A stretch of DNA of 51,688 nt from Microcaldota archaeon (GCA_021797495.1 JAJZZO010000012.1:1-51688); one strand, 5' to 3'; shown: positions 1-51,688, numbered from the stretch's first letter. Notes: a model not told the origin generated them from the letters alone. Numbers and translations: made by a program.

Positions 1-390
1 GTAGAACCTGAAAGAGCCCTTTATGCCGTTTTCCTTTTTAAAAATACTGAGTGCCTTTTCCATCCTTTTCGAGTATTTTTCGCTGGAAACCCCATCCAAC
101 AGCACTTCGTCCCTGCCGGTTTTTGAATAAGCACAGAAAGCTTTGCACTTGCTGAAATCAGTAGTTATGGATATTGACGGGCTATACGCTATATTATAGT
201 TCGCATCATAATAGCCCAAAAATTTCTCTATGCCTATTATTGGATAACCTTCCCCGTATGAGATTTTGTTTTCCTCGAGCATGGTTTCAGGTGCACTACT
301 CTTGGTGTAAAGCCCGTAGCTCTTGAGCCTTGAATGGATGCGCCTGCCTATTGCCGCAAGCTTTTTCACGTCATTCTTGTTCAGTCCCAT
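1..390 (-). CDS. Probable (bis)phosphomevalonate decarboxylase, N-terminal part, cut by window edge
   Basis: Reading the minus strand from the ATG at 390 gives an open frame to the window edge, about 130 residues. Its N-terminal third follows the mevalonate-diphosphate-decarboxylase layout of the GHMP fold: an IEKFLGYYDANYN segment at the place of the family IKYWGKRD motif, then SPSISITTD where the family has SSLSVTL, then a D-x-V-L-L-D-G strand. It overlaps the kinase upstream by 20 bases, so the two are cotranslated. Next to a mevalonate 3-kinase and a P-loop kinase, the best guess is mevalonate 3,5-bisphosphate decarboxylase, making isopentenyl phosphate. The C-terminal catalytic Asp region lies outside the window, so decarboxylase rather than kinase activity is inferred. 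Confidence 0.6.
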   Translation of the reverse strand, partial: MGLNKNDVKKLAAIGRRIHSRLKSYGLYTKSSAPETMLEENKISYGEGYPIIGIEKFLGYYDANYNIAYSPSISITTDFSKCKAFCAYSKTGRDEVLLDGVSSEKYSKRMEKALSIFKKENGIKGSFRFY

Positions 391-1000
391 AGAAGTTACC
401 CACAAAATCCACCACTGCTTTTTCGGTCTTTTTGAAATCCGCATTGTCGAAGACGCTCAGACCGTTATTCCTTGCAAGCTTGACGGAATAATCCATTATG
501 ACCTTGTATACGTCCAACTGGGCGGAAAGCCTTTCCCCTGGAGACTTTAAGTGCGTATAGAACTGCCTTTCGTTTAGCCTTTTGGCATGCGTCTGCAAGT
601 CGTTTATGTATAAGTAAGCGGCACATATTTCGTTGCTTTTTATGATATCGGCAAGGCTCTGGTTCAGGTATAGCGATTCCAGTATAAGGCTTTCCCCGTT
701 TTTTATTGCTCTTTTCAGGACGGCTTCCATGCCAGCGTATAGGTAATCGCATTGGCTTAAGTACCCCTTTATTATCGTGTCTTTATCTTTATTGCCAAAC
801 TCTTTCCATGCCTCGTAGACGCTTACTGAAAGTATTTTTTCGGTTCCATTGCATGAAACTATGGGCCTGACAAATTCTCTGAGATAGTCCCCTGAGAGCA
901 TTATGTTTATGCCTAACTTTTTTGCCACAGCTCCGGCAATACTCGTTTTTCCGACGCCAGGTACGCCGCTTATAAATACAATTTTGTACTCTTTTTCCAT
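371..1000 (-). CDS. P-loop kinase, candidate mevalonate-3-phosphate 5-kinase
   Basis: A 209-residue kinase with a Walker A motif, SGVPGVGKTS, at about residues 10-19. A substrate-loop region follows (LSGDYLREFVRP), and later a strand GESLILES typical of the 2-phosphoglycerate-kinase/AAA-like kinase group. From memory, the Thermoplasma enzyme that phosphorylates mevalonate 3-phosphate at O5 is a P-loop kinase related to 2-phosphoglycerate kinase and not a GHMP kinase; that knowledge and the position between two mevalonate-decarboxylase-like genes support this call. The end overlaps the next gene by 20 bases, and 12 bases separate it from the gene upstream. Alternative: a 2-phosphoglycerate or nucleotide kinase of unknown substrate. 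Confidence 0.6.
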   Translation of the reverse strand: MEKEYKIVFISGVPGVGKTSIAGAVAKKLGINIMLSGDYLREFVRPIVSCNGTEKILSVSVYEAWKEFGNKDKDTIIKGYLSQCDYLYAGMEAVLKRAIKNGESLILESLYLNQSLADIIKSNEICAAYLYINDLQTHAKRLNERQFYTHLKSPGERLSAQLDVYKVIMDYSVKLARNNGLSVFDNADFKKTEKAVVDFVGNFYGTEQE

Positions 1001-1012
1001 AAAAGCACCCGA

Positions 1013-2020
1013 TTATGCAATTGATTTTATCCTTGCCGGAGGCGCTACTTTATACTCTATAGGCTTTTGGTCCCTTTTCTCAAGCTCTTCAAGGACCTTG
1101 TCTGCATACGGTTCCCATGAAAACGCGTTTATAACGTTGCCGCCGCCAGCCGTCCAGTAGACCTGCAGACCTGTATCCCTTATTTCTTCCACATCTATAA
1201 TCGCATCCATCATTTCCTTCTTTCTCGTCCTTTTTCCCGAGCTCTCTATGAGGTAATGTGCATTGGCGCAGTTCTCTTCCGCGTTTGAAAAAACCATATT
1301 CCAGTCCCTGCGTAGCAAACCCAGCTTTATTTTTGCTTCCCATTGCGGGAGCATCTTCAGCCTGTACTCATAAAAAGGGTTGCTCCTTGTAAGCTGAAAT
1401 ATCTCAGCTGCAGAGATCCGCGAGTCGTAGTCGAATCCCATGGCAAATATCCTTATGTTTTTTAGATCTTCCTCTGAAGCCAGTTGCTTGCCGTATGGAG
1501 CTCCAGGTCCTTCCACGACAAGCGCGTTAAGTCCTCCGTATACTGCCCTTACTGCAGATTCGGATATTGAATTCGCCAGCAGTGCGATTCTCTCTTTTGG
1601 CAGATGCGTATCGAAGATTTTGTCTAAACCCACCACGAATGCCGCAGCCCCTGCGTCGCTGCTGCCGGAATAGACTTTGTAGTTATTGGACTCTGCCTTT
1701 ACGCCGTAATTTTTTCCCGATTCCTTGATGAAAAACCTTAAAACTTCTGCCATCGACTCGATTCTTTCTTTTTGCAGTTCCTTACCGTTCAGAATAAATG
1801 AGTCTATTTGCCCTGTATCTGTTACTGCCAGTTTTGTCTCCACCCTTGTCTCGTTCTGCTTGTCAGTTATCGAAAGTCCCATGGAGTTATGGATGGGCAA
1901 TCTGTTGTCCCTCACGCTTGAAACAAACACTATGGGTATTGTCGGATACGCTTCAGCAACCACCCCGTTAATCTGGTATTCCATGTAATCACGTAGATAT
2001 TGTAAAGTGGCAAAGTTCAA
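1013..2020 (-). CDS. Mevalonate 3-kinase-like GHMP/decarboxylase-family protein
   Basis: The 335-residue protein follows the mevalonate diphosphate decarboxylase fold from end to end: NSMGLSIT matches the family SSLSVT strand, SGSSDAGAAAF is the phosphate-binding loop, and SAVRAVYGGLNALV matches SGSACRSLYGGFV with its conserved Arg. The family DAGPN motif that carries the catalytic Asp is changed to AGGGN near residue 294, so decarboxylation is unlikely. That fits the ATP-dependent mevalonate 3-kinase of Thermoplasma. The start is a TTG that overlaps the upstream stop (TTGA) behind GGAG at 2032-2035; an in-frame ATG at 1984 is an alternative. It is the second gene of the mevalonate operon. 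Confidence 0.7.
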   Translation of the reverse strand: MNFATLQYLRDYMEYQINGVVAEAYPTIPIVFVSSVRDNRLPIHNSMGLSITDKQNETRVETKLAVTDTGQIDSFILNGKELQKERIESMAEVLRFFIKESGKNYGVKAESNNYKVYSGSSDAGAAAFVVGLDKIFDTHLPKERIALLANSISESAVRAVYGGLNALVVEGPGAPYGKQLASEEDLKNIRIFAMGFDYDSRISAAEIFQLTRSNPFYEYRLKMLPQWEAKIKLGLLRRDWNMVFSNAEENCANAHYLIESSGKRTRKKEMMDAIIDVEEIRDTGLQVYWTAGGGNVINAFSWEPYADKVLEELEKRDQKPIEYKVAPPARIKSIA

Positions 2021-2472
2021 CGGAGCATGTTCTCCGATGCCTCATGACTTTTGTATTCGCGTAGAAGTTTCTTGCCGTCCTCGGTTAAACTTATGTCAAA
2101 AAAGCTTGGTTCAATGCCGCCATGCCCCTCAGTGACATCAGTATTAAAAATCCTTTGGTCGTTGTGCATTCCTTCATTGATGATTAATTTGTCTAGTTCT
2201 TCAGGGACATCGAACCTAGAGTCAGGCAGTACGAATTCATCCCTGCAATTACCGTTCTTACATATCCTGTCATCCGTTACGTACTTCCCAGTGAAATAGT
2301 AGCGGAGCGAATCGTTTTCGCTTAGGTATTTGCCCCATTTCTTTATGGTTTCGTTGGCCTTCTGGTCCTTTGAAAGGATATCTACGGCATGGTTGCTGCC
2401 TGTATCCCGTTCTTTAGAAGCTTGAAGAGCTTGCTCGTTTTCCTTTGTATTGTTGTTTGCCTTTTTCTGCAA
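2017..2472 (-). CDS. Hypothetical protein heading the mevalonate operon
   Basis: A 151-residue soluble, charged protein that I do not recognise. The first 45 residues are Lys/Asn/Glu-rich and probably disordered. The rest is predicted mixed alpha/beta, with two close cysteines (ICKNGNC) and a HGGIEPSFFDISLTEDGKKLL segment that looks like the end of a winged-helix or small folded domain. It begins with TTG behind a GGGGTG ribosome site and overlaps the mevalonate 3-kinase start by four bases, so it is the first gene of the operon. No function can be assigned; a regulatory or accessory role in isoprenoid synthesis is only suggested by position. Confidence 0.55.
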   Translation of the reverse strand: MQKKANNNTKENEQALQASKERDTGSNHAVDILSKDQKANETIKKWGKYLSENDSLRYYFTGKYVTDDRICKNGNCRDEFVLPDSRFDVPEELDKLIINEGMHNDQRIFNTDVTEGHGGIEPSFFDISLTEDGKKLLREYKSHEASENMLR

Positions 2473-2486
2473 CAGAAGAACACCCC

Positions 2487-2498
2487 TATTATAAATAC
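2487..2498 (-). promoter_or_regulatory. TATA-like box for the mevalonate operon
   Basis: On the minus strand GTATTTATAATA lies about 15-26 bases before the TTG start at 2472. This fits a TATA box for an almost leaderless transcript of the four-gene operon. It is assigned by spacing only. Confidence 0.4.
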
Positions 2499-2803
2499 AT
2501 TTTCACGTTTCATATTGATGGCGTTGTTATTTAAAGCTGATAATGAATTAGACAAAAGACGAACAACAGCATAAGAAGATAGGAATGAGCTATTCAAAGG
2601 ACTTGATAGGTGCTGCAGACTGGGAATAGTAGTATCAAAATACGTTCCTAGCTATTTCCTGCGCGCCATGCTGGAGAAATATAAATACAGCCACAAAGAC
2701 AAAGTTTATCTTGGCATAGGGAAGAATAAGGAATGTGGCAGTATTAGCGTAATGCATGGGTTACATGCATTACCTTACAAACTAATCCGATTGGTGTGCA
2801 CAT
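2499..2803. other. Noncoding gap of about 300 bases
   Basis: No convincing gene is seen here. An open frame on the plus strand from 2668 runs into the gene on the other strand and shows no family features. A short frame at 2586 begins MSYSKDL, which recalls IS630-type transposases, but it stops after 14 codons. The only clear structure is the hairpin at 2749-2773. Confidence 0.5.
2749..2773. terminator. Perfect 10-bp hairpin downstream of the NifX-like gene
   Basis: GTAATGCATG (2749-2758) and CATGCATTAC (2764-2773) form a perfect 10-bp stem with a five-base loop. It lies 31 bases past the stop of the minus-strand gene at 2804 and is followed by mixed sequence, not a long T run. A 3'-end or terminator element is the simplest reading; a protein-binding palindrome is the alternative. 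Confidence 0.4.
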
Positions 2804-3142
2804 TCAGTCGTTTTCGGCGAATATCTCTTCTGCAAGCTCTTCCTTTGCGCCTTCGTATTCTTTGTTGGCTATTATATCGTTGGCGGAATCACTCTTCACC
2901 AAAGCGTACTTTATGCTGCCCTGAGACATCATGTATGAACCTGGGCACATAATGCCCTCTTTTACTGCTATCACATCAGGCGCTTCGTTCAATATCATTG
3001 ACATTGTAGCCTCTTTGCTGCCGTAACCGGCGTTCTCGCTCTCGGAGATGCTTTTGTCTTCATCGTTGTAGAGCACGATCACTTCCGCTTGGTCCAGCGG
3101 GACAAGAACCTTATCTTTATTGCACGGTATTGCTACTTTCAT
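2804..3142 (-). CDS. NifX/NifB-C-terminal-like small protein (iron-molybdenum cofactor binding fold)
   Basis: A 112-residue protein starting MKVAIPCN, the typical first strand of the dinitrogenase iron-molybdenum-cofactor fold (COG1433-like, RNase H-like). An ENAGYGSKEATMSMIL helix and a DVIAVKEGIMCPGSYMM segment follow, with the Cys-Pro placed in the presumed ligand loop. Archaea that do not fix nitrogen carry many such proteins with roles in iron-sulfur or metal-cluster handling. The acidic tail (KEELAEEIFAEND) is unusual. It stands alone, with an A/T-rich promoter region upstream and a hairpin downstream. The family call rests on the N-terminal pattern and is moderate. Confidence 0.45.
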   Translation of the reverse strand: MKVAIPCNKDKVLVPLDQAEVIVLYNDEDKSISESENAGYGSKEATMSMILNEAPDVIAVKEGIMCPGSYMMSQGSIKYALVKSDSANDIIANKEYEGAKEELAEEIFAEND

Positions 3143-3246
3143 AAAACCACAGTACTATTTTATCGCAAATCGCTTTTTAAGCTGATGTAAAAATTAGTTT
3201 TACCAAGATAAATTTTTGCATTGGGGAGAATTATTCGTTCCGTTTT

Positions 3247-4437
3247 TCAGCTATCGCGTAAGCTTCGTTTTTCGATTTTCTTGGACTTGCCATTGCGGAG
3301 CATGCCCATTATCTCATCTTTTTTATCTTTGGGGATTAAAGAAAGCGGAAACTTATGCGCCCTGAATAAAAGTTCTGCGTCGGAGCTGTTGTTTATGCTG
3401 GGAAGGTTTTCTGATACGAACCCAAGCATTTCGTCGCGGGTGCGCCAATCTATGAGCTCACGGATTATTCTTGGAATATTTTTAGATATTGGCACCTCTA
3501 CGTCTGAATCCGTGGAAAGTTTCAATAATTTTGCTGTGACGTTCTTTAACGCTTCTTGAACATGAGGAGAGGTTCTGTATGCTCCATAAAGCCTCTTTAC
3601 TGCTTCTATGCTGTCCACTTCAACGACAGAGTTATATTCATCTAAATATTCATCCTGAGTATTGTAATAAAGCCATGGAGCCGCCTCACACATTGCGTCC
3701 TTCTCCAGCATATGGTGTATTATTGGCGCGACAAGCTTGGAGGCATCTTCATGTGACAGCACAGGTTCGGCACGCTTGAACGCGTTGATGTAGTGCTGCG
3801 TGACCCAGTCCTCGATGTGCAACGGACCTTTGTAGGCACTACCGTCCTTTATGCTTGTCAAATCAAGATAGTCGTCAAAGTATTTTGAAAATGATATGAG
3901 CAATGTGCGATAGTTTTGCGACAGCGGTTGTTCATAGTAAGCCATCTCCCAGAATGCGTTTGTCGTGATCTTTTTCAGCATTTGGCTGTCCATCGCACGT
4001 TCGAGTTTTCCCTCTTCGTACATGTGGAAAAGCGTAAAATATGGATGTTTGTATCCAGGAGCTGCATAACCCAATTTTATAAATTGTTCCGACCTACTCG
4101 CAGTTTCTATTACAAGCTTCTCTATTTCTAGCATTTTTTCTTCGCCTAAAAGCGTTTCCAGTTCGGTTTCCCTGTCAAGCACGTGCCAGAAGCTACCTGT
4201 TTTGACAAGGTCACGGTACATCGCAAATTCTGGATGTTGTATGGCTTTGTCGCTGAATGATATTATATCTGCTTTCTCCTCAGTACCGAAAGCCTTACCC
4301 CAAGAAAGGACGCGTTTTTTCTCATCTGCATAGAACGGATCTGTTTCGAGCTCTTCCCAGATATTGTCGACCAGAGCCGCAAATTCCGACTTGTATCTTG
4401 AGATTGTCTTTTCGTAGTTTAAATCGGTAAGGTGCAT
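3247..4437 (-). CDS. Hypothetical alpha-helical protein
   Basis: A 396-residue soluble protein rich in Glu, Lys, Tyr and Leu, with no signal peptide or membrane segment, that I do not recognise. It looks almost wholly helical. Aromatic-rich segments in the middle (PGYKHPYFTLFHMYEEG, NAFWEMAYYEQPLSQNY) suggest a folded helical bundle, and the last 20 residues are basic. I prefer the ATG at 4437 to the TTG at 4464, because a TATA-like stretch lies at about 4470-4482 and the ATG has the expected spacing. It is a single-gene unit. Confidence 0.6.
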   Translation of the reverse strand: MHLTDLNYEKTISRYKSEFAALVDNIWEELETDPFYADEKKRVLSWGKAFGTEEKADIISFSDKAIQHPEFAMYRDLVKTGSFWHVLDRETELETLLGEEKMLEIEKLVIETASRSEQFIKLGYAAPGYKHPYFTLFHMYEEGKLERAMDSQMLKKITTNAFWEMAYYEQPLSQNYRTLLISFSKYFDDYLDLTSIKDGSAYKGPLHIEDWVTQHYINAFKRAEPVLSHEDASKLVAPIIHHMLEKDAMCEAAPWLYYNTQDEYLDEYNSVVEVDSIEAVKRLYGAYRTSPHVQEALKNVTAKLLKLSTDSDVEVPISKNIPRIIRELIDWRTRDEMLGFVSENLPSINNSSDAELLFRAHKFPLSLIPKDKKDEIMGMLRNGKSKKIEKRSLRDS

Positions 4438-4547
4438 GCACTTCTCACTCTTGATAGGAATCAATTCGGGATATATTTATGGATTGCGTTTGAAGATTGC
4501 CTTGGTATTATCCCGAAATAAGTTCCTCTCAGTAAAACGGATATCTG

Positions 4548-5171
4548 CTATCCTCTCCCTTCGACCATGCCAGTGCCGCGCATGCCGCTCTGTCGCTTTT
4601 GGGGCTCAGTTCCAAGGGCTTTTTTGTAGCCGTGTTTATAAGCAGAATGGACTATCAGCGCGGCCAATAATGCGGCTATTAATATTATTATAAGCCCGTT
4701 ACCCTGGCTCCTCCTCCCAGTTCCCTTTATCACGCTTACGGATTCCCTGAACGAGATTACGTAAATGTATATATCGAAAGCAACCGCGAAAGAGTTGTAT
4801 AGTGCTATGAGTATGCTCCATATGTTGCGCCTCTTAGCCGCTATTATTATCGACTGAACGGTTATTATGAATCCGAAGCCTATTATCAATATTCCCAAGA
4901 ATATGAAATCAAAGCTTAGTATAAATTTAAGTGTGGACAACGGTATGTAAGCAAGATAGTATGCCATCACGCCAAGCACTATGGCTATGACATACGTCGC
5001 ACCCACCAAGCCAAGCCCAACGGCTGCATAAGCGGATACCTTTCTGAATTTCGATTGGTCACCGTTCTTCTTCATCATGCCAAGGCTGTAGCCTCCGGCA
5101 TAGGCATCCCATATCGATATTAGGAAATCCACTGCTATTATTATTACGATAAATATCAATCCAAAGCCCAA
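4548..5171 (-). CDS. Integral membrane protein, about five helices
   Basis: A 207-residue hydrophobic protein with likely membrane helices at about residues 3-20, 48-72, 84-110, 117-140 and 158-176, and a basic, Gly/Arg-rich cytoplasmic tail. I do not recognise the family. One acidic residue in the first helix (VDFLISIWD) and the AYAGGYSLGMM loop are the only distinctive features. It starts with TTG behind a GTGG ribosome-site-like stretch and is monocistronic. Confidence 0.55.
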   Translation of the reverse strand: MGFGLIFIVIIIAVDFLISIWDAYAGGYSLGMMKKNGDQSKFRKVSAYAAVGLGLVGATYVIAIVLGVMAYYLAYIPLSTLKFILSFDFIFLGILIIGFGFIITVQSIIIAAKRRNIWSILIALYNSFAVAFDIYIYVISFRESVSVIKGTGRRSQGNGLIIILIAALLAALIVHSAYKHGYKKALGTEPQKRQSGMRGTGMVEGRG

Positions 5172-5313
5172 ATTACCACTTGTATGCCAGGCAATATGCC
5201 GGATATTTGCGTTTATGTGTTTTGATGGAAAAATATATTAGTTTAACAGCATCGGCACAAGTCAAAGCAGGACAAGCCTGCAATTCTGTGCACTTGAGGC
5301 ATTTGCAGGCCCA

Positions 5314-5724
5314 TTAGGATTTTGTTTGCTCTGCATAATCCAAAGCGTAGTACTTGCATTCCACGCACCTGGTCCTGTAGCAGTCCACCTTAACGCCCTT
5401 AGGCGTTTTAATCTTGGCACTAAGTTCTTTTATCTGTTTTAGGATGCCGTAGAACTCGTCCCCCGACTCGGTTATTTTGTATGTGGGTTTTTTGCCTGCT
5501 TTTACATTCGCTTTGCTTACAAGCTTTATCGAGACCAATTGTGTGAGGAGCATAGACAAGTCACGCGGCGTTATGAACTTGAGCTTTTCCATGAGCATGT
5601 TGAATCTCACGCCTTTGCGCTCGAATGAAAGCTCCTCCAATATTGGCAATACCCATTTTTTCCCTAGAACATGCGAAACGTATTTCGGCATGCAGTTCAT
5701 GTTGGGCTCGTTCGAGTTAGGCAT
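5314..5724 (-). CDS. HxlR-family winged-helix transcription regulator
   Basis: The 136-residue protein carries the HxlR layout: GKKWVLPILEELSF helix 1, then VRFNMLMEKLKFITPRDLSMLLTQL as the helix-turn-helix and KPTYKITESGDEFYGILKQI as wing and last helix. The C-terminus has three cysteines in CYRTRCVECKY, which could bind a metal or act as a redox or electrophile sensor, as known in some HxlR/YodB proteins. It is divergent from the pirin gene with 137 bases between start codons, so it probably controls the pirin and itself. Confidence 0.85.
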   Translation of the reverse strand: MPNSNEPNMNCMPKYVSHVLGKKWVLPILEELSFERKGVRFNMLMEKLKFITPRDLSMLLTQLVSIKLVSKANVKAGKKPTYKITESGDEFYGILKQIKELSAKIKTPKGVKVDCYRTRCVECKYYALDYAEQTKS

Positions 5725-5861
5725 TCGATCACAATCCGTTGTTAGATATTAGATAGTATAGTGTAATAGGGTTTATAGCTTCTTTGGATGGTGCCCTTTC
5801 GGGCAGGCTGCCTGCGTTTTTATATTGAGGTAAACAAGTTTTGCTGAAAGGAATAAATATT

Positions 5862-6749
5862 ATGAAAATTGCATCCCCTTTTATGAGAAAAGAACTCGGA
5901 ATGAGTATTGAAGGACAATATTCGTACGACGGAGCAGGTGTAAGACTGCGCAGGATATTCGGCGGACAGAACATTGCAAGATATACCGACCCGTTTTTGC
6001 TTCTTGACAATTTCGGTTCGAAAGATCCGAAAGATTATGAAAAAGGTTTTCCATGGCATCCGCATAGGGGCATAGAGACCGTAACATACGTGCTTGAGGG
6101 TAAAGTCAAGCATCGTGACAGCACAGGCGTTTCAGGAACCATCGAAAGCGGAGAGCTGCAATGGATGACAGCAGGGAGCGGAATATTCCACGAGGAGATG
6201 CCGCAGGTAGAGAAAGAGGGCAACAGCGGACTCCAGCTCTGGGTAAACCTTCCTAGGGAGTACAAGATGTCAAAGCCAAAATATAGGAACCTAAAGGACA
6301 AAAACATGCCCCTGGTGAAGGATAGCTACAACAACAGGATAAAGGTCATAGCGGGAAGACGAGCCGATGCTGTTGGCCCTATAAGCGACCTTACCATACC
6401 AATAAGCTATTTTGTTGTTGAGATGGGGAAAAATTCGACATTTTCACAAGAGATTGCAGAAGGCCACACTGCGATAGCATATGTATTAGATGGCAGGCTC
6501 ATTGTTGATAAGGATACAAGCATAAGCGAGGGCTCTGCAGCCATATATAAACGCGGCGGAGATTCTGCTACGGTGAGTACCGGAGCAGAGAAAGCGAGGT
6601 TCATGCTGATATCCGGCAAACCCCTCAACGAGCCGATAGCATGGTACGGACCCATAGTCATGAACTACAAGCAGGAGCTGGTTAAAGCGTACGAAGAGCT
6701 CGAAAGCGGGAAGTTCATAAAAGAAACCGGCAATGTGGAAGACCTCTGA
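5862..6749 (+). CDS. Pirin-family bicupin protein
   Basis: A protein of 295 residues with the pirin signature in the first cupin: PWHPHRGIETVTYVLEG, H.DS.G..G, QWMTAGSGIFHEE. The His and Glu metal ligands of the N-terminal cupin are all present. The second cupin (GHTAIAYVLDGRLIV) lacks the metal set, as is usual. Pirins are iron-binding dioxygenase-like proteins; some degrade quercetin and others act as redox sensors. I start at ATG 5862 behind GAAAGGAA rather than the upstream in-frame TTG at 5841. The divergent HxlR gene suggests redox or aromatic-compound control. Confidence 0.88.
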   Translation: MKIASPFMRKELGMSIEGQYSYDGAGVRLRRIFGGQNIARYTDPFLLLDNFGSKDPKDYEKGFPWHPHRGIETVTYVLEGKVKHRDSTGVSGTIESGELQWMTAGSGIFHEEMPQVEKEGNSGLQLWVNLPREYKMSKPKYRNLKDKNMPLVKDSYNNRIKVIAGRRADAVGPISDLTIPISYFVVEMGKNSTFSQEIAEGHTAIAYVLDGRLIVDKDTSISEGSAAIYKRGGDSATVSTGAEKARFMLISGKPLNEPIAWYGPIVMNYKQELVKAYEELESGKFIKETGNVEDL

Positions 6750-6796
6750 ACATAGCCGCTAGCCATGGCACGAATAAAAGAAAAAGAAAGGGAACC

Positions 6797-8305
6797 TTAT
6801 ATCCCCTTAGTTGCAGTAATGAAAGCCTTGGATGCTTTGCCTGGCGATATCGCACTCCACACCAGCACTATTATCAGGTTTAGCAGCAATGCAGTGGCGC
6901 CTATAAATATCAGTCCCAGCGGGCTTGACATTAAAGAGCTGCTAAGCAATCCGAACTTGTTGACTAGTTCTACAAGATATATGCCTGACACTATGCCTAC
7001 CAGCCAGCCAACTCCGAGCGCGTATTTGTTCAACTTGTTTGTGAAAAGCGCTATGAACACTGCGGGGAGCGTCTGAAGTATTATTATCCCACCAAGCAGT
7101 TGCAGCTGTATTGCGTATGTAGCTGGCACTACGAAAACAAAACCCAGCGCTATGAATTCAAACAGCACCGCAAACCATTTGGTTGTGGTCGTTTCAAGCT
7201 TTGCGCCGAGCTTAGGCTTGAATTCCTTGATTATGTTCCTAGTTAATAGGTTGGCGACCGCTATGGCCATAAGCGCTGCGGGAACCAAGCCGCCTATGAA
7301 TATCCCCAGAAATGCAAACCCTACGAACCAGCCTGGCATTGTGGATGCTATCAGCGTAGGCACAACAAGAACGCCACGTGACGATGCCGGAAACGACGAG
7401 AGCAACGACATGGCGTGCGGCACTGCATATACCAGAACACCGAAAAGCACTATGAAAGCCAATCCTAGTGCGTATATAGGCAGTAGCGCCTGGCTTCTCC
7501 TGAGCTTCTTGTCGTCCTTTGCGCTAAGGCTGCCGTTTATCGCATGCGGATACAGGTACAGTGCAAACGCGCTCATGAGGAACAAGCTTATGTAAGCTGT
7601 AGAGAATTGTTTCGGCAGCGTGACAAACGTTGGTACGTGATTGAAAGCATTTCCAAAGCCGCCTATGCTCAGCGTGACCGCCAGTATTATTGTTATGACT
7701 GTTATGAATATCAGAGCGTCCTTGAATATGGCGGTTAGCGTGACTCCCCTAAGCCCAGCTATGAATGTAAACGCCGCTAACGCTGCGAAAGCCAATACTA
7801 TGGCTATCTCGCTTATTAATGTAACATTGGCGACCCCCAAAAGCATTGACGTGAGTACTGCCTGTATTCCTACCACTTGCAGGGCTATATACGGCAATTC
7901 GGCCACTATGCCAGTTATTGCAATTATTATGGCAAGACTGCGGCTGTTGAATTTGTCCTTTATGAAATCAGCAGCGGTTATGTAGCCGCGTTTCTTGGAA
8001 TATCTCCACAACCTAGGCATAGTCAGCATCGCGATCGCAAAGGTTATCGATACGTACGGCACCGCAAAATAGAACAATGCGCCTTTCGCGAACATGCCAG
8101 ACGGGACAGCTATGAACGTGTAAGCGGTAAACAGGTCTGCGCCTACCAGGAACCAAACGAGAATCGTCCCCATGTTCCTGCCGCCTAAGGACCATTCTTC
8201 CAGTTTTGACAAGTCGCCCTTCCTAAAGCGTTTTCCAAGCAGGCCTATCGCTATGAAGATTACAAATAAGGTTATGAAAACTACGAATGTTGCGCTGTTT
8301 ATCAT
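6797..8305 (-). CDS. Sodium:solute symporter (SSS family)
   Basis: About 502 residues with some 13 membrane helices and SSS-family landmarks: [22 protein letters not shown] in helices 1-2, the AADFIKDKF loop, and a [12 protein letters not shown] segment. Such carriers take up monocarboxylates, amino acids, sugars or proline with sodium or protons. The partner DUF3311 protein directly upstream is a frequent companion of monocarboxylate-type SSS carriers, so an organic acid is a likely substrate. The start used is ATG 8305, preceded by GGTGG and nearly overlapping the DUF3311 stop; the in-frame start at 8332 lies inside the upstream gene. Confidence 0.85.
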
Positions 8306-8306
8306 A

Positions 8307-8558
8307 TCAACCACCCCTCTTTTTCCTTGCATTTGCGCCTCTTCGTTTATTGGCGCCGCCTTTATCCGACTTCCTGTCTATCAACACCGCCGCTATGTAA
8401 AACATTATTCCCGATATCGGCAGCCAGATTATCTGGTACCAGTAGAAGAAAGGCAAGCCGAATGCTTCAGGATTGCGTATGTTATACAACGGAAGAGCCA
8501 AATATGCGACAACAGGAATTAGTATCAGTATCGCTGCCACAATCTTTTTTGTGTTCAT
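8307..8558 (-). CDS. DUF3311 small membrane protein, symporter partner
   Basis: An 83-residue protein with two membrane helices (about residues 5-24 and 41-61) separated by the loop [17 protein letters not shown], which matches the DUF3311 pattern of small proteins encoded before SSS symporters. The tail is strongly basic and would be cytoplasmic. It is the first gene of a two-gene operon with the symporter, ending one base past the symporter start. A role as a small subunit or stability factor is inferred from the frequent pairing. Confidence 0.75.
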
Positions 8559-8607
8559 AGCCCCACTAATCGTTATTTTAATTAAATAAAACTAATATTT
8601 AAAAACA

Positions 8608-8629
8608 TTTGCATTGCGCGATATGCAAA
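8608..8629. promoter_or_regulatory. Inverted repeat in the cytochrome b / symporter divergent promoter region
   Basis: TTTGCAT (8608-8614) and ATGCAAA (8623-8629) form a 7-bp inverted repeat with an 8-base spacer. It sits just upstream of the minus-strand TATA-like stretch for DUF3311 (about 8590-8600) and far upstream of the cytochrome b TATA-like box (TTATAAAG at 8771). It could be an operator; the evidence is symmetry and position only. Confidence 0.25.
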
Positions 8630-8811
8630 CCTGATGCGTAAAAAATTACAAATACAATGGTATTGCGGGAAAGTTTTATCGGAGAAAAGTTTTTGGATAA
8701 AAGTATAAAACACGTAGAATAAAAAAACAGAAACTTCAAAATGTAACTTTACATAGGGTAAGTGCAAAAGTTATAAAGGTTTAACCATGTATTGGTTTAT
8801 GTGTTTTGTCA

Positions 8812-10314
8812 ATGCCCAAAAATCCGCAGAATGCCATAGCAGATTCCAGCAACCCCGGTAAGTCTGATGTTACCGAACCCCAGAGCGACAGGCTGGGGCT
8901 TTCAAGCATAAAACAGCTTATGCAATCATTTTACATAAACGAGGTGCCATCATACGGCAACAACTTCTTCTTCACAATTGGAGTTTACCTACTTGAGCTT
9001 TTCGGCATACTGGCGGTGACTGGGATTGTCATGCTTGTATTCGGCCCGTATTGGTGGAATCTCACATTGGTTGGTACGTTCTTCAGGAGCGTGCACCTTT
9101 GGGCTGCGGAAGCCTTCGTGACGCTGATATTCGTGCACCTCTTAGTGCAATTCGCCACATCCTCATTCAAAAAGAAGAAGCTTGTCTGGGTCCTTGGGGC
9201 CGCGATGCTTTTCCTCGTGATGCTTGAATACGCCTTCGGCATAGGCGTGCAGGGCGGCTTCGTGGCGCAATGGAACGCCAAAGCGGGGGCAGACCTCTGG
9301 AACGGCATGGGGCTTGGTTATTGGGTTAACCCGCTGAACATGGCTGCGGTACTCGGATGGCACATCGCGATAGTGCCATTGCTTCTTGTAATCCTTATGT
9401 TCGCACACTACATGCTGGTCAAGCAAAAGGGGCTAAGCAAGCCTTACAGAAATGACATACCTTACAGCATGGTTCCGGCCAACCACAAAACCATGTACAA
9501 ACGCATGGCGTATGTGCTTGTCGTGGTGCTTCTTTTTGCAGTTATATTGCGGTCTCCTTACATAGCCCCGATATCGATACAGCACATAGCAAACACCACA
9601 CCAGACATAATGGCATTGACGCTGATGCAGGAGTTCAACTTCACCTCTGCGACAGCCACCTATTTTGACACCATAGACCCTTATACTTTCAGCACCAGGA
9701 ATGTCTATGTAAGCGTGCCTTATAGCAGTTACGTAGGCATCACAGGTTCAAGGAATTACGAGGCAGAGCTCCTAAACGAAAGCCCGAGCGCCCAAAACGC
9801 TTCGCTTGGTTTTGCCGCAAGATATTTCGACTCGAACGGCTCTATATCAAAAGGGATTAACTCTTCGAACCCGGCCATAGCTATGTTCTCGCAGCTTACA
9901 CGCATGGCTCAGACAGGCTTATACGGGGACCAGCTCAAGGGCGAGGTGCAGAATCCGCTCAACGAAACGTATGAGATAAGGTTCATCACGGATTCCGGAG
10001 CTTTGGATACTTACGCAACGCAGTACGACCTTAGAACTTCCCAGTGGGGCATGCTGAAGGCGGGAAACCTGTGGTGGCAGATAGGAAGCTATTGGACCGC
10101 ACCGTACAACTGGATGGAGATTGTTACTGACGGCATACCGTGGTGGGGCGATTTGGAAAATGGCCTCGTGGCTCTTGCCGCTTTTGCTGTGCTGATATTC
10201 TTCCCGTTCATACCTGGAATAAGGGACATACCGGACAAGCTGAAGCTTTACAAGATATTCTGGAACAGGCACACAATACCTGAGATGAAGAAGGGAATAA
10301 AGAAAAAGCCATGA
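8812..10314 (+). CDS. Cytochrome b (b6-like) with large external insertion
   Basis: A membrane cytochrome of about 500 residues. The two haem-ligand pairs are visible: RSVHLWAAEAFVTLIFVHLL (His pair 14 apart) and GWHIAIVPLLLVILMFAHYM (His pair 15 apart). The longer second spacing is that of cytochrome b6 rather than mitochondrial b. After the fourth-fifth helix, a non-membrane segment of about 180 residues (roughly 255-435), rich in Asn, Ser and Thr, is likely outside the cell. A final helix (LVALAAFAVLIFFPFIPG) and basic tail follow. It would carry electrons from quinol, but no Rieske, copper protein or oxidase subunit lies beside it. I start at ATG 8812, six bases after an in-frame TTG. Confidence 0.85.
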   Translation: MPKNPQNAIADSSNPGKSDVTEPQSDRLGLSSIKQLMQSFYINEVPSYGNNFFFTIGVYLLELFGILAVTGIVMLVFGPYWWNLTLVGTFFRSVHLWAAEAFVTLIFVHLLVQFATSSFKKKKLVWVLGAAMLFLVMLEYAFGIGVQGGFVAQWNAKAGADLWNGMGLGYWVNPLNMAAVLGWHIAIVPLLLVILMFAHYMLVKQKGLSKPYRNDIPYSMVPANHKTMYKRMAYVLVVVLLFAVILRSPYIAPISIQHIANTTPDIMALTLMQEFNFTSATATYFDTIDPYTFSTRNVYVSVPYSSYVGITGSRNYEAELLNESPSAQNASLGFAARYFDSNGSISKGINSSNPAIAMFSQLTRMAQTGLYGDQLKGEVQNPLNETYEIRFITDSGALDTYATQYDLRTSQWGMLKAGNLWWQIGSYWTAPYNWMEIVTDGIPWWGDLENGLVALAAFAVLIFFPFIPGIRDIPDKLKLYKIFWNRHTIPEMKKGIKKKP

Positions 10315-10326
10315 TGCACATAATGC

Positions 10327-11058
10327 TTATTTTTCCCTCCAGCGCATCAGCTTTACTCCTATTGCAGAATAGATTATGATTTCAAGAACCAGCACAGGGA
10401 TGGCGTAGTAAGCCTTTGGCGCCAGGCCGAATGCCCCCTGCGACAGCATCGCCACTTCGGTTATGGGCGATATCATGAACACGTAGAGCAGAGCCTTTGG
10501 GAGTATGTTATAGGGATAGAACGTAGGCGGCAGCACAGTAAGCAGTATGCTTACGATCCCAGCTATGCCCCATATGTTCCTGACGTGCTTCACGAATCCG
10601 AATATGGTGAACGATATTGCCATAGTACCAAGCAGCACTGCCAGCAAGAGCACAACGAACATCAACGTGCTCGCCACTCCGAAAATGCCCAAGTACAGGC
10701 CTATAGCCGCATACACGGCGAGGCCAGGGAGCGATGAAGCGAGATAGCTCAGCCCCATGGCAAGCATATAGTCTGCGGGCCCTATGCCAGTTGCTACAAA
10801 GAGGTCCTGGGTTTTAAGCTGCAGTCTCTGGAAGGCCATGTCGCTCCCACTGTATATTGCATTCATTGCTATTATCGAAATAAAGCCACCGACAACGGCG
10901 TAGTCTATGTACCTGCCTGCTGAGAATATCGTTATCAGGAAAAGGAACACTAGTGGGTACAGTATCGATGATATTATGTACGAGGGGCCGCGCTTTATCG
11001 ACCTTATCCCATAGTACCATGTGAACGTGCCTATAAACCTAAGATTCAATGTTGACAC
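10327..11058 (-). CDS. ABC-2 type exporter permease
   Basis: A 243-residue protein with six membrane helices in the ABC-2/DrrB pattern, including a STLMFVVLLLAVLLG-SFTIFGFVKH central region and an ISPITEVAML segment before the last helices. Its start (GTG 11058, or TTG 11049 behind GAGGGG) lies inside the end of the ATPase gene, an overlap of about 20 bases, so the two are a transport unit. Exporters of this type move drugs, lipids or polysaccharide; the substrate is not visible. The gene converges on cytochrome b with 12 bases between stops. Confidence 0.85.
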   Translation of the reverse strand: MSTLNLRFIGTFTWYYGIRSIKRGPSYIISSILYPLVFLFLITIFSAGRYIDYAVVGGFISIIAMNAIYSGSDMAFQRLQLKTQDLFVATGIGPADYMLAMGLSYLASSLPGLAVYAAIGLYLGIFGVASTLMFVVLLLAVLLGTMAISFTIFGFVKHVRNIWGIAGIVSILLTVLPPTFYPYNILPKALLYVFMISPITEVAMLSQGAFGLAPKAYYAIPVLVLEIIIYSAIGVKLMRWREK

Positions 11059-11881
11059 CCCTCATTACGAACAGGTCGTCAAGGGTTATGGGCTTTATTA
11101 TGTAGCCGTTCTTGGCGTACCTTTCGGTATCTTTCAGCTTTATGTATTCTATTTTTGTATTCCCTATCGTATGTGTGGCTTTAGCGTTGGCGTTGCTTGT
11201 TTCTGCCCTTGCCATGCCCTTGAACTTGCTGAGCAGGGAGCTCACAGTCCCTGTGGCCAACACCTTGCCGGAATCCACCATGACAACTTCGTCTGCAAGC
11301 TCTGTCGCCTCTTCCATGTAATGCGTTGTAAGTATTATGTTGCCCCTAAGCATCTTTATTGCCGACCATACCTCTATCCTGGAAAGCGGGTCCAAGCCTG
11401 TGGTCGGTTCATCCAGGAATATAGTATCGGCATTCGCCGCCAGCGCCATGGCCACGAACACCTTGCGCTTCATGCCTCCGCTCAGCATGTCGGTGGGCGT
11501 ATCCCTGGCATGCCAGAGCTCTAGCGCTTTCAGGGCTTTGCCAGCTTCGATGGTTGAATCGTTAAGCGACATGCCCCTGGCGCAGAGGTACATCTTTAGG
11601 TGCTCCATCGGGGTAAGATAGCCTATCGGGCTTGCCTCTTGCGGTATGCTCACGATATTCTTCCTTATCTCCTTTGCATCCCTGATGTTGTCCAGGCCGT
11701 TTATCGTCACGACCCCTGAACTTTGAAGCAGTTGCGTGGAAAGTATGCGCATCATCGTTGTTTTTCCGGCCCCGTTCCTGCCTATCACTGCGGTTAGCCT
11801 TTTTGAGAATGTAGCGCTTATGCCCTTAAGCGCGTAGTTCCCATCTCCATAGCGCTTTTCCAGCTTTTTAATCTCTATCAT
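11039..11881 (-). CDS. ABC transporter ATP-binding subunit
   Basis: A 280-residue ATPase with Walker A GRNGAGKTT (about residue 34), the ABC signature LSGGMKRKV, Walker B TIFLDEPTTGLDP and a switch His in ILTTHYMEEA. The GMKRK signature and TGLDP form are typical of the DrrA/multidrug and NatA-like group that pairs with ABC-2 permeases. About 80 extra C-terminal residues follow the nucleotide-binding domain and may dock to the permease. It is the first gene of a two-gene operon. Confidence 0.9.
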   Translation of the reverse strand: MIEIKKLEKRYGDGNYALKGISATFSKRLTAVIGRNGAGKTTMMRILSTQLLQSSGVVTINGLDNIRDAKEIRKNIVSIPQEASPIGYLTPMEHLKMYLCARGMSLNDSTIEAGKALKALELWHARDTPTDMLSGGMKRKVFVAMALAANADTIFLDEPTTGLDPLSRIEVWSAIKMLRGNIILTTHYMEEATELADEVVMVDSGKVLATGTVSSLLSKFKGMARAETSNANAKATHTIGNTKIEYIKLKDTERYAKNGYIIKPITLDDLFVMRGVNIES

Positions 11882-12011
11882 ACAATCGTGCAGGTAATTG
11901 TCGTTATTTATCCGTGCGAATAAACACGCATATGTTATTTTTCGTCATTGCTTATAAACTTTGATATTGTTCCTATATATTTTCCGTTAGTGGAAAAGCT
12001 TAGAGTATTCT

Positions 12012-12067
12012 AAATCACATAAAGAGAAAGGATTAAACACACTTGGGATTCAATATGCGTGTGATTT
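12012..12067. promoter_or_regulatory. Inverted repeat spanning the FKBP leader
   Basis: AAATCACA (12012-12019) and TGTGATTT (12060-12067) are perfect 8-bp arms 40 bases apart. The right arm ends one base before the ATG of the FKBP gene. If both arms are transcribed, the start region could be folded into a stem that limits translation; alternatively they bind a regulator. A second small hairpin, TTTTCC/GGAAAA, lies at 11980-11997. Confidence 0.3.
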
Positions 12068-12068
12068 G

Positions 12069-12512
12069 ATGAGCAGTGCAAACGAACAAGTAGTAGAAAA
12101 AGACGACGCGATAGAGGTCTTTTATACGGGAACACTGGACGACGGTACCGTTTTTGACTCGAACGTTGGCGGAGCCCCGTTAAAATTCACAGTTGGCTCG
12201 GGGGAATTGATAAAGGGATTTGATGAGGGCGTAGTCGGCATGAAACTCAACGAAACCAAAAAAGTGGCGATAAAGGCTGAAGACGCTTATGGAAACAAGA
12301 GGGACGAGCTGATTGTAGAGGTGCCAAAAGACAACTTCGGCGATGCCGAAATAAAGGAAGGCATGGGGGTAAGGACCGAGGACGGCCACGAGGGCACCGT
12401 GATAAGCGTAGGGGAAAAGAGCGTCAAGGTGGACTTCAACCCGCAATTAGCCGGCAAAGACCTAAACTTCGAAATAAAGGTTGCGAGCATAAAAAAGGGT
12501 GCTGGACGATGA
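12069..12512 (+). CDS. FKBP-type peptidyl-prolyl cis-trans isomerase
   Basis: A 147-residue protein of the short archaeal FKBP/SlyD type. The core begins VEVFYTGTLDDGTVFDSN, followed by FTVGSGELIKGFDEGVVGMKLNE with the family aromatic and Gly residues. The insert-in-flap region starts at EDAYGNKRDELIVEVPKD, and the C-terminal part (HEGTVISVGEKSVKVDFNPQLAGKDLNFEIKV) closes the barrel. It folds proline-containing proteins in the cytoplasm. The His-rich tail of bacterial SlyD is absent. I use the ATG at 12069. The gene stops one base from a convergent membrane-protein gene. Confidence 0.92.
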   Translation: MSSANEQVVEKDDAIEVFYTGTLDDGTVFDSNVGGAPLKFTVGSGELIKGFDEGVVGMKLNETKKVAIKAEDAYGNKRDELIVEVPKDNFGDAEIKEGMGVRTEDGHEGTVISVGEKSVKVDFNPQLAGKDLNFEIKVASIKKGAGR

Positions 12513-12513
12513 T

Positions 12514-12975
12514 TCATGTTCTTCCGGAAAAAAGATATAAAATCAAGGAATAAGCAACCACCGTAAAAATGAATCCCATCGACATGATGAAAGAGAAGAC
12601 ATTGTTGCTAAAGCCGGAAAACATGAATTCAAGGCCGCTAATGCCAGCAGCGAATATCGATACTGACGCAATCGCGCTCAGGGATGAAAGCCTGTAATCA
12701 CCACGCATTGCAAATATCATAAAAATTATAATCGATATCAGTCCGATGAGGATCCCATTCATCATGTGCACCATCAATTCTGGCACGGAAAACATTACCT
12801 GCATCATACCATACATAGAGAATAGAGAACCTGAGGAAGGGAACACAGCAAACAAGTTCATCCACATCCCTGTTATAAACTGGATTATGAGAAGAAGGAA
12901 TTCCAAAAGAATTAAGTTAATGACAAGTCTGGATGCGGCGCTGGCCCTGTTTTTCCGCATTGAGTTGTAGTTCAT
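12514..12975 (-). CDS. Four-helix membrane protein
   Basis: A 153-residue protein with membrane helices at about 17-45, 63-90, 97-118 and 125-149. The segment VPELMVHMMNGILIGLI holds a His inside the second helix, which could ligate haem, and the protein resembles small membrane proteins seen near archaeal respiratory genes. I cannot name the family. The gene converges on FKBP with a single base between stop codons. Confidence 0.6.
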   Translation of the reverse strand: MNYNSMRKNRASAASRLVINLILLEFLLLIIQFITGMWMNLFAVFPSSGSLFSMYGMMQVMFSVPELMVHMMNGILIGLISIIIFMIFAMRGDYRLSSLSAIASVSIFAAGISGLEFMFSGFSNNVFSFIMSMGFIFTVVAYSLILYLFSGRT

Positions 12976-13049
12976 TTGTTAACCACTTTTGACTTTGAAA
13001 CTATAATTCTGTGACACCGCACATTTTTATACTATTACGTCATGGAATA

Positions 13050-13508
13050 TTATTTTTCTTCCCTTTTTGGAACTACGCCTACGGAATATCCCTTTTTATG
13101 GGGTCCTGGCGGCAGCAGCTTTTTGCCGTCTACGTAAAATTCTGCTTTTGGATCGTTTGCCACAGCCTCGAAAGCTATTTCCTTAAATGTGTCATTTAAC
13201 CTTACATAGTTTAAAAAGTCCAGAGTGCGTTCCACAATAAATTTGAGATAGGCGTCTTTGTCGTACGTTGTGCCTTTTATGTCTAATTCATCGCAGATTT
13301 TGGAAAATATGCTATAGCAATGATCCTCGAAAAATTCCTCGCTGGCCTCCTTGTTTTTAACTGCTTTCTTGAAAGCGGCATCTTCTTCGCCAAGCATTTG
13401 GATTATCCGCGGCTCCTTCAGAACCTCTCCTCCGATATCTTCATAGAAATCCGCGAGGGTTTTGTCATGTCTGGCGCTCTTCGGATTATCCAAAACTTTT
13501 CTTGCCAT
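13050..13508 (-). CDS. Hypothetical protein
   Basis: A 152-residue soluble, highly charged helical protein with no motif I recognise. It ends in a Pro/Gly/Lys-rich tail (LLPPGPHKKGYSVGVVPKREEK). It follows the tRNA-binding-domain gene after 18 bases on the same strand and is probably cotranscribed with it and the methyltransferase. No function can be assigned. Confidence 0.55.
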   Translation of the reverse strand: MARKVLDNPKSARHDKTLADFYEDIGGEVLKEPRIIQMLGEEDAAFKKAVKNKEASEEFFEDHCYSIFSKICDELDIKGTTYDKDAYLKFIVERTLDFLNYVRLNDTFKEIAFEAVANDPKAEFYVDGKKLLPPGPHKKGYSVGVVPKREEK

Positions 13509-13526
13509 GTTAAAACCTGCAGTTTG

Positions 13527-14036
13527 TCAGTGTATTCTGCTCCCAGGTTCAGCGTCCTTGTCCGGAACGATAAGGGATACATTCAAATCGTCTTCTGCCG
13601 CAAGCAGCATCCCGTCAGAAACAATTCCGGCTATGGTCCTTGGGGCTAGGTTAGCCACTATCACTATCTTTTTCCCGATCAGCTCGTCCCTGCCATAGAA
13701 CGCGCCTATCCCTGCAACGATTGTCCTTTTGCCCAGTTCCCCCAAATCGAGGGTGAGCTTGTACATCGGCTTCCTTGTTGACGGGTGAACTTCTGCGTCT
13801 ATTATCTTCGCTACTCTTAGGTCTACAGCGTCAAACTTATCGTAGCTTATACGCCCGTATTCCCCCATTGACATGACACCGCCCAGATCAAGATTAGCAG
13901 TATCGCTGCCACTGTTTCCTGCTGGTGTTGCGGATTCGGTTATCTGTTCCAGGCTTGAGTCGGGTTCCAAAGCTCTGGGACCGTTCCTTTCGTCCATGTC
14001 GTTCATTATGCTGTCTAAGTCGCCCAAGAAATGCAC
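13527..14036 (-). CDS. Stand-alone tRNA-binding (EMAP/CsaA/MetRS-beta type) domain protein
   Basis: A 169-residue protein whose last 110 residues are an OB-fold tRNA-binding domain of the methionyl-tRNA-synthetase C-terminal type: FDAVDLRVAKIIDAEVHPST, then YKLTLDLGELGKRTIVAGIG, then IVIVANLAPRTIAGIVSDGMLLAA. The first 55 residues are Asn/Ser/Glu-rich and look disordered. In many archaea this domain is a separate protein that boosts MetRS or acts as a chaperone. It starts with GTG two bases after the methyltransferase stop, so translation is coupled. Confidence 0.85.
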   Translation of the reverse strand: MHFLGDLDSIMNDMDERNGPRALEPDSSLEQITESATPAGNSGSDTANLDLGGVMSMGEYGRISYDKFDAVDLRVAKIIDAEVHPSTRKPMYKLTLDLGELGKRTIVAGIGAFYGRDELIGKKIVIVANLAPRTIAGIVSDGMLLAAEDDLNVSLIVPDKDAEPGSRIH

Positions 14037-14038
14037 CG

Positions 14039-14602
14039 TTATTTTTTCTGTTTGATAATATATTTATGCATATAGTGGAACTCCATCCCCTTCGAATCCA
14101 CCAGATTGAAGCCGTTCCGCTCCATTATATCCCTCAGTTCTATCTCTGAAATCCTTATATGTGCTGGAGGGCCTACATCGGCATCTTTTTTAAACTCTAT
14201 AAATACCACCCTTGCTCCGTCATGCATTGTTTCAGACATTGATCTGACCAATTCCTCCCTGCAATCAAGGTCGTGAAACACCGTGGAGAAGAATATAATA
14301 TCGTAGTTTGAATAGTCCCTTTTCACGCACGCGTCTTCTTCTAATATCCTGATATTTCCGAGCTTCGATTGCGAAATCATCTCTTTTATCCTCTTTGCGC
14401 CATTCAAGCCTATCTCAATGGCGGTTATCTTCGAATTTGGGTTCGGAGTCGCAAACATCAAGGAGTAATGGCCGTCCCCTGCACCTACGTCCAGCAGGCT
14501 TTCCCCATCCTTCAAAGCAACAAACGAGACCACTTCGTTTTGGGGCAGGAACCTTTCCTGTATTTCCTTGACCTTTGAATAATCAAAATGATCCCATTCC
14601 AT
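14039..14602 (-). CDS. Class I SAM-dependent methyltransferase
   Basis: A 187-residue protein with motif I LLDVGAGDGHYSLMFA, acidic motif II ITAIEI, motif III IRILEEDA and motif IV YDIIFFSTVFHDL, followed by the strand DGARVVFIEF. This is the UbiE/Methyltransf_11-like small-molecule or unknown-substrate type. It is the first gene of a three-gene operon with the tRNA-binding protein. The substrate is unknown; RNA is possible from context but not shown. Confidence 0.8.
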   Translation of the reverse strand: MEWDHFDYSKVKEIQERFLPQNEVVSFVALKDGESLLDVGAGDGHYSLMFATPNPNSKITAIEIGLNGAKRIKEMISQSKLGNIRILEEDACVKRDYSNYDIIFFSTVFHDLDCREELVRSMSETMHDGARVVFIEFKKDADVGPPAHIRISEIELRDIMERNGFNLVDSKGMEFHYMHKYIIKQKK

Positions 14603-14729
14603 AAAATCCCGGTTTTAAATTTACAATATACTTTAGTTGGAGCAATGATTTAGCTCTTACATTGCGGCATGCTGTGCTTATAGAGAATGGCTAAAAGCTT
14701 GATTAGACATAATTAATAATGTGATTCGG

Positions 14730-15878
14730 ATGCATGACGCTGACAAGAAAGAGGATTCTAGCAATACGGCATCGGGCATTAGCAGTGTAACTGCTGACAA
14801 TGTGCGTCTTATAAAAAAGTTCGGGGCTAGCAGGATTTCGAACATGGATAATGTACCCGACTTTTATACGTTCGGAAACGGGCTCATCTACTCGCACAGG
14901 GATTTTGACAGGTTCATGAAAAATCTTAATGATGGCAAAAAATGCGCGATAGTCTCAGGATTCAACGCAAGCGGCATGCCACATATGGGGCACATACCTG
15001 TTTTCGATACCAACCTGTTTTTCCAGAAAGAGCATGGCGTAAAGCTTTTCATGCCTATTTCGGATGACGAAAGCTATGTCTCCAACAAGGTCAAGACGCA
15101 GCAGGAAGGCATAAGGAACTCTCTAATGCTTGCCAGAGTGATGATAGCTTATGGGTTCGACCCCTCGAAAACCAAGTTTATAATAGACCACATATATACC
15201 GATATTTACAACCTTGCCATAAAGCTTTCCAAGGGGCTTACACTCTCTGAGGTAAAAGCGGTCTATGGTTACACCACCGACCAGAACATAGGGCTGCATT
15301 TCTACCCAGCAGTGCAGTCCGCTCACATAATATATCCTTTGACACGGGGATTTGAGGACGTGCTCGTGCCCATAGGCTCGGACGAAGATTCCCACATGCG
15401 CGTATGCAGGGACCTTGCCGGAAAATTCGGATACATAAAACCTGCTGCTCTTCATTCCGTGTTCATGCCAGGGCTAGACGGCGAGAAAATGTCGAAGTCC
15501 AGGAATAACGGCATTTTCCTGCTCGAAAGCGAAAAGGAGATAAAGCGCAAGATAATGAGCGCGTTCAGCGGAGGCCAGGCCAGCATAGAGGAACACAGGA
15601 AGCTTGGAGGCAATCCGGATGTTGACATGGCTTTCTTTTACCTGAAAAGCTACTTCCTCACCAAAAAGGAATCCGAAGAAGTGTCGGAAAGATACCGCAG
15701 TGGTGCAATGCTGAGCGGCGAGATGAAGAATATGCTGTTCGAGAAAGTGATTGAACGTGTAAACAGGCTTAAGGAAGCATATGAAAAAGTGACCGAGAAG
15801 GAGATAGAAAAATCAGTAATGGTCGACGAGCACATAGACCTGAAAAAGCTCATGGAAGAATATAATATATTCGAATAG
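14730..15878 (+). CDS. trpS: Tryptophanyl-tRNA synthetase
   Basis: About 382 residues of class I synthetase of archaeal/eukaryotic TrpRS type. The HIGH motif appears as ASGMPHMGHIP, the archaeal tract DEDSHMRVCRDLAGKFG precedes the signature, and GEKMSKSRNN is the KMSKS loop. It charges tRNA(Trp) with tryptophan in the cytoplasm. Either GTG 14721 or ATG 14730 may start it; GTGAT just before the ATG matches archaeal 16S pairing, so I chose the ATG. It is followed after seven bases by hemC and probably heads the heme transcript. Confidence 0.93.
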   Translation: MHDADKKEDSSNTASGISSVTADNVRLIKKFGASRISNMDNVPDFYTFGNGLIYSHRDFDRFMKNLNDGKKCAIVSGFNASGMPHMGHIPVFDTNLFFQKEHGVKLFMPISDDESYVSNKVKTQQEGIRNSLMLARVMIAYGFDPSKTKFIIDHIYTDIYNLAIKLSKGLTLSEVKAVYGYTTDQNIGLHFYPAVQSAHIIYPLTRGFEDVLVPIGSDEDSHMRVCRDLAGKFGYIKPAALHSVFMPGLDGEKMSKSRNNGIFLLESEKEIKRKIMSAFSGGQASIEEHRKLGGNPDVDMAFFYLKSYFLTKKESEEVSERYRSGAMLSGEMKNMLFEKVIERVNRLKEAYEKVTEKEIEKSVMVDEHIDLKKLMEEYNIFE

Positions 15879-15885
15879 TGTTTTT

Positions 15886-16791
15886 ATGGATGTTGTCAGG
15901 GTCGGTACTAGGGGCAGTCTGCTTTCGTTAAAACAAACATCCATAGTGACAAAAAAGCTTGAAGCAACAAATTCAGGGTTAAAATGCGAGCTTGTGCGGA
16001 TAAAGACGTTGAACGAGAAGATAGACCGTTTTGCGGTAAAGACTACGGAAAAGGACATATACACAAAGGAGATAGACGAGGCGCTGATGAACGGAGACAT
16101 AGACATTGCAGTGCACAGCCTGAAGGACCTGAAGAACGAGCTCCCAAATGGCATTGTGATTGCGGCAGTGCCTGAAAGAGCTAGCCCTTTTGACGTGTTG
16201 GTAAAGGGAAAAGGTTATGCTGGCAAAACCCATAAAGTAATAGGCACCAGCAGCATGAGGAGGAAAGTCCAGATAGCAAACATGATAAAAGACGTAGAGG
16301 TTAAAGAACTGCACGGCAACGTGGATTCCAGGCTAAAAGCTCTTGACGACGGCTCTGTAGACGCAATAGTTCTCGCGGCTGCAGGGCTGGAACGCATGGG
16401 TTACAGTCGCGATGTAGAAGTGCTTCGTCCAGATGTGATTGTACCAGCAATAGGGCAGGGTGCCTTGGCTGTAACTTCCAGATTAAACGATAGCGAGATG
16501 AGGAACGTCCTTTCAGGCATAAACGACAACGAAGCGGAGCTTGAGGTTACTGCGGAGAGGGCTTTCGGCAGGGTTTTCGGGATAGGTTGCGATGTACCCA
16601 TAGGGGCGCTTGCTGAGATAAAGGACGGCACCATGAACGTTATAGGTTTTCTTTCCGATATAAACGGGAAAAAACAGCTAAAGGCTGAGATAAAAGGCGA
16701 TAAAGATAAAGCCAGTGACTTGGGCAGGGATCTTGCGGCAAAAATAATCAGCATTGGCGGGGATGATATAGTTGCGAAGGGCGGGCAATAA
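15886..16791 (+). CDS. hemC: Hydroxymethylbilane synthase (porphobilinogen deaminase)
   Basis: A 301-residue enzyme joining four porphobilinogens into hydroxymethylbilane. Family motifs are complete: VGTRGSLLSLKQT at the start, DIAVHSLKDLKNELP with the catalytic Asp region, GTSSMRRKVQ, LHGNVDSRLKAL, and VPAIGQGALAV. The Cys that holds the dipyrromethane cofactor is present in GIGCDVPIGA. It lies between trpS (7 bases) and hemD (20-base overlap) in one operon. Length is usual for the family. Confidence 0.95.
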   Translation: MDVVRVGTRGSLLSLKQTSIVTKKLEATNSGLKCELVRIKTLNEKIDRFAVKTTEKDIYTKEIDEALMNGDIDIAVHSLKDLKNELPNGIVIAAVPERASPFDVLVKGKGYAGKTHKVIGTSSMRRKVQIANMIKDVEVKELHGNVDSRLKALDDGSVDAIVLAAAGLERMGYSRDVEVLRPDVIVPAIGQGALAVTSRLNDSEMRNVLSGINDNEAELEVTAERAFGRVFGIGCDVPIGALAEIKDGTMNVIGFLSDINGKKQLKAEIKGDKDKASDLGRDLAAKIISIGGDDIVAKGGQ

Positions 16792-17476
16792 CATAGCAGT
16801 ATTGTGCTCCGAAGAAGACAAAAACAGCCTGGAATTGCACTTTAAAGGCATTAAGGAAGTTAAATTTTTACCGGCAATAAAATTCAACGATGATTATGAC
16901 GCGATCAGGGAAGCTGTTTCATTAGCCGGATATGCGGAATACATTATTTTCGGCTCTAAGCATTCCGTGCGCCTGTTTATGGAAGAATTAAGAAAGCAAG
17001 GTTTAAAACAGGATTTGATTTCAAAAGCGAAGGTTTTTGCGGCAGGCAAAGCGACAAAAAAGGAACTTGAGGAAAACAAGGTACAAGTATATTACGCACC
17101 ACGTTCCGAAGGCATCTCAGGGATTTTTGAAAAGCTTCAAAGCATGGAACACGGCGCAGTAGTTGAGATATCAAGTTCAACAGGGACCGTTGAAACACCA
17201 AGCGGGTTTATGTACGTCAGGATAAAGGCTTATTCTGCTGTCCGATGCCTGCAAAAATTTAATGCGTCGGATTATGACGCCATAGTATTCCCCAGTACGG
17301 CAGAACTTGATGCGTTTGTGGAATCATCTGACATTTCTATCGATGAAGTGAAAGGAATAAAAGCTGTTTGCATCGGATCTAAGACCTATGCAAAAGCTAA
17401 AATGGTATTCAGTAGGACGGAGCTCTGCAGCGAAAACAGTATAGAACAGGCAATAGCACAGGCAAGAGGTGGATGA
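16772..17476 (+). CDS. hemD: Uroporphyrinogen-III synthase
   Basis: A 234-residue protein with the weakly conserved, two-lobed HemD pattern: a first lobe with the strand YIIFGSKHSVRLFMEEL, where the family has TSxNGV, and a second lobe with YDAIVFPSTAELDAFVE then GIKAVCIGSKTYAKAK. It closes hydroxymethylbilane to uroporphyrinogen III. Its TTG start lies inside hemC and its end overlaps hemE by eight bases, which together with the fold makes the call firm even though HemD proteins diverge strongly. Confidence 0.88.
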   Translation: MRRAGNNIAVLCSEEDKNSLELHFKGIKEVKFLPAIKFNDDYDAIREAVSLAGYAEYIIFGSKHSVRLFMEELRKQGLKQDLISKAKVFAAGKATKKELEENKVQVYYAPRSEGISGIFEKLQSMEHGAVVEISSSTGTVETPSGFMYVRIKAYSAVRCLQKFNASDYDAIVFPSTAELDAFVESSDISIDEVKGIKAVCIGSKTYAKAKMVFSRTELCSENSIEQAIAQARGG

Positions 17477-18515
17477 ATTGGAAGAGAGTTTACTGCTAAG
17501 AGCGTTAAAGGGCAGCGACATAGAGCGGCACCCTGTATGGTTTATGCGCCAAGCCGGAAGATACCTCAACGAATACAGGAAATTGAAGGGCACAAGGGAC
17601 ATATTCGAGGTGCAACATGATCCCGTCACAGCTTCCGATATAACGGTGTTGCCTGTAAAGAAACTCGGAGTTGACGCAGCAGTATTATACTCGGACATCA
17701 TGGTTCCGATAAAGTCGAGGGGATACGAGATAAGGATAGAGGAAAACATAGGCCCTGTCGCAGATAAGCCATTGGATGTGTCTGATACGGAGGCATTGAA
17801 CAGCTTGTCAAAATTCGATTGCGGAAGGGATGCGCCATATGTGCTGGAGAATATAAGATACTCGATTGAAAAGCTTCCGGAAGGAATTCCGTTGATAGGT
17901 TTTTCCGGTGGGCCGTTCACCATGTTCAGCTACCTGATCGAGGGAAGACCTTCAAGGACATTTGAAAAATCCAGGAAGTTTATGGCAGAAAATCCGAAAG
18001 AGTTCAAGCATGCGATGGAAAGCGCGGAAAAGATAATCAAAAACTACCTGAGAGCCCAAATATATGCAGGAGTGGAAGTCGTGCAGCTTTTTGAGAGCTG
18101 GGCAGGATATTTAACGCAACAGGAATACCGCGACTTTGTACTTGAACCGACCAAGCGCATATTTGACGAACTCCCCAGTAAAATACCTAAGATTTATTTC
18201 TCTGCAAGGACCGAAGGCATGATAGACATCTTTTCGGAAACCGGCTGCGATTCGCTTAGCGTTGACTCAAATACCGACATAGCTGCAGCGTACAGGCATT
18301 TTGACGGGAAGCTCTCGATCCAAGGAAATCTCAGTCCTGAGATTGCGCGTGCTGGCGGCAGCATCATGGAAAAAGAGGTAAACGAATTGCTTGACAATGT
18401 TTCAGGAATAAGAAAATTTGTTTTTAACCTCTCTCACGGCGTCTTAAAGGAGACGGATCCGGCCAACCTTGTCAGGATAGTCGACATCGTGAAGGCAAGG
18501 CGCATGCCGCAATGA
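17469..18515 (+). CDS. hemE: Uroporphyrinogen decarboxylase
   Basis: A 348-residue enzyme that removes four acetate carboxyls from uroporphyrinogen III to give coproporphyrinogen III. Diagnostic motifs are PVWFMRQAGRYLNEYR, AAVLYSDIMVPIKSRG with the catalytic Asp, GFSGGPFTMFSYLIEG, and a C-terminal FNLSHGVLKETDP. It starts with GTG inside hemD. It ends one base from the convergent hemH stop, so the two heme transcripts meet end to end. Confidence 0.95.
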   Translation: MDELEESLLLRALKGSDIERHPVWFMRQAGRYLNEYRKLKGTRDIFEVQHDPVTASDITVLPVKKLGVDAAVLYSDIMVPIKSRGYEIRIEENIGPVADKPLDVSDTEALNSLSKFDCGRDAPYVLENIRYSIEKLPEGIPLIGFSGGPFTMFSYLIEGRPSRTFEKSRKFMAENPKEFKHAMESAEKIIKNYLRAQIYAGVEVVQLFESWAGYLTQQEYRDFVLEPTKRIFDELPSKIPKIYFSARTEGMIDIFSETGCDSLSVDSNTDIAAAYRHFDGKLSIQGNLSPEIARAGGSIMEKEVNELLDNVSGIRKFVFNLSHGVLKETDPANLVRIVDIVKARRMPQ

Positions 18516-18516
18516 T

Positions 18517-19419
18517 TCATGCTTCTGGTGGATGTATCGCTTTTGCCGATACGGAATATAGTGCGTTTATTATCCCTTCCGAATCGTTCGGCATTTCGGA
18601 TATTCTGGCTTCGATGCCAAGCTCTTTGCAGAGACTCAACAATTCAATGCCAACATCGTACATAGTTTCAAGATTGTTCGATATGAAGCCTATTGGAATT
18701 ATGCAGAGCCTTTTTATCCCGGCCTTTGATAGCTCTTTTATCTGCCATGCGGCATCTGGTCCGATCCATTTTCCAGGGGCATCGGCTTTGCTCTGGAAGC
18801 ATAATGACCATTTGCACCCGAAGTGCTTCTCCACGGAATTAGCAGTGTTTATCAGCTGCCTTCTGTAGATGCTGAGATCGTCGGCATCGCTAGTTGGCAT
18901 GCTGTGCGCAGTGAAAAGCATCACCCAGCCCTTGTCTATCCCTAATTTTGACACCTTTTCGATCCAGGCCTCTGCAAGACCCTGCTCATCGCACCATGAT
19001 TTTATGAAATGGAGTTTCCCCTTAAATCCTGCCCTTTCCGCTGATTCCGATACCTGGTTGAAATAACTTCCAGTACCAATCGCAGTATAAAAAGGAGCTA
19101 AGGGCAAACATACAAGATTAGATATACCATCGGCTTTTGCCTTGTCGACCGCTTCGTTTATGTAAGGCTTTGAATATTTCATCCCGTAATAAACTTTGGC
19201 ATTTATACCGTTTTTCTTTAATGCTTCCTGCAATTTTTCGGTTTGGCTTCTTGTTATTTCCAGCAACGGCGAACCGCCCTTTATTGCCATATACCTTTTC
19301 TTGAGCTTTTCCAACTGCAACGCAGTCGGCTTTTTGCCCTTAAGTATCTCGGTATAATACCTTTCTATATCGCTTATGCCGTCAGGGGTGCCGTATGCCA
19401 TGAGCAGTATCCCATCCAA
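18517..19419 (-). CDS. hemH: Ferrochelatase, likely coproporphyrin ferrochelatase
   Basis: A 300-residue ferrochelatase without membrane tail. It has ILLMAYGTPDG at the start, RYMAIKGGSPLLEIT, LAPFYTAIGTGSYF, the catalytic-His strand LFTAHSMP, and a QSKADAPGKWIGPD segment matching Gram-positive-type enzymes. With HemQ next door the substrate is most likely coproporphyrin III (CpfC activity). The open frame reaches 19518, inside hemQ. I place the start at TTG 19419, because AGGTGGG (19423-19429) precedes it directly after the hemQ stop and the product then begins at the conserved motif. Confidence 0.9.
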   Translation of the reverse strand: MDGILLMAYGTPDGISDIERYYTEILKGKKPTALQLEKLKKRYMAIKGGSPLLEITRSQTEKLQEALKKNGINAKVYYGMKYSKPYINEAVDKAKADGISNLVCLPLAPFYTAIGTGSYFNQVSESAERAGFKGKLHFIKSWCDEQGLAEAWIEKVSKLGIDKGWVMLFTAHSMPTSDADDLSIYRRQLINTANSVEKHFGCKWSLCFQSKADAPGKWIGPDAAWQIKELSKAGIKRLCIIPIGFISNNLETMYDVGIELLSLCKELGIEARISEMPNDSEGIINALYSVSAKAIHPPEA

Positions 19420-19427
19420 AATCCCAC

Positions 19428-20069
19428 CTAAATTCTTATCCCAGTCAGTATCGGGGTTTCTCTTGTTATCCATTTGCGCGCTGTCGCAGATCTTAATTCC
19501 TCTGTCACTTTCACCCATTCGTATAAGCTGGGCATTTCGTATATTACCACGAATTCATGATCCGCTATTCCGAATGACTTTGTAGTGTATGATATAATGC
19601 CATTGTTATGCCTGCTGTTTATTGCCATGCTGACATGGTCGGCCACGATCCTTTTTGATTCCTCCTTGTCTAATAGATACCAATCCGGCGTTTTGCTCAT
19701 AGGGTAGGCAACGAAATAATCGCCGCCCTGTTGCCTCTTTTTAGCTGCTTCGGAATAAACTGACAATAAGCCCTGCGAAAAATGCGCAAGTCCTGAAAGC
19801 GATTCTTCGAGCATCAGCTTTGCCTCTAACAGCTCTTTCGGGTCTTTGCACATTAGCCAGAAAATCAGGTCAGAATCTCCGCGAAGCGAGCCATAGGCTT
19901 CAGCCTTGAGCGCTTTTGAAGATTCGCGCCATACTTTGAGCTTTGACTTTACTGATGTTAATCTTGCAATCCTTGACGGTTCGTCGAATTCCCACCAATG
20001 CTCGGTATAGTAAAAAGAGAGCACTTCCGAGATATATTCTTCAGGCATTTTATCGCACACAGTTGGCAT
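19428..20069 (-). CDS. hemQ: HemQ/coproheme decarboxylase (chlorite-dismutase family)
   Basis: A 213-residue protein with the HemQ core: FVAYPMSKTPDWYLLDKEE, in which the Tyr of YPM is the reactive radical Tyr of the family; RIVADHVSMA, whose His matches the proximal haem ligand; then FGIADHEFVVIYEM and LRSATARKWITRETPILTG. The actinobacterial-style form lacks the long N-terminal part of Firmicutes enzymes. It decarboxylates coproheme to protohaem, the last step of the coproporphyrin-dependent pathway. It precedes hemH by nine bases in an operon. Chlorite dismutase itself is less likely, given the neighbours. Confidence 0.88.
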   Translation of the reverse strand: MPTVCDKMPEEYISEVLSFYYTEHWWEFDEPSRIARLTSVKSKLKVWRESSKALKAEAYGSLRGDSDLIFWLMCKDPKELLEAKLMLEESLSGLAHFSQGLLSVYSEAAKKRQQGGDYFVAYPMSKTPDWYLLDKEESKRIVADHVSMAINSRHNNGIISYTTKSFGIADHEFVVIYEMPSLYEWVKVTEELRSATARKWITRETPILTGIRI

Positions 20070-20165
20070 TTGCTGCCCGTCCTGTTCTGCATTTCAAGTA
20101 AAAGTATAAATATTATTGAAATTAACTTTTATACATATCTCCATAAAAAAACCGTCGTGAATATA

Positions 20166-20705
20166 ATGGCATTAAGAAACGCTGATAAAAAGGGGCAAGT
20201 GGAGTATATAACTCCGACAATAGGGAGAATGAATTTCCCTGACGTTAAACACTACTTGACAAAGGAGGTTGTGCCGCAGGCGATAATGTCATACGCAGAA
20301 GAATGCATCGCTGATTCCGATAATGAAAGGCCCACTGGAAGCCTCTTGGATCGCGTATGTGTATTGGCACAAAAGAGTATAGATAACGGTTTATCGATAC
20401 TTACTGATGCAATATCGGAATACAAAAAAAAGCATGGGTATTCTGATTATTGCGAATCCGTTGAAAACACGCAAAGATTATGGGAAAACTCGAAATTGAA
20501 ACTGTTAGATGAGGCATATTTCGAGGAGATAATAGTTGACAGTTTAAAAAACATTGAAAATGGAAGCGCGGATTTCGAACTCTCATCGCTTTCCGAAGAA
20601 ACCGCAAAAGTTGTAAAAAGAGTAATGGAAGAGATAAAATTCGAGCTTAACAGAACACATTACTTGCCCAAAACCGACCAGTTGAGCAGGCTTAAGAGGG
20701 GTTAG
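20166..20705 (+). CDS. Hypothetical protein
   Basis: A 179-residue soluble helical protein I do not recognise. The open frame extends to 19998, but that part overlaps hemQ. ATG 20166 lies 30 bases after a TATA-like TTTTATACAT (20127-20136), fitting a nearly leaderless start. The second half is rich in acidic residues and likely a long helix. It is followed after two bases by another small gene, so the two form an operon. Confidence 0.6.
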   Translation: MALRNADKKGQVEYITPTIGRMNFPDVKHYLTKEVVPQAIMSYAEECIADSDNERPTGSLLDRVCVLAQKSIDNGLSILTDAISEYKKKHGYSDYCESVENTQRLWENSKLKLLDEAYFEEIIVDSLKNIENGSADFELSSLSEETAKVVKRVMEEIKFELNRTHYLPKTDQLSRLKRG

Positions 20706-20707
20706 CT

Positions 20708-21079
20708 TTGACAAAACGCAAGAAACCTGCAGAGATGCGCAATAATAATCAGAAGACATTCGAAGATTTTTCTTTACTCAGGGTTAACGATTTTAGAGCA
20801 GTACTCAAAAAAATCGACAGTGAAATAGAAAACATAAAGCCTGATGCTACAATAACCGAGATTAGGCGCTTAAGCAGAGAACTGGAAAAGGACCTTGGAA
20901 AGTTATCAGTGAATGTTTCTGCGATAAAAGAACATTACGGATTGCTTGAACTTTTAAGGGAAGTACAGAAAAAAAGGCCTAACGACGCAATAATAAATAG
21001 CGCAGTAGAGGATTTGGAACGAAGCTATGCGGAAAAGCTCGTAGAGATCGCAAAAAACCAGTTGTCGAAATATGTCTGA
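20708..21079 (+). CDS. Hypothetical coiled-coil protein
   Basis: A 123-residue, highly charged, all-helical protein starting with TTG. Heptad-like stretches (LLRVNDFRAVLKKIDSEIE, ELEKDLGKLSVNVSAIKEHY) suggest a coiled coil. The first 20 residues are basic (TKRKKPAEMRNNNQK), which could contact nucleic acid. It is the second gene of a pair with the hypothetical gene upstream; the two products may form a complex. Its stop abuts the convergent stop of the next gene. Confidence 0.55.
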   Translation: MTKRKKPAEMRNNNQKTFEDFSLLRVNDFRAVLKKIDSEIENIKPDATITEIRRLSRELEKDLGKLSVNVSAIKEHYGLLELLREVQKKRPNDAIINSAVEDLERSYAEKLVEIAKNQLSKYV

Positions 21080-21601
21080 TTATTCGTAATATTCGCTGCT
21101 TACAATCCGCGCAAGGGCCAACAGCGCCGCGGTGGTGAATTCCTCTTCCCTGTTGACAGTACCCTTAGAAAGAATCCCTATCGTGCCAGAGCCCCTTTTT
21201 ATGTCATGCTTACCCTCAATCTCGTCTATGACATTGCCGAGCTCTTCGCCCTCTCTGAGCCTCTTGGCTATTTTCTCCGGCAGAAGTATGCTTCCGCTGC
21301 TGCCCAAGCCGAACCTCCCATTAATGTCAACAACAGCGGTCCAGCCGGTTAGAAACATCCCATACTCGCTTTCTTGGACCGTTCCTTCCATGCCTATACC
21401 GAGCTCGGCCCTAGTTTTTTTCATTGAATTCGTGGCACGGTTTATCGCACCCGTGATGCCTTCCTCGTTGCTCATCGGCTGCGATTTAACGCCGGAAGCT
21501 ACTTCCACCGAAACGACTTCCGCATCGAGGCCGGCCATTTTCAGGGCTTTTTTGGCAGCGTTTATCTTTACCATGTTTCTAGAACCTATCGACACTAGCA
21601 T
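21080..21601 (-). CDS. Inosine/xanthosine triphosphatase-like NTPase (YjjX/DUF84)
   Basis: A 173-residue protein of the DUF84 family: VSIGSRNMVKINAAKKAL at the N-terminus, SQPMSNEEGITGAINRATN in the middle, and GWTAVVDINGRFGLGSSG as the active-site strand with acidic residues. These enzymes hydrolyse non-canonical ITP/XTP to keep deaminated purines out of nucleic acid. It lies 21 bases downstream of tyrS on the same strand and is probably cotranscribed. It is collinear with the family core over its whole length. Confidence 0.9.
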   Translation of the reverse strand: MLVSIGSRNMVKINAAKKALKMAGLDAEVVSVEVASGVKSQPMSNEEGITGAINRATNSMKKTRAELGIGMEGTVQESEYGMFLTGWTAVVDINGRFGLGSSGSILLPEKIAKRLREGEELGNVIDEIEGKHDIKRGSGTIGILSKGTVNREEEFTTAALLALARIVSSEYYE

Positions 21602-21622
21602 AATTGCACCTGGATTATAAGG

Positions 21623-22705
21623 TTATCTGGTTATCTGGTAAGATTTAACCTTTTCGTAGAGCTCTTTTGCGGTTTTATCCTTTTCGAAATGCTCTCTTAT
21701 CGGCTTTATCATGCGCTCGAGCTCCTTTGCTACATATGCCTTCATGTCAACCGGGTGTATTTTCCCGTCGGAATATAGCAAAACAAGGTTGGCATAGCTT
21801 GAGGCTTCTATGTCTCCCCCGAACTTCTGCGGCCTTTCTATGGTTATAGGGGCGTGCACGTCGTCTATTATTATCTTGTCTAGAAAATCGAATACCGGAT
21901 TGCCTTCCACAACGCGTTCGGGGCAGTATGCTGAATTTATCTTCTGCTTTATTGTGTCCTCGGAATCATGGACCAATATGGTGCTTTTTGGGTTCGACTT
22001 CGACATCTTGTATTCAAAACCTTGGTCGGGATCCATATCTTTCACGTCCTTCGGGGAGCCCTGAAGTCCAAGTATGTATGGATGATGCACTGCTACCGGG
22101 ACCTTTAGGCCCATCTTTTTTGTAACCTCCCTCGCCAGAACGTTGGCCTTTCTCTGGTCCATGCCCAGCTGGCATATGTCAATGCCCATCATTATAACAT
22201 CCGTAACCTGCATCGGCGGATAAAAAAGCTGTCCGGCTTCCAGGGAGTCGCCCTCCTTCCTGCCCATTATCGTTATCGCGCGCTTCACCCTATCAAGCGA
22301 CATCATGCGCCCTACCTTCATGAATGTCTCCCAATATGCAAAATCATTCATTAGATCTTTTGACCACACTATCTTTACCTTCGATTCGTCTATTCCTGCG
22401 GCCTTCCATACCTCTATGAAATACTTTCCGACCTCCCTTATATGGTCGAGGTCACCGCCCATTTTCTTGTTCACGTACGCGAAGTAGTCCGCTATGTATA
22501 TGTTGAATCTTATCCCTACGCTTAACAATTTCTTTATGTTCTTGGATCTGTAAAGCCCGAACGGTATGTGCGCAAGGCCCGAAGGCTCGAAACCGTCGTA
22601 TGCCAACGGGTGTTCATTGGTCTGGAGCAGCTCGCGCAGCTCCTGTTCCGTAAGTATCTCGGCCGCAAAGCTCTTTATCACGTCGATTTTTGTTTCAACA
22701 TCCAC
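21623..22705 (-). CDS. tyrS: Tyrosyl-tRNA synthetase
   Basis: A 360-residue archaeal-type TyrRS. The substrate pocket reads AYDGFEPSGLAHIPFGL, where HIP(F)G stands for HIGH; the tyrosine site includes YPPMQVTDV and DICQLGMDQRKANVLARE. The KMSKS loop is EYKMSKSNPKS. It activates tyrosine and loads tRNA(Tyr) in the cytoplasm. Compact length without extra C-terminal domains is usual for archaea. The upstream region 22706-22826 is A/T-rich and shared with the divergent iron-transporter gene. Confidence 0.95.
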   Translation of the reverse strand: MDVETKIDVIKSFAAEILTEQELRELLQTNEHPLAYDGFEPSGLAHIPFGLYRSKNIKKLLSVGIRFNIYIADYFAYVNKKMGGDLDHIREVGKYFIEVWKAAGIDESKVKIVWSKDLMNDFAYWETFMKVGRMMSLDRVKRAITIMGRKEGDSLEAGQLFYPPMQVTDVIMMGIDICQLGMDQRKANVLAREVTKKMGLKVPVAVHHPYILGLQGSPKDVKDMDPDQGFEYKMSKSNPKSTILVHDSEDTIKQKINSAYCPERVVEGNPVFDFLDKIIIDDVHAPITIERPQKFGGDIEASSYANLVLLYSDGKIHPVDMKAYVAKELERMIKPIREHFEKDKTAKELYEKVKSYQITR

Positions 22706-22826
22706 AAAAGCACCATTTTCAAGTATAAGCTGTTCAAATGCGCTATTTATTATTTTTGTCCAACAATTATAATAATGCGCTAGGGCGATTTGGCATTTAT
22801 ACTGCGTTAACAGGAATTACGGTGGA

Positions 22827-23774
22827 ATGTTGGGCAATAAAAAAATGATAGAAAGGAGGTTTCTAGAAGACGAGCTCTCTGACTTCGAACTCTACAGGAG
22901 CATAGAGCATAAGGAAAAGGACAAGATTTTAAAAAACCTTGTTAAAAAACTCAAGGAAACGGAGTTCAGGCACGCAGAGATATGGGCATCGCTGCTTGGA
23001 GAAAAACACATGGAAAATGTGCGCATACCCTTTAGATCAAGGATGAGGCTTATTATATATCCATTAGTCAGAAAGATTCTCGGGGTCGCGTTCATAACCA
23101 AGCTTTTGGAAAGGAACGAGGCAAACGGATTGAACGCGTATAAGGAGCTCGTGGACAAGAGAGGTTTAGGCGCCAAAGAACTCGCAAAAGTCAGAGGTAT
23201 AATAATAGACGAAGAGAGTCACGAAAGGCTGCTGCTTGAGGAAACGCAGAAGCACGAATCCAAGTTGAACTACACCCGTTCAATAGTGTTCGGCATGAAT
23301 GACGGATTGGTTGAGATACTTGCGGTTGTGGCAGGGATTGCAACCATTGCCACTTCCGGCGCAATAGTGGCCATAAGCGGCATAATAGTTGGCATATCCG
23401 GCACACTCTCCATGGCTGCAGGCGCTTATTTATCGTCTAAATCCGAAAAAGTGGTTGAAAAATCCCTTGAAAGAAAAATGAGCATAATCACAAAGCCATC
23501 CAAGGAGGCTTATTATACTGGGATATTTTATTTCCTTGGCGCACTTGTAGCTACATATCCGTTTATGCTCGGGGCATCGGGCTATACCGGGATATTGGAA
23601 GCCGTTGTATCTGTAGTCATAGTGCTTTCCTTAGCGTCAACGCTGATAGCGATAATAAGCGACACAAGCATAAAGACAAGGGTGATGGAAATGCTTGCTG
23701 TTTCACTCGGAGCCGCGTTAGTTACCACGCTCATAGGTCTCGTAATGAAAACGGTGTTTGGAATAGTGATATAG
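22827..23774 (+). CDS. Ferritin-like domain fused to VIT1/CCC1 iron transporter
   Basis: A 315-residue protein with two parts. Residues 1-140 are a helical ferritin-like (erythrin) domain with carboxylate/His motifs ETEFRHAEIW and DEESHERLL. Residues 150-315 are a VIT1-type membrane domain starting FGMNDGLVEILAVVAGIA, with GAYLSSKSE and five helices. Such Er-VIT1/MbfA proteins bind iron or manganese on the cytoplasmic side and export or store it. A second ATG at 22845 could also serve as start. The location near the heme genes fits iron homeostasis. Confidence 0.87.
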   Translation: MLGNKKMIERRFLEDELSDFELYRSIEHKEKDKILKNLVKKLKETEFRHAEIWASLLGEKHMENVRIPFRSRMRLIIYPLVRKILGVAFITKLLERNEANGLNAYKELVDKRGLGAKELAKVRGIIIDEESHERLLLEETQKHESKLNYTRSIVFGMNDGLVEILAVVAGIATIATSGAIVAISGIIVGISGTLSMAAGAYLSSKSEKVVEKSLERKMSIITKPSKEAYYTGIFYFLGALVATYPFMLGASGYTGILEAVVSVVIVLSLASTLIAIISDTSIKTRVMEMLAVSLGAALVTTLIGLVMKTVFGIVI

Positions 23775-23807
23775 CGTAAATACGCGAATTGTACTGGTTT
23801 GATTTAT

Positions 23808-25061
23808 ATGGAAGCGTTTGCAGGAGCGGAATGGGAAAAGCTTAGAAGCGTAGCGCTGCACAGACCGTCCTTTGAGACTTTTTTCGGGATCATGACTCCG
23901 AAGGCAGAGCTTTACGAAAGGCCGTTCGACAGGGAGAAAGCCTTGAAAGAGCACGATGCTTTTTCAAGCGCCCTTAAAGACAGCGGCGTACGCGTATACA
24001 TGCTCCACGAAGCCATAAAATCAAATAGCTCGAAAAGCTCTGTACGCAGAAATCTGGAGAAGCTTGCCATTAGCTCTGTAATATATTCAGGAAAAGGCTC
24101 TGCGGCTTACAAAAAACAGCTTCTCGATTACATAAGCGGATATTCAGCCGAAGATCTTTTGCTGATGGCTGAGCTGCATCCGGAAGCAAGGCTCTCGGGA
24201 AACAGGCTTGATTTCGTAGTGAGGGAGCCGCTTGCGAACCTGTATTTCATGAGGGACCAGCAGGTCACTTCGCCAAATGGCCTTTTTCTTGGGAATATGT
24301 CAAAGGCGCGGCGCAGATCTGAAACAAAGATAACTTCCCTGCTATTCGATTCGCTAGGGATAAAATATGTGAGGCCAGATTATAATGGCTCCACATTGGA
24401 AGGAGGCGATTTTATGCCTGCCGGAAAATTTGCCCTCATCGGCGTCGGGGATAGAACATCAGTTAAAGGGGCGATGTCGCTGATCGGCAAGATGGATGGT
24501 TTCGAAGAGATAGCAATCGTGGAACAGCCTAGGCACCCCCTCATGCTCAACGGTTTTGATCCGATGCTGGACATGCATCTCGATACATATTTCAATATCG
24601 CAGGGGACGGAATAGCAGTAGGGCAGACAGACCTGCTGAAACTGGCGCGCACTACGGTATATGTGAAGCATGGCATAGGATACGAGGCAACCAAAGAAAG
24701 GACCAACCTTTATGAGTATATAACAAGCAAGGGTTTTGACCTGATAGGCTTATCCATGCTTGAGCAGGCTTCCTTCGGTTCCAATTTTCTGTGCGTAAGG
24801 GATAGGCACATATTGGCCATAGATTGCAGCACTACTGCAAAATCCGTGGTAAGGGCATTCAAGTCCCTTTCAGATTCGAGGAAGGAGTATTACAGCATAT
24901 ACGCTGAATTGAAGAGGGAATATTCCAAAAAAAGATACATGTTTCCGGACAATAGGGAAATGAACGAACATGATATTGATGCGGTAAAATTGGGCTTTTC
25001 CAATCTTACCGGAGGCTATGGCGGCGCCCACTGTATGAGCTGCGTTATTAGAAGAGGTTGA
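23808..25061 (+). CDS. arcA: Arginine deiminase
   Basis: A 417-residue enzyme hydrolysing arginine to citrulline and ammonia. Guanidino-group-modifying fold landmarks are present: LYFMRDQQVTSPNG (FMRD motif), STLEGGDFM, DMHLDTYFNI with the catalytic His, and a C-terminal GGYGGAHCMSCVIRRG where the catalytic Cys sits (family GGxHCMS). The open frame begins at TTG 23799; ATG 23808 is preferred. No ornithine carbamoyltransferase or carbamate kinase lies beside it, so ammonia release for acid defence or nitrogen supply, not a local full ADI pathway, is what the window shows. Confidence 0.93.
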   Translation: MEAFAGAEWEKLRSVALHRPSFETFFGIMTPKAELYERPFDREKALKEHDAFSSALKDSGVRVYMLHEAIKSNSSKSSVRRNLEKLAISSVIYSGKGSAAYKKQLLDYISGYSAEDLLLMAELHPEARLSGNRLDFVVREPLANLYFMRDQQVTSPNGLFLGNMSKARRRSETKITSLLFDSLGIKYVRPDYNGSTLEGGDFMPAGKFALIGVGDRTSVKGAMSLIGKMDGFEEIAIVEQPRHPLMLNGFDPMLDMHLDTYFNIAGDGIAVGQTDLLKLARTTVYVKHGIGYEATKERTNLYEYITSKGFDLIGLSMLEQASFGSNFLCVRDRHILAIDCSTTAKSVVRAFKSLSDSRKEYYSIYAELKREYSKKRYMFPDNREMNEHDIDAVKLGFSNLTGGYGGAHCMSCVIRRG

Positions 25062-25195
25062 AGGTAGACACCACTTCAACAATGTTTTCGACGTTATTTT
25101 AATTGAAATGGGAGCCTGTGCACCAGGAGTTCCGCTAAACGCCTGTTGTACACGCGCCTTTTAAACATGCGCAAAGAATTAAGACAGGCGCCAGC

Positions 25196-25537
25196 ATGTA
25201 CTACAGCGAAGTTGAAAGGTTCAAGAAGATTGAAAGATACCTTGAAGCGTTAGCGTACGGGTCTGTCGCCTTGGACTTTCTTGTGGCTTTCGGCTCTTTC
25301 CTGCTGCTGCGTAAAGTGGATTACGCCGGATTCATAATACGGGTAAGCAATTATGCGATAACTGCTGAGATATTTATAGCTGCGTTGCTTTTTGTCATCC
25401 TGTTGGCTATGAAACATTATAAAAAAATAGTGGAGAATTTCGGCATCGGCACTTTCAAGATAAAACACAAGAGGCGCAGGCTGTTTTTCGGTAATGAAAG
25501 ACATAAGAGCGCAAACAGCAATGTTGCCCGACTTTGA
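25196..25537 (+). CDS. Small membrane protein with two helices
   Basis: A 113-residue protein with membrane helices at about residues 20-38 and 54-72 and a strongly basic cytoplasmic tail (KIKHKRRRLFFGNERHK). The N-terminal 18 residues are amphipathic. I do not recognise a family. It lies alone after arginine deiminase, 134 bases downstream, and converges on the HAD gene with 12 bases between. Confidence 0.5.
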   Translation: MYYSEVERFKKIERYLEALAYGSVALDFLVAFGSFLLLRKVDYAGFIIRVSNYAITAEIFIAALLFVILLAMKHYKKIVENFGIGTFKIKHKRRRLFFGNERHKSANSNVARL

Positions 25538-25549
25538 TTATTCATTTGA

Positions 25550-26143
25550 TTAGATGTCTTTATCCAGATTGCTGAAAAACATGTCTATTTCATGCCAGGA
25601 GTGCACAACCTTTATGTTCTCGTCATTAACAGATTCAGCAAATTTTGCATTCCAGGGTTTTTCTATGAGTATTGCCTTCTTCCCGGCTTCGGCGACACTT
25701 TTGGCTACGAGCTCGTGATCGTCTATATAATAGTCCAAGCCGTGGCTGTTCCCCACGACTATCTTTTCTACAGATTTCTGCACTTTTATCATACCGTCAA
25801 AACTTATGCCGTGATCCTCAAGCCATGACTCGTAAAAATTGCGCGCGCCGAGTGTTGCTGTAAGCAGGTAAACCCTGTGCCTTGAAGAAAGCCGTGCTAT
25901 TATATTTGGTATATTTTTATCTACCAATTTTATCTTTTCCGGCTCGCTCCAGATTTCGCTAAACACTTTTGCTGCCTGCTGCTCGGTCACCGGAAAACAT
26001 GCAGATATCTTGAATTGCTTCCAGTCCTTCATCTTTGCATGCAGCCCGTAAAGCTCGTTGATCCTTTTTAATGCTTGCTTACTTGAACCAGCTATCGTGT
26101 CATCCAGGTCTATCCCTATGCCACCGTCAAATTTCTTCTCCAT
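25550..26143 (-). CDS. HAD-superfamily 5'-nucleotidase-like phosphatase
   Basis: A 197-residue protein with HAD motif I GIDLDDTIAG, motif II VYLLTAT and a late acidic motif in YYIDDHELVAKS. The spacing and the IDDH motif resemble the 5'(3')-deoxyribonucleotidase (NT5C-like) group. It would hydrolyse a phosphomonoester, possibly a nucleotide, in the cytoplasm. It forms a likely minus-strand unit with the FMN reductase upstream (45 bases apart). Confidence 0.78.
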   Translation of the reverse strand: MEKKFDGGIGIDLDDTIAGSSKQALKRINELYGLHAKMKDWKQFKISACFPVTEQQAAKVFSEIWSEPEKIKLVDKNIPNIIARLSSRHRVYLLTATLGARNFYESWLEDHGISFDGMIKVQKSVEKIVVGNSHGLDYYIDDHELVAKSVAEAGKKAILIEKPWNAKFAESVNDENIKVVHSWHEIDMFFSNLDKDI

Positions 26144-26188
26144 TCAACCACGGCAGTATTCTCTGCACGCTTAAACCCGCAGCCATAC

Positions 26189-26767
26189 CTATTTTTTCTG
26201 TTTTCCGCTTTCAAGCCTTCTTGTCCATTCCGTTAATGCTTGCATCATGCTCCTTATTAAATCGCGCGTCTCCTCGTCCACTACGTCGCCGTTTTCTATT
26301 TTTTCAGACGCCCCGGCTATGAAGAGCAGCGGCCTTTCTAGAGGATGCGCGTTGAGGAATGAAAATATCTGCCGCAGATGTATCTGCGCCGCTGATGTAC
26401 CAACCAACGAGCCCCCTGTGGCGCCAAAGGCCGCAACGGGCTTGTCGTCAAATGAATTGTCGCCGTATGGCCTGGACGCCCAATCTATTGCGTTTTTCAA
26501 TACTCCAGGTATGGACCTGTTGTATTCGGGCGTTGCGATCAGCACCGCATCCGCGCTCTTTATCTTTTGTTTGAATAGCTTCACGTGATCGGGCATTTGA
26601 GCCTCTTCGTCCTGGTTGTATAATGGTATTCCATCAAGATCAAATATCTCAACTTCTGCATCTTCCGGTGCGAGTTCCTTTGCGGCTTTTATCAGGGCTT
26701 TGTTGTACGATTCCTTCCTCAAGCTGCCTGCAAATGCCAGTATCTTCAATTTTTCAGATTTTTCCAT
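26189..26767 (-). CDS. NAD(P)H-dependent FMN reductase
   Basis: A 192-residue flavodoxin-fold enzyme with FAGSLRKESYNKAL as the FMN phosphate loop, ATPEYNRSIPGVLKNAIDW as the family signature, and AAFGATGGSLVG as the second flavin contact. It belongs to the ArsH/chromate-reductase-like NADPH-dependent FMN reductases, which reduce quinones, azo dyes or metals by two electrons. The promoter side is A/T-rich (26768-26860) and shared divergently with the zinc-ribbon mini-gene. Confidence 0.88.
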   Translation of the reverse strand: MEKSEKLKILAFAGSLRKESYNKALIKAAKELAPEDAEVEIFDLDGIPLYNQDEEAQMPDHVKLFKQKIKSADAVLIATPEYNRSIPGVLKNAIDWASRPYGDNSFDDKPVAAFGATGGSLVGTSAAQIHLRQIFSFLNAHPLERPLLFIAGASEKIENGDVVDEETRDLIRSMMQALTEWTRRLESGKQKK

Positions 26768-26863
26768 AGTTTCACCAAAAAAACGTTTTTTACAAATTTA
26801 CAAGAAGTTTTGCAAAAATTTTATCTATTTAGGTATTTTATTACTTTTGTACGTTGATGTTGT

Positions 26864-27007
26864 ATGCAGATAAAAACAGGCATAGAAGCAGAACAGTATT
26901 TTTGCCTCGTATGCGGCCATGCGATGCTCAAGATGCAGGCGTGCCATCTGAAATGCCCGAATTGCGGCGCTGAGATGGACTGCTCAGACAAGGGCTTCAT
27001 ATGGTAA
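26864..27007 (+). CDS. 47-residue zinc-ribbon mini-protein
   Basis: A small open frame ATG-TAA encoding 47 residues. Six Cys fall in pairs and near-pairs: CLVCGHAM, ACHLKCPNCGAEMDC. This makes two metal-binding knuckles, plus a conserved-looking end SDKGFIW. Such rubredoxin/zinc-ribbon-like mini-proteins are easily missed by gene callers. It starts about 25 bases after an A/T-rich stretch (ATTTAGGTATTTTATTA, 26827-26843), consistent with a leaderless transcript, and ends three bases before the convergent SPFH stop. Function unknown; zinc or iron binding is inferred from the cysteines. Confidence 0.65.
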   Translation: MQIKTGIEAEQYFCLVCGHAMLKMQACHLKCPNCGAEMDCSDKGFIW

Positions 27008-27010
27008 GGC

Positions 27011-28159
27011 TCAAATCTTGAACGCATCGTTAGAGCTGTCATCGTCCGAATTCCCCTGTGGGGTTGCTTCTTCTGGCGGCACCGCATTAGATTGCTGCGA
27101 TGGCTGTTGCTTCTGTTTTTTGGGTTTTTGGGATTGTGCATCGCTTTGGGGCTTTTTCTGTGATGCCTGCTGCGCATTCTGCATTGTTGGGGTTTCTTGT
27201 GTTGGCTCTTTCTTCTGTTCCTGTTTCTGTCCTTCGATATTGCCAGTGTCCCCTAGTCCCACGAGCTTGTCTATACCCAAAACGCCTATTGGAGTGGGTA
27301 TGCCGAGTCCGCGCGATTCCGTCGGTATGAATATCAGGTGGTTTTTGCCGCTTATGCCTATTTCGTAAAGCATGTTCAATGCCCTAAGCTGCATTGCATA
27401 TATGTTTGAATTGTATGTTTGCGCCGCAGCAACCATGTTAACTGCCGCGAGCTTTTCGGATTCGGCTAGTATGACCCTTGCGTCACGTTCCCTAGAAGCT
27501 ACTGCTACCTTGGCCATTGCGTCCTGAAGATCATCAGGTATCTTGACATCCCTTATTTCAACAGATATCACATTTACTCCCCATGGAGTGACTCTCTGAT
27601 CTATCAGCACCTTCACGCTTGCGGCTATCTCGTTCCTTCCCACAATCATCTGGCTTAGGCTTACCTTGCCTATGACGTCCCTTAGGGCGGTCTGCGCCGC
27701 CAGAGAGACAGACTGGTCTACGTCATTTACCTGCAATGCGGTATTCTCCGGGTTTTCTATCCTGGTGAACATGATAGCTTCAACATCGACACCGACATTG
27801 TCCTGCGTAAGCGTTTTTTCCGCGGAAAAGACCGTTGAAAATGTCCTCAGGTCGAATTTATACGGCATGCTCTGTATAAGCGGTATTATGAAAAATAATC
27901 CAGGGCCGTACGTGCCTTTGTATTTTCCCAGCGTAAGTATCGGGGCCCTTTTCCACTCCTGCAACACTTTCACGCTTATCAGGAGATATACTATCAGCGC
28001 TACCACGAACAGTGCTGCCCCTGTGGCCAAGCTTAGCGTCGCGTAGTAGCCCGCAGCGAAGAATAACACCGCAACTATCAAGCCTATGATTATTGCAAGG
28101 GCTGAGTTTCCATGCATGCCCTGGGTGCTTTTGTATACGTAAAGTTGTTGTATTGCCAT
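27011..28159 (-). CDS. SPFH/Band-7 (stomatin-prohibitin) membrane protein with disordered tail
   Basis: About 382 residues. Two membrane helices lie near the N-terminus, followed by a typical SPFH domain: YGPGLFFIIPLIQSMPYKFDLRTF, LTQDNVGVDVEAIMFTRI, TALRDVIGKVSLSQMIVGRNEI and GVNVISVEIRDVKIPDDLQDAMAK. A coiled-coil segment with RERDARVILAESEKLAAV follows. The last 85 residues are a Gln/Pro/Lys/Ser-rich disordered tail, much longer than in most stomatins. The start is ATG 28159 rather than TTG 28171. It is 31 bases downstream of the AIM24 gene and probably shares its transcript. Confidence 0.88.
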   Translation of the reverse strand: MAIQQLYVYKSTQGMHGNSALAIIIGLIVAVLFFAAGYYATLSLATGAALFVVALIVYLLISVKVLQEWKRAPILTLGKYKGTYGPGLFFIIPLIQSMPYKFDLRTFSTVFSAEKTLTQDNVGVDVEAIMFTRIENPENTALQVNDVDQSVSLAAQTALRDVIGKVSLSQMIVGRNEIAASVKVLIDQRVTPWGVNVISVEIRDVKIPDDLQDAMAKVAVASRERDARVILAESEKLAAVNMVAAAQTYNSNIYAMQLRALNMLYEIGISGKNHLIFIPTESRGLGIPTPIGVLGIDKLVGLGDTGNIEGQKQEQKKEPTQETPTMQNAQQASQKKPQSDAQSQKPKKQKQQPSQQSNAVPPEEATPQGNSDDDSSNDAFKI

Positions 28160-28190
28160 GTAATCAGTCAAACGATTTTAATTGTAATTT

Positions 28191-28862
28191 TTACCTCCTG
28201 GGGCCGCCGACTGCCATCTGCAATCTAAACCTCGAAACGCTATGGAGATATATCTTCGCAGGGCCGGCGAACTTCGCCATGTATATGCCCTCTCCTGAGA
28301 ACATCATTGTCTTTATGCTTCCCACTGTGGTAAGCTGTGGCATCGTAGATGCGCTGAACGCAGCTATATGCCCTGGGTCTACAGATATCGTTGAACCCTC
28401 TTGCAGGTCGTATTCTATCAGATCGCCGCATAAATGCAGGAACAGTGTGCACGGTCCGTCAAATTGCTCCAAAAATAATCCGGCTCCGCTGAACATGCCC
28501 CTCCATGAAGATTTTACTTGAAGTTTGGATGCATCATTGGTTCCGAGGAACGCGAAATGCTCCACCATCATCGATTCGCCCTCCTTGAGCTCCATAGTCT
28601 TGACTTTTCCAGGTATCACGCCCGCAAGCGCAACAACCCCTTCAGAGCCTTCCGCTGTACACTCTGTCAGGAACGCAGACGTACCGGCTGTAGTCATCAT
28701 AATGCCCTTTATCAAGCCGCCGCCTCCGGCAAATTTTGAATTTAACGTAACGTTGTCGCTTTTGCTCACTATCTTTCCCGCATCAACGTAGAATTTCTCT
28801 CCTGAACTTAACTTGACGTTTACTATCTGCATCGACCCTCCAACGACATTGTATTCCATCAT
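28191..28862 (-). CDS. AIM24 family protein (TIGR00266)
   Basis: A 223-residue soluble beta-rich protein with AIM24 family features: FYVDAGKIVSKSDNV, the Gly-rich GGGGLIKGIMM, and late GEGIYMAKFAGPAKIYLHS. Yeast AIM24 acts in mitochondrial inner-membrane organisation; bacterial and archaeal members are uncharacterised. The ATG (28862 or 28859) is preceded by AGGTG. It stands directly before the SPFH gene, suggesting a joint role in membrane organisation. Confidence 0.85.
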   Translation of the reverse strand: MMEYNVVGGSMQIVNVKLSSGEKFYVDAGKIVSKSDNVTLNSKFAGGGGLIKGIMMTTAGTSAFLTECTAEGSEGVVALAGVIPGKVKTMELKEGESMMVEHFAFLGTNDASKLQVKSSWRGMFSGAGLFLEQFDGPCTLFLHLCGDLIEYDLQEGSTISVDPGHIAAFSASTMPQLTTVGSIKTMMFSGEGIYMAKFAGPAKIYLHSVSRFRLQMAVGGPRR

Positions 28863-28927
28863 AGCACCTGTTTACCATTACTTTTTATCCCCATTAACAA
28901 TAGCGTTAAACCTTTAATAATGCAACC

Positions 28928-29605
28928 TTATTGTTGCCTCTTTAAGTCCTTTATTATGTGGAATATATCGTCAAAGCTTTCCGCGATGTAGTCTGCTGAT
29001 TTTATGCGTTCCCTGTACGATATGGTTTTTATCCCGAGAAGCTTCGCACCGTCTATCTCGTCCTTTTCATGACTTATGAAAATCGCGTTTTCCGGTTCCG
29101 CCTTGAAGCTTTCCAGCACTGCTTTATAAGCTTCTGGATCAGGCTTCCTGTGGCCAGTATCGTTAGGCACGAAAATGCCATCGAACATGCCTCCGAGCCC
29201 CGCGCTGTCGAGCATTAGCCTTTTATCTGTTGTCGTGTGGACCGTATCGGTAAGCACTGTGAGGTATAAGCCGAGCGTCTTTATCTTGCGCAGGACATTG
29301 CGTTCCGTGGGCTCCATAAGCCCGTAGTGCCTGAACGCTTCCCTGTCTATTTTCTCATATTCCGGAAGAATGTCCTTTGGTATTCCGAGCTTTTCGAAGA
29401 ACCTGAGCCTTACCCCAAGCAGCGCGCCAGGGCCGAAACCCATGCCTTTTGATACGCTTTTCCATGCGGTGCTGATTTGCGCTGATGTGAGTTTTATGCC
29501 GTTTTTTCTGAACAGCTTCTGCTCCTTGCCCATAAGGTATTTCTTGTATGGTTCTGGATTTAAGAGCACCCCATTCGCATCAAAAATAGCCACATACAAC
29601 TGCAT
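28928..29605 (-). CDS. HAD-superfamily hydrolase with altered motif I
   Basis: A protein of 225 residues similar to phosphoglycolate-phosphatase-like HAD enzymes. Motif II lies in YLTVLTDTVHT, the motif III Lys region in TGHRKPDPEAYKAVLE, and the motif IV acidic pair in ISHEKDEIDGAKLLG. Motif I reads FDANGVLL: the second Asp (general acid/base) is Asn. This may lower or change phosphatase activity. I start at ATG 29605; a TTG at 29626 overlaps a TATA-like box. Confidence 0.75.
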   Translation of the reverse strand: MQLYVAIFDANGVLLNPEPYKKYLMGKEQKLFRKNGIKLTSAQISTAWKSVSKGMGFGPGALLGVRLRFFEKLGIPKDILPEYEKIDREAFRHYGLMEPTERNVLRKIKTLGLYLTVLTDTVHTTTDKRLMLDSAGLGGMFDGIFVPNDTGHRKPDPEAYKAVLESFKAEPENAIFISHEKDEIDGAKLLGIKTISYRERIKSADYIAESFDDIFHIIKDLKRQQ

Positions 29606-29757
29606 ACAATCGTTTATAATTATCAAACCTGTTATTAAGTTTTATGCTTTACGGGCAGGCACCTTCCCTAAAAAGGATGTTGGCATTTCACTTTTGCTTC
29701 TGCAATCTTATTTATTTTTACATGCAAATATAATACGGAATATAAATCAGTGGTAGA

Positions 29758-31017
29758 TTGAACAAAAGGTTCAGGTCTCTAGTGTTTACGTCGTTCGGAC
29801 ATTTTTCCAACGACAGCGTGTTCCTAGTATACCCGTTGCTCATAACATATTATACATTAATCCCTGGTTTGAACTTAGTGCTGTTGGGCTCCCTTGCGAT
29901 AGTTTACCAGTTAATCTACGGTGCAATGAGCACTCCCATAGGCATGCTTACAGACAGGACAGGCAACGAGGGCATGATGATTGCCATAGGCATAGCTGTT
30001 ATCGGAATCGGTATGGCGGCGTTCGGGGCTTCGTTTGCATACGCCAGCTATAGGCTCGGCTTTATAATAGCAGGAGTATTGCTTCTCGGGACAGGCACGG
30101 CGTTCTATCACCCGATAGGGGCTTCGGTGCTCAAAAGCAGTTATAAGGAAAACGCGGCCTCGATGATGGGCATAAACGGAAGCATGGGCAGCCTTGGAAG
30201 ATCTCTCATGCCGATAATCCTGGTATTCTTAATAACCGCTTTGGGAGCGTCGATAGCCTTAGGAATTATAAGCGCCGAACTGCTTGTGGCAGCAGCTATA
30301 TTATACGTAGGCTTAATGCCGTTTAACAGAAGCGTGGGAAAGGCGAATAAGATCAGGAATGGAAGGGTTAAAAAAATCAGCGCAAATCAACCCAATAAAT
30401 CTGCAGGCATTTTCAAGTCAGGGTATGCGAAGGTTCTAGCGCCGCTCGTGGCCGTGATATTTATAAGGGCAATGTTCATGACCGGCACCACCACCTTTGT
30501 GCCGGAATACCTTAAGGCGGTAACCCATTCGGAGCTATTGGTTGGATCCATACTTACAATAAGCTTTGTGTTTGCCATATTCGGCCAGCTGGCTTTCGGT
30601 TACCTGACTTCCAAGAAAGGCGGGCGCTATACGATAATTATGACCTCTTTTGTTTCAGCCATAACCTTTATCCTATTCCTCTACTTCAGCAACATGATAG
30701 TGCTTTCCGTGATATTCTATTCCATTTTTATTTTCGTGACTTTCAACGGTTTTGCCGTGATACTGGGCTATGTCAATCAGTTGGTCCCAGACAAAGTTGC
30801 AAACGGATCCAACGCGTTCACCTGGGGAGTGGGACAAATATTCGGCGGTGCCGCAGGCATAGGCATAATGACCCTGTTTTTGGGGTTTGTTGGCATAGGC
30901 ACTGCGATGTGGTATATGGTAATTTTCGCCATGCTGGCGATACTTATGCTGCCGTTGCTATACCTTAATTCCGGCAAGAGGCATAAAAAAGGAATGTCGA
31001 TAAACGTCCAAAGTTAG
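29758..31017 (+). CDS. MFS transporter (fosmidomycin-resistance-like)
   Basis: A 419-residue carrier with 12 predicted helices. The N-half has the MFS loop 2-3 motif GMLTDRTGNEG, helix 4-5 residues GTGTAFYHPIGAS, and GSMGSLGRSLMP, which resembles the FSR (fosmidomycin resistance) branch. The central loop is basic. It starts with TTG and is the first of three consecutive MFS genes on this strand. Likely an efflux carrier; the substrate is unknown. Confidence 0.82.
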   Translation: MNKRFRSLVFTSFGHFSNDSVFLVYPLLITYYTLIPGLNLVLLGSLAIVYQLIYGAMSTPIGMLTDRTGNEGMMIAIGIAVIGIGMAAFGASFAYASYRLGFIIAGVLLLGTGTAFYHPIGASVLKSSYKENAASMMGINGSMGSLGRSLMPIILVFLITALGASIALGIISAELLVAAAILYVGLMPFNRSVGKANKIRNGRVKKISANQPNKSAGIFKSGYAKVLAPLVAVIFIRAMFMTGTTTFVPEYLKAVTHSELLVGSILTISFVFAIFGQLAFGYLTSKKGGRYTIIMTSFVSAITFILFLYFSNMIVLSVIFYSIFIFVTFNGFAVILGYVNQLVPDKVANGSNAFTWGVGQIFGGAAGIGIMTLFLGFVGIGTAMWYMVIFAMLAILMLPLLYLNSGKRHKKGMSINVQS

Positions 31018-31068
31018 AATGTTTAAATAACATGACGTTTAGATTTAAACTAATTTTGCGTGTTATTC

Positions 31069-32538
31069 ATGAAACTGTCAAAAGAGAACACAATACTCGC
31101 GGTTATAGTGATAGGAACCCTGATGGCTTCGATAGACTCTACGATAGTCCTTTTGGCATTCCCGGCGATGACCCAGGCTTTGCATTCCACCATATCCACG
31201 ATAATATGGGTAATAATAATCTACATGATTGTGGTTGCGGTATTCTCCACGCAGTTTGGAAGGATAGGTGACATATACGGCAGGGGCAGGATGTTCAACT
31301 TAGGATTTATCATATTTACTATTGCCTCGTTCCTCTGCGGCATAGCACCTACCGACGTCAGCCTCATAGCATTCAGGGCTGTTCAGGCGATAGGCGGAGC
31401 CTTGATCGCATCCAACAGCAGCGCCATAATAGCGGACACGTTCGAAAGGCACAAGATAGGAAGGGCTTACGGCTTTACCGGGCTTAGCTGGAACATAGGT
31501 GCGCTGCTTGGGATACTACTTGGAGGCGTGATAACCACGTTCATAGGCTACAGGTACATATTCTTCATAAACGTTCCAATAGGGATAGTCGCAGTGGTGC
31601 TCGGGCTACGTTATGTCAAGGACAACAACAGAAGCAAGGACAAGCTCGACATACCCGGGATGGTAGCGCTCGGTGCGGCCATAGCGTTGCTTGCTTATGC
31701 CGGGATAGACTATGCGTCGGTGGGATTAAGCGGCATTAACGTAATCATAGCCATGGTCGGCATTATAGCTGCAGCGGCATTCGTAATCATAGACAAAAAG
31801 GTAAAGATGCCAACGATAAATTTCAGCATGTTCAGGAACAGGATTTTCAGGAACTCGCTCATGGCTTCGCTTTTCCAGGGGTTGGGCTTCATGGGGGTCA
31901 CTTTCCTTCTCATAATGTACCTGCAGGGCGTCAGGGGTTTCTCTCCTCTTGACGCCTCGCTTGTGCTGTTCCCGGGCTATGTTGTAAGCGGGATATTGGC
32001 ACCTTACATGGGGAAGTACTCGGACAAATACGGCGCAAGGCCGATAGCCACTGCCGGGATAATGTTCATGGTTCTCGGTGTGATCTTCTATATCCTCGTC
32101 TTGGGGGTCTCTACCCCTGTGTATTATGTGGTTATAGGCACGATAATAACCGGTTTCGGGGGAGCGATGTTTTGGCCGGCGAACAACAGCGCAGTCATGG
32201 CAAACGTTGCAGGAGAGCTCAGGGGCGCGGCATCCGGCACCCTGAGGCTTTTCAGCAGCTTAGGCCTCATAGGCAGCTTCATAATAGCTTTTGTGGCTGC
32301 GGCGTCTGCGGTGCCAAGATATCTGGCATTCGAGATATTCGCCGGCACATCGAAGGTGATAGGCGGCATAAGCAAAGGTTTTGTCGCAGGCATGCATGTT
32401 GCGTTCGTGGCCCTTATGGTTATGCTCATAATAGCTGGCATATTCTCCTTTGCCAGGGGCAGAGAGAACAGATTTGAACAGCAGCAGCATGTCACCGGGC
32501 AGAAACGGCATGATAAAAGTGCAGGAGCTGGCGCGTAA
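31069..32538 (+). CDS. MFS drug efflux transporter (DHA2, 14-helix)
   Basis: About 489 residues of the EmrB/QacA type. The helix-1 motif D1 reads GTLMASIDSTIVLLAFPAM, loop 2-3 carries GRIGDIYGRGRMF, and GGVITTFIGYRYIFFINVPIG is the diagnostic motif C region with the conserved Arg-Tyr before helix 6. Fourteen helices are likely. It exports drugs or lipophilic compounds by proton antiport. The ATG at 31069 is used rather than GTG 31060. It lies 51 bases after the first MFS gene. Confidence 0.9.
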   Translation: MKLSKENTILAVIVIGTLMASIDSTIVLLAFPAMTQALHSTISTIIWVIIIYMIVVAVFSTQFGRIGDIYGRGRMFNLGFIIFTIASFLCGIAPTDVSLIAFRAVQAIGGALIASNSSAIIADTFERHKIGRAYGFTGLSWNIGALLGILLGGVITTFIGYRYIFFINVPIGIVAVVLGLRYVKDNNRSKDKLDIPGMVALGAAIALLAYAGIDYASVGLSGINVIIAMVGIIAAAAFVIIDKKVKMPTINFSMFRNRIFRNSLMASLFQGLGFMGVTFLLIMYLQGVRGFSPLDASLVLFPGYVVSGILAPYMGKYSDKYGARPIATAGIMFMVLGVIFYILVLGVSTPVYYVVIGTIITGFGGAMFWPANNSAVMANVAGELRGAASGTLRLFSSLGLIGSFIIAFVAAASAVPRYLAFEIFAGTSKVIGGISKGFVAGMHVAFVALMVMLIIAGIFSFARGRENRFEQQQHVTGQKRHDKSAGAGA

Positions 32539-32574
32539 GATTGCAGGGTTGGTTATTGTTTCAAAGGGCGTTTG

Positions 32575-33765
32575 ATGGAAGCGGAAACGGATAGCGGAAA
32601 GGAGAGCTTCAGGTTCCTCATCTATTCCAGGGCGCTCAGAAGCATGGCGTTAATTTATATGACGCTCTCGTTCTCGCTCTACCTGCATGCGCTCGGTGTC
32701 AGCATAATATACATAGGCCTTGTAGCAGCGCTGACCATGCTTTTCGCGCTGTTCCTTATGCTCGGGCTTGGAGCTCTCGGCGATAGGAAAGGGTACAAAT
32801 ACGAGCTTGTCATTTCAGAAGCATTCACGATGGCGGGGGCTTTCATCATAGCGTTGACCTCGAACATATTGCTCATAATGGCGGGTATGATAATAGCAGG
32901 CATAAGCACTGGTTCCGGAGGGATGCGCGGCGCATTCTCACCAGGCTCGAGCGCGTATATAGCAAGCGTTTACGGCGACGAAAAAGAGCGCGTAAAAAGG
33001 TTCTCGAAGCTGAACATAGTTGCTGCGACATTCTCCATTGCCGGAAGCGTGATGTTTGGCGGAGTCGGGCTGCTGAGCGCATACACTGGTGTGCTTTATG
33101 CATACAGGTATCTTTTCCTTATCGCTGCGGTAATGCTCGCGTTTTCCGTTGCGTTCCTCGTGTTCCTTAAAGAGCCTGCAAGGCCCAAGAAGACCACAAG
33201 AATGATGAAGGGAGAAAGCTGGAGGTATATAGCAAAAATCATCGCCGCAAATGCGTTGGGAGGCGCAGGGATAGGATTGGCTATACCGTTGCTGCCCCTA
33301 TGGTTCAACCTTCTGTTTAAAGCTACGAATGCCGAGATAAGCACAGTATTTGCGATATCGTATGTGGCTACCGCCCTGGGGGCTTATTACGCTTCCAGGA
33401 TTGCAGGCAAAGCGGGTGTGCTTAATATGGCTGCAGGAACCAGGTCGCTCAACGGCATATTGCTCATAGCGCTCGCCCTGTCGCCGGCATTTCCGATAGC
33501 CGGAATCATATACATAATCAGGGCATTCATTGCAGGCTCGGGAAGCCCAAACAGGACCACGATAACTGTGAAGGGCATAAACAGCGAAGATTACGGCACG
33601 GCAACGAGCGTGCAGGGCGTCGCGACAAGGGCGTCACAGCTTAGCTCCGGTGCCAGCGGGTACCTTATGGATTATGCGCTTCCGCTCCCTCTGGAAATAG
33701 GAGGCGCTCTACAGTTGATAAGCGGTGCGCTTTTCAAGATCTTGCTCAAACCAAAAAAGAAATGA
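32575..33765 (+). CDS. MFS transporter
   Basis: A 396-residue carrier with about 12 helices. Loop 2-3 shows the MFS pattern GLGALGDRKGYKYE, and helix 4-5 the segment ISTGSGGMRGAFSPGSSAY. It is less close to known drug pumps than its neighbour. A TTG-ATG pair starts the frame; I use the ATG. It follows the DHA2 gene after 36 bases, so all three MFS genes could be cotranscribed. Substrate unknown. Confidence 0.82.
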   Translation: MEAETDSGKESFRFLIYSRALRSMALIYMTLSFSLYLHALGVSIIYIGLVAALTMLFALFLMLGLGALGDRKGYKYELVISEAFTMAGAFIIALTSNILLIMAGMIIAGISTGSGGMRGAFSPGSSAYIASVYGDEKERVKRFSKLNIVAATFSIAGSVMFGGVGLLSAYTGVLYAYRYLFLIAAVMLAFSVAFLVFLKEPARPKKTTRMMKGESWRYIAKIIAANALGGAGIGLAIPLLPLWFNLLFKATNAEISTVFAISYVATALGAYYASRIAGKAGVLNMAAGTRSLNGILLIALALSPAFPIAGIIYIIRAFIAGSGSPNRTTITVKGINSEDYGTATSVQGVATRASQLSSGASGYLMDYALPLPLEIGGALQLISGALFKILLKPKKK

Positions 33766-33804
33766 GCTTTTTATAGCTTGGTTGCGAAATTATAATGTGT
33801 AGTT

Positions 33805-34413
33805 ATGGGAAAGGTACCGCACGGCCAGATAGTCACTAAGACGTTTCCGGTGCTTAGCGCAAGCAGTACTCCAGATATTGACATAAGCTCTTATAAGCTA
33901 AGGATTTACGGCGAGGTGGAAAACGAGTTCGAGTTCAGTTGGGAGGAGCTGATGAAGATGCCAATGTCGAAAAAGATAGTAGACATCCACTGCGTTACGA
34001 GATGGTCCAGGCTCGGGGATGAATGGGAGGGCATTTCGCTCAAATACCTGCTAAGCCGGGCAAAGCCGAAAGGGTCGTTTCTTATGCTGCGCTCCTCATA
34101 TGTCGGATACTCTGCCAACGTCCCGATGGACTACGTAAACGACGAGTGCATGGTTGCCTTCAGATTCAACGGGCAACCTCTGGAAAATGAGCACGGAGGC
34201 CCGGTCAGGGCTTTCATACCTACTCTTTATTTCTGGAAAAGCACCAAATGGCTCGACGGAATAGAGGTTATGAAAGAGGACAAGCCGGGATTCTGGGAAA
34301 AACGCGGGTATAACATGCGGGGCGATTACAACAAAGAGGAACGCTATTGGAACGGTTTGAATTTTGTGAATAAGCTCGCATTCTTCGGAAGCAGGGATAA
34401 AAACGAAAAATAA
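33805..34413 (+). CDS. Molybdopterin-dependent oxidoreductase, sulfite-oxidase fold
   Basis: A 202-residue protein of the COG2041/YedY-like group. The Cys that ligates molybdenum is in VDIHCVTRWSRLGDEWEGISL; SSYVGYSANVPMDYV and NEHGGPVRAFIPTLYFWKSTKWLDGIEVM are further family motifs. It lacks a signal peptide or Tat RR motif, so it appears cytoplasmic, and it lacks the haem and dimerisation domains of true sulfite oxidase. It probably reduces or oxidises a small sulfur or nitrogen compound. An ATG shortly follows a TATA-like stretch. The phosphatase gene follows after 17 bases. Confidence 0.88.
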   Translation: MGKVPHGQIVTKTFPVLSASSTPDIDISSYKLRIYGEVENEFEFSWEELMKMPMSKKIVDIHCVTRWSRLGDEWEGISLKYLLSRAKPKGSFLMLRSSYVGYSANVPMDYVNDECMVAFRFNGQPLENEHGGPVRAFIPTLYFWKSTKWLDGIEVMKEDKPGFWEKRGYNMRGDYNKEERYWNGLNFVNKLAFFGSRDKNEK

Positions 34414-34430
34414 CATGCTCAGGTGTTTTT

Positions 34431-35054
34431 ATGGGAAACGTATTTTTTGTACGGCATGGGGAAGCTGAAACCAATAAGAATGACGTGCTCTCGTCGGATT
34501 ACGACGGGTATCCGCTGACGGAAAACGGCAGGAGCCAGGTAAGTGCCACAGCTGAGCAGCTGCAGGGCATAATGTTTGACAGGGCTTATTCGAGCCCGGT
34601 GCTCAGGGCAAGGCAAACCGCAGAAATATTGCTCGAGGGAAGAGGCATTGAGCCCAAAGTCGACGAAAGGCTGCGGGAGCGCGGCATGGGTGAGATGGAG
34701 GGAAAGCAGGCGCACAATGGAAATTGGATAATACCGATGCTCAGGAAGCGCGAATATTCCCTAGGTGTAGAAAGCTTTCAGGATATGGCGGAAAGAACTT
34801 TATCTTTCATCGACGCTGTGCCAAAAGAGGGCAACACGTTGGTAGCTACGCATGAAAGCCCCATATCCGTGCTCGCATGCAGCATTCTCGGACTTGTTGA
34901 ATTTAACGGCAAGGGGATAAAGGTAGGCAACGCTTCTGTAACTGTAATAACCGTTTCGGAAAATGAAAAACCGGGCCTTTTGGCCCTTGGTTCCTATTCC
35001 ATTGACAGCCTTTATTTCGAAGATATAGCAAATAGGAGTAGGCACAGCCACTAA
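34431..35054 (+). CDS. Histidine phosphatase (phosphoglycerate-mutase family)
   Basis: A 207-residue protein with the catalytic RHGEAETNKN motif near the N-terminus, the family arginine in YSSPVLRARQTAEILL, acid/base Glu in RERGMGEMEGK, and the second catalytic His in ATHESPISVL. It could be a cofactor-dependent phosphoglycerate mutase, an alpha-ribazole phosphatase or a general phosphatase; the substrate is not decidable. It is the middle gene of a three-gene run. Confidence 0.85.
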   Translation: MGNVFFVRHGEAETNKNDVLSSDYDGYPLTENGRSQVSATAEQLQGIMFDRAYSSPVLRARQTAEILLEGRGIEPKVDERLRERGMGEMEGKQAHNGNWIIPMLRKREYSLGVESFQDMAERTLSFIDAVPKEGNTLVATHESPISVLACSILGLVEFNGKGIKVGNASVTVITVSENEKPGLLALGSYSIDSLYFEDIANRSRHSH

Positions 35055-35095
35055 AACCGCACAGTTTATTGCACATAGGATATCGGGAGACCATC

Positions 35096-35833
35096 ATGAA
35101 AAACACAGACAACGTCAGAAAAGCAGTCGTTATGTGCGGCGGCGAAGGAACCAGATTGAGACCTCTTACTTACGAAACGCCCAAACCCCTGGTTAGGGTC
35201 AATGGCATACCCGTAATCGACAAAGTGGTCGCTGAGCTCGTCAAGAACGGAATAACGGATATCACCATGGCGATAGGCTACAAAGCGGATATGTTTACCA
35301 CGCATTTTGGCGATGGCAGATCGTTTGGCTCCAGCATAAAATACAGCATAGAGGATAAACTGCTTGGTACGGGCGGGGCAGTAAGGAAGGCTTTGGCCGG
35401 AAATATAGCTCTTGAAGATGGTGAGAGCGTATTGGTGGCGAACGGCGATAATATTTTCGACATAGATTTGGAAGCCATGTACGCATTGCACGAGACCAAT
35501 GGCGCTATGGCCACCATAGCGGTAAAAAGCATGGATGACGTAACAGGCTACGGGGTCGTGAGCGTGGAGAACAACCTCATTAAAAATTTCGTGGAAAAAC
35601 CCGATCCGAAAGAGGCTGAAAGCAAGCTGATAAACCTGGGCATCTACCTTTTGAGGGGCGATGCCGTAAAAGCCTTGCCGCAAAAGGAGGTCTTCTCCAT
35701 GGAGAGGGAGTTTTTTGCACCGATGTCAAAAACAGGAAGGCTGTGCGCATTCGTATCGGATCAAATCTGGTATCCCATCGACACCATGGAAAGGTACAAT
35801 AAGGCGTGTGCGGAATGGAAACCTGATTTGTAA
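35096..35833 (+). CDS. Sugar-1-phosphate nucleotidyltransferase
   Basis: A 245-residue enzyme of the glucose-1-phosphate thymidylyl/mannose-1-phosphate guanylyl transferase group. It has VVMCGGEGTRLRPLT with the PKPLV Lys, LGTGGAVRKAL and VLVANGDNIFDID with the metal Asp. It makes an NDP-sugar for glycosylation or polysaccharide. It lacks the C-terminal beta-helix acyltransferase domain of longer homologues. The ATG 35096 follows GGGAG at 35084-35088; the in-frame TTG 35069 is less likely. The N-glycosylated surface protein nearby may use its product. Confidence 0.88.
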   Translation: MKNTDNVRKAVVMCGGEGTRLRPLTYETPKPLVRVNGIPVIDKVVAELVKNGITDITMAIGYKADMFTTHFGDGRSFGSSIKYSIEDKLLGTGGAVRKALAGNIALEDGESVLVANGDNIFDIDLEAMYALHETNGAMATIAVKSMDDVTGYGVVSVENNLIKNFVEKPDPKEAESKLINLGIYLLRGDAVKALPQKEVFSMEREFFAPMSKTGRLCAFVSDQIWYPIDTMERYNKACAEWKPDL

Positions 35834-35857
35834 TGCGGAAGACGTTTCCCGAACCAA

Positions 35858-35882
35858 CAAGCCCTAAGTTATTTTGGGCTTG
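35858..35882. terminator. Hairpin between convergent genes
   Basis: CAAGCCC (35858-35864) and GGGCTTG (35876-35882) form a 7-bp stem with an 11-base loop, 25 bases past the nucleotidyltransferase stop. It sits inside a wider 9-bp inverted repeat, TTTCCCGAA (35845-35853) and TTCGGGAAA (35927-35935). A transcript-end structure is likely because the flanking genes converge. Confidence 0.45.
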
Positions 35883-36010
35883 CTCCGTTTACCGTAAAGT
35901 TATCCGAAACATGTAGCAGCACTGCTTTCGGGAAATCGAAACTTATGACTAACATAAGCTATGCCTGCCAATAACGGCAATCGGGTTGCGGTATTGCTAT
36001 AATTGCCGGA

Positions 36011-37354
36011 TTAGTTGAAACCATGATGCAGATACTGCTGCATATAGAATCCCTGGTGATGATGATGCATGTCCGGTGAATTTAGTTGGTTTAGTTGTTT
36101 AGGCATATGGGGAAACATCGGAGCCACAGGCATTGTAAGGAACGGTAGGTATACCACATTGCCAACCGTACTTCCGCAACCATGTGTGTTTGGCCCATGC
36201 GCACAGCCCCACCAGTTATATGTTGCTTTGAGCGCACCGCTTACGGCGTTGTTGTCTGCTCCCGCATTAGCGTTGTTGAATATATTATTGTATTCGACCC
36301 TTATGCCGTTGCCCATCGAAGAAGCTGCTTGCCCAACCGCAAAGCCCTGATAGCTCTTGGTCATGGTGTTAAATTCTACCGTTATGTTGTTTTGGTTTGC
36401 ATTGTACAGGCATATGGCGCATGCCTTTCCTATCACGTTGCCTGCCATACCTGCATTCTTGACGTAGTTGTCTTTTACCATTATGTTGGAACCGAATGCT
36501 ATCTGCATACCCTGATTCGGGACATTTTCTATCTTGTTTCCTATGAACTTATTGTTTGCATTGCCGCCCTGTGAAAATGCGGTATCGATTATGCCTGCAT
36601 ATGCCGTATTTTCTATCTTATTGAAGGATATGGTGCTATTTTGCAGGTTGTCCAGAAATATGCCTGACTGGGGAAACGCTGTGATGTTGTCTATTAAATT
36701 ATGTGATATGGTGAAATTTTCGCCCAACGGAGCTTTCAGATTTGAATTTCCATGGTACCCTATTGCCTCAACAAAAAGATGGGTGAAACTATTGCGGAGT
36801 ATCTTGACGTTTCCCGCACCCACACCAGGTACTTCTATCCCGGCGCCTATGAAATTAAGCCCTTCTATGGTTATTGAGCCTACCACCCCACTCCCAGCAT
36901 TTGCCGTCATGTTGCTTGTGCCTCCCAGTTGTATTACCGCATCGGTAGCTGACTGCAGGACCATGTGATCCGAAGCTATGAGGAAAACCCCGCTGTTCCT
37001 GTAATTTCGCGTGTTTGATGTTATGGTCAACGGTTTGGTTATTACTGCAGGAAACATGAAAGTATAGTTCCCAGGGGCCATGATTATAACCGAATTGCTT
37101 GGCGCTACAGAAACCGCGTAGACCAATGATGCGCACGGGGATGATATGCTACCGCATCCTGCGGCATCGGTGCCATTGGTTGAAACGTAAATCGTGTTGC
37201 CAGTCGAAGCGCTTAAATTGATGTGTGCGCTTCCGCCCTGGAACTTGAAAGGCACGTGCCCTGCGAAAGCCAATGCACTAAGCATCATTATGCCGACAAT
37301 CGATATCCCAATCACAATCGCAATCCCATACCACGGTTCTTTTTTCAAGTCCAT
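36011..37354 (-). CDS. Secreted right-handed beta-helix protein with His-rich tail
   Basis: A 447-residue protein. Residues 8-32 are a hydrophobic signal or anchor helix. A DUF1565-like opening (NTIYVSTNGTDAAGCGSISSP) leads into parallel beta-helix repeats rich in Asn (FTISHNLIDNI, STISFNKIENT, IMVKDNYVKNA, ITVEFNTMT, IRVEYNNIFNN). The chain ends in Met/His/Gln-rich sequence: SPDMHHHHQGFYMQQYLHHGF. It is likely a cell-surface carbohydrate-binding or -cleaving protein; the tail could bind copper, nickel or zinc. It is divergent from the glycoprotein-like gene with 144 bases between. Confidence 0.78.
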   Translation of the reverse strand: MDLKKEPWYGIAIVIGISIVGIMMLSALAFAGHVPFKFQGGSAHINLSASTGNTIYVSTNGTDAAGCGSISSPCASLVYAVSVAPSNSVIIMAPGNYTFMFPAVITKPLTITSNTRNYRNSGVFLIASDHMVLQSATDAVIQLGGTSNMTANAGSGVVGSITIEGLNFIGAGIEVPGVGAGNVKILRNSFTHLFVEAIGYHGNSNLKAPLGENFTISHNLIDNITAFPQSGIFLDNLQNSTISFNKIENTAYAGIIDTAFSQGGNANNKFIGNKIENVPNQGMQIAFGSNIMVKDNYVKNAGMAGNVIGKACAICLYNANQNNITVEFNTMTKSYQGFAVGQAASSMGNGIRVEYNNIFNNANAGADNNAVSGALKATYNWWGCAHGPNTHGCGSTVGNVVYLPFLTMPVAPMFPHMPKQLNQLNSPDMHHHHQGFYMQQYLHHGFN

Positions 37355-37461
37355 ACAGGCACCTCTTACAGGTATAAGCGTTACATGCTACATTTAAAAC
37401 ATTTTCGGTTTTTGCAGCCTTGTTTAAAAACCCGTTTTCGTGCGACTAATAAATACCTCAC

Positions 37462-37471
37462 TTATTTATAA
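37462..37471 (+). promoter_or_regulatory. TATA-like box of the Asn-rich surface protein gene
   Basis: TTATTTATAA lies 28 bases before the ATG at 37499, the spacing of a leaderless archaeal transcript. ATAAATA at 37449-37455 mirrors TATTTAT at 37463-37469, so the box is part of a 7-bp inverted repeat. Confidence 0.4.
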
Positions 37472-37498
37472 TTTCCCATTGAAACTCCGATTAGGAAA

Positions 37499-38305
37499 AT
37501 GCATAAAATTGAGACCGATGGTTTTTCCGCTGGTACGTCTATGGCATATAAAAAAACAAAGGCAGGCCAGAATCCAAACACATACAAGAATTTAGTGGTT
37601 GTCCTTGGTGTGTTTATAATAGTACTGCTCTTTATAACCGCTTATGAAGCTGTAAGTGGTTCCGACCACATACGGAGCACGCAGAACAGTAGTTCATATA
37701 ACGCTATTTATGCAAAATTCTCAGACCTAAGCCAAAGCTACAACTCCTTAAACTACAGTTATTATGGTATTAAATTGAATTACTCGGAGTTTCAAGAGCA
37801 ATACAATGGCGTAGAACACAACATCTCAAACCCCTATGTAAAGCAGTTTTACAATAATCGTACTTTTAGCGTGCCGGGATATTCATACAATTACGTATTT
37901 TATAACCAGACGAATGGATTCTACAACAATTATACTATTGCAGGTATCTACAATATTACGCTTTACCTGCCATATTTCGGCTATTTGATAATTGCAATAA
38001 ACAACGTTTCTTCTAGCGCAGGTAACGTAGGGATTTGCATATACCCAAATACTACCAGTAATTATATGTCTCCGATAGCTATTAGCACGCCGACGAATGG
38101 TTTCCAGTATAGGGCATTGCAAACGAACTGCTTTTCTCCTAACGCTAATTACGGCGAGAAATTTATGGAGGCCGTACCTTATGGGCCCGTTAGGATCTCT
38201 TTTGAGAATTTGAACCCTTATCCGGTTAATTTCAACACGTCGATAACTTATGTAGGCATTAGGTATTCCCAAAGAACCAACGTAACGTTCAATTACAGCA
38301 ACTGA
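37499..38305 (+). CDS. Membrane-anchored surface protein with 13 N-glycosylation sequons
   Basis: A 268-residue protein with a short cytoplasmic start, one membrane helix at about residues 32-52 and a long external domain rich in Asn, Tyr and Ser. I count 13 N-x-S/T sequons, about one every 16 external residues. The domain has no motif I recognise, only two Cys, and looks beta-rich. Heavy N-glycosylation is typical of surface proteins in acidophilic archaea; use of the sequons is inferred. The family is unknown. Confidence 0.65.
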   Translation: MHKIETDGFSAGTSMAYKKTKAGQNPNTYKNLVVVLGVFIIVLLFITAYEAVSGSDHIRSTQNSSSYNAIYAKFSDLSQSYNSLNYSYYGIKLNYSEFQEQYNGVEHNISNPYVKQFYNNRTFSVPGYSYNYVFYNQTNGFYNNYTIAGIYNITLYLPYFGYLIIAINNVSSSAGNVGICIYPNTTSNYMSPIAISTPTNGFQYRALQTNCFSPNANYGEKFMEAVPYGPVRISFENLNPYPVNFNTSITYVGIRYSQRTNVTFNYSN

Positions 38306-38351
38306 ATTCTTCCGTAGCACAATGCATTGATCTGCATTACGAATTATGCAG

Positions 38352-39371
38352 TCATTCCTTTTTATAAGCTTTCGACAGCTTTTCCAATGCATTTTTTGCA
38401 GCCACCATCTGCTCTTTTGTGCCCATTGCTATGCGAATGCATGGATCCTCGAACCCGGTAAATTCCTCGTGCGTGTTCTTCAGTGTATAGATACCAATCT
38501 TTTCAAGCCCCGCATGGAAATAGTTTCTCTCTTTTTCAGATTTGAAGAGTACCAGAGTGAACGGCGAGTTATGGTCTATCACTTTGAGACCCATGTTGGT
38601 ACAGCCCTTTTCAAAGGAGTTTTTAATGCGCTGCAGAGACGCCATTGATTTGCGGTAATAGCCCATGCTTTTGAATACCGCGATGCCTGCGGCCCTTGCG
38701 GTTCTGTTTACGTTGAATTCCTGGGTAGAATTGCTTAATGCGGATATTAGCTTTGGGTTGGCTATTACGTAGCCGAGCCTTATGCCTTCGGTGGCATACG
38801 CCTTCGAAAATGTTCTTGTCACTATCAGGTTTTTCTGCTTGTCGACCATGTCTGCAACGGATTTGCCGCAGTATTCATAATACGCCTCGTCAACCGCAAC
38901 AATGCCTTTTGCGTTTTTCGCAAAATCCAGTATCTTCTCTCTTGGGATTATGTCGCCGGTGGGGTTGTTCGGGCTGCATACCCATGCAAGTGTTGCCCAA
39001 TCCAGATCTTTTTTTGAAAAATCAATAGAGTATCTCGAATCCCTTATGCTGCCCTTTATTATCCTTATCTCAGAGCTTATGCCCCTTGCTATGCGCTCGA
39101 ATTCCGAATACGTGGGCGCTTTTATCAGAACCCTTTGCCCGAAAAGGTACGTTACAAGTGCTATCGCTTCGTCACACCCGTTTGTCACAAGGACATTTTC
39201 CGGTTTGACATGCGAATAGCCAGCTATCGCTTGTCTGAGTTCAAAATAGCCTTCATACGGATAAAAATTCGCCATGTCTACGGAGTCTTCCATAGCCTTG
39301 CGGACAGCTGGCGAGGGCCTATAGCATGAGCCAGTATAATCCAAGTGTATATCAAATATACTTTGCCCCAT
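38352..39371 (-). CDS. Histidinol-phosphate aminotransferase-like PLP enzyme
   Basis: A 339-residue fold-type I aminotransferase of the HisC group: YPYEGYFELRQAIAGY near the start, VTNGCDEAIALV cofactor phosphate loop, WVCSPNNPTGDIIP, VDEAYYEYCG, and RTFSKAYATEGIRLGY with the PLP Lys. It could be histidinol-phosphate aminotransferase or an aromatic or cobalamin-type (CobD-like) relative; no other histidine genes are in the window. It is a single gene with its start about 180 bases from the next. Confidence 0.82.
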   Translation of the reverse strand: MGQSIFDIHLDYTGSCYRPSPAVRKAMEDSVDMANFYPYEGYFELRQAIAGYSHVKPENVLVTNGCDEAIALVTYLFGQRVLIKAPTYSEFERIARGISSEIRIIKGSIRDSRYSIDFSKKDLDWATLAWVCSPNNPTGDIIPREKILDFAKNAKGIVAVDEAYYEYCGKSVADMVDKQKNLIVTRTFSKAYATEGIRLGYVIANPKLISALSNSTQEFNVNRTARAAGIAVFKSMGYYRKSMASLQRIKNSFEKGCTNMGLKVIDHNSPFTLVLFKSEKERNYFHAGLEKIGIYTLKNTHEEFTGFEDPCIRIAMGTKEQMVAAKNALEKLSKAYKKE

Positions 39372-39509
39372 AAGTCAACTTTCGCCACTAGCCTTGTAAA
39401 GCTACGAAATATGCAACACACATAATTAAAAGACTTGCTTTTGGATAGGGCGGAGCCTATGTGCAGAAAATTTGCAGAGCGCAATATTTACATATAAAAA
39501 ATAAGAAGT

Positions 39510-39531
39510 GTTTGGCATTAAAATGCCAAAC
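39510..39531 (-). terminator. Perfect 10-bp hairpin with T-rich tail
   Basis: GTTTGGCATT (39510-39519) and AATGCCAAAC (39522-39531) pair perfectly with a two-base loop. On the minus strand the hairpin begins 25 bases past the stop of the gene at 39556 and is followed by ACTTCTTATTTTTTATAT, so it looks like a strong transcription terminator. Such stable hairpins are uncommon at archaeal gene ends. Confidence 0.55.
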
Positions 39532-39555
39532 CAAAAACCTCGATTGTTTAGGACT

Positions 39556-39954
39556 TCACATCCTGTACCCTATCATTCCGCCTATGAGAGACAGAATGAA
39601 TCCGGCGAATGCAAAGACGAAGAGGACTGTCCCCAAAGTCATAGCCGTAAAGGTTACGCCTGTGGCAGCTGCAAAATACAGCCCTAGGTTCTTCGTGTGC
39701 TCTCCCGATATTATTTTGGGTTCAGCCAGGTATGTGAAACTGAATACGAAAAGGGATATTGCAGCTATAACCGAAACCCCTGCGAACACTGGAAGCCAGA
39801 ACGAACCTGTTCCGCTGAAGACGACGCTCACTCGCATCGCATTTGCAGCCATTAGGTAAACTAGTACCAAATAGAAAAGGCTGCCTACGAACTCTAGTGC
39901 GAAGACCCCTTCATTGGTCCGCTTGTTGCCTGAATGCATCATATGTCTTGCCAT
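39556..39954 (-). CDS. Membrane protein, three helices
   Basis: A 132-residue hydrophobic protein with helices at about 20-42, 52-76 and 92-122. The N-terminus (RHMMHSGNKRTNEG) is hydrophilic with two His. I do not recognise the family. It is monocistronic, with a TATA-like TTTAAAAT on the minus strand just upstream (39962-39970) and a hairpin terminator behind. Confidence 0.5.
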   Translation of the reverse strand: MARHMMHSGNKRTNEGVFALEFVGSLFYLVLVYLMAANAMRVSVVFSGTGSFWLPVFAGVSVIAAISLFVFSFTYLAEPKIISGEHTKNLGLYFAAATGVTFTAMTLGTVLFVFAFAGFILSLIGGMIGYRM

Positions 39955-40162
39955 ATAAATCTATTTTAAAGTTCTTAGAGGATTTTTAAACCTTTCGGTA
40001 ATCTTCGCGTTTATGTGTTTCACTATTTGAATGGCTAATACCGCCCGATTACGCTTGTAGCTTATTATATTGCCCGTATACCTCTCATTAACACATAAAT
40101 ATATGGAAATAGAATAGGGATTACCAGGATTCGATACGCTTACAAGCTTATGAGATGCAAAC

Positions 40163-40642
40163 ATGCCCAACAAAGAGTTAAAAAACGAAAAAGAGCATAC
40201 GATCAGAGGGATTCTAAGGAAAGATGATAGAACGGCGGACGAACTATTTGGAAAAATTATGAAGATGTATGACGAAATCCTTAAAATCTCAGACCTTGAA
40301 GCTTATGCAAAATATAACAAGAAGATAGCGGCAAATGAAGCAGAATGGTATGACCGCATAGCGGAAAAGCACGAAAGGATAGCACAAAATAACAGGAGAT
40401 TGATGTTTATGAACGGAACGGTAGCGGCTGTCGATGCTTCGCTTGTGGCTTATTCCATTGTTCTAACTTCAGCCGCTAACGAGTTTGTCATCGTGGCGGC
40501 GGCCTCAGTAGGCGTTTTGGCATCGGCTCTGACAGTAGTAACAGCTCATCTGAGCAAATTTAACAAGGCAATTGCTAATCTTAGGAGAAGCGAAGCTGCG
40601 AAGTACAGGCTTGAGTCTCTTCCTGAGACCTCAGAAGAATAG
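40163..40642 (+). CDS. SLATT-like two-helix membrane protein
   Basis: A 159-residue protein: a charged helical N-terminus, a helix EAEWYDRIAEKHERIAQNNRR, two membrane helices at about 80-103 and 107-128, and a final charged helix SKFNKAIANLRRSEAAKYRLE. This order and the short hairpin resemble SLATT/DUF4231 membrane domains, proposed to act as pore-forming effectors in nucleotide-signal conflict systems. I see no SMODS nucleotidyltransferase or SLOG sensor in the same operon. The ATG follows a TATA-like ACATAAATATATGG (40094-40107). The following helical-protein gene is likely its partner. The family call is structural only. Confidence 0.45.
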   Translation: MPNKELKNEKEHTIRGILRKDDRTADELFGKIMKMYDEILKISDLEAYAKYNKKIAANEAEWYDRIAEKHERIAQNNRRLMFMNGTVAAVDASLVAYSIVLTSAANEFVIVAAASVGVLASALTVVTAHLSKFNKAIANLRRSEAAKYRLESLPETSEE

Positions 40643-40682
40643 TCAATAAAATCATACATAGCCAGATTTTGATGTGATCAAT

Positions 40683-41705
40683 ATGGATACGGAAAAAAAG
40701 ATTGTCGAGAATACAACACGTGCTTATTTAAAAAAGACAGCTGAGGACATGGACAAATCGGGAAAGTACATATCGGCTTTTTATCTTTATAAGATGGTCG
40801 GGAACAAAAACAAAGCATACGAGGTACTCGAGAAAGAGGCAGACGTTTTCAAAAGTTTCGGGTTTGACAAAGAGGCGCTTTCGTTAAGGGACATTATCCA
40901 CAACGCTATAAACGACAGGTTATTCGACGATATAAAAATTGCCGGGGTGGAAAAAGAGCTTATCGATGGAGCATGCAGAAATATTTACAATGGCTTTAAT
41001 TCGGCTTCCGAACTATTTGGCAATTCCCCTGCATCGCTAGAATTGGGAAAAACGCTTACGCATGACATGATGCTTATGGAAAACCTTTATGCCCTTGAAG
41101 AAAAATTGTCAGAAGACTGGCCTGCATTATACAGAAACCGCCCAGCAAGCATGGATTACGCAGGGCAATCTTTTATCTCTGCTTCATTCACTTATACAGA
41201 GGTATATCGCTTAATCAAGGAATCCGTGTATGCTTATGATGAATTCATATCAAAAATGGTTTGGGAGAAAATCGATCACATAACCGATTTAGTTGGGAAC
41301 TCCGGCGATTTAGGATTGGACAAGGATAAAATACGCATAGCATTAGAATCCCTTGATTCCAACACGGGCATGCAGGCGCCATTCAGAACTAATTTTTATG
41401 ACGGTCCACATTATGGAACACACCATGAATACAATTACAAAGCGATTGAAAAGATGCTTTCAAACAAGAATTCACCCCTGACCAAAAAGGAATATCTGCG
41501 CAAAACATTGCGCAATGTGGAAGAACTGCTTTTGTACGAAGAGAAGGAAAAAGCCTCAGAGATGCTGAAAATGCTGTCGTCCAGGGCATTGTGGCGGGTA
41601 AACGGCATCGAAGACTATGCATCGTTATACGAAAAGTCTATGACACAAAAGAGCAACAGCAGGCAGGCGAAACTCGATTCTTATATGGGGAAACTGCGGA
41701 AGTAG
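40683..41705 (+). CDS. Hypothetical helical protein, partner of the SLATT-like gene
   Basis: A 340-residue soluble, all-helical protein with no recognised motif. The first 80 residues (TRAYLKKTAEDMDKSGKY, FYLYKMVGNKNKAYEVLEKE) look like TPR- or helical-repeat sequence. The middle has a His/Tyr-rich stretch, FYDGPHYGTHHEYNYK. It starts at ATG 40683 behind GTGATC, 40 bases after the 2TM gene, and is probably cotranscribed. A sensor or regulator of the membrane protein is a guess from the pairing. Confidence 0.5.
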   Translation: MDTEKKIVENTTRAYLKKTAEDMDKSGKYISAFYLYKMVGNKNKAYEVLEKEADVFKSFGFDKEALSLRDIIHNAINDRLFDDIKIAGVEKELIDGACRNIYNGFNSASELFGNSPASLELGKTLTHDMMLMENLYALEEKLSEDWPALYRNRPASMDYAGQSFISASFTYTEVYRLIKESVYAYDEFISKMVWEKIDHITDLVGNSGDLGLDKDKIRIALESLDSNTGMQAPFRTNFYDGPHYGTHHEYNYKAIEKMLSNKNSPLTKKEYLRKTLRNVEELLLYEEKEKASEMLKMLSSRALWRVNGIEDYASLYEKSMTQKSNSRQAKLDSYMGKLRK

Positions 41706-41743
41706 CTGCTCCTGAATTAGGCGGATTAACGAGAATCGAGTAG

Positions 41744-41998
41744 CTACTTATAGATTAGTTTGTATACTGTGAGTATCGCTACTAGGACACCTCCCGCACC
41801 GCTGGATATCATCACAGGCGTTGAATTTATAGCGATACCATATACAAAATACAGCCATAAGCCTATCGTGAGTATAACCAGCCAGTATAACGAAAGGTCC
41901 TTGGTGTGCCTTGTTTTTATGGTCTTGACTGTTTGCGGTATGTAAGCCACAGTAACCAAAATGCTTCCCGTAATGCCTAAGATATATGATATTTCCAT
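41744..41998 (-). CDS. SemiSWEET (MtN3/PQ-loop) small transporter
   Basis: An 84-residue protein with three helices forming one MtN3/PQ-loop half: the conserved SILVTVAYIPQTVKTIKTRHTKDLS segment contains the PQ-loop motif, and LYWLVILTIGLWLYFVYGI follows. Such SemiSWEETs dimerise to carry small sugars. The neighbouring glucosidase/glucose dehydrogenase operon makes a sugar-transport role attractive. It is monocistronic. Confidence 0.85.
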   Translation of the reverse strand: MEISYILGITGSILVTVAYIPQTVKTIKTRHTKDLSLYWLVILTIGLWLYFVYGIAINSTPVMISSGAGGVLVAILTVYKLIYK

Positions 41999-42140
41999 AA
42001 TTTTACCGTCTTGCTCCTAAAAAGTTATTTGCGATGCACTTTTTCCATACGAATATACACAAATATGGCGCACTTAGTTGATTTTTTGGGAAAGACATAA
42101 ATAACTGAAAGCAAAGCATAAGTTTCTGCAGGGTAATTTT

Positions 42141-43082
42141 ATGGTTTCAATAAATGCTAAAATCAAAATAGAAACCAACAGCGATAAGGTTTATTATGCC
42201 TTGAGAAAGGCCTTTTCAGAGATAAGCGAGAACAGGAATGGAAACGCCCTGGCCACTGGTTTCGGTTGCCTGGAGAAAACGTTGAGCGAGGAAATCGGTG
42301 TAGAAAGGGACAACATAAAAATAAGCTACAACGGAAATGCAGTGGCTTTTGAAATGGATACCGAACCTTATTCTGAAATGGATACCGAGCTTTACGAGGT
42401 CAATAAAAGGCGCGAATATGGCGTTTATCACAACTCGAATGAAGAATACACCAAAGCAACCGTTGATGATATTGGAAAACTTTCTGGGATAACTAATTAT
42501 TTTGGGATAAGTGGCGGGCTTACGCAGGTCTTTACGCATCTATCGGCACTCGAAAAGAGAAACCGCATCGAGAATGTCACGTTGTGCGATACGAACCGTA
42601 TGCAGCTTTTATACAACTCCATGCAACTCGTGCGTTATGACGCGATGAACGATTCTATAAACCCCATGTGGCATATAAAAGCCAATGACAGCGTAGAACT
42701 CAGGAAAGCTCTTTTTGAGTACGGCAACAGCTCAATAGGTGGCTTGAGATTTAAACTTATCAATTCTGATTTTGAGAAACTGCTCGATGGCATTAATCCC
42801 GGAAAGAATTTTATCTACAGCTCAAATGCGTATAGGGTATCGTTAGGGACGCGTGCACAGGGAGAGGAACTGCACACAAAAAATTGCTGGAAGGATAATA
42901 AAAGCGGCGAAAGAATCCTTGAAACCCTCAGAAACTCTAGTAGAATAGAGAATGGCAGCACATATATGGCTGCATCTGTGTATTCGAGCAGTACGATTAT
43001 GCTGCGCAAGGAAAGAAATGATATGCGGCTTTATTCGTACTGCTATGGAGAGCCACACCATGACGCATGCGTGCACCAATAG
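42141..43082 (+). CDS. Possible SAM-dependent methyltransferase-like protein
   Basis: A 313-residue soluble protein. Residues 115-240 look like a Rossmann core: TNYFGISGGLTQVFTHLSAL at the motif I position, IENVTLCDTNRMQLLYNSMQ with an acidic strand end like motif II, and LLDGINPGKNFIYSSNAYRVS like motif IV. The Gly-rich loop is not canonical, so cofactor binding is uncertain. The tail is Cys/His-rich (SYCYGEPHHDACVHQ). Codons 71-86 contain a tandem near-copy (EMDTEPYS, EMDTELYE). It converges on the GH15 gene, six bases between. Confidence 0.4.
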   Translation: MVSINAKIKIETNSDKVYYALRKAFSEISENRNGNALATGFGCLEKTLSEEIGVERDNIKISYNGNAVAFEMDTEPYSEMDTELYEVNKRREYGVYHNSNEEYTKATVDDIGKLSGITNYFGISGGLTQVFTHLSALEKRNRIENVTLCDTNRMQLLYNSMQLVRYDAMNDSINPMWHIKANDSVELRKALFEYGNSSIGGLRFKLINSDFEKLLDGINPGKNFIYSSNAYRVSLGTRAQGEELHTKNCWKDNKSGERILETLRNSSRIENGSTYMAASVYSSSTIMLRKERNDMRLYSYCYGEPHHDACVHQ

Positions 43083-43088
43083 GTAAAT

Positions 43089-44846
43089 TTACTCGAAAAG
43101 GCGCATCGCGGTATTTATTAGTGCTATGTGAGAATACGCTTGTGGGAAGTTGCCGAGCAGCTCTCCGGTTTCCCTGTCTATGTCCTCTGACAACAGTCTA
43201 AGCTTGTTTACATGGCTAATTACGCCCTCGAAAAGCTTTACGGCTTCGTCATGCCTTCCTATCCCGTTTAGCGCGTCTATGTACCAGAATGTGCAGGCTA
43301 TAAGCGCATTCTTCGGCATTCCGAAATCATCTCCGGCATTGTACCTCAGTATAAAGCCGTTTTTCATCAGGCCGTTGCCAATGGCTTCGATCGTGCGTAC
43401 CATCTTTTCGTCGGAATAGCTGATGAATCCGAAATAGGGTAGCAGCAGTATGCTTGCGTCGAGCTCTTCCGAACCATATGACTGGGTAAAGGCACCTATC
43501 TTCTCGTTCCACCCCTTTTGCAGCACTTCCGACTTTATTTCGTCCCTTATCCTTGACCATCTTTGCGCATACTCTTTCTTGCCGAAGGCATTAGCTATAT
43601 CTACGCCGCGGTCTAGGGCGACCCAGCACAGCACCTTCGAAAAAGTATAGTATTTGCTCAAAGTCCTGAATTCCCATATGCTGTGGTCTTTGTAGCGCCA
43701 TTCCTTTATGGCCGATTCCACTAAGCCGTAGATAAGTTCCCAATCCGACTCGTTAAGCTTGAAGCTCTTCTTATGGCGTATGTAAAGCAGGTGTATCGCA
43801 TCGAGCAGCTCCCCGAATATATCTACCTGCCTTTGCGTCGCCGCTGCGTTGCCTATGCGCACCGGCCTGGAGCCTTTATAGCCGCTGAGGTTGTCAAGCG
43901 TGCTTTCGGGTATCTCCCTCACGCCGTCAACCTTGAAAAGCACCTGCAGGTTTACGCCGTACTTCCTGTGTATAGAGAGTATCCAATCGAGAAACTCGTT
44001 GGCCACATCGAAGCGGGATATGTTTATCAAAGACATCACGGTAAACGACGCGTCCCTTATCCAGCAGTACCTGTAATCCCAATTGCGCACATCGCCTATT
44101 ATTTCCGGTATGGAGGTTGTCAAAGCCGCTATTATTGCGCCTGTTTCATCAAAGGTCAGCAACCGCAGGGTGAGCACAGATCTGGCAACCAGGTTCCTGT
44201 GCTGTTTTGGCAGCTTGGCGCTCAATATCCAGCCCTCCCAGTACCTTAGAGTTTTCTCCATCTCTTCTTTTACCTCCGCTACAGAATTTTCGGATTTTAT
44301 TTTATTGTATGTGAGTATCATGTATGAATCCGAGGATAACACCAGTGGCTTGGACTCCGTTATTGCGTGCACGTCAAGATTTGAATAGAGATGGAGCTTC
44401 TCCATCTTGTCTGGATTGGAAAATTCTACATGGCCATTGTCTATAGAATACTTCGGTTCCAATGTAGCATATTCGAACATCGGCTTAAGCTCTATTTTTA
44501 CAGATGGTGCACCTCTTATTATTTTTATAAGCCTGTGGAGCTCCGGATCTTTATACAGCCTGCCGTCCACTTTGTAATGGGGAAAGTAGTCGTATAGGTC
44601 AATGGCCCATTCTTTTGACATGAAATGCGTTATGAGAACATTTGAATTCCCCATGTACTCCTGCTTTGTTTCGAATGCGCCTTCAGGGATAATTTTAAAA
44701 TAGCCTCCCTTCTCGACGTCGAGTATCCCTGCGAATATTGACGGCGAATCGAATTTTGGGAAGCACAGCCAGTCTATTGAGGAATCGCTGTGTACCAGCG
44801 CAGCTGTTGCGCAGTTGCCTATTATCCCGTATTCCAGATCCTGCAA
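43089..44846 (-). CDS. Glycoside hydrolase family 15 (glucoamylase/trehalase)
   Basis: A 585-residue protein with the GH15 layout: an N-terminal beta-sandwich (GIIGNCATAALVHSDSSIDWLCFPKFDSPS) and an (alpha/alpha)6 barrel. WDYRYCWIRDASFT lies in the substrate pocket; the general-acid Glu is in DHSIWEFR, and the base Glu in DRETGELLGNFPQAYSH. There is no signal peptide, so it acts inside the cell. Thermoplasma relatives are known as acid trehalases, so trehalose is as likely as maltodextrin. The glucose made would feed the dehydrogenase upstream (9 bases apart, same operon). Confidence 0.92.
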   Translation of the reverse strand: MQDLEYGIIGNCATAALVHSDSSIDWLCFPKFDSPSIFAGILDVEKGGYFKIIPEGAFETKQEYMGNSNVLITHFMSKEWAIDLYDYFPHYKVDGRLYKDPELHRLIKIIRGAPSVKIELKPMFEYATLEPKYSIDNGHVEFSNPDKMEKLHLYSNLDVHAITESKPLVLSSDSYMILTYNKIKSENSVAEVKEEMEKTLRYWEGWILSAKLPKQHRNLVARSVLTLRLLTFDETGAIIAALTTSIPEIIGDVRNWDYRYCWIRDASFTVMSLINISRFDVANEFLDWILSIHRKYGVNLQVLFKVDGVREIPESTLDNLSGYKGSRPVRIGNAAATQRQVDIFGELLDAIHLLYIRHKKSFKLNESDWELIYGLVESAIKEWRYKDHSIWEFRTLSKYYTFSKVLCWVALDRGVDIANAFGKKEYAQRWSRIRDEIKSEVLQKGWNEKIGAFTQSYGSEELDASILLLPYFGFISYSDEKMVRTIEAIGNGLMKNGFILRYNAGDDFGMPKNALIACTFWYIDALNGIGRHDEAVKLFEGVISHVNKLRLLSEDIDRETGELLGNFPQAYSHIALINTAMRLFE

Positions 44847-44855
44847 TTCAGCACC

Positions 44856-45929
44856 TCAACCCATCACAATTACGTTCTTTATCTGCTCCCTGTCTGAAAG
44901 CATATCGTAGCTGAAGTCTTCAAGCCTTATCCTTCTCGTTATCATGCTTTTTAGCAGTCCAGGGTTTGAAGACTCGATGCTTGCCATGTCCTGTACGCCT
45001 TTTATGAAATGCGATATGTTTGAATTCACGCTCCCCACTACCACTTTGTTCCCTAGAACCATGTTGTAGTTGAATTCACCTATGTCTATGTTCTCGGAGT
45101 AGCTCTCCCCGGTAACGCTCAGGAGGCAAAGCACACCGTTTATGGAAGGCAGATTGAGCGCGCTTGCAACCGCTTTCGGGCTTCCGGTTAGCTCTACGGC
45201 AATGTCTATACGCTTGCCGAGCTTTGCAGGAAGCTCTTCTATCGGCGTGTCCATGGAATTTATATGAGTTATGCCCATCTTTGAATATATGTTGTCCTTT
45301 ATGGGATTATTTTCGGTCCTGTCAACCGATACCACATCAATACCGTTAAGCCTGAGTATCATCGCTGCGAAGAGCCCTACGGTACCCGTGCCAAGCACTA
45401 TTGCGTTCTTCGGCTGCCACACCATTCTCTTCTGGACCTCGAATACCTGCTTTACCGCTTTCTCCGCTATGCTTAGCGGCTCGAGCATGACAGCGGCTTC
45501 GGAAATGCTTTCCGGTATCTTTACCAGGTACTCCTGCTTTTCCTTGTAGTACTCTGCCATGTAGCCGTTTTCTCCCTTTATACCCCTTTCGAGATAATCG
45601 CCCTTTATGCACATGTCCGATTCCCCGCTTTTGCAGTTTATGCAGTCGTCCGGGCGCCTTACCGTTGCCACGACAGTATCCCCGACGCTTATGCCGTTGA
45701 CAGCCGAGCCCACCTTTTCCACGGTGCCTATGGACTCGTGCCCGGGTATCAGAAAGCCCTGGCCCTTTGGCGCTTCCCCGTAAAGGCCGTTGCCCAGCTC
45801 CTTGTCCGTTCCGTCGAGCCCCAGCATTTTTACTTTTACAAGAACCTCGTTCTCGCTTATCTCAGGGATATCCATGTCCATTATTTCCAGGCTTCCCTTC
45901 TGTTTCGGTATTATCGTTCCAGCCTTCAC
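44856..45929 (-). CDS. gdh: Glucose 1-dehydrogenase, zinc-dependent MDR family
   Basis: A 357-residue enzyme oxidising glucose to gluconolactone with NAD(P), the first step of the archaeal Entner-Doudoroff routes. The Zn-site begins GLDGTDKELGNG: Asp replaces the usual Cys, as in Haloferax-type glucose dehydrogenase. PGHESIG supplies His and Glu, and CINCKSGESDMC is the second (lobe) zinc site with three Cys. The nucleotide fold shows VLGTGTVGLFAAM. It is the first gene of the operon with GH15. Threonine/alcohol dehydrogenases are less likely because of the GTD and lobe pattern. Confidence 0.88.
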   Translation of the reverse strand: MKAGTIIPKQKGSLEIMDMDIPEISENEVLVKVKMLGLDGTDKELGNGLYGEAPKGQGFLIPGHESIGTVEKVGSAVNGISVGDTVVATVRRPDDCINCKSGESDMCIKGDYLERGIKGENGYMAEYYKEKQEYLVKIPESISEAAVMLEPLSIAEKAVKQVFEVQKRMVWQPKNAIVLGTGTVGLFAAMILRLNGIDVVSVDRTENNPIKDNIYSKMGITHINSMDTPIEELPAKLGKRIDIAVELTGSPKAVASALNLPSINGVLCLLSVTGESYSENIDIGEFNYNMVLGNKVVVGSVNSNISHFIKGVQDMASIESSNPGLLKSMITRRIRLEDFSYDMLSDREQIKNVIVMG

Positions 45930-45973
45930 CTATCTCACCCGAATATGTTCTGATTCATGCATGTGCCACACCA

Positions 45974-46708
45974 TTATGCCAAAAGTTTGAATATGCTTAA
46001 TACATAATCCCTTGTCTTTTTAAATTCCGGAAGTTCCTTTACGTACGGCTTCAGCTCTTCCCATTTTTTTCCAAGCAAGTCTATCCTTTCCGAAAATTTT
46101 TTAAGCGAATATTTTGGCACATCGCCGAATACGCGGCTTTTTGATTTGAGGTATATTAGATGGAAGTCTATGTTTGTGCCTTTTTCCAAGAGAAATTTTA
46201 AATCGTAAAGGTCCCTGGGCTGGTCACGTTTTTCGTCCATTATCGCGTTTACTTTTTCCGCCAGGATCTCCCTTGTATCCATTACTTTGAGCATTATTGG
46301 ATTCCCTTCGCTCTTTATCATCTTTTTTATAGGAGGGATAATCGGAGTGTCAAAAACAACGTCTATTTTTATTGAAATCCTTGCGCTTATCAGATTAGAG
46401 TAGAAATCCAGGATAAAAACCTGCATGCTGGAATGCCTGGTTATTTCCGATTCCCAGTCGTTTTCAATGTTTATAACTTTCGAATCGAGGTTATTTATCG
46501 CTTCGCTTATTACAGCTATTTCACCCTTGTCCAGGTCAAAATCCAAATCCTCGGAAAACCTATTTAACCCGTACGCGATTTCCATGGCTGTGCCGCCCTT
46601 AAAAACCGGCGCATCGCTTACCGCATATATTTCACGCAGCAATAACTGCTGTATGCGCTGTTTTTCCCTTTGCTCATCTGTAAACCATTCTTCCAATTTA
46701 TCACGCAT
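45974..46708 (-). CDS. abiEii: AbiEii toxin, nucleotidyltransferase (system 1)
   Basis: A 244-residue nucleotidyltransferase-fold toxin: FKGGTAMEIAYGLNRFSEDLDFDL holds the GG-T and metal D-x-D motifs, ISIKIDVVFDTP a further acidic strand, and REILAEKVNAIMDEKRDQPRDLYDL the conserved C-terminal motif. AbiEii/MenT-type toxins transfer nucleotides to tRNA or GTP sites and give phage-related abortive infection in bacteria. It overlaps the antitoxin by eight bases. The coding sequence is A/T-richer than system 2. Confidence 0.9.
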   Translation of the reverse strand: MRDKLEEWFTDEQREKQRIQQLLLREIYAVSDAPVFKGGTAMEIAYGLNRFSEDLDFDLDKGEIAVISEAINNLDSKVINIENDWESEITRHSSMQVFILDFYSNLISARISIKIDVVFDTPIIPPIKKMIKSEGNPIMLKVMDTREILAEKVNAIMDEKRDQPRDLYDLKFLLEKGTNIDFHLIYLKSKSRVFGDVPKYSLKKFSERIDLLGKKWEELKPYVKELPEFKKTRDYVLSIFKLLA

Positions 46709-47369
46709 GGATTTTTTCCCTGTTTTTTCCGTACATTTTTGGCTGCAGTGATTTTGGGCTGGCGTAAAGCCTATTCAGGTCTGAGCAGTCTATTGAATAA
46801 CGCGTTTCCAGAAATACGGCAAGCCTTTTTGCAAGCTCCCTGTTGCCCAACTGGATCGCGTAATTTTTTAATACGTCCATTTTAATAACGCCTCTTTCCA
46901 CCCCTGCGTCGAATTCCTCAGTGTACCAAATTGCCTTTTTAAGATAAAGCGCATCTATGAATGCTTTTTCAGGCGTAGCCACCAGCGCGTCGTTTACCTC
47001 TTTGAACCCGAACATCAGCTTTTTATTTACCTTTATGAAATTTATCATGTATTTGTGGAAAAGCAACGGTTTGTGCCTTGCCGTGGTAATCACGTATTTT
47101 TCCATAGGCAGCTGTGTGGTGAGGTTGTAATACCTAAGTGCGCTAATCAGGGAAATATACGAAGGATAAACTATATGGGACGCAATTATGTCGTCTGAAA
47201 CTCCCATGACTGCATATTTGCCCTTTTCTATTCTCATTATTCCATCGCGGCTGTTAAGGAACTTGGCAGTATATAAAGCGGATTTTTCCAATATTTTTGA
47301 TGCCTCTTTCACAGTAAATACAGATATGCCATTTTCTTTTAGGAATGAAATGAAATCGGAATATTGCAT
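46701..47369 (-). CDS. abiEi: AbiEi antitoxin (system 1)
   Basis: A 222-residue protein with an N-terminal winged helix-turn-helix (FTVKEASKILEKSALYTAKFLNSRDGIMRIEKGKYAV) and the AbiEi C-terminal domain (ISLISALRYYNLTTQLP, FIKVNKKLMFGFKEVN). Antitoxins of this family bind their promoter and repress the operon. A palindrome, ATGTACAT, lies upstream at 47403-47410. The homologous protein at 49178 shares NITTQLP-like and FVKVDKKIMYGF segments, so the two systems are related but clearly diverged. Confidence 0.88.
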   Translation of the reverse strand: MQYSDFISFLKENGISVFTVKEASKILEKSALYTAKFLNSRDGIMRIEKGKYAVMGVSDDIIASHIVYPSYISLISALRYYNLTTQLPMEKYVITTARHKPLLFHKYMINFIKVNKKLMFGFKEVNDALVATPEKAFIDALYLKKAIWYTEEFDAGVERGVIKMDVLKNYAIQLGNRELAKRLAVFLETRYSIDCSDLNRLYASPKSLQPKMYGKNREKIHA

Positions 47370-47402
47370 GATTGATAATCGTACTATTAATATAAAAGCT
47401 TT

Positions 47403-47410
47403 ATGTACAT
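47403..47410. promoter_or_regulatory. Palindrome upstream of AbiE system 1
   Basis: ATGTACAT is an 8-bp perfect palindrome 34 bases before the AbiEi start, next to the TATA-like CTTTTATATTAATAG on the minus strand (about 47385-47399). It may be the antitoxin operator. The half-site ATGTA also occurs in the palindromes of the other two toxin-antitoxin promoters here. Confidence 0.3.
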
Positions 47411-47458
47411 TATTATTACTAAAATGGTATATTAATGCATAGAAATACCGCAGATATG

Positions 47459-48079
47459 CTATGCCAGCTTTGACAGCATTACCCTTGCAGGTGCTGCATC
47501 TCCGTCATATTTTATTGGCAATCCGTAGAACGAATACCTTCCAGGAGTTATGCCCTTTAGCACAAGCCCTTCGTATATCAATATCCCAGAGCTTAAAAGC
47601 GCCTTGTGCACCGACATGTCACTGCCGTACTTTTCTATGCTCAGGTAGTCTATGCCAACGGCCTTTATGTGCATGGACTTGAGGTATCTTGCACCATCGA
47701 TTGCAAGGCTTGCGAAATCCTTCCTGAATTTTTTATACGTATGCCTTGAGTTTTCCGTCTTTAACAGCACTATGCCGTTCCTTTTTATCCCGTGTGCCTT
47801 TAAGTCCGATGCTGTTATCAGTTTTCCGGCCATGGTTGCGTCTATGACTACAGCTTCACCGAAAAAGTCGCTTATGGGCCTTTTGCCGAGTTTCCAGCCG
47901 TTATGCATGGCATGGTACCCTGCGTCCACATGCGTTCCAGTGTGGCTTTCGATGCATATAAGCGATTGGTTGACTCCGTCTTTTTTCATATTTTTGGACA
48001 TTTTTATTTTCGGTTTCACGTTCTTAGGATAAGTTAGCATGCCGCCATTGAGCTCCATTGAGATGTCCATTATACGCAT
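47459..48079 (-). CDS. Putative cyclase / kynurenine-formamidase-like hydrolase
   Basis: A 206-residue metal hydrolase of the cyclase family: ISMELNGGMLTYP at the start, ESHTGTHVDAGYHAMHNGW as the metal motif HxGTHxDxxxH, and AVGIDYLSIEKYGSD near the end. Members include kynurenine formamidase and isatin hydrolase; the substrate is not decided by sequence. There is no kynurenine gene nearby. Confidence 0.85.
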   Translation of the reverse strand: MRIMDISMELNGGMLTYPKNVKPKIKMSKNMKKDGVNQSLICIESHTGTHVDAGYHAMHNGWKLGKRPISDFFGEAVVIDATMAGKLITASDLKAHGIKRNGIVLLKTENSRHTYKKFRKDFASLAIDGARYLKSMHIKAVGIDYLSIEKYGSDMSVHKALLSSGILIYEGLVLKGITPGRYSFYGLPIKYDGDAAPARVMLSKLA

Positions 48080-48138
48080 ATGTCTCTATTCAGCATTAAG
48101 GTATAAATTAGTTAACCGATCCGGAATGGGCATGCTTT

Positions 48139-48855
48139 TTAGTTAATCTTAGTCTGCTTTAACTGAGCTTGGGTGGATTCATTTGCAGAGCCGGCGTGGC
48201 TACCTGAAGCGTATAACGCCCCTTTTATCACTGAAGATATTCTGTTTGCCACCTCTTCTACTGTTGAACTATTTTCTATTACTTTGAATCTCGATTCCCT
48301 AACGTATCTTTTAAGGAGCTGTATGTGCTCGGAATCGTCCTGCTCTATCATGGTTTTGTGTACCCTGTCTTTTCCATCAGCCCTATTCCTGAAACGCTCC
48401 CTCAGCGTTTCTGTATCTGCGGTCAGGTATATTAATAGGTCGGGTTTTACAAAACCAGCCCATGCTTTTATCACATTATAAAGCAAACCCGAAGATTCAT
48501 ATCTTTCTGTTTTTCCCGAAGCGATTTTTGCGGCTTCCAACATGAAAGAGAAGGCGTAGGGTGATCTTTGCAGCAATATAACGTCGTATTTTTTCCTGTT
48601 TACCCAAGCGCTTTGCTCCAATGCTATGTAACTAATGGTGTGATATATCCCTGAACGTGCCAGAGCCCTAAATGAGTCTATTTCACCCTCTGAAAATTTT
48701 TTAAGGAGACCTGATAGAAAACCGGTTTCCATTGCATACCTTTTCGCATCAAATGTAAGTATGCCTTCGCTGGAAAGTTTTGATTCTACTGCATTGGACA
48801 AAGTAGTCTTGCCTGCACATGGCTTCCCATCTATCACAATTTTAAAGACCATCAC
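48139..48855 (-). CDS. Thymidylate-kinase-like P-loop kinase
   Basis: A 238-residue P-loop NMP/deoxynucleoside-kinase-like protein with VIDGKPCAGKTTLSNAV as Walker A, LLQRSPYAFSFML in the DRY/lid region, and TADTETLRERFRNRADGKDRVH as the lid. The GKPCAGKTT loop and the R-rich lid resemble dTMP kinases, but the canonical DR(Y/F) motif reads QRSPY, so it may act on another nucleoside. The tail after residue 215 is Ser/Gln-rich. It ends just before the accessory region. Confidence 0.7.
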   Translation of the reverse strand: MMVFKIVIDGKPCAGKTTLSNAVESKLSSEGILTFDAKRYAMETGFLSGLLKKFSEGEIDSFRALARSGIYHTISYIALEQSAWVNRKKYDVILLQRSPYAFSFMLEAAKIASGKTERYESSGLLYNVIKAWAGFVKPDLLIYLTADTETLRERFRNRADGKDRVHKTMIEQDDSEHIQLLKRYVRESRFKVIENSSTVEEVANRISSVIKGALYASGSHAGSANESTQAQLKQTKIN

Positions 48856-48948
48856 ATCATCTTATAAACAAGCAGCATGGACATTGGCAAATATTTATAG
48901 CTTATCTTAACAAGGAAAATCCATAGCGAAATGCATTGGTTCTCTACT

Positions 48949-48970
48949 TAAAAAGATATCTGTCATAGTA
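48949..48970 (+). repeat. Left copy of the 22-bp imperfect direct repeat
   Basis: This 22-bp segment matches 51372-51393 at 20 of 22 positions. The match starts with TAAAAAG and ends with a perfect 12-base core, TCTGTCATAGTA. The two mismatches fall at positions 8 and 10. The copies flank a transporter relic, AbiE system 2, a winged-helix relic and VapBC, a 2.4-kb stretch, as attachment-site or target duplications would. Confidence 0.45.
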
Positions 48971-49138
48971 TGATAAGCACCGTTCTTTGCAGCATAATAG
49001 GCAGCTTCACGTACCAAGAGGTTCTTGGTGGCATGGTCCTGGTTGCGGGCATATTGGTGATAAGCATGGCAAAGGGGAAGAGCGTTCTCCGCGGCGTACG
49101 CGCGCGTAAAACTCCGCATAAACAGCTATTCACAAAGG
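48970..49138 (+). pseudogene. Relic of a DMT/EamA transporter C-terminus
   Basis: The frame beginning at 48970 gives STVLCSII, then TYQEVLGGMVLVAGILVIS, the last-helix pattern of EamA drug/metabolite transporters (family EVLGGxLVLAGIxLV). The other nine helices are absent and no open frame precedes it. The coding resemblance ends near 49080, and the nominal frame runs into the TATA box of the next gene. It seems to be the stump of a transporter gene broken where the accessory segment was inserted. Confidence 0.5.
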
Positions 49139-49150
49139 TTATAAATATAT
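49139..49150 (+). promoter_or_regulatory. TATA box of AbiE system 2
   Basis: TTATAAATATAT lies 27-38 bases before the ATG at 49178, the normal archaeal distance for a short-leader transcript. Confidence 0.5.
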
Positions 49151-49154
49151 TATC

Positions 49155-49168
49155 TATGTAAATACATA
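49155..49168. promoter_or_regulatory. Palindromic operator of AbiE system 2
   Basis: TATGTA and TACATA are perfect 6-bp arms separated by AA, placed between the TATA box and the AbiEi start. The position would let the winged-helix antitoxin block transcription initiation. Confidence 0.4.
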
Positions 49169-49177
49169 TTGGTACTG

Positions 49178-49798
49178 ATGAAGGCAGAGGATCTGGTGAA
49201 AAGGCTCGAAGAGCTGGACATGCCCGTATTCACCACCCGCGACGCGGCCAGCATCATGAACAAGGGCCGTCCATACACCAAGGTGTTTTTGGGCCAACTG
49301 GTGAGGAGAGGTGCCATAGAGAAGGTGGAACGCGGCAGGTACTGCCTGAACGGCACCTCGCCCTACGTGATAGCTTCAAGGATAACTGACAGATCGTACA
49401 TAGCCCTGAAGAGCGCCGCTAGGTTCCACAATATCACCACGCAGCTGCCTAAGTCCATCATTGTCTTCAGCACGAAATACCACAGGAGATTGCGCATAAA
49501 AGGCGGCTACACGGCGGAGTTCGTGAAAGTGGACAAGAAAATTATGTATGGTTTCAGGGAATATAATGGCGCTTACGTGTCCGATATAGAAAAGATATTC
49601 GTGGACGACGTATACTATCACAGGCGCTTCTTCTACGACGAGGAGCTCGAGACGGCAGTCTCAAGGGGGATGCTCGATAGGGCCAGGCTCCTGAAGTACG
49701 CAGGCATGCTGCAGAACCCGAAGACCGCGACAAGACTTCGCAAAGCTCTTGCCGAATTCGATGCGAAGAGAAAAGAGGGTCATACTTATGCCCATTGA
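49178..49798 (+). CDS. abiEi: AbiEi antitoxin (system 2)
   Basis: A 206-residue antitoxin with an N-terminal winged helix (FTTRDAASIMNKGRPYTKVFLGQLVRRGAIEKVERGRYCL) and the AbiEi domain (YIALKSAARFHNITTQLP, FVKVDKKIMYGFREYNG). It represses its own operon in the known family. The coding sequence is clearly G/C-richer (57% in a 60-base sample) than the AbiE system 1 genes, pointing to separate acquisition. I start at ATG 49178 rather than TTG 49169. It overlaps the toxin gene by 11 bases. Confidence 0.9.
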   Translation: MKAEDLVKRLEELDMPVFTTRDAASIMNKGRPYTKVFLGQLVRRGAIEKVERGRYCLNGTSPYVIASRITDRSYIALKSAARFHNITTQLPKSIIVFSTKYHRRLRIKGGYTAEFVKVDKKIMYGFREYNGAYVSDIEKIFVDDVYYHRRFFYDEELETAVSRGMLDRARLLKYAGMLQNPKTATRLRKALAEFDAKRKEGHTYAH

Positions 49799-50528
49799 CG
49801 AAAAGCCATGGCTCATCGACGAGCAGCGCGCACTGAGGGAGCTGCAGCTCTTCTTCCTGTGCAGGCTCTACAAAGACAGAAGCGATCTGGTGTTCAAGGG
49901 CGGAACCTCTCTTGACCTTTTCTACGGTTCGAACCGGTTCTCCGAGGACCTGGATTTCGACTGCGAAGACTTGGAAGGCCTTTCATCGATTGACGAAGCC
50001 ATAGAAGCACTGGAAACCGACGCTGAGCATACCGTCCTCAACGATTGGACCAGAGAGCGCTCTGTGGGCAGGGGCTTCACAAGATACCTGCTTAGGGTAT
50101 CGAGCTTAGGCACAAAGAGCCTTGTGAACTTCATGATAGATTATTCCGTCGATACGCCCAAATACGCGCCGGCCCTGATACCGCTGAAGTGCGACAAGTC
50201 GCTGGTGAGCGTAGCAGTCATGCAGGAGAGGGAGATACTGGCAGAGAAGGTGAGAGCCATAATGGAGCGGGAAAAGGCGCGTGACCTCTATGACCTGTAC
50301 CACCTTGTAGAGGTAAGGAAGGTACACGCAGACATCAGGGATATATACGAAAAATGCAAGCGGGGCGCTTCGGGAAAGCCAGTTGCATACTCGTTCACAG
50401 CCTTTAGAAAAAGGGTCCTTGCCTTAAGGAGCAGGTGGAAAGACCTCGACACGCTGCTCGAGAACCCCAAAACGTACAGGTTTGAGAACGTGTCAGAATG
50501 CATACTGGATGCATTCAGGTCGCTCTAG
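49788..50528 (+). CDS. abiEii: AbiEii toxin, nucleotidyltransferase (system 2)
   Basis: A 246-residue nucleotidyltransferase toxin with DLVFKGGTSLDLFYGSNRFSEDLDFDCED (GG-S-T and D-x-D), NFMIDYSVDTP and REILAEKVRAIMEREKARDLYDL. I use ATG 49788, which overlaps the antitoxin end in the usual way; the longer frame from 49749 lies inside the antitoxin. It is homologous to the toxin at 45974, though the two differ clearly in sequence and base composition. A small inverted repeat GCACC/GGTGC lies just past its stop. Confidence 0.92.
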   Translation: MPIDEKPWLIDEQRALRELQLFFLCRLYKDRSDLVFKGGTSLDLFYGSNRFSEDLDFDCEDLEGLSSIDEAIEALETDAEHTVLNDWTRERSVGRGFTRYLLRVSSLGTKSLVNFMIDYSVDTPKYAPALIPLKCDKSLVSVAVMQEREILAEKVRAIMEREKARDLYDLYHLVEVRKVHADIRDIYEKCKRGASGKPVAYSFTAFRKRVLALRSRWKDLDTLLENPKTYRFENVSECILDAFRSL

Positions 50529-50580
50529 CGACGTTATGCCAAAGCACCATTTTAGGTGCCATAAACCAGTTAAGGCTGTG

Positions 50581-50730
50581 TTACCATTGACCCTCAGCGA
50601 TTATGTAAAAAGCGCCCCTCGTCCTTCCCATCTTATTCAATATGTCCTCTTTCACGAGTTTAGATAGATCCGCTATCGCGGTCGGAGCAGCCACTACAGG
50701 AGATCCGAGGCGTTGCGTTGGGACGACGGC
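50581..50730 (-). pseudogene. Relic of a winged-helix domain (Fic- or AAA-type C-terminus)
   Basis: On the minus strand, directly after and in frame with the VapC stop, the frame reads IADLSKLVKEDILNKMGRTRGAFYII before a TAA at 50581. That is the wing of a winged helix as found at the end of Fic or AlbA/helicase-like proteins (pattern LKELVEKGILKKVGxGRGTxY). No start or upstream domain is present. It appears to be the last part of a destroyed gene. Confidence 0.4.
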
Positions 50731-51105
50731 TTAGACTATCATTATGCCGCCGCTGTTTATCTGTTCGAAGTCCTTATCCTTGGTGATGAGAGCCTCGCCA
50801 TTGGCGAGCGCGATAGCAGCTATCATTATATCGTTTTCGTTTATCATTGTGCCTTTGCCTTTCAGATAAGCATATATGGCGGCAGCTTTTGAGGCGGCCT
50901 TGCTATCAAACGGATAAATAGCAAGTTTGCTGAGCAGCTGTTGCGCAGCGTCTTTTTTGATCATATCGCTGTGTCGCAGGAGTTCGTATTCTGTGATGGA
51001 AGTGGTGGAAACCATCCCGTTTTTTGAATGGGATACAACAAAATCTCTGATCCTTAAGTCTCCCTTCAGGATGCCTATTATTACGCTCGTATCTAAGCAC
51101 GACAT
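50731..51105 (-). CDS. vapC: VapC toxin, PIN-domain ribonuclease
   Basis: A 124-residue PIN-domain protein: MSCLDTSVIIGIL gives the first Asp, TTSITEYELLRH the Glu, INENDIMIAAIAL the second Asp, and LITKDKDFEQI the last acidic residues. It cleaves RNA with Mg2+, often tRNA or rRNA, and is held inactive by the VapB antitoxin encoded four bases upstream. The operon reads on the minus strand. Confidence 0.92.
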   Translation of the reverse strand: MSCLDTSVIIGILKGDLRIRDFVVSHSKNGMVSTTSITEYELLRHSDMIKKDAAQQLLSKLAIYPFDSKAASKAAAIYAYLKGKGTMINENDIMIAAIALANGEALITKDKDFEQINSGGIMIV

Positions 51106-51109
51106 TAAA

Positions 51110-51337
51110 TCACCATTCGGCGTTCCTTCCGAGACTGCCTTTCCTCTCGGCCTCTATGAGCTTTTCGAGCCTACTCATGCTATTGCCTTTTTTGAGCATC
51201 CCGAAAAACTCCATTACATCGTCGAGGTTATTCCTGCCTTTAACCATCTCTTTTATTGCCTCTGAAAAGCTTTTGCTCCCTTTTGCCTTCATCAAAATTC
51301 CGTAAACTTCATCGGATACTGATATCTGTTTTGCCAC
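51110..51337 (-). CDS. vapB: VapB antitoxin
   Basis: A 75-residue protein with an AbrB/ribbon-like or helical start (KQISVSDEVYGILMKAKGSKSFSEAIKEMVKG) typical of archaeal DUF217/VapB antitoxins and a charged tail (SRLEKLIEAERKG) that would wrap the PIN toxin. It starts with GTG. A perfect 14-bp palindrome lies 13 bases upstream, fitting autorepression by the VapBC complex. Confidence 0.85.
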   Translation of the reverse strand: MAKQISVSDEVYGILMKAKGSKSFSEAIKEMVKGRNNLDDVMEFFGMLKKGNSMSRLEKLIEAERKGSLGRNAEW

Positions 51338-51350
51338 GGTATCATCTATA

Positions 51351-51364
51351 TATACATATGTATA
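51351..51364. promoter_or_regulatory. Perfect 14-bp palindrome in the vapBC promoter
   Basis: TATACATATGTATA reads the same on both strands and lies between the VapB start and the TATA-like CTTTTTATAATAG on the minus strand (51366-51378). Position and symmetry fit the VapBC autorepression operator. Confidence 0.55.
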
Positions 51365-51371
51365 ACTATTA

Positions 51372-51393
51372 TAAAAAGCTTTCTGTCATAGTA
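51372..51393 (+). repeat. Right copy of the 22-bp imperfect direct repeat
   Basis: It shares 20 of 22 bases with 48949-48970, including the 12-base core TCTGTCATAGTA. It overlaps the upstream part of the VapB promoter. The two copies define the ends of the AbiE-2/VapBC segment. Confidence 0.45.
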
Positions 51394-51405
51394 AAGGCTA
51401 CATTT

Positions 51406-51439
51406 AAGCATTTTGTAGAACACAGGAAACAAAATGCTT
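51406..51439. repeat. Perfect 11-bp inverted repeat beside the island end
   Basis: AAGCATTTTGT (51406-51416) and ACAAAATGCTT (51429-51439) form a perfect 11-bp hairpin with a 12-base loop, 13 bases past the right direct repeat. It may be a terminator for plus-strand transcription or part of a recombination site. Confidence 0.4.
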
Positions 51440-51516
51440 GCATATTGTTTATTGCATCCCATAAAATGAATACCTTTCTGCTTACAAACTGCGTTGGTGC
51501 CTGGGACCATCTCTTC

Positions 51517-51669
51517 TCAATGCTTCACAGGCAGCTTTGCCCACTTCTGCTCGAAGTCCGGAATCTTGAATTCTTCGTACTCCTTATAGTAGTGCCTTCC
51601 GAAGAGCAATACTGAGACGTTCTCCGCGGAGCGTGTGACAGGTCTAAAGGCTAGGCTCAAAGAGCAGCT
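51517..51669 (-). pseudogene. Short C-terminal coding fragment, unknown, possibly frameshifted
   Basis: The minus strand holds 50 open codons ending at a TGA at 51517, with FGRHYYKEYEEFKIPDFEQ as a protein-like segment. An in-frame TAA at 51670 blocks the frame, but a second frame upstream (FKPFGLKLLFEPSL to 51643) could join it through a single-base slip near 51643-51650. This suggests the tail of a broken or frameshifted gene entering from the right edge. I do not recognise the family. The rest of 51440-51688 shows nothing else clear. Confidence 0.35.
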
Positions 51670-51688
51670 TTAGCCCGAAAGGTTTAAA

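What the first reader, a model, noticed from the sequence alone, without database searches (positions are those of the whole stretch)
15886..20069. Coproporphyrin-dependent heme genes in an archaeon
hemC, hemD and hemE on one strand meet hemQ and hemH on the other. HemQ decarboxylates coproheme, so the set implies the route coproporphyrinogen III, coproporphyrin III, coproheme, haem. That route is the standard one in Gram-positive bacteria, while most archaea are thought to make haem from sirohaem. No ahb-type genes are in the window. The coproporphyrinogen oxidase (HemY/CgoX) is also absent here.
Basis: partly seen in the sequence, partly recalled or inferred. Interest (0 to 1): 0.75.

Follow-up and report, generated by a model that had tools for sequence, protein, structure and literature searches.

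The report
Haem genes starting at porphobilinogen, Micrarchaeum
A tiny acid-loving archaeon, from a genus known to live with an archaeal host, carries the late genes for making haem by the coproporphyrin route but none of the first three genes, so it probably takes a half-made building block (porphobilinogen) from its host; related genomes point to an unstudied radical enzyme as an oxygen-free substitute for the last step.

Summary
The five genes are real: hemC, hemD, hemE (+) converge on hemH, hemQ (-). HemQ is a coproheme-decarboxylase-type protein (Y122, M124, K126, W130, H145; model TM 0.86 to Thermoplasma TA0507, about 0.8 to known ChdCs). HemH is the Bacillus copro-ferrochelatase type. 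The window belongs to Ca. Micrarchaeum (DPANN); the cluster recurs, under purifying selection, in its genus. Genome-wide searches change the reading. HemA, HemL, HemB and CgoX are missing from the window genome; hemA and hemB are missing from all 8 genus genomes (one closed). 22 of 26 HemQ-bearing genomes in the phylum lack both. So the pathway starts at porphobilinogen, probably host-fed, and the copro'gen oxidation step has no known enzyme. HemQ is not a recent bacterial gain: it sits in an archaeal clade, whereas five other Micrarchaeota carry a Chloroflexi-like HemQ. No AhbC or HemN was found. Five related genomes have full haem operons (hemE-H-C-D-A-cgoX-TIGR04053-hemL-hemB) without HemQ, which nominates the AhbD-like radical SAM family TIGR04053, also present in the window genome, as an oxygen-independent coproheme decarboxylase. 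HemE plus HemH in archaea was already known from Thermoplasma and Picrophilus, so this is a variant, not a new kind.

The parts
15886..16791 (+). hemC, hydroxymethylbilane synthase (porphobilinogen deaminase)
   Evidence: TIGR00212 282 bits over cut-off 164, Pfam both domains; SLKD motif and GCDVPIG cysteine visible in the translation
16772..17476 (+). hemD, uroporphyrinogen-III synthase (divergent)
   Evidence: Pfam HEM4 72 bits over cut-off 27.5; NCBIfam HemD models hit only below cut-off; conserved position in genus
17469..18515 (+). hemE, uroporphyrinogen decarboxylase
   Evidence: TIGR01464 337 bits over cut-off 303
18517..19518 (-). hemH, ferrochelatase of the Firmicutes coproporphyrin (CpfC) type; real start probably TTG at 19419
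   Evidence: TIGR00109 197 bits; best PDB matches are Bacillus and other copro-ferrochelatases; B. subtilis Y13/H183/E264 correspond to Y42/H205/E284 of the ORF
19428..20069 (-). hemQ, coproheme decarboxylase (ChdC) type
   Evidence: PF06778 116 bits; best PDB TA0507 E 1e-41; invariant Y122, K126, W130, H145; AlphaFold model pLDDT 91, TM 0.86 to 3dtz, about 0.80-0.83 to actinobacterial ChdC
8806..10314 (+). b6-type cytochrome b, a likely consumer of the haem
   Evidence: Pfam Cytochrom_B_N_2 54 bits; related cytochrome b gene lies beside haem clusters in G179, G224, G238 and G151

Best explanation
This is a truncated coproporphyrin-type haem pathway in a host-associated Micrarchaeum. SHOWN: hemC, D, E, H and Q are intact, clustered, conserved in the genus and under purifying selection; hemA, hemL, hemB, cgoX, hemN and ahbC are absent from the genome as held. 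INFERRED: the cell imports porphobilinogen, most likely from a Thermoplasmatales host (Thermoplasma and Picrophilus carry hemA/L/B/C/D plus hemE and hemH). HemC and HemD turn it into uroporphyrinogen III, HemE makes coproporphyrinogen III, this is oxidised to coproporphyrin III, HemH inserts iron to give coproheme, and HemQ decarboxylates it with peroxide to haem b for a cytochrome b encoded 5.6 kb away. The oxidation step has no identified enzyme: it may be spontaneous in air or run by an unknown protein. A second, oxygen-independent terminal enzyme is probably the AhbD-like radical SAM protein TIGR04053 encoded elsewhere in the same genome.
For: Gene identities. HemQ residues and fold. hemB (PF00490) in 9 of 301 phylum genomes and in none of 8 genus members; hemA (PF05201) in 8 of 36 tested and in none of the genus; the only two class III aminotransferases of the window genome score 138 and 46 bits against HemL's cut-off of 527, while a true HemL in G238 scores 602. 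One genus member, A_DKE, is a closed genome grown with a Thermoplasmatales host (PMC8975820). CgoX absent. No AhbC. No HemN_C. Genus-wide synteny. dN/dS 0.04-0.13 for HemQ/H/E/D. Host-type gene set: PMC3004389. TIGR04053: 20 of 22 carriers also have HemQ, HemB or CgoX (Fisher 4e-20; by genus 9 of 10, 3e-8), and complete haem operons without HemQ contain it.
Against: No porphobilinogen transporter was identified, and porphobilinogen supply by the host is unproven. The window assembly is 89% complete, though the same absence in its relatives, one closed, makes an assembly gap unlikely. The copro'gen oxidation step is unexplained. HemQ scores below the curated HemQ model cut-off. AhbA/B, HemF, HemG, HemJ and CgoN were not searched genome-wide. 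The Micrarchaeum host itself was not searched for hemA/L/B.
Confidence: 0.62

Rival explanations
1. The pathway is complete and ordinary: the early genes and an oxidase exist but lie in the unassembled 11% of the genome or are too diverged to detect.
For: The window genome is 89% complete in 20 contigs.
Against: hemA and hemB are missing in all 8 genus genomes, including a single-contig closed genome and one at 95%; the hemB and hemA models find the genes readily elsewhere in the same family and in control genomes.
Confidence: 0.07
2. The main product is haem made through TIGR04053 (AhbD-like radical SAM), and HemQ is a secondary, peroxide-dependent enzyme or haem-handling protein; the membrane protein encoded directly upstream of TIGR04053 (CopD-like, 160-166 aa) stands in for CgoX.
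For: TIGR04053 replaces HemQ in five complete operons. All 8 CgoX genes of the phylum are adjacent to TIGR04053. In 10 genomes without CgoX a CopD-like gene sits next to TIGR04053, and no genome has both CgoX and the CopD-like gene.
Against: G267 (95% complete) keeps the HemQ cluster but lacks TIGR04053, the CopD-like protein and CgoX, so the pair is not needed for the HemQ route. Profile comparison of the CopD-like protein with HemJ was no better than shuffled controls. In Thermus TIGR04053 lies beside a nitrite reductase, so the family may have other tetrapyrrole roles.
Confidence: 0.2
3. The genes serve something other than haem b for the cell itself, for example remodelling of scavenged porphyrins or iron handling; a VIT-family gene lies nearby and the host supplies haem.
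For: Mia14, a related Micrarchaeote with cytochrome bd, has no haem genes and was suggested to take haem from its host (PMC5498576).
Against: HemC and HemD only make sense upstream of a macrocycle; HemD, HemE, HemH and HemQ are under purifying selection and HemC is kept with them; a cytochrome b is encoded nearby.
Confidence: 0.08

Closest known systems
Coproporphyrin-dependent haem pathway of Firmicutes and Actinobacteria (UroD, CgoX, CpfC, ChdC)
   Same: HemE, copro-type HemH and ChdC-type HemQ; no HemN in the genome; the terminal genes cluster
   Different: No HemA, HemL, HemB and no CgoX; HemQ belongs to an archaeal clade, with Actinobacteria-like spacing but Firmicutes-like Met and Lys at the active site
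Haem gene set of Thermoplasma and Picrophilus (Storbeck 2010, PMC3004389)
   Same: hemE and hemH without hemF/N/G/Y, plus (Thermoplasma) a HemQ homologue, TA0507 (3dtz): the same gap at the oxidation step
   Different: Thermoplasma and Picrophilus have hemA/L/B; in the Thermoplasmata loci examined HemQ is not clustered with hemE/hemH
Haloferax PitA (ChdC-ABM fusion, PMC5746218)
   Same: ChdC-type protein in an archaeon; an ABM-domain gene sits beside hemQ in many Micrarchaeota
   Different: Haloferax lacks uroD, cgoX and cpfC and has the Ahb genes; ABM is a separate gene here and was not found beside hemQ in the window genus
AhbD, haem b synthase of the sirohaem pathway
   Same: TIGR04053 of the window genome aligns to AhbD over its full length (272 bits)
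   Different: Below AhbD's cut-off (500); its own family TIGR04053 scores 458 (cut-off 395); no AhbC partner

Membership tests
Coproheme decarboxylase (ChdC/HemQ) | PF06778 fold with proximal His, catalytic Tyr and no distal Arg of chlorite dismutase | tested here: met
   PF06778 116 bits; Y122 and H145 with the 23-residue spacing of C. diphtheriae Y135/H158; M124, K126, W130 present; the distal region reads IISYTTKSFG without Arg by inspection; closest folds are ChdCs ahead of chlorite dismutases
Coproheme decarboxylase (ChdC/HemQ) | Converts coproheme to haem b with H2O2 | not testable with these tools
Coproporphyrin ferrochelatase (CpfC) | Firmicutes-type ferrochelatase with Y13, H183, E264 (B. 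subtilis numbering) | tested here: met
   Y42, H205, E284 of the ORF align to them; best PDB hits are Bacillus and other CpfCs at E 1e-48 to 1e-40, mitochondrial enzymes at 1e-25
Coproporphyrin ferrochelatase (CpfC) | Substrate preference for coproporphyrin III over protoporphyrin IX | not testable with these tools
   Needs an enzyme assay
Complete coproporphyrin-dependent pathway | CgoX (FAD oxidase) converting coproporphyrinogen III to coproporphyrin III | tested here: not met
   No PF01593 match and no TIGR00562 match in the window genome
Complete coproporphyrin-dependent pathway | HemA, HemL, HemB making porphobilinogen | tested here: not met
   Absent in the window genome; hemA and hemB absent in all 8 genus genomes
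Complete coproporphyrin-dependent pathway | CgoN (YtpQ) as alternative oxygen-independent oxidase | not tested
Sirohaem (Ahb) haem pathway | AhbC and AhbD radical SAM enzymes | tested here: not met
   7 radical SAM proteins in the genome; none over the AhbC or AhbD cut-off; one is TIGR04053
Sirohaem (Ahb) haem pathway | AhbA/B sirohaem decarboxylase | not tested
   Not searched genome-wide
Protoporphyrin-dependent pathway | HemN or HemF coproporphyrinogen decarboxylase | tested here: inconclusive
   HemN_C absent in the genome; HemF was not searched
HemJ (for the CopD-like gene at G000:C4) | Detectable homology to HemJ | tested here: not met
   hhalign probability 1.7%, within the shuffled range; no PF03653 hit; Pfam CopD 27.3 bits, below cut-off 32.1

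The most novel reading that the evidence does not exclude
The genus lives on porphobilinogen handed over by its archaeal host and finishes haem itself with two alternative terminal enzymes: HemQ when oxygen or peroxide is present, and the radical SAM family TIGR04053 as the unknown oxygen-independent coproheme decarboxylase of the coproporphyrin pathway.
Probability: 0.35. Interest if true: 0.78.

Novelty: new variant of a known kind. Interest (0 to 1): 0.58.

Why it matters
If true, a reduced symbiotic archaeon does not import finished haem but an early precursor, which would make haem supply a concrete, testable dependence between DPANN archaea and their hosts; a closed, co-cultured member (Ca. 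Micrarchaeum harzensis) exists for the test. A 2024 paper (PMC10965808) still calls the oxygen-independent coproheme decarboxylase of the coproporphyrin pathway unknown in bacteria (a 2020 review, PMC7242693, names AhbD for this step in some organisms). The HemQ-less operons found here put one specific radical SAM family, TIGR04053, in that slot, in genomes that otherwise hold every pathway gene.

Tried and rejected
(1) Bacterial transfer of this HemQ: rejected by the tree; bacterial-type HemQ occurs only in five other Micrarchaeota. (2) HemQ as chlorite dismutase: rejected on residues and fold. (3) The two class III aminotransferases as HemL: rejected on scores. (4) The CopD-like protein as a HemJ relative: I expected it from the sequence pattern, but profile comparison gave no support, and G267 lacks it while keeping the HemQ route. 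(5) A PDB search with the CopD-like profile gave nothing. (7) A search centred on Thermoplasma was not accepted. (8) Literature searches for TIGR04053 and for porphobilinogen cross-feeding found nothing on point. (9) Two papers by Dailey and co-workers that I tried to look up are not held, so whether they already listed TIGR04053 proteins as AhbD could not be checked.

Full report
OBSERVATION. HemC, HemE and HemH pass the curated NCBIfam cut-offs, HemD and HemQ pass the Pfam cut-offs. HemH as an ORF overlaps HemQ by 91 bases, but homology begins at residue 36 and genus-mates start HemH just after HemQ, so the start is probably the TTG at 19419.

IDENTITY OF HEMQ AND HEMH. HemQ's best solved relative is Thermoplasma TA0507 (3dtz, E 1e-41), then Streptomyces and Corynebacterium coproheme decarboxylases. 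Across 17 Micrarchaeota HemQs Y122, K126, W130 and H145 are invariant and they remain so across 24 archaeal and bacterial sequences; Y122 to H145 has the same 23-residue spacing as the catalytic Tyr135 and proximal His158 of the C. diphtheriae enzyme (numbers from my own knowledge). The predicted structure (pLDDT 91) matches 3dtz (TM 0.86) and the coproheme decarboxylases (about 0.80-0.83) before chlorite dismutases. HemH matches B. subtilis-type copro-ferrochelatases and keeps Tyr13, His183 and Glu264 of the B. subtilis enzyme. Substrate use is inferred, not shown.

ORGANISM. The window is contig 14 of a 959 kb, 89% complete assembly. A genome of the same genus is Ca. Micrarchaeum sp. A_DKE, a closed genome, which I take to be the published Ca. 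Micrarchaeum harzensis with its Thermoplasmatales host Ca. Scheffleriplasma hospitalis (PMC8975820); the words heme, haem and porphyrin do not occur in that main text.

MISSING STEPS. PF01593 and the HemY/CgoX model find no oxidase in the window genome. HemB occurs in 9 of 301 phylum genomes and in none of the 8 genus genomes; HemA in 8 of 36 tested and none of the genus; a tblastn query with Micrarchaeota HemA, HemB and CgoX agrees for the HemQ-bearing genomes. The two aminotransferases that touch the HemL model are other class III enzymes. Of 26 HemQ genomes, 22 lack both HemA and HemB. HemN_C is absent and none of the seven radical SAM proteins is AhbC. The simplest reading is a pathway that begins at porphobilinogen. 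Thermoplasma and Picrophilus carry hemA/L/B/C/D, hemE and hemH and likewise no known oxidase (PMC3004389), so a Thermoplasmatales host could supply porphobilinogen; this is inference, and the actual host genome was not searched.

CONSERVATION. The convergent hemCDE/hemHQ cluster recurs in genus-mates, next to the same tryptophanyl-tRNA synthetase and VIT-family genes in several of them. Pairwise dN/dS is 0.07 (HemQ), 0.04 (HemH), 0.08 (HemE) and 0.13 (HemD) (synonymous sites are partly saturated). These are not decaying remnants.

ORIGIN. The HemQ tree puts 21 Micrarchaeota including the window in one clade (SH-aLRT 95) among archaeal HemQs, while five Micrarchaeota group with Chloroflexi. HemH gives a compatible picture. 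A bacterial origin for the window's HemQ is not supported. The tree is a quick one without bootstraps and its deep forks are weak.

A SECOND TERMINAL ENZYME. Five genomes of the same family hold hemE-hemH-hemC-hemD-hemA-cgoX-TIGR04053-hemL-hemB operons and have no HemQ and no HemN (the hemL identity was scored for G238 only). TIGR04053 is a radical SAM/SPASM family close to AhbD. All eight CgoX genes of the phylum are next to TIGR04053; 20 of 22 TIGR04053 carriers have HemQ, HemB or CgoX (Fisher 4e-20; by genus 9 of 10, 3e-8); the counts are not corrected for a tree. In a Geothermarchaeota genome it lies near hemA, hemB, hemL, hemC and hemQ. It is therefore the best candidate for coproheme to haem in those operons, and a likely oxygen-independent alternative to HemQ in the window genome, which encodes one copy (G000:C4:56170-57249). 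An alternative is that it acts earlier as a coproporphyrinogen dehydrogenase feeding a protoporphyrin route; similarity to AhbD and the copro-type HemH argue against this but do not exclude it. A 2020 review already says that AhbD serves this step in some organisms (PMC7242693), and a 2024 paper calls the oxygen-independent enzyme of Gram-positive bacteria unknown (PMC10965808). In Thermus the family lies beside a nitrite reductase, so it may have several tetrapyrrole roles.

THE OXIDATION STEP. In ten genomes without CgoX, TIGR04053 lies next to a gene for a CopD-like membrane protein of about 160-166 residues; CgoX and this protein never occur together. It is tempting as a CgoX substitute, but homology to HemJ was not supported and G267 lacks it while keeping the HemQ cluster. 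Non-enzymatic oxidation, which typically requires oxygen (PMC10965808), is the other option.

VERDICT. It is a new variant of a known kind. Interest lies in the implied precursor dependence and in TIGR04053.

Noticed in passing
L137:904-10799 (G238) and L136, L138, L139, L140: Complete haem operons with CgoX and TIGR04053 but no HemQ in five relatives of the same family.
   Followed up: yes
L146:9159-10762 (G000:C4 about 56158-57761): TIGR04053 radical SAM gene directly downstream of a gene for a conserved 166-residue CopD-like membrane protein; the pair recurs in 10 genomes, none with CgoX.
   Followed up: partly
L042:9482-9781, L050:9361-9657, L051:8848-9141, L138:14497-14784: A small ABM-domain gene sits beside hemQ (in L138, which has no HemQ, beside hemE), recalling the ChdC-ABM fusion PitA of Haloferax; not found beside hemQ in the window genus.
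   Followed up: partly
L042, L045, L050 (G202, G186, G207): Closely similar haem clusters in genomes of two families, while G203, a genus-mate of G202, has a different type: likely transfer of the module between Micrarchaeota.
   Followed up: no
L034-L038 (G196, G115, G197, G118, G194): Chloroflexi-like HemQ clusters in five Micrarchaeota that also lack hemA and hemB: a second module that starts at hemC.
   Followed up: partly
L047:14302-15312, L148:7891-8874, L150:4022-5020: A divergent second HemH paralogue, beside TIGR04053 in G202 and near hemB in G143 and G151.
   Followed up: no
window 19998-20705 and 20708-21079: Two genes without Pfam match, divergent from hemQ and conserved beside it in genus-mates (L053, L055, L056; the first also in L052).
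   Followed up: no
L056 (HemE 11068-12179), L052 (HemC 3568-4441): HemE in G265 and HemC in G266 are split into two reading frames, by assembly error or real frameshift.
   Followed up: no
L275:5309-8568: On a Thermus plasmid TIGR04053 lies between a nitrite reductase gene and a cytochrome c gene, suggesting wider tetrapyrrole roles of the family.
   Followed up: no
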